From the NCBI GenBank assembly GCA_902600225.1, contig CACKIH010000002.1, forward strand, positions 77,743-116,234: a DNA stretch of 38,492 nt, given 5' to 3'. The position numbers and the translations under genes are program-made. The notes beneath the pieces were generated by a model. The model ran no database searches, was not told the origin of the DNA, and saw nothing but the letters and a program-made list of their open reading frames with translations. The stretch is from an uncultured Alphaproteobacteria bacterium (GTDB lineage: Bacteria > Pseudomonadota > Alphaproteobacteria > HIMB59 > GCA-002718135). Positions 1-38,492 of the stretch are shown one piece after another; the first letter of the stretch is position 1, and every line of letters starts with the position of its first letter.

Positions 1-879
1 AGGCCTTTTTAATTTGTGTTTTTTTAAAAGTTTGGAATAAACCATTGGCGGGTCAGCATTGCAAACAACCAAATCTACATCGGTAATTTCGTTATTGTTT
101 GTTAATATTTTTATTATCTTATTATTTTCTACAATAAACTCTTTTGCTTCCGTATTTGTTTTAATGTTGATACCACAATCAATCATTAATTTTTTTAATT
201 CAGATACAATTTTGCCGGTTCCACCCATACAAAAGAACACTCCCCATTTTCTTTCTAAATAATGAATTAAAGCATAAATTGATGTAGTTGTGTGTGGATC
301 ACCCCCAACTAAAAGTGGGTGAATTGAAAAGGCTTTTCTAAGATATGGGTTTTTTAGATATTTGTTTACAAGTTGGGAAACTGTGAAATAACTTTTTAAA
401 ACTATTAAATTAGGAATAACACTCAACATTTTAAAAAAAGAAATAAATGGTTTGTCAGCTAGTTTTGTAAAGCCTACATCAAATATTTTTTTTGATTGAT
501 TTAAAAGTTCAGAGTATCCTTTTATATCTCTGTCATCAAACTTACTTATTTCACTATTAGTTTTTTCAACTGTAGAACAGTAATCAAAAGTTTTGCCATC
601 ATGAAAATAATATCGATACCAAGGCTCAAGAGGAACAAAATTCAAATGATCTTCTCTTTTTTTTCCAAATAAACTAAATAATTCATCAAAAAGAAATGGT
701 GCTGTAATAACCGTTGGTCCAGCATCATGTTTAAAACCATTCACTTCAAAAACTCTTGCTCTTCCTCCAAGCTCGTCTAGTTTTTCAATAATTGTTGTAT
801 CATAGCCTAATTTTTTTAGTCTTAAACTAATCGCAATGCCTCCAAAACCACTTCCTATAACTACTGCTTTTTTTCCCAT
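1..879 (-). CDS. crtI: Phytoene desaturase (CrtI family), 3' end beyond window
   Basis: FAD-dependent desaturase that converts phytoene to lycopene or a related polyene, the carotenoid step that precedes cyclisation. The first 293 codons are visible and open to base 1, so the C-terminal part is missing. The ATG at 877-879 is followed at once by a dinucleotide-binding GSGFGG motif (residues 9-14) and GGRARVFE (from residue 38), then the CrtI-like segment GDPHTTTSIYALIHYLE and MGGTGKIV. Family assignment is firm; the exact product (lycopene or neurosporene) cannot be told. It is transcribed away from the deacylase gene at 937 across a 57-bp AT-rich gap that must hold both promoters. In marine alphaproteobacteria crt genes often serve retinal synthesis for proteorhodopsin, but no other crt gene or opsin is in view, so that link is inference. 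Confidence 0.9.
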   Translation of the reverse strand, partial: MGKKAVVIGSGFGGIAISLRLKKLGYDTTIIEKLDELGGRARVFEVNGFKHDAGPTVITAPFLFDELFSLFGKKREDHLNFVPLEPWYRYYFHDGKTFDYCSTVEKTNSEISKFDDRDIKGYSELLNQSKKIFDVGFTKLADKPFISFFKMLSVIPNLIVLKSYFTVSQLVNKYLKNPYLRKAFSIHPLLVGGDPHTTTSIYALIHYLERKWGVFFCMGGTGKIVSELKKLMIDCGINIKTNTEAKEFIVENNKIIKILTNNNEITDVDLVVCNADPPMVYSKLLKKHKLKRP

Positions 880-936
880 TGTTAATTTTGTATTTGTATT
901 TAAATACCTTATTTCTTAATAAATATAATATTATTT

Positions 937-1449
937 ATGCTTACAAAGACAGATTTATTTGAATTACTTAGTGTAAAAAATACAGATTTTCAAATTCATG
1001 ATCATGATCCTTTATTTACAGTTGAAGATTCTGAAAATCTAAGAGGTGAGATTAAAGGTGCACATTCAAAAAATTTATTTTTAAAAAATAAAAAAAATAA
1101 TTTTTTTCTTTTTAGTTGTGATGAAAACGCAAAGGTTGATTTAAAGCTATTTTCTAAATCTATCGATGCTAAGAATTTATCATTTGCAAATGCTGAATAT
1201 TTAGAACAATTTTTGGGTATAAAACCTGGATCAGTCTCACCATTTGCTCTCCTTAACGACAAAGATAATGTTGTTAAATTTTACTTAGATGAAAAACTTT
1301 TCAACAGTGAAATAATTAACTTTCACCCCCTAATTAATACTACAACCATAAGTATTAAAACTTCAGAGTTTATTAACTTCCTCCTTGAAAATAATAAAAA
1401 AATTCATATTTTTTCTCTGGATAGTTATAGTATAATCAAATCTTTATGA
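937..1449 (+). CDS. YbaK/PrdX-type aminoacyl-tRNA deacylase (ProX)
   Basis: Free-standing editing domain of the YbaK/ProRS-INS family, which hydrolyses mischarged tRNA (typically Ala-tRNA-Pro) in the cytoplasm. The 170-residue length and the motifs GAHSKNLFLK (about residues 41-50), YLEQFLGIKPGSVSPFALLND (about 88-108) and NFHPLINTTTISI (about 128-140) are those of the PrdX subgroup. The GxxSKNLFL lysine and the GSVSPF loop form the known active-site cleft in this family. It starts with ATG and its end overlaps the next gene by 4 bp (ATGA), so it probably heads a three-gene operon with the thioredoxin-TPR and LonSB genes. The precise tRNA substrate is not provable from sequence. Confidence 0.9.
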   Translation: MLTKTDLFELLSVKNTDFQIHDHDPLFTVEDSENLRGEIKGAHSKNLFLKNKKNNFFLFSCDENAKVDLKLFSKSIDAKNLSFANAEYLEQFLGIKPGSVSPFALLNDKDNVVKFYLDEKLFNSEIINFHPLINTTTISIKTSEFINFLLENNKKIHIFSLDSYSIIKSL

Positions 1450-2312
1450 GCGAAAATACAAATATAGTCGATGTTACTGAAACAGAGTTTAATGAACAGG
1501 TTATTGAAGCAAGTGAGAATAAATTAATTGTTGTTGATTTTTGGGCTCCTTGGTGTGGTCCCTGTAAACAATTAACACCAATTTTAGAAAAAATAGTATC
1601 AAAATCAGAGGATAAAATCACTTTAGTAAAAATTAATATTGATGAAAATCAACAAATTGCTGCGCAATTAAGAATTCAATCAATACCTACTGTATATGCA
1701 TTCAAAAATAAACAAATTGTGAATGCATTTCAGGGGGTTATTCCTGAAGGTCAGATTATTGAATTTATTGAAAAATGTTTAGGATCTAAAATTAATGAAG
1801 ACTTCACTGAATTTTATAATGAAATAGAAAGCGCCATGGCTGAAAATAAATTTGAAGAAACTAAAGACACACTTCTAGAATTTATTTCTAAAAACTCAGA
1901 TGAAATTAAAGGTATTTGTTTTTATTTAGAGTGTTTGATCGAGCTAAAACAATTTGAAGAGGTTGAGGTTTTCATTAGCTCATTAGAAAAAGATGCACAA
2001 CAAAAGGATGAGATTAAACAGGTTTTAAAAAAAATGGAAATTGTAAAAAATAATTCATCCGGACCAAATATTAATGAGTTACTTGGTAAACTTGAGAATG
2101 AACCAAATAATATCGATTTAATTTTAGAGATATCTGATAAATATTTTTCGATGAAAGAATATGAAAATGGAATGGATTTGCTTCTTAAAAATTATCCAAA
2201 AAACAAGGATAGTATAAAAAATAAGATGGTAGAATTTTTTGCTGTACTTGGAAATACTGATCAAGTTACTATTCAATATAGAAAGAAACTTTCTCAAATA
2301 ATGTTTTCTTAA
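1446..2312 (+). CDS. cnoX: CnoX-like thioredoxin-TPR co-chaperone
   Basis: 288-residue protein with an N-terminal thioredoxin fold (about residues 10-110) and an alpha-helical tail that looks like degenerate TPR repeats (about 120-288). The active-site motif WCGPCK gives cysteines at residues 37 and 40, and the cis-proline loop is present (SIPTVYAF). The thioredoxin-plus-TPR architecture is that of YbbN/CnoX, a holdase and redox co-chaperone that works with GroEL and DnaK. E. coli CnoX lacks the full CXXC, whereas this copy keeps it, so it may also have disulfide reductase activity. It overlaps the upstream deacylase by 4 bp and is separated from the LonSB gene by one base, so translational coupling is likely. 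Confidence 0.88.
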   Translation: MSENTNIVDVTETEFNEQVIEASENKLIVVDFWAPWCGPCKQLTPILEKIVSKSEDKITLVKINIDENQQIAAQLRIQSIPTVYAFKNKQIVNAFQGVIPEGQIIEFIEKCLGSKINEDFTEFYNEIESAMAENKFEETKDTLLEFISKNSDEIKGICFYLECLIELKQFEEVEVFISSLEKDAQQKDEIKQVLKKMEIVKNNSSGPNINELLGKLENEPNNIDLILEISDKYFSMKEYENGMDLLLKNYPKNKDSIKNKMVEFFAVLGNTDQVTIQYRKKLSQIMFS

Positions 2313-2313
2313 A

Positions 2314-2907
2314 ATGGAAGTTCCTATTTTTCCTTTAAACGGTGCTGTTCTTTTTCCCGGAACAAGTTTACCTCTCAACATATTCGAAAAAAGATATATT
2401 GATATGGTTGATTACGCACTTTCAAAACAAAGATGTATAGGAATGATACAGTCTGATGAAAAAAATAACTTGTATAACATTGGGTGTATTGGAAAAATCC
2501 ATAGTTTTAGTGAAACGACTGATGGAAGATATCTGATAAGTTTACAGGGAACAAATTGTTTTAAAGTTAAGAAAGAGTTAGAAAAAAAACATAAATTTAG
2601 ATTGATAGAAGCTGAAATGTTAGATTTTAATGAAGATAAAGACTTTATAAATGAAAACCAAAAAAATAGCCTACTAGAAAAGTATAGCCAATATATAAAG
2701 GTCAAGAAAATTAATTTAAACCTAGAGGAAATTCAAAATATAGATTTTAATCAAATAATTAAATTTATAGCGATGATTTCTCCTTTTAGTGACATTGAAA
2801 AACAGGCCCTTTTGGAAACAAAAAACTTAAATGATTTTTATAAAAAACTTCATTCAATTTTAGAGCTTGAAATCGTTGAAGACAATTATAATAAAACTAT
2901 TAATTAA
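2314..2907 (+). CDS. LON N-terminal substrate-binding domain protein
   Basis: 197-residue stand-alone Lon N-terminal (LonSB/PUA-like) domain without the AAA+ and protease parts of Lon. The start MEVPIFPLNGAVLFPGTSLPLNIFE is the classic beginning of the family, with ALLETKNL in the helical C-terminal part. Such proteins are common in alphaproteobacteria; their biochemical role is not established, and substrate recognition for proteolysis is only an inference from Lon. It begins one base after the thioredoxin-TPR gene stops. Its own stop lies in the palindrome TTAATTAA shared with the stop of the opposing ubiH-type gene (8-bp overlap). Confidence 0.88.
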   Translation: MEVPIFPLNGAVLFPGTSLPLNIFEKRYIDMVDYALSKQRCIGMIQSDEKNNLYNIGCIGKIHSFSETTDGRYLISLQGTNCFKVKKELEKKHKFRLIEAEMLDFNEDKDFINENQKNSLLEKYSQYIKVKKINLNLEEIQNIDFNQIIKFIAMISPFSDIEKQALLETKNLNDFYKKLHSILELEIVEDNYNKTIN

Positions 2908-4081
2908 TTCCCATTGCAAAATCACTGATTCGATTTTTTAGTTTTTTACTTTTCTCAATAAAATTAATAGCTGAAAATCTTGCATTATTAAAAATTGTAT
3001 TGTTTAATTTAAACACACTGTCAACTTTATCAGTGATTTGATACAGCCTATAAGCTTTGAAAAAATTATCTTTCTGAAATTCTTTACAAAATATTTCATC
3101 TCCCAATTCCAAGCCTAGAGAGTTATATTTTTTAACAAGATTATATACACATTCTACATCTTGCATGCCTAGATTCCATCCTTGTCCTGCAATTGGATGA
3201 AATGAGTGGGCTGAGTCACCTAAATAAATAATTCTATTCTCAAAAAATTTAGAGTTTAAATGAGCTTTTAAAGGAAAGGTTTGTTTGGTGATTATTTTTT
3301 TTATCTCACCCACACTTCCCTGTGTCTTTTCATTTAGAATCGAAATAATCTTATTATCATTTAAAGAAAGTAAAGAGTTTACAAATTCATTGGTGTTTGT
3401 CCAAACGATGGAACTTTGAAACTCATTTTTATTTTTTTGCATTGGTAGGATTGCAAGAGGTCCGTTTTTAAAGAAGAACTCGTAAGCAGTGCTATTGTGA
3501 TTCTTTGAGTGATAAAAATTTATTACTATTGCTTTTTTTTTATAATCTTTTCTATAAACTGGTGTTTTAAAAATTTTTCTTATAGAGCTGTTTTTCCCGT
3601 CACAAGCAAATAGAATATTTGTATTAACAAGAAAATTATTTTGCTTTGTTATGATCCTTTCGCCTTGATAAAAAATATCTTTAACAGAAACATCGTTAAA
3701 AATTTCTACATTTTTTTGTTTTTGTAATTTTTTATACAAGCAATCAAGTATAAACTCGTTTTTAACTATGTATCCAAGATTGGATTTTCTTCTTTGGTTA
3801 TCAAAATAAATTTTGTTTGATTGATTTCTGTCTACTATCTGAATATTCTTTATTGGTTCTGCGTAATTACCAATTTCATTCCAAATATTTATTTCTTCAA
3901 GAAATTTTTTCGTACCTTCTGAAATTGCTGTTGTCCTTTTGTCTAAAATATTTTTATGATTAAATTTAGCATTTTGCTCTAAAACTACTACTTTATTGCC
4001 AAGTTTAGAAAGTGAATATGCTGTGACAGCCCCTATCAGACCTCCTCCTATTATATTGATATTTGATTGAATTTCTTTCAT
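2900..4081 (-). CDS. ubiH: UbiH/UbiF-type FAD monooxygenase (ubiquinone biosynthesis)
   Basis: 393-residue flavoprotein hydroxylase of the UbiH/UbiF/UbiL family, which puts hydroxyl groups on the aromatic ring of ubiquinone precursors using FAD and O2. The N terminus carries the Rossmann motif IIGGGLIGA (about residues 10-18). The second FAD motif YLGDSAHSFHPIAGQGWNLGMQDV (about 288-311) is diagnostic of the family. Which ring carbon it hydroxylates cannot be deduced, because alphaproteobacterial UbiL/UbiH enzymes may be promiscuous; the symbol is therefore a family name. It is transcribed toward the LonSB gene (8-bp overlap) and divergently from ftsK across 47 bp. No Trm112-like small gene lies between it and the LonSB gene. 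Confidence 0.87.
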   Translation of the reverse strand: MKEIQSNINIIGGGLIGAVTAYSLSKLGNKVVVLEQNAKFNHKNILDKRTTAISEGTKKFLEEINIWNEIGNYAEPIKNIQIVDRNQSNKIYFDNQRRKSNLGYIVKNEFILDCLYKKLQKQKNVEIFNDVSVKDIFYQGERIITKQNNFLVNTNILFACDGKNSSIRKIFKTPVYRKDYKKKAIVINFYHSKNHNSTAYEFFFKNGPLAILPMQKNKNEFQSSIVWTNTNEFVNSLLSLNDNKIISILNEKTQGSVGEIKKIITKQTFPLKAHLNSKFFENRIIYLGDSAHSFHPIAGQGWNLGMQDVECVYNLVKKYNSLGLELGDEIFCKEFQKDNFFKAYRLYQITDKVDSVFKLNNTIFNNARFSAINFIEKSKKLKNRISDFAMGIN

Positions 4082-4128
4082 AATTTTCTTCGAATTACCA
4101 TAATCTAAATGTATTACAATCTAACTAT

Positions 4129-6351
4129 ATGTTCAAGTATGGTTCTTTTCGAAATTTTGTAAGTAAATTTTTTTTAGGAATAATTTTATTTGGTTTTGGA
4201 TCAATTTATTTAATCAGTCTATATACATACTCACCTAATGATCCAGGTTATCAAAATTTTAACGAAGGCGATATTCAAAATATTCTAGGATACTTTGGTG
4301 CATATTTATCAAGTTATTCCTTAGTATTTATTGGGACACTAAGCTACTTAATTGCTCTATTTTTAACAATAGAAGGTGGTAGATTTTTTCTAGGTATGGC
4401 TAATCGATTTGTAATTTTGAATTTAATGTCAAATCTAGTCGGTATTATAAGTATAAATATATCCTTAAAATCATTTGGCGAATATTATTTAGAAAAGGGT
4501 GTATTGTCTCAGGTTATTGTTGATCTATTTTCAATTATTAATATAAATTTTTTAGATAATATTTATATTTATTATTTCAGTAATTTTTTACTTTTTATAT
4601 TTGGTATATTTTTAATACTTGTATCCTTTAGAGTAAAACTATCTTGGATAAATAAGATTATTCATTCATTAAAGGTGTTTAGATATTTAAGATTTTTGTT
4701 TTCAGTATTTAGCCTATTAAAATATTTAAAATTTAAAAAACGAACTTACAAGAAAACTTTAAGAAGCGAACCAACAATTAAAAAAAGAAATTATGTAAAT
4801 TTAAATAGAAAAAGCAATTTGAAAACTAAACCCGAAAAACAACTAGAATTGGATAACTTTAGTTTTAGTCTTCCTTCAAAAGATCTTCTTTCAATATCAA
4901 ACTTTAAAAATAATAAAAATAAAGAACTAGATAAAATAAATACTGATGCGGCTATAAAATTAGAAAAAACACTATCTGAATATGGAGTTGAGGGAAAGAT
5001 AATTGGTTTTAGTAGTGGTCCTATTGTTACATTGTTTGAATTTGTTCCAAATGCAGGTATTAAATCGAGTAAAGTTATAGGTTTATCAGATGATATTGCT
5101 CGAGCAATGTCATCTATCTCTGCTAGAATCTCTGCTCAACCAGGAAAAACTAGTTTAGGTATCGAAATACCAAACAGTAAAAGAGAAAGTGTTTTGTTTG
5201 GAGATTTAATTAAAGAGGGAGAATTTGAGATAGAAAATGACTCTTTAACACTTGCCTTAGGAAAGGATATATCTGGAAAAAGTGTTTTTACAAATTTAGA
5301 ACGAATGCCACATCTCTTAATAGCTGGAACAACAGGATCTGGTAAATCAGTAGGAATTAACACAATGATCTTAAGTGTTTTATATAAATTTAAACCTAAT
5401 GAGTGCAAATTAATTTTGATTGATCCTAAAATGTTAGAGTTAAGTATTTATGAAGATATTCCTCATTTACTAACACCTGTTGTAACAGATCCAAAAAAAG
5501 CTGTTTTTGCTCTTAAATGGGTCGTGAGAGAAATGGAAAATAGATACAAGTTAATGAGTTCTTTAAATGTTAAAAATATAGATTCTTATAATGATAAAGT
5601 TGTTAGAACTGTTTCATCTGGAAGAAAACTTTATAGAGAGGTTCAGACTGGAATTGATGATGATTCTAGAATGCCGATAATTGAAAAACAAGAAATTCTT
5701 CTAGAAAAAATGCCATACATAGTTGTTGTAATTGATGAGATGGCTGACTTAATGATGGTTGCAGGAAAAGAGGTAGAGTCATTAGTACAAAGGTTGGCAC
5801 AAATGGCAAGAGCCTCTGGAATACATCTTATTACAGCAACTCAGAGACCAAGCGTTGATGTAATTACTGGAACAATAAAAGCAAATTTTCCGAGTCGCAT
5901 AAGTTATAAAGTATCAAGTAAATTTGACAGTAGAACAATATTGAATGAAATGGGAGCTGAACAATTACTAGGAAGTGGTGATATGTTATTTTTGGAAAAT
6001 GGGGGTATTATTAAAAGACTTCATGGCGGCTTTGTTTCAGAAAATGAAGTCGGTAGGGTTGTAGCTCATATAAAAAAACAGGCTACATTTGATCATAAAA
6101 ATGAAATTTCTCTCTCTGAAGATGATACAGATTCTAAAACAAGAGATGATTTGATTTCAAGTAATAATGATGAGCTATACGGTAAAGCAGTTGATATAGT
6201 TATCAAACAACAAAAGGTTTCTACTAGTTATGTTCAGCGGTATCTTCAGATTGGCTACAATAGAGCAGCAAGAATTATAGAAAAAATGGAAGAAGATGGG
6301 ATTATAAGTGAAGCAAATAACGCAGGTAAAAGATATGTTCTTAAAAAATAA
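4129..6351 (+). CDS. ftsK: DNA translocase FtsK
   Basis: 740-residue FtsK/SpoIIIE translocase that pumps DNA at the division septum and activates XerCD dimer resolution. About four N-terminal membrane helices (within residues 10-180) are followed by a basic Lys/Arg-rich linker, the beta/alpha motor and a C-terminal winged helix. Walker A is AGTTGSGKSVG (about residues 402-412) and Walker B is VVVIDEMADLM (about 533-543). The gamma domain ends with QRYLQIGYNRAARIIEKMEEDGI, the KOPS-reading helix region. It is much shorter than E. coli FtsK because the linker is short, as is usual in alphaproteobacteria. lolA overlaps its 3' end. Confidence 0.96.
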   Translation: MFKYGSFRNFVSKFFLGIILFGFGSIYLISLYTYSPNDPGYQNFNEGDIQNILGYFGAYLSSYSLVFIGTLSYLIALFLTIEGGRFFLGMANRFVILNLMSNLVGIISINISLKSFGEYYLEKGVLSQVIVDLFSIININFLDNIYIYYFSNFLLFIFGIFLILVSFRVKLSWINKIIHSLKVFRYLRFLFSVFSLLKYLKFKKRTYKKTLRSEPTIKKRNYVNLNRKSNLKTKPEKQLELDNFSFSLPSKDLLSISNFKNNKNKELDKINTDAAIKLEKTLSEYGVEGKIIGFSSGPIVTLFEFVPNAGIKSSKVIGLSDDIARAMSSISARISAQPGKTSLGIEIPNSKRESVLFGDLIKEGEFEIENDSLTLALGKDISGKSVFTNLERMPHLLIAGTTGSGKSVGINTMILSVLYKFKPNECKLILIDPKMLELSIYEDIPHLLTPVVTDPKKAVFALKWVVREMENRYKLMSSLNVKNIDSYNDKVVRTVSSGRKLYREVQTGIDDDSRMPIIEKQEILLEKMPYIVVVIDEMADLMMVAGKEVESLVQRLAQMARASGIHLITATQRPSVDVITGTIKANFPSRISYKVSSKFDSRTILNEMGAEQLLGSGDMLFLENGGIIKRLHGGFVSENEVGRVVAHIKKQATFDHKNEISLSEDDTDSKTRDDLISSNNDELYGKAVDIVIKQQKVSTSYVQRYLQIGYNRAARIIEKMEEDGIISEANNAGKRYVLKK

Positions 6352-6925
6352 TAGATATGTAAATTATTTGTGTTTTATAATTTTTTTAAATTTCTCTTAT
6401 AGTGTTGAGGCAAATACAAAAATTAAGATTTTAGATTATTTAAATTCTCTTAAGTATTTTTCAGCATCATTTATTCAAAATGATAATGAAACTTTAAGTG
6501 AGGGAATGGTATATATCGGGGAAAAAAGAGTAAGGGCTGAATATTTATCGCCTTCAAAAATTTTGATAGTTTTAGATGAAGATAAAGCTATGTATTATAA
6601 TTATGAGTTAGAAGAAGATGAGTTTTTTAATCCCAAAAACACCAATGCTTGGTTTTTTTATGATATTTTTAGAAATCCAAATTTTTTTGAAGATAGTAAA
6701 ATTAAACTTAAAAATAAAGAAATAATACTTGAGAAAAGTGGTTTTAATAATGAACAAACAAAATATTTAATAAATGTTTACTTTGAAAATAATCCAGTGA
6801 TATTAAGAAAAATAGAGGTTTTCATAAATGATGAATTTCTTCAAATATCAATATTCAATCATAGTTATAATGAAGATTTCGATAAAGATTTTTTTAAACT
6901 AATAAACCCAAGGCTTCTTGGTTAA
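6335..6925 (+). CDS. lolA: LolA-like outer-membrane lipoprotein carrier
   Basis: About 196-residue periplasmic chaperone of the LolA family, which ferries lipoproteins from LolCDE to the outer membrane. I chose the ATG at 6335 because it gives a normal signal peptide (Lys/Asn n-region, hydrophobic FIIFLNFSYS, cleavage near VEA); an upstream ATG at 6308 would add nine polar residues. Family signals are LNSLKYFSASFIQND near the mature N terminus, GMVYIGEKRVRAEYLSPSKILIV and WFFYDIF. The sequence is divergent, and the call rests partly on the conserved ftsK-lolA neighbourhood. The start lies 17 bp inside ftsK, so the two are co-transcribed. Its TAA shares the four bases TTAA with the stop of the opposing regulator gene. 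Confidence 0.85.
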   Translation: MFLKNNRYVNYLCFIIFLNFSYSVEANTKIKILDYLNSLKYFSASFIQNDNETLSEGMVYIGEKRVRAEYLSPSKILIVLDEDKAMYYNYELEEDEFFNPKNTNAWFFYDIFRNPNFFEDSKIKLKNKEIILEKSGFNNEQTKYLINVYFENNPVILRKIEVFINDEFLQISIFNHSYNEDFDKDFFKLINPRLLG

Positions 6926-7518
6926 ATTGTTATTAACAATTTATCACTTTTTGATTGTATTTTGATAGCTGTGTTTATTTGATTCATTTTTTTTCTTATT
7001 CTTGTAAGGTGACTATCAAGTGAGTTTGTTTTAATAGTACTCTTGATATTTAAAATATTTTCTTGAATATAATTTTTGGTGCCTTCTTTTTCATAAATTA
7101 AATAACTTAAAATTTCTGACTCTAATTTAGTTAAGTAGCAGAAAGAATTATTATTTATATTTGTCATTTTCTCATTAATGATAGTGATGTCGTGAAAAAT
7201 AATTTTAATATTTTCTATAAAATTTTCAGTTATAGTTTTAATCTGATCAATTGATGTTGGTGTTTTTATTAATTGATTATTAATTTGAATACTTTGGTTT
7301 TTTATACTTGATAATATTAGAAAGTTCCCTTTTAATTTTTTAAAATCGAATGGTTTTGTGTTTTTATCATCATTTAAAACTATAATATTTATACTATTGT
7401 TTACGATATAATTTTGAGTTTCACTAAGATCCATAAAAGATAGATCATAATCAGAAAATAACTCACTCAAGAAAAATTTAATTTTTTTATCTGAAAATAT
7501 GTTTATTTTATTTTTCAA
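6922..7518 (-). CDS. Orphan OmpR-type winged-helix protein with degenerate receiver
   Basis: 198-residue protein with a C-terminal OmpR/PhoB-like winged helix (about residues 125-198): LTKLESEILSYLIYEKEG, then the recognition-helix region and SLDSHLTRIRKKMNQI, which matches the family's usual HISRLRKKL. The first 110 residues have the alternating pattern of a receiver domain (INIIVLNDD, FLILSSI, LIKTPTSI). The phospho-acceptor aspartate appears replaced at the VLN position, and the acidic pocket at the N terminus is missing. No histidine kinase is adjacent. It probably binds DNA without classical phosphorylation; targets are unknown. The start overlaps the yggS stop by 4 bp, so the two genes form an operon. 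Confidence 0.72.
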   Translation of the reverse strand: MKNKINIFSDKKIKFFLSELFSDYDLSFMDLSETQNYIVNNSINIIVLNDDKNTKPFDFKKLKGNFLILSSIKNQSIQINNQLIKTPTSIDQIKTITENFIENIKIIFHDITIINEKMTNINNNSFCYLTKLESEILSYLIYEKEGTKNYIQENILNIKSTIKTNSLDSHLTRIRKKMNQINTAIKIQSKSDKLLITI

Positions 7519-8153
7519 TTTCTTTTACCAAACAGAATTGTTCCAAGTCTTATATATGCTGGTTTAAAAGGGAGTGCTTCTTTATAATCTCCACTCATAC
7601 CCATACTAAGTTTATTAATACTATTTTCTTTTGCTAAATTTTGAAGTTGGTTAAAATGATATTTTGGATCATCTGCTATGGGAGGTATACACATAAGACC
7701 TTGTATATGTAAGTTAATTTCATTTTTTAAGAAGAAAAGAAAGTCTTTAGTGTCTTCAGGAAAAATTCCACTCTTGGATTTTTCTCTTCCGGTATTTATT
7801 TGTACAAAAAACTTTTTATCTTTTATCAAATTCTGGTGTTTAGAAAATTCCTTTGCAATTTTTTCTCTGTCTATGGTGTGAAATACATCAAACAATAAAA
7901 GGGCATCTTTTACTTTGTTTGATTGTAAGGGGCCTGTAAGATGTAATTCAATTTTTGGATTATCTTTTTTTATGTTTACAAATTTATTTTTTGCTTCTTG
8001 AACCCTGTTTTCTCCAAAAATGTGTACACCTTGTTTTATAGCCTCAACAACACTTTCTAATGGGTGGTTTTTAGAAATTGCAACAATTTTCCCAGTTTTG
8101 TTGTGTTTTTCCAATATTTCCCTGATTTCACTAAATTTTTGTATATTAAACAT
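7515..8153 (-). CDS. yggS: YggS/PLPBP pyridoxal-phosphate homeostasis protein
   Basis: 212-residue PLP-binding alanine-racemase-like barrel that buffers pyridoxal phosphate in the cytoplasm. The PLP lysine is K28 in VAISKNHP. Other family marks are HIFGENRVQEAKNKF, LHLTGPLQSNK, FVQINTGREKSKSG, LMCIPP, LSMGMSGDYKEA and the final IRLGTILFG. I place the start at the ATG 8151-8153. An upstream in-frame start at 8231 would add 26 residues with two cysteines and Phe-rich sequence unlike the family N terminus. No clear Shine-Dalgarno sequence precedes either start. It is the first gene of a two-gene minus-strand unit with the orphan regulator and diverges from the porin gene. Confidence 0.93.
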   Translation of the reverse strand: MFNIQKFSEIREILEKHNKTGKIVAISKNHPLESVVEAIKQGVHIFGENRVQEAKNKFVNIKKDNPKIELHLTGPLQSNKVKDALLLFDVFHTIDREKIAKEFSKHQNLIKDKKFFVQINTGREKSKSGIFPEDTKDFLFFLKNEINLHIQGLMCIPPIADDPKYHFNQLQNLAKENSINKLSMGMSGDYKEALPFKPAYIRLGTILFGKRN

Positions 8154-8161
8154 AATTGTAG

Positions 8162-8181
8162 ATGTTGTAAAAAAACAACAT
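8162..8181. repeat. Short inverted repeat in yggS leader
   Basis: ATGTTG (8162-8167) and CAACAT (8176-8181) form a perfect 6-bp inverted repeat around an eight-base A-rich loop, just upstream of the yggS ATG on the minus strand. No convincing U-run follows on either strand, so it is not a normal terminator. It could fold in the yggS leader or bind a regulator; its function is not visible. Confidence 0.35.
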
Positions 8182-8216
8182 AATTTAAAAAAATGTAATA
8201 AATCATTATGCTTTTT

Positions 8217-8245
8217 TTGAACTTTATTCAATTTTTAAATATTAC
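8217..8245 (+). promoter_or_regulatory. Probable sigma70-type promoter of the porin gene
   Basis: TTGAAC (8217-8222) and TATTAC (8240-8245) are separated by 17 bases, the optimal spacing, and match the -35 and -10 consensus at 5/6 and 4/6 positions. Transcription would start near 8252, giving a leader of about 58 nt that contains both inverted repeats at 8254-8293 and the ribosome site. In such AT-rich DNA a fair -10 match is common, so the call rests mainly on spacing and position. Confidence 0.45.
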
Positions 8246-8253
8246 TTCTTTTT

Positions 8254-8276
8254 AATACAAGTTTGTTTCTTGTATT
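8254..8276. repeat. Inverted repeat 1 in porin leader
   Basis: AATACAAG (8254-8261) and CTTGTATT (8269-8276) are perfect 8-bp arms around the loop TTTGTTT. If transcription starts near 8252, this hairpin sits at the extreme 5' end of the porin mRNA, where stem-loops are known to protect transcripts from decay. It could instead be an operator. Confidence 0.6.
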
Positions 8277-8293
8277 TAATGAATATTCATTAA
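8276..8293. repeat. 18-bp perfect palindrome upstream of porin ribosome site
   Basis: TTAATGAATATTCATTAA is a perfect 18-bp palindrome that abuts inverted repeat 1 (they share base 8276) and ends four bases before the AAAAGGAG ribosome site. It may bind a dimeric regulator or fold in the mRNA just upstream of the ribosome site. Its exact symmetry without a loop favours a protein site over a hairpin. Confidence 0.6.
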
Positions 8294-8296
8294 CTC

Positions 8297-8304
8297 AAAA
8301 GGAG
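8297..8304 (+). promoter_or_regulatory. Strong ribosome binding site of porin gene
   Basis: AAAAGGAG lies 5 bases before the ATG at 8310. It is the best Shine-Dalgarno sequence I noticed here; most genes in the window have weak or no such motif or rely on overlap with the previous gene. This fits very high expression of the porin. Confidence 0.8.
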
Positions 8305-8309
8305 TAATT

Positions 8310-9353
8310 ATGAAAAAAGAACTATTAATGGGAACTGCTCTAGTTTCTACGCTTGGTGCTGCTTCAGTTGCTGAAGCTGTAACAGCTACTATGAGTGGTA
8401 ACCACCAAACTGGTATTGAGTTTGACTCGCCAAGTGCAAGTACAGATACTAACGCTCAGCGTTCAGACAACAACTTTACTGTGTCACTATCAGAAACTAC
8501 TGATGGCGGTATGACTATTTCTTCAAGCTTTATGCTTATGAATGAAAATGCTGCTGCTGGTGATGTAGATGCTGGTTTCACTTTAGCATTTACTGATGGA
8601 TCTAAACTTGATGTAATCAATGCTGGTAACGCATCTGGTACACATGACATTTCTATCCCAGGTTCAGCTGGTGCAGAAACTGTAACAACTGCTACTTCTA
8701 ACTCTGCAGAAACTGGTTTAGATTTTGCAACTGGTGCTACTAAACAAGGTGTTGAGTACCACACAGCTGCTGACTTCTTAGCTGATGGACTAAAAATGTC
8801 TTTCTCAGCGTCAACAGATGGTGGTGAAACTGCAGGAGCAACATACAGAATTGACGGTCACGTTGCGATTGGTGCTACTTATGTAACTGATCTTGGTGAT
8901 AGCTCTGTAACAATCGGTGCTGGTTGGTCTGAAGTTGACGGATCAAAAACTGCTACTGCTCCAGCAAATGATACAGGCGGATTCCATGTTGGTTTAAGTG
9001 CTGTAACTGGTGACTTAACTGTTGCTGTTGGTTTTGCAGATGGTAACAAAGTTGGTACTGGTGTTAAAGGTGCAAAAGAAATGACTGGTGAAGTTGTAAA
9101 AGCTGGTGTGAAATATGTAACTGGAGACCTAACATTTAATGTAGGTATTGCTTCAGGTGATTCAACAGATCTAACTATTGGTTCGGTCTCTGGATCTTCA
9201 GATGCAAAAGATGTTACTTCAGCTAGTGTATCTTATGCTGTAGCTTCAGGTGTGACTGCAATTCTTGGTTACACTTCTGTAGACGCAAGTGATGAAGGTG
9301 CTGATTCAACTGATGGATCTTCATGGTACATCGGTGCTAACATGGCATTTTAA
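8310..9353 (+). CDS. Outer-membrane porin, highly expressed
   Basis: 347-residue beta-barrel porin. A signal peptide (MKKELLMGTALVSTLGAASVAEA, cleavage after about residue 23) is followed by many short amphipathic strands rich in Gly, Thr, Ser, Ala and Asp. The chain ends in WYIGANMAF; a terminal Phe is the usual signal for the BAM machinery. It resembles the alphaproteobacterial porin type in architecture, with a pore for small hydrophilic solutes; the substrate is unknown. Codon choice differs sharply from its neighbours (many GGT, GCT, AAC and CTT codons, higher GC), as expected for one of the most abundant proteins of the cell rather than proof of transfer. It is a single-gene unit: own promoter, strong ribosome site and an intrinsic terminator at 9373-9405. 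Confidence 0.88.
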   Translation: MKKELLMGTALVSTLGAASVAEAVTATMSGNHQTGIEFDSPSASTDTNAQRSDNNFTVSLSETTDGGMTISSSFMLMNENAAAGDVDAGFTLAFTDGSKLDVINAGNASGTHDISIPGSAGAETVTTATSNSAETGLDFATGATKQGVEYHTAADFLADGLKMSFSASTDGGETAGATYRIDGHVAIGATYVTDLGDSSVTIGAGWSEVDGSKTATAPANDTGGFHVGLSAVTGDLTVAVGFADGNKVGTGVKGAKEMTGEVVKAGVKYVTGDLTFNVGIASGDSTDLTIGSVSGSSDAKDVTSASVSYAVASGVTAILGYTSVDASDEGADSTDGSSWYIGANMAF

Positions 9354-9372
9354 TTAAAGATTTTATATCTTT

Positions 9373-9405
9373 AAAAACGGCACTTTAAAGAGTGCCGTTT
9401 TTTTT
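9373..9405 (+). terminator. Rho-independent terminator after porin gene
   Basis: CGGCACT (9378-9384) pairs with AGTGCCG (9391-9397) around the loop TTAAAG. The stem extends by A-U pairs into a run of eight T (9398-9405). It is GC-rich against the surrounding AT-rich DNA and sits 20 bp after the porin stop. Because the A-run on the other side is also long it might work from both strands, but no minus-strand gene ends here. Confidence 0.93.
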
Positions 9406-9444
9406 ATGTTTTACATTTAGTCGTCAATACAATAATTATACTAA

Positions 9445-10053
9445 ATGATTTTAACTCGATTAATTTTATCCTTTTTATTGATCTTTATTTTTTCTTGTAA
9501 CAGCAATAAGAGTGAAGAGGAAATGGAGGAGTTGTGGTCCAAAGCACAAACAACTGGGGAGATAATTAATAGATCGGGATCAAAATTTAATACAGCTACA
9601 AATAAAGATTTAGCAATAAGAGATGCTGAAACAAGACTTCAATCAGGTGGTGGTTTGTTTGGAAAAGGTGGTATATCTTTGGGTGGTGTTATCGGTGGAG
9701 ATAATCAAGGACAAAACATGTCAGCTGGTGTTGTTGCAATGTCAGTAAATCCATTTCTTTGGAGGGCTGCATTAGAAACTATTAATTTTATGCCTCTCAG
9801 CTCAGCTGATCAAATTGGAGGCACAATTATTACTGATTGGTATTCTACATCAAATAATGAAAAAGAGCGTTGTAAACTTAATATTTTTATTACAGGCATA
9901 AATCTTAAAACTGAGAATCTCAGAGTGGAGTCTTTTTGTCAAGAATTTAAAAATCCTACTTGGGTAAATAAAGAAACAGAAAAAGAAAATAATATTAAGA
10001 TAGAAAACGCGATTTTAAATAAAGCAAAAAAATTAAAACTACAATCAAGTTAA
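9445..10053 (+). CDS. DUF3576 domain lipoprotein
   Basis: 202-residue predicted lipoprotein. A hydrophobic N terminus ends in a lipobox (FIFSC, acylated Cys about residue 18), followed by an acidic linker, a Gly-rich stretch (GGGLFGKGGISLGGVIGGD) and the DUF3576 core: NPFLWRAALETINFMPLSSADQIGGTIITDWY. The C-terminal third is charged and probably helical. DUF3576 proteins are found next to leuS and lptE across alphaproteobacteria, which suggests an envelope role; no function is established. It follows the porin terminator and leads directly into leuS (3-bp gap), so it probably starts the DUF3576-leuS-lptE-holA operon. Confidence 0.88.
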   Translation: MILTRLILSFLLIFIFSCNSNKSEEEMEELWSKAQTTGEIINRSGSKFNTATNKDLAIRDAETRLQSGGGLFGKGGISLGGVIGGDNQGQNMSAGVVAMSVNPFLWRAALETINFMPLSSADQIGGTIITDWYSTSNNEKERCKLNIFITGINLKTENLRVESFCQEFKNPTWVNKETEKENNIKIENAILNKAKKLKLQSS

Positions 10054-10056
10054 AAA

Positions 10057-12570
10057 GTGTCATCGCGATACAATCATAAAGTAGTTGAAAAAAAGTGGCA
10101 GGATATTTGGTCACAAAATAAAATTTTTCAGACTTCAAGAGATGAGAATAAAGAAAAATTTTATGTTTTAGAAATGTTTCCATATCCCTCAGGTAAAATA
10201 CATATGGGGCATGTAAGAAACTATACATTAGGAGATGTAGTAGCAAGATATAAAAAAATGAAAGGATATAATGTATTACACCCAATGGGCTGGGATGCGT
10301 TTGGTCTTCCTGCAGAAAATGCAGCTTTAACAGAAAAAAAACACCCTGAAAGCTGGACATATCAAAATATTGAGACAATGAAAAATCAACTTCTAAAAAT
10401 GGGGCTGTCTCTTGATTGGGAAAGAGAAATTGCAACATGTCATCCAGAATATTATAAACACGAACAAAAGTTTTTTATTGATATGTTGAAAGCAGGACTT
10501 GCTTATAAAAAAGAGGCTGAGGTTAATTGGGATCCTGTAGATAAAACAGTATTGGCTAATGAACAAGTAATTGATGGTAAAGGATGGAGATCAGGAGCTG
10601 TTGTTGAAAAGAAAAAGTTGTCCCAATGGTTTTTAAAAATAAGCAAATATTCTGATGAGTTATTGAATGAGCTGGATAATTTAGAAAACTGGCCAAACAA
10701 AGTTAAAATAATGCAGTCCAATTGGATTGGTAAATCAATAGGAGCAGAAATAGACTTTCATGTTTCAGAAAGTAAGATAAAAATCAAAATATTTACAACA
10801 AGACCAGACACTATTTACGGAGCAACTTTTTTAGCTGTATCAAGTGAGCATGAGTTAGTAACTGAAATTTCAAAAAATAATAGTGGTTTAGAAAAATTTA
10901 TTAAGGATTGTGAAAACATAAACCCTGATAAAGTTAAAAGAGGTTTTGATACTGGTTTATTTGCAGACCATCCATTTATAGAGGGTAAAAAACTTCCAAT
11001 TTTCGTGGCTAATTTTGTTCTAAAAGAATATGGGTTAGGGGCAATTTTTGGTTGCCCTGCACATGATCAAAGAGATCTTGATTTTGCAAGAGAATATAAT
11101 CTTGATGTAATACCGGTTGTGAAGCCAGCTGATACTGGTGAAAGTACTTTCAAAATTACAACTGAAGCTTTCACCGATGATGGTATAATGATTAACTCAC
11201 CTTCTTTAAATGGATTAAATATAGATGATGCAAAAGATAAAATTATTGAACAAATTGAGAAGAAAAAGATTGGAAGAAAAAAAGTAAATTTTAAGTTAAG
11301 AGATTGGGGGATCTCACGACAAAGATTTTGGGGTTGTCCAATTCCAATAATTTATAGAGAGGATGGAGAAATATTACCTGTAGAAGAAACAGAGTTGCCT
11401 GTAAAACTTCCAGAAATAAAAAATTTTACTGAATCGTCCAGCGCGCTAAACAATATCTCTGATTGGAAAGAAACTGTTTGTCCTAAAACAGGATTAAAAG
11501 CAATAAGAGAGACAGATACATTTGATACTTTTTTTGAATCCTCTTGGTATTATTTTCGCTATTGTAATGCAAGATTAGAAAAGCCCTTTGACAAAAAGGA
11601 TATAGATTATTGGTTACCAGTTGATCAGTATATCGGTGGTATAGAACATGCTATATTACATCTTCTTTATTCAAGATTTTTTACAAAAGCGCTAAGAGAT
11701 CTGAATTATTTTAATTTAGATGAGCCGTTTAAGGGGTTGTTTACTCAAGGAATGGTAACTCACATTACTTACAAGAATAAAAGTGGTGATTGGATAGAAC
11801 CAAAGGATGTTGAAATGGTAAATGGGGCTCTTAAAGATAACAGTGGTCAAGAAGTTATAACTGGAAAAATTGAAAAAATGAGCAAATCTAAAAAAAATGT
11901 TGTTGATCCAAATGATATTATTAATTCATATGGGGCAGATACAGCTAGATGGTTTATGTTATCTGATAGTCCGCCGGAAAGAGATTTGCAGTGGACTGAT
12001 ACTGGTATAGCGGCATCTTTTAAGTTTATTAATAAATTATATGAATTGGTTGAGAAGTATAAAAATCATCAATCAAATAATGATGAAAATTCTAAAGATA
12101 TAAATGAATTAAAAATTATTATTAATGAAGTAGCAGAAAACATAGAAGCGTTTCAATTTAATAAATCAGTTGCAAAAATTTATGAATTTGTAAATATCCT
12201 TAATGATGCATTATTAAAAAATAAATTGTCACAAAAAAACTTTAAATGGTCTCTGGAAAAATTATCAATTATACTACAACCATTTGTACCTCATATAAGT
12301 GAAGAAATGTGGTCAAGCCTTGGAAATCAAACATTGTGTATCAATGAAATCTGGGCTTTAGAAGATGTCATAAGAAAATCAGAAATAAAAATTGCCGTAC
12401 AAATAAATGGTAAAACTAAAGAAATAATTGAGGTTGATGATAAGTTTTCTAAAGAAAAAGTTTTAGAAACCGTTAAGCTTAACAATAAAATTAAAAAAAA
12501 TTTAGTAGGTAAAAATGTTGTGCGAGAAATCTATGTTCCTGGTAAGATTGTAAACTTGGTTATAAAATGA
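10057..12570 (+). CDS. leuS: Leucyl-tRNA synthetase
   Basis: 837-residue class Ia synthetase that charges tRNA-Leu with leucine using ATP. The signature HMGH (residues 49-52) and KMSKS (about residue 607) are present. The CP1 editing domain lies between them, with [12 protein letters not shown] and the CPAHDQRD segment holding the conserved editing aspartate. [14 protein letters not shown] and SSWYYFRYC are typical leucyl motifs, and the C-terminal end [11 protein letters not shown]...[14 protein letters not shown] matches the bacterial LeuS tail. The start is GTG at 10057, three bases after the DUF3576 stop and giving the normal N terminus [13 protein letters not shown]. It overlaps lptE by 4 bp. 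Confidence 0.98.
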
Positions 12571-13055
12571 AAAGGTTATTTTTTGTCACTATATTTATAT
12601 TTATTATATCATGTAGTGATATTGACTTCGTTTATAAAGAAGACAAAAATCTTATAAATCCTTTATATGAAAAAACAGAAGTTAGTTCTTTAGGTATTAA
12701 TATAAATTTTATGAATTCATACTTACCAATGTTTTTTGGAAACAACAAAGATGATCATTTTAATCTATCAATAAAAATTGAGCAAAATAAAACAAAAAGT
12801 TCTGTAGAAACTAATCAGGCTGTATCAAAATTAAGATATGAACTTATATTTATTTATACGTTAGTATTAAATGAAAAAAATTGTGTTACCTTTAATAAAG
12901 AATTAGTATCTTATTTTTCGATAATTCCTAAATCTTCAGGTTATAATTATGGTACTGACTCGTCTTTAGAAAAAAAGTATGAATTGGCTATTACCGAGAA
13001 CTTAAATAGATTTGTTTCTATAATATTGGACAAAGATTTAAATAGCTGTTTATGA
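12567..13055 (+). CDS. lptE: LptE-like LPS-assembly lipoprotein
   Basis: 162-residue lipoprotein with a short basic start, hydrophobic core and lipobox IISC (Cys about residue 16). The remainder contains alternating beta-strand sequence ([27 protein letters not shown]) and a helical end, as in LptE, which plugs and assembles the LptD barrel in the outer membrane. Sequence identity across LptE is always low; the call relies on length, lipobox, fold pattern and the conserved slot between leuS and holA. It overlaps both neighbours by 4 bp (ATGA), so it is tightly coupled in translation. Confidence 0.8.
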
Positions 13056-13990
13056 AAATCAATTCACTAAACATACTTATAAACCAAGCGCCTTTTCTAA
13101 ATAAAAAATTTTATTTTATTAGTGGTAATGAAAAAACACTTATGGAAAAAATAAAAATGATAATTGTTGAGGGTTTTAAAAAAAAAGAAAATGCACAAAT
13201 AAAAAATATAGATACCGTTAATGATTTTGTTGATGAGATTGGTCTTTTTGGTGGAAAAAATATATACATTGTAAGTGGAAATAAAGGAATAGATAAAGAA
13301 TCCCTTGATAATTTAAAATTATCAGAGAGTAATTTTATTTTTTTTCAAGAAAATTCACAGAAAATTAAAAAAATAAAAAGTTTATTTAGTGCTGATAAAG
13401 ATTCCTACCTCATTGACTGCTATGAACTAGATAAAGATTCAAAAATAAAAATTTTAAATGAATTTTTAAGATTCAATAAGTTAGAAATATCACAAGATGT
13501 TTACTGGTTCTTGATTGATAAATTGGATAATAAATATGCCTTCTTTGAAAAAAATTTAATAAAGATTTTAGATTTGGATGAAAAAGACCTAACAGTAGAC
13601 AAAATCAAAAAAATATTAACCATTGATGAATCTGGTAAAGAAAAAATTTTCTTTAACTTGCTGCAGAAAAATAAAGAAATCATCGCTCTTTACAGAGATA
13701 AAATTGTAAATAATTCAGATGTTAACGAGCTATATTACTATAGTAAATTTTACTGTCAAATGATCATAGATTGTAATAGTGAAGAGGAATATAAAAAGAA
13801 AATTCCAATATACTTATTCAAAGAAAAAAACTATTTAATTGATATTTATAGAAAATATAATTTTAAAAAGAGAAAAATGCTTTTAAATTTGCTTTCATCA
13901 ACTGAGAGCGTTTTACGAAAAGAGAGTGGTTTATCTTTGGTTGTTGGTCTTCGTTTTCTTTTGAATATTAAGAGAATTACTATTTCTTAA
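13052..13990 (+). CDS. holA: DNA polymerase III delta subunit
   Basis: 312-residue delta subunit of the clamp loader, which opens the beta sliding clamp. The N terminus (INQAPFLNKKFYFISGNEKTLMEKIKMII) matches the start of HolA's ATPase-like domain that has lost nucleotide binding. The central DLDEKDLTVDKIKKILTIDESGKEKIFFNLLQKNKEI matches the family's helical region after the lid, and the end LLSSTESVLRKESGL...LLNIKRI is the collar domain. Position after leuS-lptE is the canonical alphaproteobacterial place. Its 3' end overlaps the opposing parB stop by 11 bp. Confidence 0.86.
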   Translation: MKINSLNILINQAPFLNKKFYFISGNEKTLMEKIKMIIVEGFKKKENAQIKNIDTVNDFVDEIGLFGGKNIYIVSGNKGIDKESLDNLKLSESNFIFFQENSQKIKKIKSLFSADKDSYLIDCYELDKDSKIKILNEFLRFNKLEISQDVYWFLIDKLDNKYAFFEKNLIKILDLDEKDLTVDKIKKILTIDESGKEKIFFNLLQKNKEIIALYRDKIVNNSDVNELYYYSKFYCQMIIDCNSEEEYKKKIPIYLFKEKNYLIDIYRKYNFKKRKMLLNLLSSTESVLRKESGLSLVVGLRFLLNIKRITIS

Positions 13991-14819
13991 GCCTTTTCAT
14001 TAAATCATCTAATTGATTTAAATCAGAGTAATAAAGGGTTAGTGAGCCAGATGAGCCATTCTCGTTAAATTGGATGGATGTTTTTAGGCCTATTTTGTCT
14101 GAGAGTTCCTTTTCAAGATCAACTATATTTGGGTCTTTTAATATTTTTTTTGTTTTATTTTTTTTAAATTCAGATGTTATTTTTTCTATCTGTCTTACAC
14201 TAAGCTTCTTTTCAATTATTTCTTTAGCCTTATTAATAGCATCAGGTACACCAATAAGAGCTCTCGCGTGGCCCATTGATAAATCACCATTTATTACCAT
14301 TTGTTGTATTTTTGTATCAAGCTCTAAAAGACGTAAAATATTTGAAACATGGCTTGCACTTTTACCAATTAGTTTAGCAAGGTTTTCGTTATTGATACCT
14401 TTAATATCAATTAATCCTTTGTAGGCATTAGCCTCTTCAATAACATTTAAGTCTTCTCTTTGAATGTTTTCAATTAAAGCTGCTTCTAAAACGTTAGTAT
14501 CATCAAGATTTTTAATGACACATTCTACTTCATGCATTCCATTTAGTTGACAAGCCCTCCATCTTCTTTCACCTGCAATAATCTGGTATTGATCGTCTTT
14601 AATTGGTTTAATAATTATAGGTTGAATTAATCCTTGGTTTTTAATTGAGGATGAGAGCTCTTTGAGATCTTCGTCTTTAAAGTTTTTTCTTGGTTGGGAA
14701 GGGTTGGGTATTATTTGAGATATATTAATTTTTTGAATCCCGTTGCTGTTTTCAGTGTTATTATTTGTGTTTGATAAAAGAGCTCCTAGGCCCATTCCTA
14801 GTTTGTTTTCTTTATTCAT
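13980..14819 (-). CDS. parB: Chromosome partitioning protein ParB
   Basis: 279-residue CTP-dependent DNA clamp that loads at parS sites and spreads to organise the origin region. It starts with the usual Arg/Lys-poor tail and MGLGALL, then the N-terminal CTPase domain with NPSQPRKNF and GERRWRA (about residues 38-85), a helix-turn-helix region (LAKLIGKSASHVSNILRLLEL, GHARALIG) and a C-terminal dimerisation end (GLKTSIQF...GSLTLYYSDLNQLDDLMKRL). It overlaps parA by 8 bp. Two parS-like palindromes lie about 3.2-3.4 kb upstream within this same operon, at 18061-18072 and 18252-18263. Confidence 0.97.
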   Translation of the reverse strand: MNKENKLGMGLGALLSNTNNNTENSNGIQKINISQIIPNPSQPRKNFKDEDLKELSSSIKNQGLIQPIIIKPIKDDQYQIIAGERRWRACQLNGMHEVECVIKNLDDTNVLEAALIENIQREDLNVIEEANAYKGLIDIKGINNENLAKLIGKSASHVSNILRLLELDTKIQQMVINGDLSMGHARALIGVPDAINKAKEIIEKKLSVRQIEKITSEFKKNKTKKILKDPNIVDLEKELSDKIGLKTSIQFNENGSSGSLTLYYSDLNQLDDLMKRLKK

Positions 14820-15585
14820 AGTTTTTATTTTGATTTAAAATTACTTCTTTTGCAAGCTCTATATAGGCCAAAGAGCCTGCGGCTTGTGTATCGTATACTA
14901 ATGCTGGCTTACCATGGCTTGGAGCTTCAGATATTTTAACATTTCTAGGAATAGTCGTTTTGTATACTTGATCACCAAAATGCTTTCTTACATCTTTCTC
15001 AACTAAAGAACTTAGGGAGTTTCTTTTGTCTAACATTGTTAGTAAAATTCCTTCAATCTTCAAATCTTTGTTAAAGTTTTGTTGAATTAATTTTATCGTT
15101 TGCATTAAAGCTGAAAGGCCTTCAAGAGCAAAAAACTCAGACTGAAGAGGGATTAGTGTGGTATCTGACGCTACTAGTGAATTGATAGTGAGTAAACCAA
15201 GTGCTGGTGGACAATCTACAAAAATAAAATCAAAATCATTAATCTCAGCTAATATTGATTTAAATATATACTCTCTGTTTTTAAAATTTGTAAGCTCTAC
15301 CTCAGCTGCAGCTAAATCTGTGTTTGCTCCAATTATTTTAAGACCAGGAATTAATGTTTCTTTTACACCTTCTATTAAAAGTTTCTTTTCATGAATCATT
15401 TCATAAATTGATGGCTTTCTTTCATCATAAGAAATTCCTAATCCTGTGCTCGCATTACCTTGCGGGTCAGCATCGACAATTAAAACATTTTTTTTCACTG
15501 CAGCTAATGAAGTGGCTAAGTTTATAGTAGTTGTGGTTTTTCCAACACCGCCTTTTTGGTTAGATATAGAAATAATTTTTTTCAC
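14812..15585 (-). CDS. parA: Chromosome partitioning ATPase ParA
   Basis: 257-residue deviant-Walker ATPase of the ParA/Soj family that drives segregation of ParB-parS complexes along the nucleoid. The motif NQKGGVGKTTTTINLA (residues 8-23) contains the signature double lysine arrangement, followed by DADPQGNASTGLG and the Walker B-like FIFVDCPPALGLLT. It has no N-terminal DNA-binding extension, as expected for a chromosomal rather than plasmid ParA. It lies between rsmG (4-bp overlap) and parB (8-bp overlap). Confidence 0.97.
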   Translation of the reverse strand: MKKIISISNQKGGVGKTTTTINLATSLAAVKKNVLIVDADPQGNASTGLGISYDERKPSIYEMIHEKKLLIEGVKETLIPGLKIIGANTDLAAAEVELTNFKNREYIFKSILAEINDFDFIFVDCPPALGLLTINSLVASDTTLIPLQSEFFALEGLSALMQTIKLIQQNFNKDLKIEGILLTMLDKRNSLSSLVEKDVRKHFGDQVYKTTIPRNVKISEAPSHGKPALVYDTQAAGSLAYIELAKEVILNQNKNYE

Positions 15586-16187
15586 AGTTTGTTATATTTG
15601 TTGATTTTTAATACATACCCATCACCCTCACTTTGACTTGGATAAAGATCGTATTCAAAGCTAAAGGATTTTTTTGCATCATGTATTTCTTTCTTAACAC
15701 TTCTTCCTTTTAGAAAAAGTAGTGATGTATTTTTTTTAGTAAAAAAGCGTGAATAATCTAATAATTTTGCTAATGGGGCAAAAGCTCGACAGATAATAAA
15801 GTCAAATTTTTGATTTTTGATTTTTTCAACCCTTGTGCAAATTGTTTTTATTACTAAATTCTGCTCGTATGCAAATTCTTTAATAAAGTTTATTTTTTTC
15901 ATCTTAGAGTCGATCAATAATATATTTGAATACCCAAAAATATATAAGATCACTCCTGGTAATCCAGCACCGGTACCAAGGTCTATTATTGATGCATTCT
16001 TTTTGAAAATAAATTCAGACAATTGTAATGAATCGTTAATATGTCTATCCCAAGCAACATCAAGTGTGGAGGGCCCTACTAAATTGTGTATTTGGTTACT
16101 TTTTGTTAACTTTAGTATGTAGCTATTGATTAAATCAATTTGATTTCTGTTAAGATTATATTTTTTTATTACAGCGCTTTTATCCAA
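15582..16187 (-). CDS. rsmG: 16S rRNA (guanine527-N7)-methyltransferase
   Basis: 201-residue SAM-dependent methyltransferase (GidB) that modifies G527 of 16S rRNA. The SAM motif IDLGTGAGLPGVILYIF (about residues 69-85) is preceded by HINDSLQLSEF, typical of RsmG, and followed by the conserved FDFIICRAFAPLAKLLDY. Loss of this enzyme is known to give low-level streptomycin resistance in other bacteria. It starts one base after mnmG ends and overlaps parA by 4 bp; mnmG-rsmG-parA-parB is a classical origin-proximal cluster. Confidence 0.96.
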   Translation of the reverse strand: MDKSAVIKKYNLNRNQIDLINSYILKLTKSNQIHNLVGPSTLDVAWDRHINDSLQLSEFIFKKNASIIDLGTGAGLPGVILYIFGYSNILLIDSKMKKINFIKEFAYEQNLVIKTICTRVEKIKNQKFDFIICRAFAPLAKLLDYSRFFTKKNTSLLFLKGRSVKKEIHDAKKSFSFEYDLYPSQSEGDGYVLKINKYNKL

Positions 16188-16188
16188 A

Positions 16189-18054
16189 TTATGCTGCTTT
16201 TTTATTTTTATTTTTTTTAATATATCTAAGCAGTGCTATGGTAGCTGCTGGTGTTACGCCTGATATTCTTGAGGCTGCTCCAAGGGTTGGTGGTTTAATT
16301 TTCGATAATTTTTCCACTATCTCATTAGATAAGCTGCCAACTAGTTTGTAGTTAGTTGATTTTGGAATTGTTAAACTTTCTTCTTTTTCAAAATCTTGAA
16401 TATCCATTCTTTGCCTATCAAGATAACCTGCGTACTTAGCTTCAATTTCTATTTGTTCTATTACATCGTCTTCTAAATCACTTAACTCAGGAAGTATTTT
16501 TTTGAGCTTAGTAGTTGTAATATTAGAAAACGACAAAAGGTCTATGATATTTCTTTTCTTTCCATCTTTGTTTATTTTTATCCCTTTTTTTAGAAGTGCG
16601 TCTGGTGAGTATTTGTGATTTTTTACAAACCTAAACCCTTCTTTTATTCTTTTGGATTTTTTTTCAAATTCTCCCTGCCTATCTGTATCAACACAACCAA
16701 TATCAATTCCAAGTGGTGTAAGTCTTAAATCTGCATTATCAGCCCTAAGTAAAAGTCTATATTCGGACCTTGAAGTGAACATTCTATATGGCTCTTTAGT
16801 TCCTTTTGTAACCAAATCGTCTATCAAAACACCTATATATCCGGAGGACCTAGGTATTATAAATTCTTTATTAGATGTTGTTTTAAGTGATGCATTTATC
16901 CCGGCCATTACACCTTGTGCAGCTGCTTCCTCGTATCCGGTTGTTCCATTTATCTGCCCTGCAAAAAATAAATTTTTAATTTTTTTTGTTTCAAGTGTGT
17001 GTGTTAGTTCTTGTGGGTCAATAAAATCATATTCAATTGCATAAGCCGGTTGTGTAATTGTAACATTCTCTAAACCTTTAATCGTTTTAACAAATTGCTC
17101 TTGAATTTCAGTTGGAAGTGAAGAGGATATTCCGTTTGGATATATTAAATCACTATCTAATCCTTCTGGTTCAAGAAATATCTGATGTGATGATTTATTT
17201 TTGAATTTATGAATTTTATCTTCAATAGATGGGCAATACCTAGCTCCCATTGATTGTATTTCTCCCGAATACATTGGTGATAAGTTCAGGTTCTGGGCGA
17301 TAATTTCATGAGTATTTTTATTAGTATGAGTAATAAAACAAGATATTTGAGGAATGTGGATATCTCTGTTGATAAAAGAAAATGGAATGGGTTTTTTATC
17401 TGGGTGTTGTTTATCTAAGTTATTGAAATTTATAGTTTTTTTAAGTAATCTTGGGGGTGTTCCTGTCTTCAATCTGCCTATTGAAAACTTTAGCTCTTTA
17501 AGCCTTTTTGCAAGCTTTATTGAGGGCTTATCTCCAACTCTTCCTGCTTCTTGCTTCTCAGAACCTATTCTTATTAACCCTTGTAAGAAAGTACCTGTGG
17601 TTAAAACTACAGATTTGGAAAATATCTTTTTGTTATCACCTAAAACAACTCCTAATACTTGATTTTTTGAAACAATTAAATCTTCTACTGACCCTTCGAT
17701 AATTTGAAGGTTTTTTTGCCCGGATACGAGTTCATTTATAGCATTTTTATATAAAATTCGGTCTGTTTGAGCCCTTGGACCTCTTACAGCAGCACCTCTA
17801 CTGGAGTTTAACATTCTAAATTGTATACAGGATCTGTCTGTAGCTTTGGCCATTATTCCATCTAAGGCATCTATTTCCTTTACAAGATGGCCTTTTCCAA
17901 GACCTCCAATTGCAGGATTACAAGACATTTCTCCTATTTTATCAACTTTATGGGTAATTAAAGTTGTTTTTGATCCAGTTCTTGCAGATGAACATGCTGC
18001 TTCTACGCCTGCATGACCCCCGCCAATTACAATTACGTCAAATTTATTGTCCAT
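16189..18054 (-). CDS. mnmG: tRNA uridine 5-carboxymethylaminomethyl modification enzyme MnmG
   Basis: About 621-residue FAD-binding subunit (GidA) of the MnmE-MnmG complex that modifies U34 of certain tRNAs. The start gives [20 protein letters not shown] with the Rossmann motif at residues 10-17. Other marks are [36 protein letters not shown], the flavin-site segment [19 protein letters not shown] and the C-terminal [12 protein letters not shown] prefer the ATG at 18054, with an AAAAGAGAC ribosome-site-like stretch before it. A GTG at 18066 is also in frame but lies in the parS-like palindrome and would add only four residues. It is one of the most firmly identified genes here. Confidence 0.97.
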
Positions 18055-18060
18055 GTCTCT

Positions 18061-18072
18061 TTTCACGTGAAA
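18061..18072. other. parS-like centromere site 1
   Basis: TTTCACGTGAAA is a perfect 12-bp palindrome equal to the core of the bacterial parS consensus TGTTTCACGTGAAACA. It falls in the mnmG-mnmE junction, about 3.2 kb upstream of the parB start. The outer two bases on each side do not match the consensus. ParB is encoded in the same operon. Confidence 0.8.
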
Positions 18073-19359
18073 TTACTTACCTATACAAAAATCACTAAAT
18101 ATTATATCTAAAATTTTCTCAATATCAAATTTTTGATTAATTCCATCAATGTACATAATTGATCTTCTAACATTTTCAGCAGCAATATCTATTTCTTTTA
18201 AATCTAAGCCTTTAAGTAGTACAAGGGATTTCTTAAGGCTTTCCATATGTCTTTCACGTGAAAAGACTGGTCCAGAAATTGGTTTTTTCTTTAATTTTGA
18301 AGATATGGTTTTAATAAGAGGCTCAATTCCATAACCAGATACTGATGAAATACTATATACCCCGCTAATTTTCTTTTTATTAGTATCATATTTTGATTTA
18401 ACAAATATTTTTGATTTGATTTTACTGTAGTTTTTCTTTTCATTATTTTTGAGAAAAACTATATTTAAATCAGACTTTTCAGCACTCTCTAAGGATCTTT
18501 CGATACCTATTTTTTCAATTAAGTTCTTATATTTTCTTATTCCCGCTGTATCAATAAATGTGTATTTATCTCCCTGTATATCTAGCGTGGAGCTTACTAA
18601 ATCTGTTGTGGTTCCTGGTATATTGGTAACTATAGAAACCTCCTTGTTATTAATATAATTAATAAATGATGATTTTCCTGTGTTTGGCTTTCCAATAATA
18701 GTTATTGTAAAACCATCATGAATTTGTCTAGATAAAGTTGATCTTTCAATAATTTTTTCAATTTGTTTATATATGTTCTTATTTTGTTCTCTTATATTAT
18801 TATATATTTCTTTAGGAAGATCTTCGTCTGCAAAATCAATAATGGCTTCTATGTCCGCCAGAAGTTTTTTTTGTTTATTTGATATTTCATTAATAAACTT
18901 ATCTAAATTTCCACTTAAATTACCAATAGCTATTTTTCTTTGATTTTCAGTTTCTGCATTAACTAAATCATTAATTGTTTCAGCTTCTAAAACACCAAGC
19001 TTATCATTCATTAAAGCTCTTTTGGTAAATTCTCCAGGCTCAGCAAGTCTGATGTGTTTTTTTAATAGGGTTTTAGTTATTTTGTTAATTACAGAAATAC
19101 TTCCATGACATGATATTTCCACCATATCCTCCCCTGTATAACTTTTTGGTGATTTAAAAAAAGTTGTAATTGTTTGATCTACAACACTCTTTCCATCTAA
19201 TAAATCGTTTAATGTAGCAAAGTTAGTTTTAAATTTTTTTTTAGAAGATATTGATTTAATTATTGTATGAGAGCCTTTTCCAGAAACCCTAAAAACAGCT
19301 ATACCAGACTTGCCTTTTTGCGTAGCAAGGGCAAAAATTGTATCCTTTGAAGCTTTCAT
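18073..19359 (-). CDS. mnmE: tRNA modification GTPase MnmE
   Basis: 428-residue GTPase (TrmE) partner of MnmG. An N-terminal tetrahydrofolate-binding domain (DTIFALATQKGKSGIAVFRVSG ... KSYTGEDMVEISCHGS ... AEPGEFTKRALMNDKLGVLEAE) precedes a helical domain with an inserted G domain. G1 is IGKPNTGKSSF (about residues 216-226), a GTTTD switch follows, then DTAGI. The protein ends in CIGK, the conserved C-x-G-K motif of the family. The gene contains the second parS-like palindrome (18252-18263). Start ATG at 19357-19359 follows a small TTGGG/CCCAA hairpin (19363-19379). It is the first gene of the mnmE-mnmG-rsmG-parA-parB run. Confidence 0.97.
   Translation of the reverse strand: MKASKDTIFALATQKGKSGIAVFRVSGKGSHTIIKSISSKKKFKTNFATLNDLLDGKSVVDQTITTFFKSPKSYTGEDMVEISCHGSISVINKITKTLLKKHIRLAEPGEFTKRALMNDKLGVLEAETINDLVNAETENQRKIAIGNLSGNLDKFINEISNKQKKLLADIEAIIDFADEDLPKEIYNNIREQNKNIYKQIEKIIERSTLSRQIHDGFTITIIGKPNTGKSSFINYINNKEVSIVTNIPGTTTDLVSSTLDIQGDKYTFIDTAGIRKYKNLIEKIGIERSLESAEKSDLNIVFLKNNEKKNYSKIKSKIFVKSKYDTNKKKISGVYSISSVSGYGIEPLIKTISSKLKKKPISGPVFSRERHMESLKKSLVLLKGLDLKEIDIAAENVRRSIMYIDGINQKFDIEKILDIIFSDFCIGK
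18252..18263. other. parS-like centromere site 2 (inside mnmE)
   Basis: A second exact TTTCACGTGAAA, 191 bp from the first, lies within the mnmE reading frame. With its flanks it matches 13 of 16 positions of the parS consensus. These are the only CACGTG-centred sites I noticed in the window. Two exact 12-mers this close together are very unlikely by chance in DNA of this composition. Confidence 0.8.
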
Positions 19360-19433
19360 TTTTTGGGAATTAAACCCAAGACAGAATTATGTAAATAAAA
19401 AATATTAAAGTTGCGTCTTTTATAATTTAATTT

Positions 19434-20855
19434 TTATTCCAACCAGTCTACCCATCTATTAACTTGATCAGGTTTTAAAACATCGAACTGCATATTGCCT
19501 TTATTGAGAAGAAACAAATTAGCACTTTTAAAATCATGGGCAACATTAGAGCATAATGCATCCATTAAGCCGTCACTATTAACATCGATTAATATGCTTT
19601 TATTACAATATGTGTTCCATTGAGTTGTCTCTGTTTGGACCATTTGGCCCCATATTTTAGGGTCTTGCCATTCATCAAGTGGGGGCAGTATAATATTTAC
19701 ATCGACCAACTCTAGCTTGCCATTTTTGTTTTCATATACAACCCAAGCTGAGCCAGAGTAATACATTCCTACAACCGAACTAATTACATCAAGGTCTCCA
19801 TCATTATCAAAATCAAAAGATGTCATTTCTGGTACCTCTGAAAAAATAAATTTTTTTACCTTGGCTGGTTCTAATGTTTGTATTTTCTTAAACTTTCCTT
19901 TCCCATTTCCATGATAAAGAGATATGTTATGTGATTTAGGGGTTTCTTTTACAACATTTCCTTGTTGAGAATATTTTCTATATACTTGATTGTAGTGTGC
20001 GTTTCCAGTAACCATATCTAAATTTCCATCATTATTAAAATCTCCCAAAGTTACAGTGAAAGTTGTGTTACCTGTACATTTCTTCGCTTTGAAGTTTCCT
20101 TTTCCATCATTAAAATGACATATAGCGCCTGAAAAGTCGGTTGTTACTACATCAACATCTCCGTCATTATCAATATCGCCTGCATCAGAACCGTGAGAAA
20201 AGCCTAGGTAGGTTGCTGTTTTTTTATCAACTAAATGTCCTGTGTGCTTAGATTGTTTCCATTTATTTGGACCTGTTGATATGAATACATGGTTAATTGC
20301 TTTGTAAGTAAATTTACCATTGTTTAAAGCAACTGATGCATTAGGAACAAAGATATCGTCTATTCCGTCACCATTAAAATCTTCAATGATTATTCTTTGA
20401 ACATTTGATGCAAACCCATTTTTTTCAGTGTTATTATAATCAAAAACAGTTCTCATTTTTGAAAAATTAAAAGTTTCGTTTACTGAAAAGGGAAGTATTG
20501 GATTGTATATTGAGTTAATGTTTTCACAACCAACTCTTCCTTCTTTTATTTTGCCTCCATTTTGGCAAGCTACACCAGCCCCAAAACCAACGTAGTCAAG
20601 CTTTCCATTACCATCCCAGTCTCCATATCCAGATCCTGTTTTATAAAAAACCCGAAGATCATTACTAATATGTTTTCTAAACCATGAGTTGCTTGGCAAA
20701 ACATATTTACCATTCTCATTTTTCATTGTGTCGTTGATATAATGGCCAGAAAGTGTAAGTCCGAGTTTTTCTATGTTTTTTTCAAACTGATTGGCAAATA
20801 AGTTTATTGGAAATAGGAGAATTAATAAAAAAACAAAATTTTTTTTTGAAAACAC
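19434..20855 (-). CDS. Secreted FG-GAP/VCBS-repeat protein
   Basis: 473-residue exported protein. A signal peptide (KKNFVFLLILLFPINLFA, cleavage near residue 22) is followed by at least six FG-GAP/VCBS-type repeats whose calcium-binding loops read DGNGKLDYVGFG, DFNGDGIDDIFVPN, DIDNDGDVDVVTTD, DFNNDGNLDMVTGN, DFDNDGDLDVISS and DVNSDGLMDALCSN. Such repeats usually build an integrin-like beta-propeller stabilised by Ca2+. Several Cys in the mature part fit disulfides in the periplasm or outside. There is no lipobox, C-terminal anchor or known enzymatic domain, so its role (adhesion, polymer binding or periplasmic scaffold) is unknown. It lies between rho and mnmE, a place normally without such a gene, with 74 bp to mnmE and 47 bp to rho, so it may have its own promoter. 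Confidence 0.82.
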   Translation of the reverse strand: MFSKKNFVFLLILLFPINLFANQFEKNIEKLGLTLSGHYINDTMKNENGKYVLPSNSWFRKHISNDLRVFYKTGSGYGDWDGNGKLDYVGFGAGVACQNGGKIKEGRVGCENINSIYNPILPFSVNETFNFSKMRTVFDYNNTEKNGFASNVQRIIIEDFNGDGIDDIFVPNASVALNNGKFTYKAINHVFISTGPNKWKQSKHTGHLVDKKTATYLGFSHGSDAGDIDNDGDVDVVTTDFSGAICHFNDGKGNFKAKKCTGNTTFTVTLGDFNNDGNLDMVTGNAHYNQVYRKYSQQGNVVKETPKSHNISLYHGNGKGKFKKIQTLEPAKVKKFIFSEVPEMTSFDFDNDGDLDVISSVVGMYYSGSAWVVYENKNGKLELVDVNIILPPLDEWQDPKIWGQMVQTETTQWNTYCNKSILIDVNSDGLMDALCSNVAHDFKSANLFLLNKGNMQFDVLKPDQVNRWVDWLE

Positions 20856-20902
20856 ATCTTTCTATTATTAAAAAAAAATTAAAAAAAAAGAAAAAATTAT
20901 AT

Positions 20903-22159
20903 TTATTTAGTTCCCATGCTTTGGAAGAATTCGTTGTTAGTTTTTGTATTTTTCATTTTATCTAATAAGAACTCCATGGCTTCTGTGCTTCCCATTGGGG
21001 CTAATATTTTTCTTAAAATAAAGATTTTTCCAAGCTCGTCTTTATCAAGCAATAATTCTTCTTTTCTTGTTCCCGACTTACCAATATCAAAGGCTGGATA
21101 GGTCCTTTTTTGACTTAGTTTTCTATCTAGAACCATTTCACTATTACCAGTACCTTTAAATTCTTCAAATATAACTTCATCCATTCTACTTCCTGTATCT
21201 ATTAAAGCGGTAGCAATAATTGTTAGTGATCCACCTTTTTCTACGTTCCTTGCAGCTCCAAAAAATCTTTTTGGTCTTTGTAGAGCGTTGGCATCAACAC
21301 CACCTGTTAATACCTTTCCACTAGAAGGCACAACAGTATTATATGCTCTTCCAAGTCTAGTGATTGAATCAAGAAGTATTACAACATCATGTTTATATTC
21401 AACAAGTCTTTTAGCTTTTTCAATTACCATTTCAGCGACCTGAACGTGGCGTGAAGCAGGTTCATCAAAGGTTGAACTAATTACCTCGCCCTTAACTGAT
21501 CTTTGCATGTCTGTAACTTCTTCTGGCCTTTCATCAATTAGCAGAACAATCAGTTTAGCGTCTGGACTATTAGCAGTTATAGCATTAGCAATTTTTTGCA
21601 TAATTATTGTTTTGCCTGTGAAAGGTTGTGCAACAATTAATTGTCTTTGTCCTTTTCCAAGAGGAGCAATAATATCAATTATTCTCTCTGTATTATCCGG
21701 CATAGGTTTTTCTTGTTCAAGCTTGAACCTTGCTTCGGGATACAATGGTGTTAAATCTTCAAAGTTAACCCTGTTCTTAACTAAATCAGTTTCTTGGCCA
21801 TTTATTTTGTTAATTTTAGTTATGGCAAAATATCTTTCTCCTTGCTTTGGAGATCTAATTTCACCTTCAACACTATCACCCGTTCTTAAGCTAAATTTTT
21901 TAATTTGAGATGGAGAAATATAGATATCGTCTGGTCCTGGAAGATAATTTGACTCTGAAGACCTTAAAAAACCAAAACCATCTTGCATAATTTCAATAAC
22001 CCCTAAACCAGTAATAATTTCACCTTCTTCAGCAATTGTTTTTAGAATTGCAAACATCAAATCTTGCTTTCTAAGTGACGAAGGGTTTTCTATACCAAGC
22101 TTATCTGCCTGTTTTAAAAGCTCTTGGGGTTCTTTTCCTTTTAATTCCTGTAAATTCAT
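20903..22159 (-). CDS. rho: Transcription termination factor Rho
   Basis: 418-residue hexameric RNA helicase that ends transcription. The N-terminal helix bundle ([22 protein letters not shown]) and the primary RNA-binding fold ([30 protein letters not shown]) are followed by the ATPase: Walker A is QPFTGKT (about residue 181), Walker B is [16 protein letters not shown], and the Q-loop/R-loop segment is [26 protein letters not shown]. The length is standard. With only one intrinsic terminator visible in 38 kb, Rho probably carries much of the termination here. It is the outermost minus-strand gene beside the candidate origin region. Confidence 0.98.
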
Positions 22160-22413
22160 AATGTTGTTGGGGTAGTTTAGAAATGAAATGTTTAAATAAT
22201 CAAAATTGAAGTTAATGTCAAAATAATAATAAATATATAATTTATATATTTAATTGTAGTATTAGTTGTAAGGTTAAAAAGCTTAATTACTGCTTTATTA
22301 TCGCATCATTCTTTATTTACCAACATATGAATAACAACCCTAACAAATATGTTAATTTAAAGAATAATGAAAAAAATTATTATTTTTAAATAATTTGCTG
22401 TGCAGTAAATTTC

Positions 22414-22484
22414 TAATAACTTGTTATTAATTTTGTATAATAAATATATTAACACCCACCCCATAATATTTAGACAAGTTATTA
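22414..22484. repeat. 11-bp inverted repeat in the candidate origin region
   Basis: TAATAACTTGT (22414-22424) and ACAAGTTATTA (22474-22484) are perfect inverted copies 49 bp apart, in the middle of the AT-rich gap. The interval contains a small GC-rich block (ACCCACCCCA at about 22453-22462). They could be paired binding sites or a cruciform stem. Confidence 0.55.
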
Positions 22485-22558
22485 AGTTGTTGACAACATA
22501 TTTTTAAAAAAAAAGAACTATTTCTTAAATTCAAATTATATTTAATAGTGTTTATAAC

Positions 22559-22564
22559 TATAAT
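22559..22564 (+). promoter_or_regulatory. Possible -10 element of the maf operon
   Basis: A perfect TATAAT lies 16 bases before the maf ATG. The -35 at optimal spacing (TTATAT, 22536-22541) is weak. If real, the leader would be only about ten bases, near-leaderless, which agrees with the missing Shine-Dalgarno sequence. Chance matches are common in this AT-rich gap. Confidence 0.3.
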
Positions 22565-22580
22565 TTTTATTAACACACTT

Positions 22581-23171
22581 ATGCAGCAAAAATTTATATT
22601 AGCTAGTTCAAGCAAATCTAGATACAAAATATTAAAAAATGCCGGATTAAATTTCACACAAAAAAAACCAAATTGCAACGAAGAGAATATTAAAAAAACT
22701 ATTAATAGAAATACTAAGCCTGAGATTTTTGCAAAAAAACTTTCTTATGAAAAAGCAAGAAGTGTAAGTATAAAAAAATTGTATGCCAATAAAATTGTTT
22801 TGGGCTGTGACACAGTCATTTATCACAATGGAAAAATTTTAGATAAAGTAAACACTATTGAGAAAGCCCAAAAAAAAATCAAATCTCTATCAGGAAAGAC
22901 ACACTTAATAGTATCTGGCTTAACTATTTGTTTGAATGGTTCTAAAGTTTGGGAAAATTACGAAAAAACCTATGTTAAAATAAGGAAGCTTAATAACAGT
23001 GAAATAAAAACATACTTAAAAAAAACAGGTAAACAAATACTAAGCTCCGTTGGATGTTATCAAATAGAGAGCTTGGGACCAAATATTATTGAGAGCATAA
23101 AAGGAGATTATTTTAATGTTATGGGATTGCCTTTATTTAATTTGCTAGATTATTTATATTCAAAAAAATGA
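22581..23171 (+). CDS. maf: Maf-family nucleoside triphosphate pyrophosphatase
   Basis: 196-residue Maf/HAM1-like pyrophosphatase that removes non-canonical or methylated nucleotides (dTTP/UTP or m7GTP types). The start motif MQQKFILASSSKSRYKILKNAGL is typical, so I use the ATG at 22581 rather than an in-frame start at 22548 that adds hydrophobic residues. Other marks are LGCDTVIYHNGKILDK, LSGKTHLIVSG, GCYQIESLGPNIIESIKGDYFNVMGLPL. Substrate class is not clear. First gene of a plus-strand run maf-aroE-coaE-dnaQ that is conserved near alphaproteobacterial origins; it overlaps aroE by 4 bp. Confidence 0.94.
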   Translation: MQQKFILASSSKSRYKILKNAGLNFTQKKPNCNEENIKKTINRNTKPEIFAKKLSYEKARSVSIKKLYANKIVLGCDTVIYHNGKILDKVNTIEKAQKKIKSLSGKTHLIVSGLTICLNGSKVWENYEKTYVKIRKLNNSEIKTYLKKTGKQILSSVGCYQIESLGPNIIESIKGDYFNVMGLPLFNLLDYLYSKK

Positions 23172-23950
23172 AAAAACTTTACGTAGTGGGGAACAAGGTA
23201 TCTAAAAGTCTTTCTCCAACAATATTTAACTATTGGTTTAAAAAATATAACATTAAAGCAAGTTATGGATATTTAGAGCTTACAGAAAAAAACTTTCATA
23301 GAAAAATAAAAGAGGTTTTGGAAAAAAAAGATACGCTTGGTCTAAATATAACCATCCCATTTAAAAACAAAATTATCAAACACCTTGGCAAAATAGACGC
23401 TCATGCAAAAAAAATTAGTGCTGTGAACTGTGTAACAAATAAAAAAACTATAAATGGAACCAATACTGATTGGACAGGATATTACAAAACTCTACCAAAT
23501 ATAAAAAAAACCAAAAACAGAAAAGTTATTATTCTGGGTTATGGAGGCGCATCACACGCCATTCACTATGTTTTAAAGAAGAGGGGTTTTAAGGATATTT
23601 TAATTTTCAATAGATCTAAGAAAAAAATTAAGTATTCAAAAAAAACAGAGTATACAAAAAAATATAGTGATCTTGAAACACACCTTGAAGGGGTTTTTTT
23701 AATAATTAATACCACACCAATAAACCCTATGTTGAAAAAACACTTAAAACTTATCACCAAATCCACAATTGTAAGCGACATTGTTTACAGTCCAAAAAAC
23801 ACCCCATTTCTCAAACAGTTTCCAAAGAATAAAAGGATTTATGGAATATCAATGTTGATAGAACAGGCCAAACCGTGTTTTAAAATGTGGTTTGGTAAAA
23901 ACCCATCTGTAGATGAAAAAATGCTTAACGCTATTTATAAAAAAATTTAA
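23168..23950 (+). CDS. aroE: Shikimate dehydrogenase
   Basis: 260-residue NADPH-dependent enzyme reducing 3-dehydroshikimate to shikimate in aromatic amino-acid synthesis. Substrate-site motifs are SKSLSPTIFNYWF (residues 12-24), LNITIPFKNKI with the catalytic lysine, SAVNCVTN and NGTNTDWTGY with the catalytic aspartate. The NADP-binding loop is LGYGGASHAI. The end MLIEQAKPCFKMWFGKNP is the usual C-terminal Q-x-x-x-x-F-x-x-W motif. It overlaps maf by 4 bp and coaE by one base (TAATG). Confidence 0.96.
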   Translation: MKKLYVVGNKVSKSLSPTIFNYWFKKYNIKASYGYLELTEKNFHRKIKEVLEKKDTLGLNITIPFKNKIIKHLGKIDAHAKKISAVNCVTNKKTINGTNTDWTGYYKTLPNIKKTKNRKVIILGYGGASHAIHYVLKKRGFKDILIFNRSKKKIKYSKKTEYTKKYSDLETHLEGVFLIINTTPINPMLKKHLKLITKSTIVSDIVYSPKNTPFLKQFPKNKRIYGISMLIEQAKPCFKMWFGKNPSVDEKMLNAIYKKI

Positions 23951-24540
23951 TGACAAAAACTATAGCAATAACGGGCGGCATAGGATCGGGTAAATCCACT
24001 TTTTGTAGCAAATTAAAAGAAAAAGGTTTTAAAATTCACAGCTCAGACGAGCAGGTGGCCAAAATATATAAAAACCCTAAAAAAAAATTTGTTACTTATT
24101 TACACACCATAGGTTTGTCTAAGTCCATTTCAAAAAAAAACATAGATAAAAAAATTATATCAAAGATTATTTTTGAAAATAAAAAGATAAGAAAAAAGCT
24201 CGAGTTATATATATTTAAAATAGTTAGAAAAAAGAGGTCTGATTTTATAAAAAAAGAAAAACAAAAAAAAACAAAATTAATTTTTATTGATATACCGCTA
24301 TTGTTTGAAAACAATTTAGAAAAACAGTTCAACACAGTAATATCGATAATAGCTTCCAAACGCGTAAGATTAAAAAGATTAAAAAAAACGAGAAAAATGA
24401 CTGAAAACCAATTTAAGAATATAACTCGATCTCAAACATCAGATGTTATAAGAAAAAAGAAATCTGATTATGTTATTTATAACAACTCGACAATAAAGGA
24501 TTATAAAATTAAGATTAATAAGCTAATAAGTAAACTTTAG
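23950..24540 (+). CDS. coaE: Dephospho-CoA kinase
   Basis: 196-residue P-loop kinase that phosphorylates dephospho-CoA in the last step of CoA synthesis. The P-loop TGGIGSGKSTF is at residues 8-18, followed by the CoA-binding HSSDEQVAKIY and the DxPLLFEN-type motif FIDIPLLFENNLE. The sequence is unusually lysine-rich, as are its neighbours maf and aroE, which reflects AAA codons in this AT-rich block. Translation is coupled to aroE by a TAATG overlap; dnaQ follows after 8 bp. Confidence 0.95.
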   Translation: MTKTIAITGGIGSGKSTFCSKLKEKGFKIHSSDEQVAKIYKNPKKKFVTYLHTIGLSKSISKKNIDKKIISKIIFENKKIRKKLELYIFKIVRKKRSDFIKKEKQKKTKLIFIDIPLLFENNLEKQFNTVISIIASKRVRLKRLKKTRKMTENQFKNITRSQTSDVIRKKKSDYVIYNNSTIKDYKIKINKLISKL

Positions 24541-24548
24541 TTAAAACA

Positions 24549-25223
24549 ATGAGAGAAATAGTAATTGATACAGAAACCACGGGCCTTGATTATAAGACCG
24601 GTGACAGAATAATAGAAGTTGGTTGTGTGGAACTCAAAAACTATGTTCCTACAGGAAACACGCTCCAATTTTATTGCAAACCAGACAGAAGTATAAGCGA
24701 AGGAGCAAAAAACATTGTGGGTCTTTCAGACGATTTTCTTAATCAACAAAAACCATTTGAAGAAAACCACAAGGAGCTTTTAAATTTTTTGAAAAACGAC
24801 ACATTGATAATTCACAATGCGTCATTTGATTTAGGTTTTATAAATAATGAGTTGTCAATCTTAGGATTACCTCATTTAGACAATCCTGTAGTTGATACAG
24901 TTTCTCTTGCAAGAGAAGTTCTAAATACAAGAATAGCTAACCTCGACTATTTGTGTAGAAGATTTAACATTGATTTATCAGATAGATCATTTCACGGAGC
25001 CTTACTTGACTCCCAACTTCTAGCCGCAGTTTATTTAGAGTTAAGAGGGGGTAAGCAATTTTCTATGGAGCTGAATTCAAACATCAACGAAAAAAACACA
25101 CAAATTAACAACAAAAACGAAACAAAAACCAAAATAATAGAAGTTAATAAAGAAGATTATCTTGCCCATAAAGAAATGTTAAAAAAACTAAAAAACCCCC
25201 TTTGGAAAAAATTTAACTATTAA
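24549..25223 (+). CDS. dnaQ: DNA polymerase III epsilon subunit (proofreading exonuclease)
   Basis: 224-residue DEDDh 3'-5' exonuclease that proofreads for the replicative polymerase. Exo I is DTETTGLD (residues 7-14), Exo II is HNASFDLGF and Exo III is FHGALLDSQLLA with the catalytic histidine and aspartate. A charged C-terminal tail (about residues 175-224) probably holds the polymerase-binding segment. secB, often next to dnaQ in relatives, is not present at this place; a timA-like gene follows after 30 bp. Confidence 0.96.
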   Translation: MREIVIDTETTGLDYKTGDRIIEVGCVELKNYVPTGNTLQFYCKPDRSISEGAKNIVGLSDDFLNQQKPFEENHKELLNFLKNDTLIIHNASFDLGFINNELSILGLPHLDNPVVDTVSLAREVLNTRIANLDYLCRRFNIDLSDRSFHGALLDSQLLAAVYLELRGGKQFSMELNSNINEKNTQINNKNETKTKIIEVNKEDYLAHKEMLKKLKNPLWKKFNY

Positions 25224-25253
25224 TATTTAAAAAAGTTATTATATTAAAATCAA

Positions 25254-25835
25254 ATGATTTACGGCGACCTTCAATTTTTTGATATTCTAATTTTTGCAGC
25301 TATTGCTGGATTTATTATTTATAGACTTAGGAGTGTTCTAGGGAAAAGAACAGGATTTCAAAAAAATATTTCAGAGCCAAAACCTCAAGAAACCAAAAAA
25401 CAAGAAGATGTTCAAAAAATACCATCACTTATGGATAACGAGACAAAGCTTGAGGTTGTATATAAAAAAGTAAATAATTTTAATCACAGAGAGTTTCTTG
25501 ATGGTGCCAAGAAAGCTTTTGAAATTATAATTTCATCTTTCAACAATGGTGATAAAAAAACACTGAAAAACCTTGTGTCTAAAGATGTTTATTCTGCTTT
25601 TGAAAAAGCGATTGATGAAAAAACAAACAATCCTGAATCACAATTTTATTCGCTTATTGTAGAGGGCATCGCAGATGCAAAAGTAGAAAATGACACAATA
25701 TCAATATCGGTCAATTTTATTAGTGAACAGATGTTAAATAATGATGAGGGTTCTATTGTTAAAAATAAAGACACTTGGACTTTCGAAAAACCAGTAAATT
25801 CTAATAGTCCAATATGGATATTAACTCAAACTTAA
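25254..25835 (+). CDS. timA: Tim44-like domain membrane protein (TimA type)
   Basis: 193-residue protein with one N-terminal membrane helix (FFDILIFAAIAGFIIYRLRSVLG, about residues 8-30), a charged linker (about 32-60) and a C-terminal Tim44-like domain: FLDGAKKAFEIIISSFNNGDKKTLKNLVSKDVYSAFEKAI and a beta-rich end with NDTISISVNFISEQ. The mitochondrial Tim44 binds Hsp70 at the import pore; bacterial TimA is thought to act at the inner membrane but its role is poorly defined. The position between dnaQ and smr agrees with alphaproteobacterial synteny. Confidence 0.87.
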   Translation: MIYGDLQFFDILIFAAIAGFIIYRLRSVLGKRTGFQKNISEPKPQETKKQEDVQKIPSLMDNETKLEVVYKKVNNFNHREFLDGAKKAFEIIISSFNNGDKKTLKNLVSKDVYSAFEKAIDEKTNNPESQFYSLIVEGIADAKVENDTISISVNFISEQMLNNDEGSIVKNKDTWTFEKPVNSNSPIWILTQT

Positions 25836-25838
25836 TAT

Positions 25839-26267
25839 TTGTCCTTTAAAGAACTCAAAGACCGAATTAAAAAAAACGAGGGTTATTCTGACAAGCCTTA
25901 TCAAGATCAATTAGGGTTTTATACTATTGGTTATGGTCATCTTATTACAGAAAAAGAAAATAAATATTACATTAAAAAATTTAAAAAAAAATATTTTGAA
26001 GAATTGTTTGAGATAGATTTTAAAAAAGCACACGAACAATATAAAAAAAAATTTTTAAAAAAAAACCACACAACTTCAGAGAAGGAATTATTAATAGAAA
26101 TGATTTTTCAACTTGGAGCAAAAGGTGTCTCTAAATTTAAGAAAATGCTTTATTTTCTAAACAAAAAACAAAAATTCATGGCATCACTAGAGATGTTAGA
26201 CAGTTTGTGGTATTTGCAAACACCTGAAAGAGTAAAGAATTTAATTAAAAAATATACAAAAAAATAA
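25839..26267 (+). CDS. T4-type lysozyme (GH24 muramidase-like), short
   Basis: 142-residue protein resembling phage T4 lysozyme along nearly its whole length. The catalytic triad lines up: E14, D23 and T29 in NEGYSDKPYQDQLGFYTIGYGHLIT have the same spacing as T4 E11, D20 and T26. The C-terminal lobe MIFQLGAKGVSKFKKML ... LDSLWYLQTPERVKNLI matches T4's MVFQMG...RWYNQTPNRAKRVI. It lacks T4's last roughly 15 residues and has no signal peptide or membrane helix, so how it would reach peptidoglycan is unclear. The start is a TTG three bases after the timA stop, and its stop overlaps smr by one base, so it is embedded in the operon. In relatives this slot usually holds the lytic transglycosylase gene mltA. 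Very lysine-rich, like neighbouring genes. Confidence 0.85.
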   Translation: MSFKELKDRIKKNEGYSDKPYQDQLGFYTIGYGHLITEKENKYYIKKFKKKYFEELFEIDFKKAHEQYKKKFLKKNHTTSEKELLIEMIFQLGAKGVSKFKKMLYFLNKKQKFMASLEMLDSLWYLQTPERVKNLIKKYTKK

Positions 26268-26806
26268 TGGAAGAAGATTTTTTTCTAAAAAACATGAAAG
26301 GTGTAAAACCTTTTAAAAAAGATATCTCTGTAGTTAAAACGAAAACAACTAATAAAAAAAATGTAAAATTAGATAAAAAAACTAATACTAAAAATACCAG
26401 CAAACAAACAATAGCTGAACACAAAGTTAGTAGCTCAGAGTTTAAATTATCATTTGGTGAGGTTAATAAGGAGCTTAAGCGGGGAAAAATTAATATAGAT
26501 AGAAGAATTGATCTTCATGGGTACGGTTTAGTCGAAGCTCGTGAAAAATTTATAAGTGAGGTGAAAAAAAATTATAACAAGAACAAAAGATGTTTGCTTA
26601 TAATTACCGGAAAGGGTGTTCATAAAAAGATTGAAAATGAGCAAGACACAAATCTTAAACTTTTCTATGGAAAGATTAAAAACTCAATAATAGACTGGAT
26701 AAACGAAGAAGATCTTAAGAAATATATCTTAACACATCAAGACGCAGGTTTTGAACACGGGGGCGACGGGGCTCTTTTTGTCTATCTAAGAAAAAAAAAG
26801 TTTTAA
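26267..26806 (+). CDS. smr: Smr domain protein
   Basis: 179-residue protein with a basic, low-complexity N-terminal half (about residues 1-75) and a C-terminal Smr (small MutS-related) domain: RRIDLHGYGLVEAREKF, CLLIITGKGVHKK and AGFEHGGDGALFVYLRKKK. The DLHG and TGKG and HGGDGA motifs are the conserved nuclease-like signature. Smr domains have been linked to RNA or DNA endonuclease activity; the substrate here is unknown. Final TTAA is shared with the stop of the opposing DUF3108 gene. Confidence 0.92.
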   Translation: MEEDFFLKNMKGVKPFKKDISVVKTKTTNKKNVKLDKKTNTKNTSKQTIAEHKVSSSEFKLSFGEVNKELKRGKINIDRRIDLHGYGLVEAREKFISEVKKNYNKNKRCLLIITGKGVHKKIENEQDTNLKLFYGKIKNSIIDWINEEDLKKYILTHQDAGFEHGGDGALFVYLRKKKF

Positions 26807-27477
26807 ATTCTTTCTAACCTAAAAACCCTTTTTTTAAAATGAATATGAATTTCATATGGAAGAAAATCATTTTCAACAAAAAATTCTATTTTTTTTAAAT
26901 CATTTCTTTTATGATCGGCCCAAATATTTACATAGTCTTCAATTTCTAAAATTATATTTCCATCCTCACTTTCGTTTTGTTTAAGTGTGTAAATTCTTCT
27001 CCCATCAATTGTTTTTGCCTCATTTTCTCCATTTAAAATATTTATAAAAGAGGTAATTGGGTCAAAATATAAATATAAGTCTTCTAGGTCTACTCTAGCT
27101 ATTTCTTCTTCTAAAGGCTCTTGTTTTAATTCAATTAAATAATCATCAAAATACATTTTAACTATTTTTGTTTTCTTATTAGTTTTCCAAAACTGTTTAT
27201 AACTCTGGGTCTTAAATATGTTGTTTTCAATAACCCCAGTTGAAAGATAGCTTCCTTCAAATTTATATAAAGGTGAAAAAATGCCAGAATTTTTCAAATT
27301 TATTTCTGTTTGATAAATATTATCATTAATACTTAATGACCAACTAAAATTACCAATTTTTATTCCTGTCGTGCTGACTTTATATTCTGCACTAAAATTA
27401 TTTGCATAGGATGTGTTAATTACAAATATAATAAAAAATACTAGAAATTTATTCAAACACAACCTCGTAAACATCAA
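26803..27477 (-). CDS. DUF3108 periplasmic protein
   Basis: 224-residue exported protein: signal peptide with hydrophobic LVFFIIFVINTSYA (cleavage about residue 25), then a beta-rich domain beginning FSAEYKVSTTGIKIGNFSWSLSI and containing GIFSPLYKFEGSYLSTG, typical of DUF3108. Later parts include DPITSFINILNG, DGRRIYTLK and a repeated-strand end (EIHIHFKKRVFRLERI). DUF3108 members are predicted envelope proteins with no defined function. The start overlaps the 3' end of the glycosyltransferase pseudogene by 29 bp. ATG codons at 27477 and 27474 are equally possible. Confidence 0.8.
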   Translation of the reverse strand: MMFTRLCLNKFLVFFIIFVINTSYANNFSAEYKVSTTGIKIGNFSWSLSINDNIYQTEINLKNSGIFSPLYKFEGSYLSTGVIENNIFKTQSYKQFWKTNKKTKIVKMYFDDYLIELKQEPLEEEIARVDLEDLYLYFDPITSFINILNGENEAKTIDGRRIYTLKQNESEDGNIILEIEDYVNIWADHKRNDLKKIEFFVENDFLPYEIHIHFKKRVFRLERI

Positions 27478-28835
27478 GTTTTCTTTTTGTAAATTTCTGA
27501 TCAGGTGAATTTATTTTTAACACCTTATATTCATTCTCTAAATAATTTATATCTGAGGGACTCCCAATTAAAGTAAATTTTTCATTTATATTTTTATTAA
27601 GAGGAGACACTATTTTAAAGTGGTTTGTTATTTCGCCTCCTTCTTTATGTGGCATATAGAAATTAATATCCTTATCTCTTAATTCAAAATTAAGGCTTGA
27701 AAATAAAAGCCGATCTGAAACTACTATATTTTTTACCACACCATCTGAAGAATCACTGTAAATTTTTAGAGCATAATCATTTATACCACTTATTCGATCA
27801 AAAATTTTAGACGGATAGCTCATTCCAATCATTACAAAAAGAATTAAGCAGACAATAAAATTAAACATGTAATTAGCTATCTTTAAAAAAGAATTATTAA
27901 TTCTAATATATAAAAGAGCAAATAAAGAAATTAAAGCTGGAGCAGCCCAATTTGCATTAGCTCTGACAATAATAGCTTCTACTAAAACAATTAAAATTAT
28001 AGGCATAGAAAATATTAGAAAAATTTTTTGAATATAGTTCCATTTATTAAATCCAAATATCCCACCCAAAACCATAAACGGGCCTAACATTAAAACTTGA
28101 ATTAACAAAAATTCTAAACCCCTAATGAGATCTATTTCAATATTTCCAAAATTTGCATTATCCGAAGTATGCTGAAGTGTTATCCAGTCATTATTAAAGT
28201 TCCAAATAATATTTGGTACGATAATTACAAATACACATAAAAAGGTAAGGCAAAAACCAAATAAATTATCCAAAAAAATTTTTCTAAATTTTTTATCAAA
28301 TAAAATTAAAACAAATAAACAAATAACAAAATATATAGCTGCGTATTTTGATAAAAAACCTAACCCTAGAAAAATACCTAATAATATAAAATTTTTTAAA
28401 CCTTGTTCACTATTGATCTTAATTAATTCATTAAGTGAAAGTGTCCAAAATAATAATAAAAAAAGATCAGTACTAATTATAAAAGATGAAAAAAGAAACA
28501 GCGGGTATAAATAAAAAAATTAAACAACCTGCAAATGAATCTTTTTTATTTAGTCCAGAGTTGAGTAAAAGATTATAAATACTCCAGGAAATCAATAAAT
28601 AAACAAACGATGGCAGAAGCTTTAATGAAACAAAACTACTGCCTAATATTTCTGTATAAACTCTTATTATCCAGGACAAAAAAGGGGGTTTCGAAAAATA
28701 ACCAAAGTCAATATCTTTTGACCATAACCAATACTGTGCTTCATCGCCAAACAAATTAAAGGTAGTAAAATTTAAGGCACCAATTTTTAATAAAAGTAAA
28801 AAAATAAATGATGGCAATAAAATTTTATTTAACAT
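27449..28835 (-). pseudogene. GT39/ArnT-like membrane glycosyltransferase, frameshifted
   Basis: Polytopic glycosyltransferase of the PMT/ArnT (GT39) type, which transfers sugars from polyprenyl-phosphate donors to envelope lipids or proteins. The N-terminal part reads FGDEAQYWLWSKDIDFGYFSKPPFLSWIIR with the essential first-loop acidic motif DEAQYW and the KPP motif, and ends at a stop after FIPAVSFFIFYN. Removing one A from the A6 run at 28489-28494 restores a frame that reads VSFSSFIISTDLFLLLFWTL and continues without stop through NIIWNFNNDWITLQHTS to the natural end at 27449. The corrected product would be about 461 residues, normal for the family. Start taken at ATG 28835; an upstream ATG at 28856 is possible. 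One base change could be a real mutation or an assembly error. A -1 programmed shift would hit TAA at once, so it is not the explanation. Confidence 0.85.
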
Positions 28836-30159
28836 AATATTTTTTATACAATTCAAATAAAATTATATTTAAAATTACAATAAAAAAGCCAGCAAAAAAA
28901 ATGTCACTTAAAAAATGACCACCAGCCATTATTCTAATTAAACCAAGTACTAAACCAGCAACAAAGCTACCATAAAGAAAAATTATTTTTTTTGTAATTA
29001 AATATAAAATTATAATTGAAAACCCAACAGATGCATCGCCTGAAACAAAGGAGCAGTTTGTTTCACAAGCATTGGTTATTTCAAACCACGGGGTAAAAGA
29101 CTCTTTTCCACCCAACTCCATTACATCGTTTGGTCTTGCTCTACCCCAAAAATTTTTTAGTGTAAGATTTACAAATATTAAAACAATAATAATTTGAGAA
29201 ATCCATAACAAAACTATTTCTTTAATAGAAAATTTATAATTAAAAAAAATTTTATCAATTTTAAAGAAACGCCCAACTATTGGCAAAATTAAAATATAAA
29301 TAAGTATTAGTGGTAATAAAATGTCTCTAAACAATATTGAAGTTAAATCAAAACTTTGTAATTCAAATTGTGACCCCCCCTTATAAAACAAAGATGATAC
29401 ATATAAATCTAAGGATGGGCCGGCAGTCACAAACACACAACTAAAAAACAAAATTAGAATGTAATAAAAAATCTCAGAATTTTTTTCAGGAATTAAATTT
29501 GAAAATTTGTATTTATTATATTTATTTTCTATTAATTTATTTAAAACCTTAAATAATATCAAAGCTAAAATTGCCCCAGCAACAATATCTGTAAAAAAAT
29601 GTGCGCTCACAATAACTCGACTAAAAGCAACAATTGATGTTAAAAAATAAAAAAAATATTTTAATTTTGGAAGAACAGAAACCAAAATAAAGCAAATGAT
29701 AAATATTGTAGAAGAGTGTCCAGAAGGAAAAGAATGAAAATTTGACTCCATGGTAAAATGTTTAAAACTAAAAACGTCTTCGAAATCAGTATGATTTGGT
29801 CTGGGCCTTCCCACCACATGTTTTATAATTTGAGTAATTATCCCAACTGTCAAAATATAAACAAAAGAAGAAATAAAAAAATAGGAAAGGTTTTTTGATG
29901 ATTTAGTTTTTATGATTTGTAGTTTGTTGTTTATATAAAAAACAACAAACCCTATTATTGTAATAGAAAAATACCAAGACGAACTACCAAGTTTTGTTAT
30001 TTCTGAGAAAAATTCTTTTAGAAAAACTCCATTTACCCACTCACTTAAGTTTATAAAATAACTATAAAAAAAAAGATCTAAATTAAAAGAAGCAAAAATA
30101 CTTAATGTAATTAATACTAAAATAAGTAAATCAAATTTGATGCTTTTAAAAATACTCAT
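28825..30159 (-). CDS. Tandem PAP2 lipid phosphatase (two fused domains)
   Basis: 444-residue polytopic protein with two complete PAP2 phosphatase domains. Domain 1 (about residues 1-215) has C1 KHVVGRPRP, C2 FPSGHSS and C3 SRVIVSAHFFTD. Domain 2 (about 225-444) has C1 KNFWGRARP, C2 SFVSGDAS and C3 IRIMAGGHFLSD. Each is embedded in about six membrane helices with the active site facing the periplasm. Domain 2 has Asp where the usual C2 histidine lies, as in some alphaproteobacterial relatives, so its activity may differ. PAP2 enzymes remove phosphate from undecaprenyl-pyrophosphate, lipid A or phosphatidates; the substrate is unknown. Its end overlaps the GT39 gene start by 11 bp, suggesting one envelope-lipid module. 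Confidence 0.87.
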   Translation of the reverse strand: MSIFKSIKFDLLILVLITLSIFASFNLDLFFYSYFINLSEWVNGVFLKEFFSEITKLGSSSWYFSITIIGFVVFYINNKLQIIKTKSSKNLSYFFISSFVYILTVGIITQIIKHVVGRPRPNHTDFEDVFSFKHFTMESNFHSFPSGHSSTIFIICFILVSVLPKLKYFFYFLTSIVAFSRVIVSAHFFTDIVAGAILALILFKVLNKLIENKYNKYKFSNLIPEKNSEIFYYILILFFSCVFVTAGPSLDLYVSSLFYKGGSQFELQSFDLTSILFRDILLPLILIYILILPIVGRFFKIDKIFFNYKFSIKEIVLLWISQIIIVLIFVNLTLKNFWGRARPNDVMELGGKESFTPWFEITNACETNCSFVSGDASVGFSIIILYLITKKIIFLYGSFVAGLVLGLIRIMAGGHFLSDIFFAGFFIVILNIILFELYKKYYVK

Positions 30160-30188
30160 TTTACAACTTTTAAAAAATTAAATGAGCT

Positions 30189-31502
30189 TTACAATATAAA
30201 CTTAGATAAGTCCTGACTTTTAATAAGTTCTCCTAGGCTATTTTCAACATATTCTTTATTAATTATGATTTCTGTAGGACCTATATCTGAGGCTGTATAA
30301 CTAACTTCTTCAAGTAGTTTTTCCATTACAGTATGGAGTCTTCTGGCGCCTATATTTTCTACGTTCTGATTTATCTCTGTAGATAGAGAAGCGATGGTAT
30401 CAATACCATCTTCTTCAAATTTCAAATCAACCTTCTCTGTTCCAAGAAGTCCTTGATACTGCTTAATCAAGCTGTTTTGTGTTTCAGTAAGAATAAGTTT
30501 AAAATCTTTTTTACTAAGACTGTCAAGCTCGACTCTAATTGGTAATCTGCCTTGAAGCTCAGGAAGCATATCTGATGGTTTTGATAAATGAAATGCTCCT
30601 GATGCAATGAACAAAATATAATCTGTTTTTACAACTCCATATTTAGTGGTGACAGCAGTTCCCTCAATAAGTGGTAATAAATCTCTTTGAACACCTTCTC
30701 TCGAAACGTCTGCACCACTTCTATCTGCTCTAGAGGTAATTTTATCTATTTCATCTATAAAAACGATTCCATTTTGTTCAACATCATCCAATGCTCTTGA
30801 GTTAATTTTATCTTTGTCTAGAAGTTTATCAGTTTCTTCGCTTAATAAATAAGCATGAGAATCTTTAACACTCATTTTTTTCATTTTTTTTTGATTGCCA
30901 AAACCTTTTCCAAACACGTCTCCCAAATTAATCATACCCATTTGAGAACCAGGCATGCCGGGTATATCCATGGTTGGTAAACTTAAATTTGCATTAGCTG
31001 ATACTGGAATTTCAACCTCATTATCATTTAATTCACCTGATCTTAGTTTCTTTCTAAAATTGTCTCGAGTAGCTGGAGTCGAACTTTTAGAAACCAAAAC
31101 ATCTAATATTCTTTCTTCTGCATTTTTTTCTGCTTTTGCCTTCACCTCTTGACCCATTTGTATTTTTGTTTTTGTAATACTTATTTCAACGAGGTCTCTT
31201 ATTATTTGTTCAACATCTCTTCCAACATATCCAACTTCTGTAAATTTAGTTGCTTCAACTTTAACAAAAGGTGCATTTGCTAGTTTAGCGAGTCTCCTTG
31301 ATATTTCTGTTTTTCCACACCCTGTTGGACCAACCATTAAAATATTTTTTGGTACTATTTCTTCTTTTAAAGAATCATCAAGTTGTTTTCTTCTCCATCT
31401 ATTTCTTAAAGCAACTGCAACAGCTTTTTTTGCTTTGTTTTGACCAATGATAAACTTATCTAATTCAGAAACAATTTCTCTTGGGCTAAAACTAGATTCC
31501 AT
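30189..31502 (-). CDS. hslU: ATP-dependent protease ATPase subunit HslU
   Basis: 437-residue AAA+ unfoldase that feeds proteins to HslV. I use the ATG at 31502 because it gives the family start [25 protein letters not shown] at 31514 would add four residues and overlap hslV. Walker A is [11 protein letters not shown], the pore motif region is [12 protein letters not shown], Walker B is [11 protein letters not shown] and sensor II contains [12 protein letters not shown]. The I-domain (about residues 110-240) is present. The protein ends in SKFIL, the C-terminal segment that inserts into HslV. It begins one base after the hslV stop. Confidence 0.97.
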
Positions 31503-31503
31503 T

Positions 31504-32052
31504 CTATAACTCAATAGTTTCTGAAATAATATTATGATTTGTATAAATACAAATGTCTGCAGCTATATTAAGTGACTCTAAAGCAATTTCTTTTGCATTC
31601 ATTTTTGTATTTTTCATTAATGCTTTAGCAGCACTATTTGCGTATGGACCTCCAGATCCTATTGCAAGTATTCCGTCGTCAGATTCAATTACATCGCCAG
31701 TACCTGATAACAACAAACTTACATCTTTATCAGCTACAATCATCATTGCTTCCAATCTTCTTAAATATCTATCTGTTCTCCAATCTTTAGCTAATTCTAC
31801 ACACGCTCTTTTAAGTTGGTTCTTATATTGATCTAACTTTCCCTCTAATCTTTCAAATAAAGCGAACGCATCTGCAGTAGATCCTGCAAAACCAGATATA
31901 ACAGTTTCATCAACACCAAGTCTCCTAATTTTTTTAACATTTGATTTCATTACGGTATTACCAAGACTAGCCTGACCATCACCCGCAATTACGACAAGAT
32001 TGTCTTTTCTAATTCCTACAATAGTTGTTGATTTAATAATATTTTTTTCCAT
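31504..32052 (-). CDS. hslV: ATP-dependent protease peptidase subunit HslV
   Basis: 182-residue proteasome-like threonine protease. Autoprocessing of the short leader MEKNIIKS exposes the catalytic threonine of [25 protein letters not shown] (Thr9). The conserved [17 protein letters not shown] and the C-terminal [15 protein letters not shown] complete the signature. The hslV-hslU order and the divergent hisB gene 81 bp away are conserved in alphaproteobacteria. The gap probably holds two divergent promoters; HslVU is usually heat-inducible, but I see no convincing heat-shock promoter. Confidence 0.97.
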
Positions 32053-32133
32053 TAATTGTTAAGATGGCTATTTAATTATTTTTATCAAGTAATTTACCTA
32101 GAATAAATCATATTTCACTGATATTAGGCAAAA

Positions 32134-32721
32134 ATGCGAAAAGGTAAAGTAGAGAGAAACACTAAGGAAACTAAGATAAGCTGCGAAGTTAACTTAGATG
32201 GCGCTGGCCAATCTAATATTTCAACACAAATTGGGTTTTTTGATCACATGCTTGAATTATTATCTCACCACAGCTTGATAGATATAGATTTAAAATGTGA
32301 GGGAGATACTAATGTTGATCTTCATCATTCAGTTGAAGATACAGCTTACGCAATTGCATTAGCTATAAACAAAGCACTGGATGATAAGAAGGGAATAAAC
32401 AGATATGGTTTTTCATATGTCCCTATGGATGAATGCTTATCAAGGTGTGTTATTGATTTAAGCGGAAGACCAGAGCTTGTGTGGAATGTTAATCTTGGTT
32501 TAAAAAAAATTGGTGAAATGGATACTGAGCTATTCAATGAATTTTTTAAAGCCTTTTCAAATGAATCAAAATGTAATTTACATATTGAAAATCTGTATGG
32601 AAAAAACAATCACCATATCATAGAATCATGCTTTAAAGCCTTTGCTAAAAGCTTAAGGTTTGCAGTTGAAATAGATATTAGAAGAAAAGATAACATACCA
32701 TCATCAAAAGGCACTCTTTAA
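32134..32721 (+). CDS. hisB: Imidazoleglycerol-phosphate dehydratase
   Basis: 195-residue monofunctional HisB dehydratase (no phosphatase domain), seventh chemical step class of histidine synthesis. The metal-binding motifs are [17 protein letters not shown] and [16 protein letters not shown] in the first repeat and [22 protein letters not shown] in the second, as in the two-repeat family fold; [10 protein letters not shown] is also present. First gene of the hisB-hisH-GNAT-hisA-hisF-hisE-HIT run, opposed by hslV. Confidence 0.97.
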
Positions 32722-32727
32722 TTTTTA

Positions 32728-33357
32728 ATGAAAAAAATCACTATTGTCGATTACGGCTCAGGCAATGTTTTGTCTGCACAAAAATCTTTTGTTAAAATAG
32801 CAAAAGACAACAACATTGAGGCTGATGTTTTAATTTCAAAAAAACTGAATGATATAAAAAACTCAACTCATATTGTGTTGCCTGGCCAAGGAGCCTTTTA
32901 TACATGTATGAACGGTTTAAAAAAAACTGATGGCTTGATAGATGAGCTTTGTGAATTTGCATTAATAAAAAAGAAACCATTTTTAGGTATTTGTGTTGGT
33001 ATGCAAATGTTAGCTAACATGAGCGTAGAAAATGGAGTTCATGAAGGACTGGGTTGGATAGACGGGCAAATTAAACTATTACCTGGAAATAATTTAAAAC
33101 TTCCTCATATGGGATGGAACTTGGCAATACCAACAAATTCAAAATATAATAACTTAATCTCTAATAAAAATGATTATTACTTTGTTCATTCCTATTATTT
33201 TGATTGTGTTAATAAAGATAATATTTTGGCGGAAACTAAGTACGGAATAAATTTTGCTTCAATTATTGGAAAAGAAAATATATATGGCGTGCAGTTTCAT
33301 CCTGAAAAAAGCTCCTCCCAAGGATTAAACTTATTAAAAGAATTTATTAAAGTATGA
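32728..33357 (+). CDS. hisH: Imidazole glycerol phosphate synthase, glutaminase subunit HisH
   Basis: 209-residue class I glutamine amidotransferase supplying ammonia to HisF. The catalytic cysteine lies in LGICVGMQMLA (about residue 89-99) and the His-Glu pair in GVQFHPEKSSSQG (near residue 190). The N terminus KITIVDYGSGNVLS is typical. Its TGA stop overlaps the ATG of the acetyltransferase gene by 4 bp, so hisH and that gene are translationally coupled. Confidence 0.97.
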   Translation: MKKITIVDYGSGNVLSAQKSFVKIAKDNNIEADVLISKKLNDIKNSTHIVLPGQGAFYTCMNGLKKTDGLIDELCEFALIKKKPFLGICVGMQMLANMSVENGVHEGLGWIDGQIKLLPGNNLKLPHMGWNLAIPTNSKYNNLISNKNDYYFVHSYYFDCVNKDNILAETKYGINFASIIGKENIYGVQFHPEKSSSQGLNLLKEFIKV

Positions 33358-33896
33358 ACATGTCTACACAACTAAAAGAAAAAATTAATATTTCAGTCGA
33401 CACCATTGAAACACTTACGGACGTAGATTTAGCAGATCTTTGTAATATTACAGAACAAGCAATAAAAGCTGGAGGCGGGTTTGGTTGGTTAAGAGTTCCC
33501 ACAAGAGATGTTTTAATAGATTACTGGACTAAAAGAACTAATGATAAATATATTAAACTTATTGTTGGTAGATTAAACGGTGTTATAGCTGGAACCCTTC
33601 AACTTGCATATGAGGCACCTAATATTGAGTCTAGGAAAAATATTGCACGTATAAGAAGACAGTTTGTTGCTCCATGGGCAAGGGGTTATGGTTTGGCTAA
33701 AACAATGATTGATCACACTGAACAAACTGCCAAAGAAGATAATATTAAATCACTACAGTTAGCTGTAAGAGAAACACAAGATGCAGCAATAAAACTATTT
33801 ACAGGTAAAAATTATATCAAGTGGGGTGAAAACCCATACTATGCTTACATTAACGGAAGTTTTATTAAGGGTTACTATTACTATAAAAATCTGTAG
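33354..33896 (+). CDS. GNAT-family N-acetyltransferase within his operon
   Basis: 180-residue GNAT acetyltransferase. The acetyl-CoA pyrophosphate loop is PWARGYGLAKTMIDHTEQTAKE (about residues 108-129), preceded by the central strands AGTLQLAYEAP and IARIRRQFV, followed by SLQLAVRETQDAAIKLFTGKNYIKWGENPYY, the usual C-terminal half. The substrate is unknown. It is coupled to hisH (ATGA overlap) and shares a base with the hisA GTG start, so it is part of the histidine transcript. In other alphaproteobacteria this slot can hold a different small gene; a link to histidine metabolism is only suggested by position. Start could also be the ATG at 33360. Confidence 0.88.
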   Translation: MNMSTQLKEKINISVDTIETLTDVDLADLCNITEQAIKAGGGFGWLRVPTRDVLIDYWTKRTNDKYIKLIVGRLNGVIAGTLQLAYEAPNIESRKNIARIRRQFVAPWARGYGLAKTMIDHTEQTAKEDNIKSLQLAVRETQDAAIKLFTGKNYIKWGENPYYAYINGSFIKGYYYYKNL

Positions 33897-34636
33897 TGCA
33901 AATTATACCAGCCATTGATTTAAAAGATAACAAATGTGTTAGACTTTCTAAAGGTAAAGATAACACCAGTGTTGTTTACAATGAAGAACCAGAAAAACAA
34001 GCTATCTACTTTGAAAAAATTGGTTGTAAAAAACTTCACTTGGTTGACTTAGATGCTGCTTTTGGTAGATCAAATGTTAATTTTGAAACAATAAAGAAAA
34101 TTAGAAAATCAATCTCAATACCAATACAATTAGGTGGCGGAGTTCGAAGTTTAGATTTAGTCAAAAAATATTTTGAAGTTGGAATAAATAATTTGATTAT
34201 TGGGTCAATGTCTGTTGAAAAACCAAATGAAGTTATAACTTTATCAAATATTTATGCGGATAAAGTATATGTATCATTAGATATTCTTGAAGATAACATA
34301 ATGATAAAAGGGTGGGATAAAAATTCTGGAAAAAAAATACAAGATATTCTTGATATTTATACTAACTCAAAAATTAAAGGATATGTAATTACAGATATTC
34401 AAAATGACGGAATGCTAAAAGGTTTAAATTTAGATTTTGTTAGTAAATTTATAAAAAAAATAAACTTAATTAAAAAATTTAATAAAAAAATTATAATTGC
34501 AGGCGGCTTAACAGATTACTCTGATCTAATAAATTTAAAAAAGCTAAACACAAAAAATATTGAAGGAATAATTTCAGGTAAATCATTCTATGAAGGAAAG
34601 ATTGATCTAGTAGAAGCACAAAAAATTCTAAATTAA
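33896..34636 (+). CDS. hisA: ProFAR isomerase HisA
   Basis: 246-residue (beta/alpha)8 isomerase of the fifth histidine step. The N-terminal acid is in [18 protein letters not shown] (Asp8), the second catalytic Asp in [16 protein letters not shown], and phosphate-binding loops in [15 protein letters not shown] and AGGLTD. The start is GTG, overlapping the GNAT stop (TAGTG) by one base. It is less GC-rich and more Asn/Lys-rich than HisF but keeps all catalytic residues. Confidence 0.96.
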
Positions 34637-34637
34637 A

Positions 34638-35393
34638 ATGGTAAAAATAAGAATCATCCCATGCTTGGACGTTAAAGATGGAAGGGTTGTAAAGGGTATC
34701 AATTTTTTAAATTTAATTGATGCGGGAGATCCTGTTGAACAAGCAAAACACTATTCTGATAATGGAGCTGACGAAATATGTTTTTTAGATATTAGTGCAT
34801 CATTAGAAAATAGAGATACTATGATCAATGTAGTTAAAAAAACTGCAAACGAGGTTTTTATCCCTCTTACAGTTGGTGGCGGAATTTCATCAATAGAAAA
34901 TATACAAGCATTACTTAAAGCTGGCGCCGACAAAGTTTCTATAAATTCTGCAGCAATTAAAAATCCCAATATTATTAAAGAAGCTTCTGAATATTTTGGA
35001 AACCAATGCATTGTTGTGGCTGTTGATGCAAAAAAACACAATAATGATTGGTTTGTATATTCTCATGGCGGGACTAAGAAAACTGATTTATATGCTTTAA
35101 GTTGGATAGAAAAAGCTCAAGAACTAGGAGCTGGCGAAATTCTTTTAACATCAATGGACAAGGATGGAACAAAATCTGGTTTTGACAATGAACTTTTAGG
35201 TAAGGTTTCAGAATTTTTAAAAATACCCGTTATAGCTAGTGGAGGAGTTGGTGCTCTAGATCATTTTTACGACGGTATAGTTAAAGGTAAAGCTGATGCT
35301 TTATTAGCAGCGTCAGTCTTTCATTTTAATGAAATTAGCATTAAAGAAGTAAAGAAATACTTAAAAGATAAAAATATAAATATCAGAGATTAA
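34638..35393 (+). CDS. hisF: Imidazole glycerol phosphate synthase, cyclase subunit HisF
   Basis: 251-residue (beta/alpha)8 cyclase that uses ammonia from HisH to make IGP and AICAR. The catalytic Asp pair is in [17 protein letters not shown] (Asp11) and [15 protein letters not shown]. Phosphate loops are VGGGISS and ASGGVGA. Its start follows hisA by one base, and hisE follows after 5 bp. Confidence 0.98.
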
Positions 35394-35398
35394 ATTTT

Positions 35399-35671
35399 AT
35401 GAAAATTGAAGATTTAAATGAAATTATAAATAACAGAGTAAAAAGTAGAAAAAAAAACTCTTATACAAATAAATTATTAAAATTAGGACCAAAAAAAATA
35501 GCTCAAAAATTTGGAGAAGAAGCATCAGAGTTGATTATAGATTTTCTAAAAGGATCAAAAAAAAGAACTATAGAAGAAGCTGTAGATGTAATCTATCATC
35601 TATTAGTTTTGTTAAAGTCAAAAAAAATTTCAATGAACGAAATACATAAAGAACTAGAAAAAAGAAAATAA
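35399..35671 (+). CDS. hisE: Phosphoribosyl-ATP pyrophosphatase HisE
   Basis: 90-residue all-helical MazG-like pyrophosphatase, second step of histidine synthesis. The metal-binding motif is KIAQKFGEEASELIIDFLKG followed by EEAVDVIYHLLVLL. It is a stand-alone HisE (no HisI fusion). hisG, hisD, hisC and hisI are not in the window, so the pathway is completed elsewhere. Confidence 0.95.
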   Translation: MKIEDLNEIINNRVKSRKKNSYTNKLLKLGPKKIAQKFGEEASELIIDFLKGSKKRTIEEAVDVIYHLLVLLKSKKISMNEIHKELEKRK

Positions 35672-35677
35672 AAAATC

Positions 35678-36028
35678 ATGTATGATGAAAATAATATCTT
35701 TGCAAAAATATTAAGAAAGGAAATACCTTGCGACAAAGTTTATGAAGATGAGTTTAGCTTATTTTTTAATGATATTAATCCCCAAGCCAAAATACATATA
35801 TTAGGTATACCAAAATTCCCCTGCACAACTTTTTCTGATTTTTTAAAAAATGCAGATAATGAAAATATCACATCTTTTTTTAAGAGTGTTCAGTTTGTAA
35901 TTAATGATATTAATATTGAAAGCACAGGCTATAGGTTGATAACGAACTCAGGAATGGATGGTGGACAAGAGGTTCCACATTTTCATATTCATATTTTAGC
36001 TGGAGAAAAAATTGGCAGCTTAAGATAA
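35678..36028 (+). CDS. HIT-family nucleotide hydrolase/transferase
   Basis: 116-residue histidine-triad protein of the HINT branch, which hydrolyses nucleoside phosphoramidates. It has NNIFAKILRKEIPCDKVYEDE near the start, the nucleotide-contacting LITNSGMDGGQEVPHFHIHILAG and the active-site HFHIHIL motif. Found after hisE in many alphaproteobacteria. Last gene of the histidine transcript; its TAA is one base from the TTA of the opposing BON gene. Confidence 0.94.
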   Translation: MYDENNIFAKILRKEIPCDKVYEDEFSLFFNDINPQAKIHILGIPKFPCTTFSDFLKNADNENITSFFKSVQFVINDINIESTGYRLITNSGMDGGQEVPHFHIHILAGEKIGSLR

Positions 36029-36029
36029 A

Positions 36030-36638
36030 TTATAGTTTCTCTTTTATAATTACATAGTTAACAATCTCATTAACACCCTTTATGTTTTTAAGCGCAACAG
36101 TCATGTCATCCAATAGATCTGGGCGCGCTGTAATACCCGCTACATAGATTTTACCTTGGATAGTTTCAAAATTAAATGTAATTGCTTTGATACCAACAGT
36201 TTTAGCAGCTACAGCTCTTGCTTGTGTATTAATCCATAAATCACTAGCATAGTCTTTCAACGTTGTTCTATTCCCAATTTCTATTTCATTTATAATTTCT
36301 TTAACACCTTCAACTTCCCAAACTAATCTTACTGCATCAATTCTAATTTCTTGATTATCAACAAGACCAGTTAATAAAACTCTACCCTCTAAAACACTTG
36401 TATTTATATTTACAAAAAGGTTGTTATCTGTGTTAAGGAATTTTGCTGCAATATTAACTTTAATGGTTGCGTCATCAACCACTGTACCAAAAGACCTTTC
36501 TCCTTCAGCAACTACTAAAGCACTACCCCCACCTGTAGCAAGTACGGTTGCTGGCGAACATCCATAATTAATAGATGCAAAGATTAAAAATATTGGAATT
36601 AATAAAACTTTAACTATTTTTTTAATTTTAATAACCAT
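36030..36638 (-). CDS. dolP: BON-domain lipoprotein (DolP/YraP-like)
   Basis: 202-residue lipoprotein with signal peptide and lipobox NYGC (Cys about residue 27), then two BON domains: DDATIKVNIAAKFLNTDNNLFVNINTSVLEGRVLLTGLVDNQEIRIDAVRLVWEVEGVKEIINEIEI (about 55-120) and a second with NFETIQGKIYVAGITARPDLLDDMTVALKNIKGVNEIVNYV (about 150-195). This matches DolP (YraP), an outer-membrane lipoprotein that supports BAM and envelope integrity. The rsmI-dolP pairing with a divergent LpoA-type gene mirrors the enterobacterial yraL/yraM-yraP cluster. It overlaps the rsmI 3' end by 25 bp. Confidence 0.87.
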   Translation of the reverse strand: MVIKIKKIVKVLLIPIFLIFASINYGCSPATVLATGGGSALVVAEGERSFGTVVDDATIKVNIAAKFLNTDNNLFVNINTSVLEGRVLLTGLVDNQEIRIDAVRLVWEVEGVKEIINEIEIGNRTTLKDYASDLWINTQARAVAAKTVGIKAITFNFETIQGKIYVAGITARPDLLDDMTVALKNIKGVNEIVNYVIIKEKL

Positions 36639-37456
36639 TTGTAAATTTTGTTTTTATTAATTTTTGTAAATTTATGTACTATTTCGACGATGTCGGTCAA
36701 AGAAAATTTTGTAGCCAATTTTTTAAATTCTTTGCTATACATATCAATGTTGTCAAAATCTTGATTTTTTGATGTTTGTCTATCAATAACAGCAACAAAC
36801 TCTCCTTTAATATTTTCTTTATCTTCTAGTATTTTATTTTTCACATTGCTTGGAGTTCCTCTAAAAACAAATTCATTTACCTTTGTAAGTTCTTTACATA
36901 TTGAAATTGATCTTTCACCAGCAATATTTTCTAAGCAATCTAGAAAAATAATTAATTTATGACTAGAGACAAAAAATAGACAAGTTTTTTTTTCTTGAGA
37001 AATATTCTTAACAAGATCCTCTATCTTTTTTTTAGACTTTGGAACAAAGCCAAAAAAAGCAAATTCTGATATTGGTAATCCGGATAACTGTAAACTCGAT
37101 ACAATTGATGAAGGGCCAGGCACAGATGTAACTCTAATATTATTTACGATACAATATTGCACTAAATTATATCCAGGATCTGAAATAAGTGGTGAGCCTG
37201 CATCAGAAATTAGGACACAATTTTTATTTCTTAATAAAATTTTAATCTGATCTATAATTTTATGTTCATTATAATCGTGTAAAGCTATTAATTTCTTTTT
37301 AATGCCTAATTTATTTAGTAGTTTAAGAGAATGTTTAGGATTTTCACAAATGATGATATCACACTCCCCAAGTGTTTTTACAGCCCTGTAGGTTATGTCA
37401 TCTAAATTACCAATAGGTGTTGCTACAATTGAGAGACCATTAATAACATTATCCAT
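36614..37456 (-). CDS. rsmI: 16S rRNA (cytidine1402-2'-O)-methyltransferase
   Basis: 280-residue SAM-dependent tetrapyrrole-methylase-fold enzyme that 2'-O-methylates C1402 of 16S rRNA. The motifs IVATPIGNLDDITYRAVKTL (residues 11-30), DAGSPLISDPGYNLV, TSVPGPSSIVSSLQLSGLP and FFGFVPKS are diagnostic. The C terminus FTKINKNKIYKWLLKLKK is the usual basic helical end. The ATG at 37454-37456 faces the divergent lipoprotein gene whose only normal start codon lies inside rsmI. Confidence 0.96.
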   Translation of the reverse strand: MDNVINGLSIVATPIGNLDDITYRAVKTLGECDIIICENPKHSLKLLNKLGIKKKLIALHDYNEHKIIDQIKILLRNKNCVLISDAGSPLISDPGYNLVQYCIVNNIRVTSVPGPSSIVSSLQLSGLPISEFAFFGFVPKSKKKIEDLVKNISQEKKTCLFFVSSHKLIIFLDCLENIAGERSISICKELTKVNEFVFRGTPSNVKNKILEDKENIKGEFVAVIDRQTSKNQDFDNIDMYSKEFKKLATKFSLTDIVEIVHKFTKINKNKIYKWLLKLKK

Positions 37457-38492
37457 TATTTATATATTTATATTTATAATTTCATGTACTCCAGTAAATT
37501 TATCAAAAGAAGATACAAAAAGCACCCAAGAAACAACTATTTCTGAAAAATCAATTGATACTAAAAGTGAAAAAAAATTGATTGAAAAAAAAGAAAGTAA
37601 ACAAGATAAGCAAAATAAGAGTTTAGACGATGTTGTCTTAGATAAAACGATTATTGCTTTATTTGCAAAAGATGATGATAAAAAAACAACGAAACAATTT
37701 TTGAATACTTATGAATTAGGAATTTATAACCTTGGTATAAGTAATGTTATTATACAAGTAGAGTTTTTTGAAAATGAAATTGATTTAAAGGAAATTATAG
37801 AAAATAATCTATTGCCCGGTAAGATTTTTCTAGGCCCAATACAATCAAAGTATTCAAATATTTTAAAAAATTATTGTACTAACGAAGTAATTTTCTTTTC
37901 CTACTCTTCTAAGTCTTCACTTGCAAAAGATTGTGTTTATTTAATAAATTTTTTTCCACAAAACGAACTTTCACAACTAATGCTATATTTAAATGATGAT
38001 GCAAAATTAGCACTACTTTATCCTGAAAATGATTATGGATATTTAATAAATAGTTTAATTGATGATATAATTTTTGAAAGCCCAGCAATATTAGTTAATA
38101 GATCTTCATATAAAGACGATTTATCAAATGTAAGAGAATCAATAAAAGAATTAGGAAAATATGAATTGAGAAAATATGAATTAAATAGGCAAAAACAAAT
38201 TCTATCTTCAAAACAAGATGAAAAATCAAAAAAAAGATTAAAAAAATTAGAAAGATTTAAAACTACAAGTGACTATGATTTTACACATATCTTGATTTCT
38301 GATTACGGATTAAATTTATTACAGGTTGCACCTCTTCTCCCTTACTACGATATAGATCCTAATATTGTACAGTTTATGGGAACTGGAGTAATAGATGATA
38401 AAACTTTTTTCTTTGAGCCCTCTTTACAAGGAGCCATATTTCCTGGTGTTCCTGAAATAAGCAGAATAAACATTATTAACACTTATATTGAA
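37395..38492 (+). CDS. LpoA-like PBP-activator / periplasmic binding lipoprotein, 3' end beyond window
   Basis: 366 codons visible, open to the window edge. The lipobox IISC (Cys at 37485-37487) follows a hydrophobic stretch IIYIFIFIIS, then a Lys/Glu/Ser-rich linker and a type-1 periplasmic-binding fold: FLGPIQSKYS, VIFFSYSSKSSLA, LALLYPENDYGYLINSL, FMGTGVIDD. This is the LppC/LpoA-type (penicillin-binding protein activator) pattern, also next to rsmI in other proteobacteria. Between these lies a charged helical insert, about ELRKYELNRQKQIL to KKLERFK. The only in-frame ATG is at 37395, which gives a 31-residue leader overlapping rsmI by 62 bp. Otherwise translation must begin at an ATT at 37455 or 37458, so the start is uncertain. 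Confidence 0.78.
   Translation, partial: MSSKLPIGVATIERPLITLSIIYIFIFIISCTPVNLSKEDTKSTQETTISEKSIDTKSEKKLIEKKESKQDKQNKSLDDVVLDKTIIALFAKDDDKKTTKQFLNTYELGIYNLGISNVIIQVEFFENEIDLKEIIENNLLPGKIFLGPIQSKYSNILKNYCTNEVIFFSYSSKSSLAKDCVYLINFFPQNELSQLMLYLNDDAKLALLYPENDYGYLINSLIDDIIFESPAILVNRSSYKDDLSNVRESIKELGKYELRKYELNRQKQILSSKQDEKSKKRLKKLERFKTTSDYDFTHILISDYGLNLLQVAPLLPYYDIDPNIVQFMGTGVIDDKTFFFEPSLQGAIFPGVPEISRINIINTYIE

Follow-up and report, generated by a model that had tools for sequence, protein, structure and literature searches.

The open reading frame under study lies in the window, by which we mean the whole stretch of 38,492 nucleotides that was analysed, and encodes a protein of 142 amino acids from a TTG start codon (Table 1). 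The assembly from which the window was taken is 1.25 Mb in size and 75% complete. An earlier note, based on inspection of the DNA, had called the product a T4-type lysozyme and had proposed a profile search, a structural comparison, a tree and a scan of related genomes as checks. Against the Pfam profile PF00959 (Phage_lysozyme), whose cut-off is 22.3 bits, the protein scored 39.4 bits, and the objection held out by that note, namely that a GH24 profile would find nothing significant, was thereby removed. A phmmer search of the PDB returned, among the matches listed, mostly T4 lysozyme chains, with E values of about 1e-14 to 1e-13. The AlphaFold model, for which a 50-row alignment served as input, had a pLDDT of 91.1 and a pTM of 0.85, and its best PDB matches were T4 lysozyme (TM-score 0.86 by query length, 28% identity), indicating that the protein has the T4 lysozyme fold. 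The catalytic spacing E14-x8-D23-x5-T29 was present as the note had stated it, and is the spacing of the catalytic Glu, Asp and Thr of T4 lysozyme. These results confirm the predicted product, at the level of enzyme class and as judged from profile, fold and residues, as a GH24 (T4-type) lysozyme.

Table 1. Positions of the genes and codons at the lysozyme locus of the window, and of the small membrane protein frames near lysozyme genes of marine phages
Feature	Position	Strand	Evidence
dnaQ-type exonuclease gene, in the upstream portion of the conserved block	24549..25223	+	PF00929 3.5e-31; synteny
timA, Tim44-like, with hydrophobic N-terminal stretch	25254..25835	+	PF04280 2.4e-20; NF033779 2e-44; hydropathy 1.98
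Predicted GH24 (T4-type) lysozyme gene	25839..26267	+	PF00959 E 9.1e-10; T4 lysozyme fold (model); kept across the family
TTG start codon, 3 nt past the timA stop	25839..25841	+	TTG in 74/74 named relatives
Codon of predicted catalytic Glu14 (T4 E11)	25878..25880	+	E in 74/74 relatives
Codon of predicted catalytic Asp23 (T4 D20)	25905..25907	+	D in 74/74 relatives
Codon of predicted catalytic Thr29 (T4 T26)	25923..25925	+	T in 74/74 relatives
smr-domain gene	26267..26806	+	PF01713 5.4e-15; flanks the lysozyme gene in 74/74 named loci
phrog_2524 frames on marine phage contigs	L129:3809-4213; L139:1548-1901; L140:711-1085; L357:2478-2864; L358:3429-3779		

The neighbors dnaQ, timA and smr, which the note had named, were each borne out by profile matches (PF00929, PF04280/NF033779 and PF01713), and TimA scored 152 bits against NF033779 (cut-off 80). 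The start of smr and the stop of the lysozyme gene overlap by one base. No holin or phage genes adjoin the lysozyme gene as they would in a phage lysis cassette, and the statement that the locus lacks a phage context thus stands.

We investigated the distribution of this arrangement. According to an excerpt of PMC10734472, genomes of the order HIMB59 form two families, f_HIMB59 and f_GCA002718135, and AG-891-K05 is the reference of a genomospecies of the family GCA002718135; AEGEAN-169 is given as a synonym of HIMB59 in an excerpt of PMC10308909. The sister family in our samples we infer to be f_HIMB59. Within the genus to which the window belongs, 24 of the 37 genomes (own genome included) contained the lysozyme gene, all of them in the order dnaQ-timA-lysozyme-smr, and timA was found in those same 24 genomes and in no others, indicating that the absence of the gene from the other 13 goes with assembly gaps. 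A scan of the order detected a GH24 match in 85 of 162 genomes and in six of seven genera; the six make up the family GCA-002718135 and all carry the gene between timA and smr, and the seventh is by elimination that of the sister family. Among the named loci with close relatives, which are mostly from marine single-cell genomes, timA preceded and smr followed the gene in 74/74. Across all 104 loci checked (the 74 named loci plus 30 of the 85 order-scan genomes, partly the same genomes) this was so in 103, the sole exception being L230 of genome G088, which lies on a phage-like contig. Nine further loci, including one each from genera g3, g6 and g7, had the gene in the same place. In the two sister-family loci that were read completely, smr was the next gene after timA, and all six loci of this family contained timA and smr in that order and no GH24 gene.

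No broken frames were present in the 74 named loci, and the residues E14, D23, T29, H34, Q91 and W124 were invariant in 74/74, a tally that counts related genomes rather than independent events. Median pairwise dN/dS, for pairs limited to 0.2 < dS < 1.5, was 0.089 for the lysozyme gene, compared with 0.048 for timA, 0.053 for dnaQ and 0.126 for smr. The pairwise protein identities of the lysozyme correlated with those of timA and dnaQ at 0.97 and with those of smr at 0.85. The lysozyme gene is under purifying selection. Given its retention across the family and its grouping in a single clade (see below), we regard it as nearly certain that the gene has been domesticated as a standing cellular gene, as had been suggested from the window alone.

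The same results bear on whether the gene belongs to a prophage remnant or to contaminating phage sequence. In favor of this, phage genes are the closest relatives found beyond the family, and one GH24 match in the order (L230) does lie on a phage-like contig. Against this, the host contigs are up to 884 kb long, timA and smr stand on either side, the place is the same in six genera and the identities track those of the flanking genes. We therefore rejected this explanation as highly improbable, and a recent prophage origin, which the earlier note had named as a finding that would speak against its view, does not apply.

The gene had been described as lying in the chromosomal slot of mltA. MltA is a peptidoglycan-cleaving enzyme, and in E. 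coli it is an exported lipoprotein. Its profile, PF03562, matched in 220 of 289 class genomes (completeness at least 90%, own genome added), and in 29 of 30 mltA loci, which were the best-scoring of the 220 genomes and not a random draw, timA lay just upstream of mltA. In only 4 of these 30 loci did the smr profile detect smr behind mltA, perhaps owing to short flanks and to the AT-rich sequences from which the profile was derived, and for this reason the smr side of the mltA place is not claimed for the class. Thus the slot holds on its timA side, directly after which MltA is encoded elsewhere. The slot lysozyme has no sequence match to MltA, PF03562 finding nothing in it, and, unlike MltA of E. 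coli, it carries no signal.

No mltA was found by PF03562 in any of 61 genomes, comprising the own genome (75% complete), 36 own-genus genomes and 24 sister-family genomes, the 10 genomes of at least 90% completeness all being from the sister family; nor was it found in G111, an own-genus genome that is 96% complete. A move of mltA to another place, which had been held out as an objection, is accordingly rejected as far as the own genus and the sister family were searched. About 56 class genomes (counted by eye) contained timA without an mltA match. In the 30 of these that were taken, smr came right after timA in 10, no downstream ORF of at least 60 aa was present in 3, and the GH24 profile detected no lysozyme gene after timA in any. 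The 10 genomes with smr directly after timA indicate that mltA loss often closes the gap. Among the genomes sampled, only the family GCA-002718135 has a lysozyme in the timA-smr gap. A general habit of the class was also considered and rejected: 40 of 385 class genomes had a GH24 match, two of them from the own family, and none of 28 loci (L240-L267) from other class genomes with GH24 had timA or smr within 1.5 kb.

Transglycosylases were kept in both families, with matches to PF01464 in 24/24 genomes (that in G133 being weak) and to the MltB-type PF13406 in 21/24, indicating that the cells still have such enzymes. The suggestion that the lysozyme replaced a peptidoglycan-remodelling enzyme is therefore upheld for the place in the chromosome and is only a hypothesis for the function of MltA, given that the sister family is without both genes and transglycosylases persist.

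We next considered the absence of an export signal. Hydropathy revealed no signal peptide or transmembrane stretch; the best 19-residue mean was 0.54 in L055, a near-identical copy, and over the 74 relatives it was at most 1.59 and, within the first 35 residues, at most 0.22. As judged by hydropathy, then, the N-terminal signal or signal anchor of a SAR or Sec-exported endolysin was lacking in 74/74 members, in keeping with the original description. A start further upstream had been offered as a way out. Since timA ends in the frame of the lysozyme gene, with its stop one codon ahead of the TTG, an N-terminal extension of the lysozyme is impossible, and an in-frame stop occurred 0-1 codons upstream in 19 of 24 relatives; a missed upstream start with a signal peptide was therefore rejected. 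Among the rows listed, the starts of slot and phage genes aligned within about one codon.

The TTG start noticed in the window occurred in all 74 named relatives, being displaced one codon upstream in L126. Other genes of the same loci mostly start with ATG (coaE 74/74, dnaQ 72/74, timA 70/74, smr 72/74), and largely invariant internal leucines of the same lysozyme sequences showed mixed codon use. By the same count, the downstream DUF3108 gene had TTG in 51 of 72 loci; an ATG immediately followed in 46 of these, suggesting that ATG is probably its true start. No Shine-Dalgarno-like motif precedes the lysozyme gene, which is not special to it because such motifs are almost entirely lacking before its neighbors too (dnaQ 5/74, timA 0/74, smr 1/74, coaE 0/74). 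The TTG start, taken by itself, suggests that the lysozyme may be expressed at a low level and hence at a low dose. It need not be a new adaptation, because the nearest phage relatives also start with TTG.

The closest relatives outside the family were marine-phage lysozymes. The best named phage matches were those of Pelagibacter phages, with about 42% identity, and the best IMG/VR contigs reached 47%. A tree of phage and bacterial members, as had been proposed, was built from 62 proteins (after dereplication, slot rows went from 103 to 23 and viral rows from 81 to 20, and 15 of the 28 class loci were dropped because of short alignments). All 23 slot representatives grouped in a single clade (99/100) within the phage lysozymes, with the viral contig L196 as its nearest neighbor (91/79), and 13 further GH24 proteins from alphaproteobacteria fell elsewhere. 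The forks on which the nesting depends had moderate support (87/89, 89/85 and 91/79), and the outgroup branches were long and were flagged by the tree tool. In a second tree of 61 proteins, with more phages and no outgroup, the slot clade was again single (100/100); this tree is silent on nesting since its midpoint root falls between slot and phage proteins. A phage-to-host origin is likely on this evidence, a grading that we lowered from an initial very likely because the nesting support is only moderate. Most likely, the ancestor of the family GCA-002718135 would have acquired the gene from a marine phage in a single event; the gene would then have settled in the timA-smr interval, where mltA has its place elsewhere, and would have been inherited vertically as a core gene since then.

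The pelagiphage and marine-phage GH24 endolysins (HTVC119P, EXVC032P Baldr, HTVC111P and those of IMG/VR) are likewise single-domain proteins of about 140-150 aa with the same catalytic set. The nearest start among the first 80 viral relatives was ATG in 79 and TTG in 1, and the nearest phage branch (L196, L376-L378) shares the TTG start of the slot gene, L375 being the same contig as L196. In L196 the TTG start overlaps the stop of the holin gene, and the lysozyme start of L376 is overlapped likewise by a preceding ORF of the holin's size; the contigs of L377 and L378 begin too near the lysozyme for an upstream ORF to be judged. A three-helix holin (PF11351/phrog_3427) lay near the lysozyme of L196 and L203, and a small phrog_2524 membrane protein lay near that of L129, L139, L140, L357 and L358. 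The phrog_2524 proteins have a holin-like size and hydrophobic stretch and may be a holin family. Thus, the phage genes examined adjoin a holin or a phrog_2524 protein, whereas the slot gene has timA upstream instead. The slot proteins also differ from the phage proteins in net charge (median +16.5 in 28 rows versus -4 in 22 rows), a shift that is partly host composition, as coaE and smr of the AT-rich host are lysine-rich too. They further differ at three positions, with N13, L123 and Y125 in place of the H, R and A of most phage members, and these residues could mark a changed function.

Randich et al. are said to have treated SpmX, a further alphaproteobacterial protein of this type. According to part of PMC5347347, the lysozyme-like domain of Caulobacter SpmX has a conserved E19, and lysozyme activity was not detected. 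SpmX of Caulobacterales, where a stable gene of this class likewise encodes a lysozyme-like domain of GH24 type, is the closest precedent. It is a polarity factor built of several domains, with a proline-rich region and C-terminal transmembrane segments, whereas the slot protein is a bare domain that keeps the full catalytic set and occurs in another order and at another locus. Its score against the SpmX model NF051871 was 15.4 bits (cut-off 700). The model of the GTA endolysin BgtA (NF058676) matched residues 6-111 with an E value of 7e-06 and 25.7 bits, far from its cut-off of 315, and the slot gene is adjoined by timA and smr and not, unlike BgtA, by GTA genes.

The explanation that we favor overall, with a probability of about 0.5, is that a captured phage endolysin has become a core gene and acts on the cell's own wall. 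Translation coupled to timA would supply small amounts of the enzyme, whose most likely function would be to cut the peptidoglycan of its own cell at a low dose. That the catalytic residues do not vary speaks for catalysis, and we put the odds that the protein is an active muramidase on its own wall at roughly even. The lack of a signal peptide implies either that the protein leaves the cytoplasm by a route independent of a signal peptide or that it acts only once the inner membrane has been opened.

Two serious rivals remain. Conservation of catalytic residues does not by itself prove catalysis, since SpmX keeps its glutamate and yet no activity was found, and the GH24 fold could have been repurposed in a similar way for binding or scaffolding in the cytoplasm, with TimA at the membrane as one conceivable partner and with catalysis lost or irrelevant. 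This precedent from the same class (PMC5347347, in part), the lack of a leader in 74/74 members by hydropathy, the adjoining gene for a protein with a hydrophobic N terminus and the slot-specific N13, L123 and Y125 all fit such a role. We consider it unlikely, given that the catalytic set is invariant in 74/74 and common to slot and phage members, and that the slot protein consists of a single domain and lacks both the proline-rich and the transmembrane parts that SpmX has. Alternatively, a cytoplasmic lysozyme might act only after a phage holin or the death of the cell has breached the inner membrane, and bring about early lysis of infected cells or turnover. The phage relatives adjoin a holin or holin-like gene and the slot has none, which suits this rather doubtful proposal, and two assemblies contain phage-like contigs, indicating that cells of this kind encounter phages. 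Of 28 family and order genomes, one, the own assembly, had a PF11351 match, which lay on a contig with phage-like genes, and none of 20 other family genomes had one; this search covered the one holin family, for which 0 of 14 control genomes were positive. Against conditional lysis, the gene has no link to a defence or death programme, its neighbors are housekeeping genes, and its strict retention would suit a routine function equally well.

A variant of the favored explanation concerns timA, which lies directly upstream of the slot lysozyme as the holin gene does in the nearest phage. The phage wiring might have been kept, with a TTG start coupled to an upstream membrane-protein gene, and TimA in the place of the holin might govern the passage of an active, leaderless lysozyme towards the wall. 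We regard this as improbable; if true, the host itself would be exporting or gating an endolysin, with no holin involved, for routine wall growth. After SpmX, the locus would seem to be the second instance in which a GH24 lysin of phage type turned into an alphaproteobacterial core gene. Here the active site is complete, and the clade is a marine one with streamlined genomes, in which idle genes are unlikely to last. The locus raises the testable question of whether a leaderless lysozyme can serve the wall of its own cell. As the neighbor of timA is mltA in many genomes of the class and a lysozyme of phage type in this family, it also raises the question, likewise testable, of whether the widely conserved timA is linked to peptidoglycan enzymes. 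In the open literature we found no publication joining SAR11, HIMB59, lysozyme and peptidoglycan, which is no proof that the matter is unpublished, and the HIMB59 literature examined did not contain the word 'lysozyme' in its main texts.

Several further observations were made on individual genomes. The GH24 lysozyme L230 of G088 (L368, G088:C11:15000-27000) starts with ATG, lies among genes that look phage-like by eye, and is adjoined by a small membrane protein resembling phrog_2524; it may belong to a phage of this clade. In the own genome, the slot gene was the only GH24 match. The own assembly also contains a 39-kb contig, C11 (G000:C11:30000-39210; L373, L374), with head and tail genes that look podovirus-like by eye and a broken-looking GTA_holin_3TM-like frame (PF11351, E 1.7e-7), perhaps from a phage caught with the single cell. 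Among the 30 further loci, L216 (G079) was the sole slot member observed to have none of the codons TTG, ATG and GTG where the start is expected, which reflects either a sequencing error or an unusual start. In L017 (G029), identity to the window was 73% for dnaQ and 75% for timA, and 91% for the lysozyme and 88% for smr; this change at the timA/lysozyme border suggests homologous recombination with a breakpoint there.
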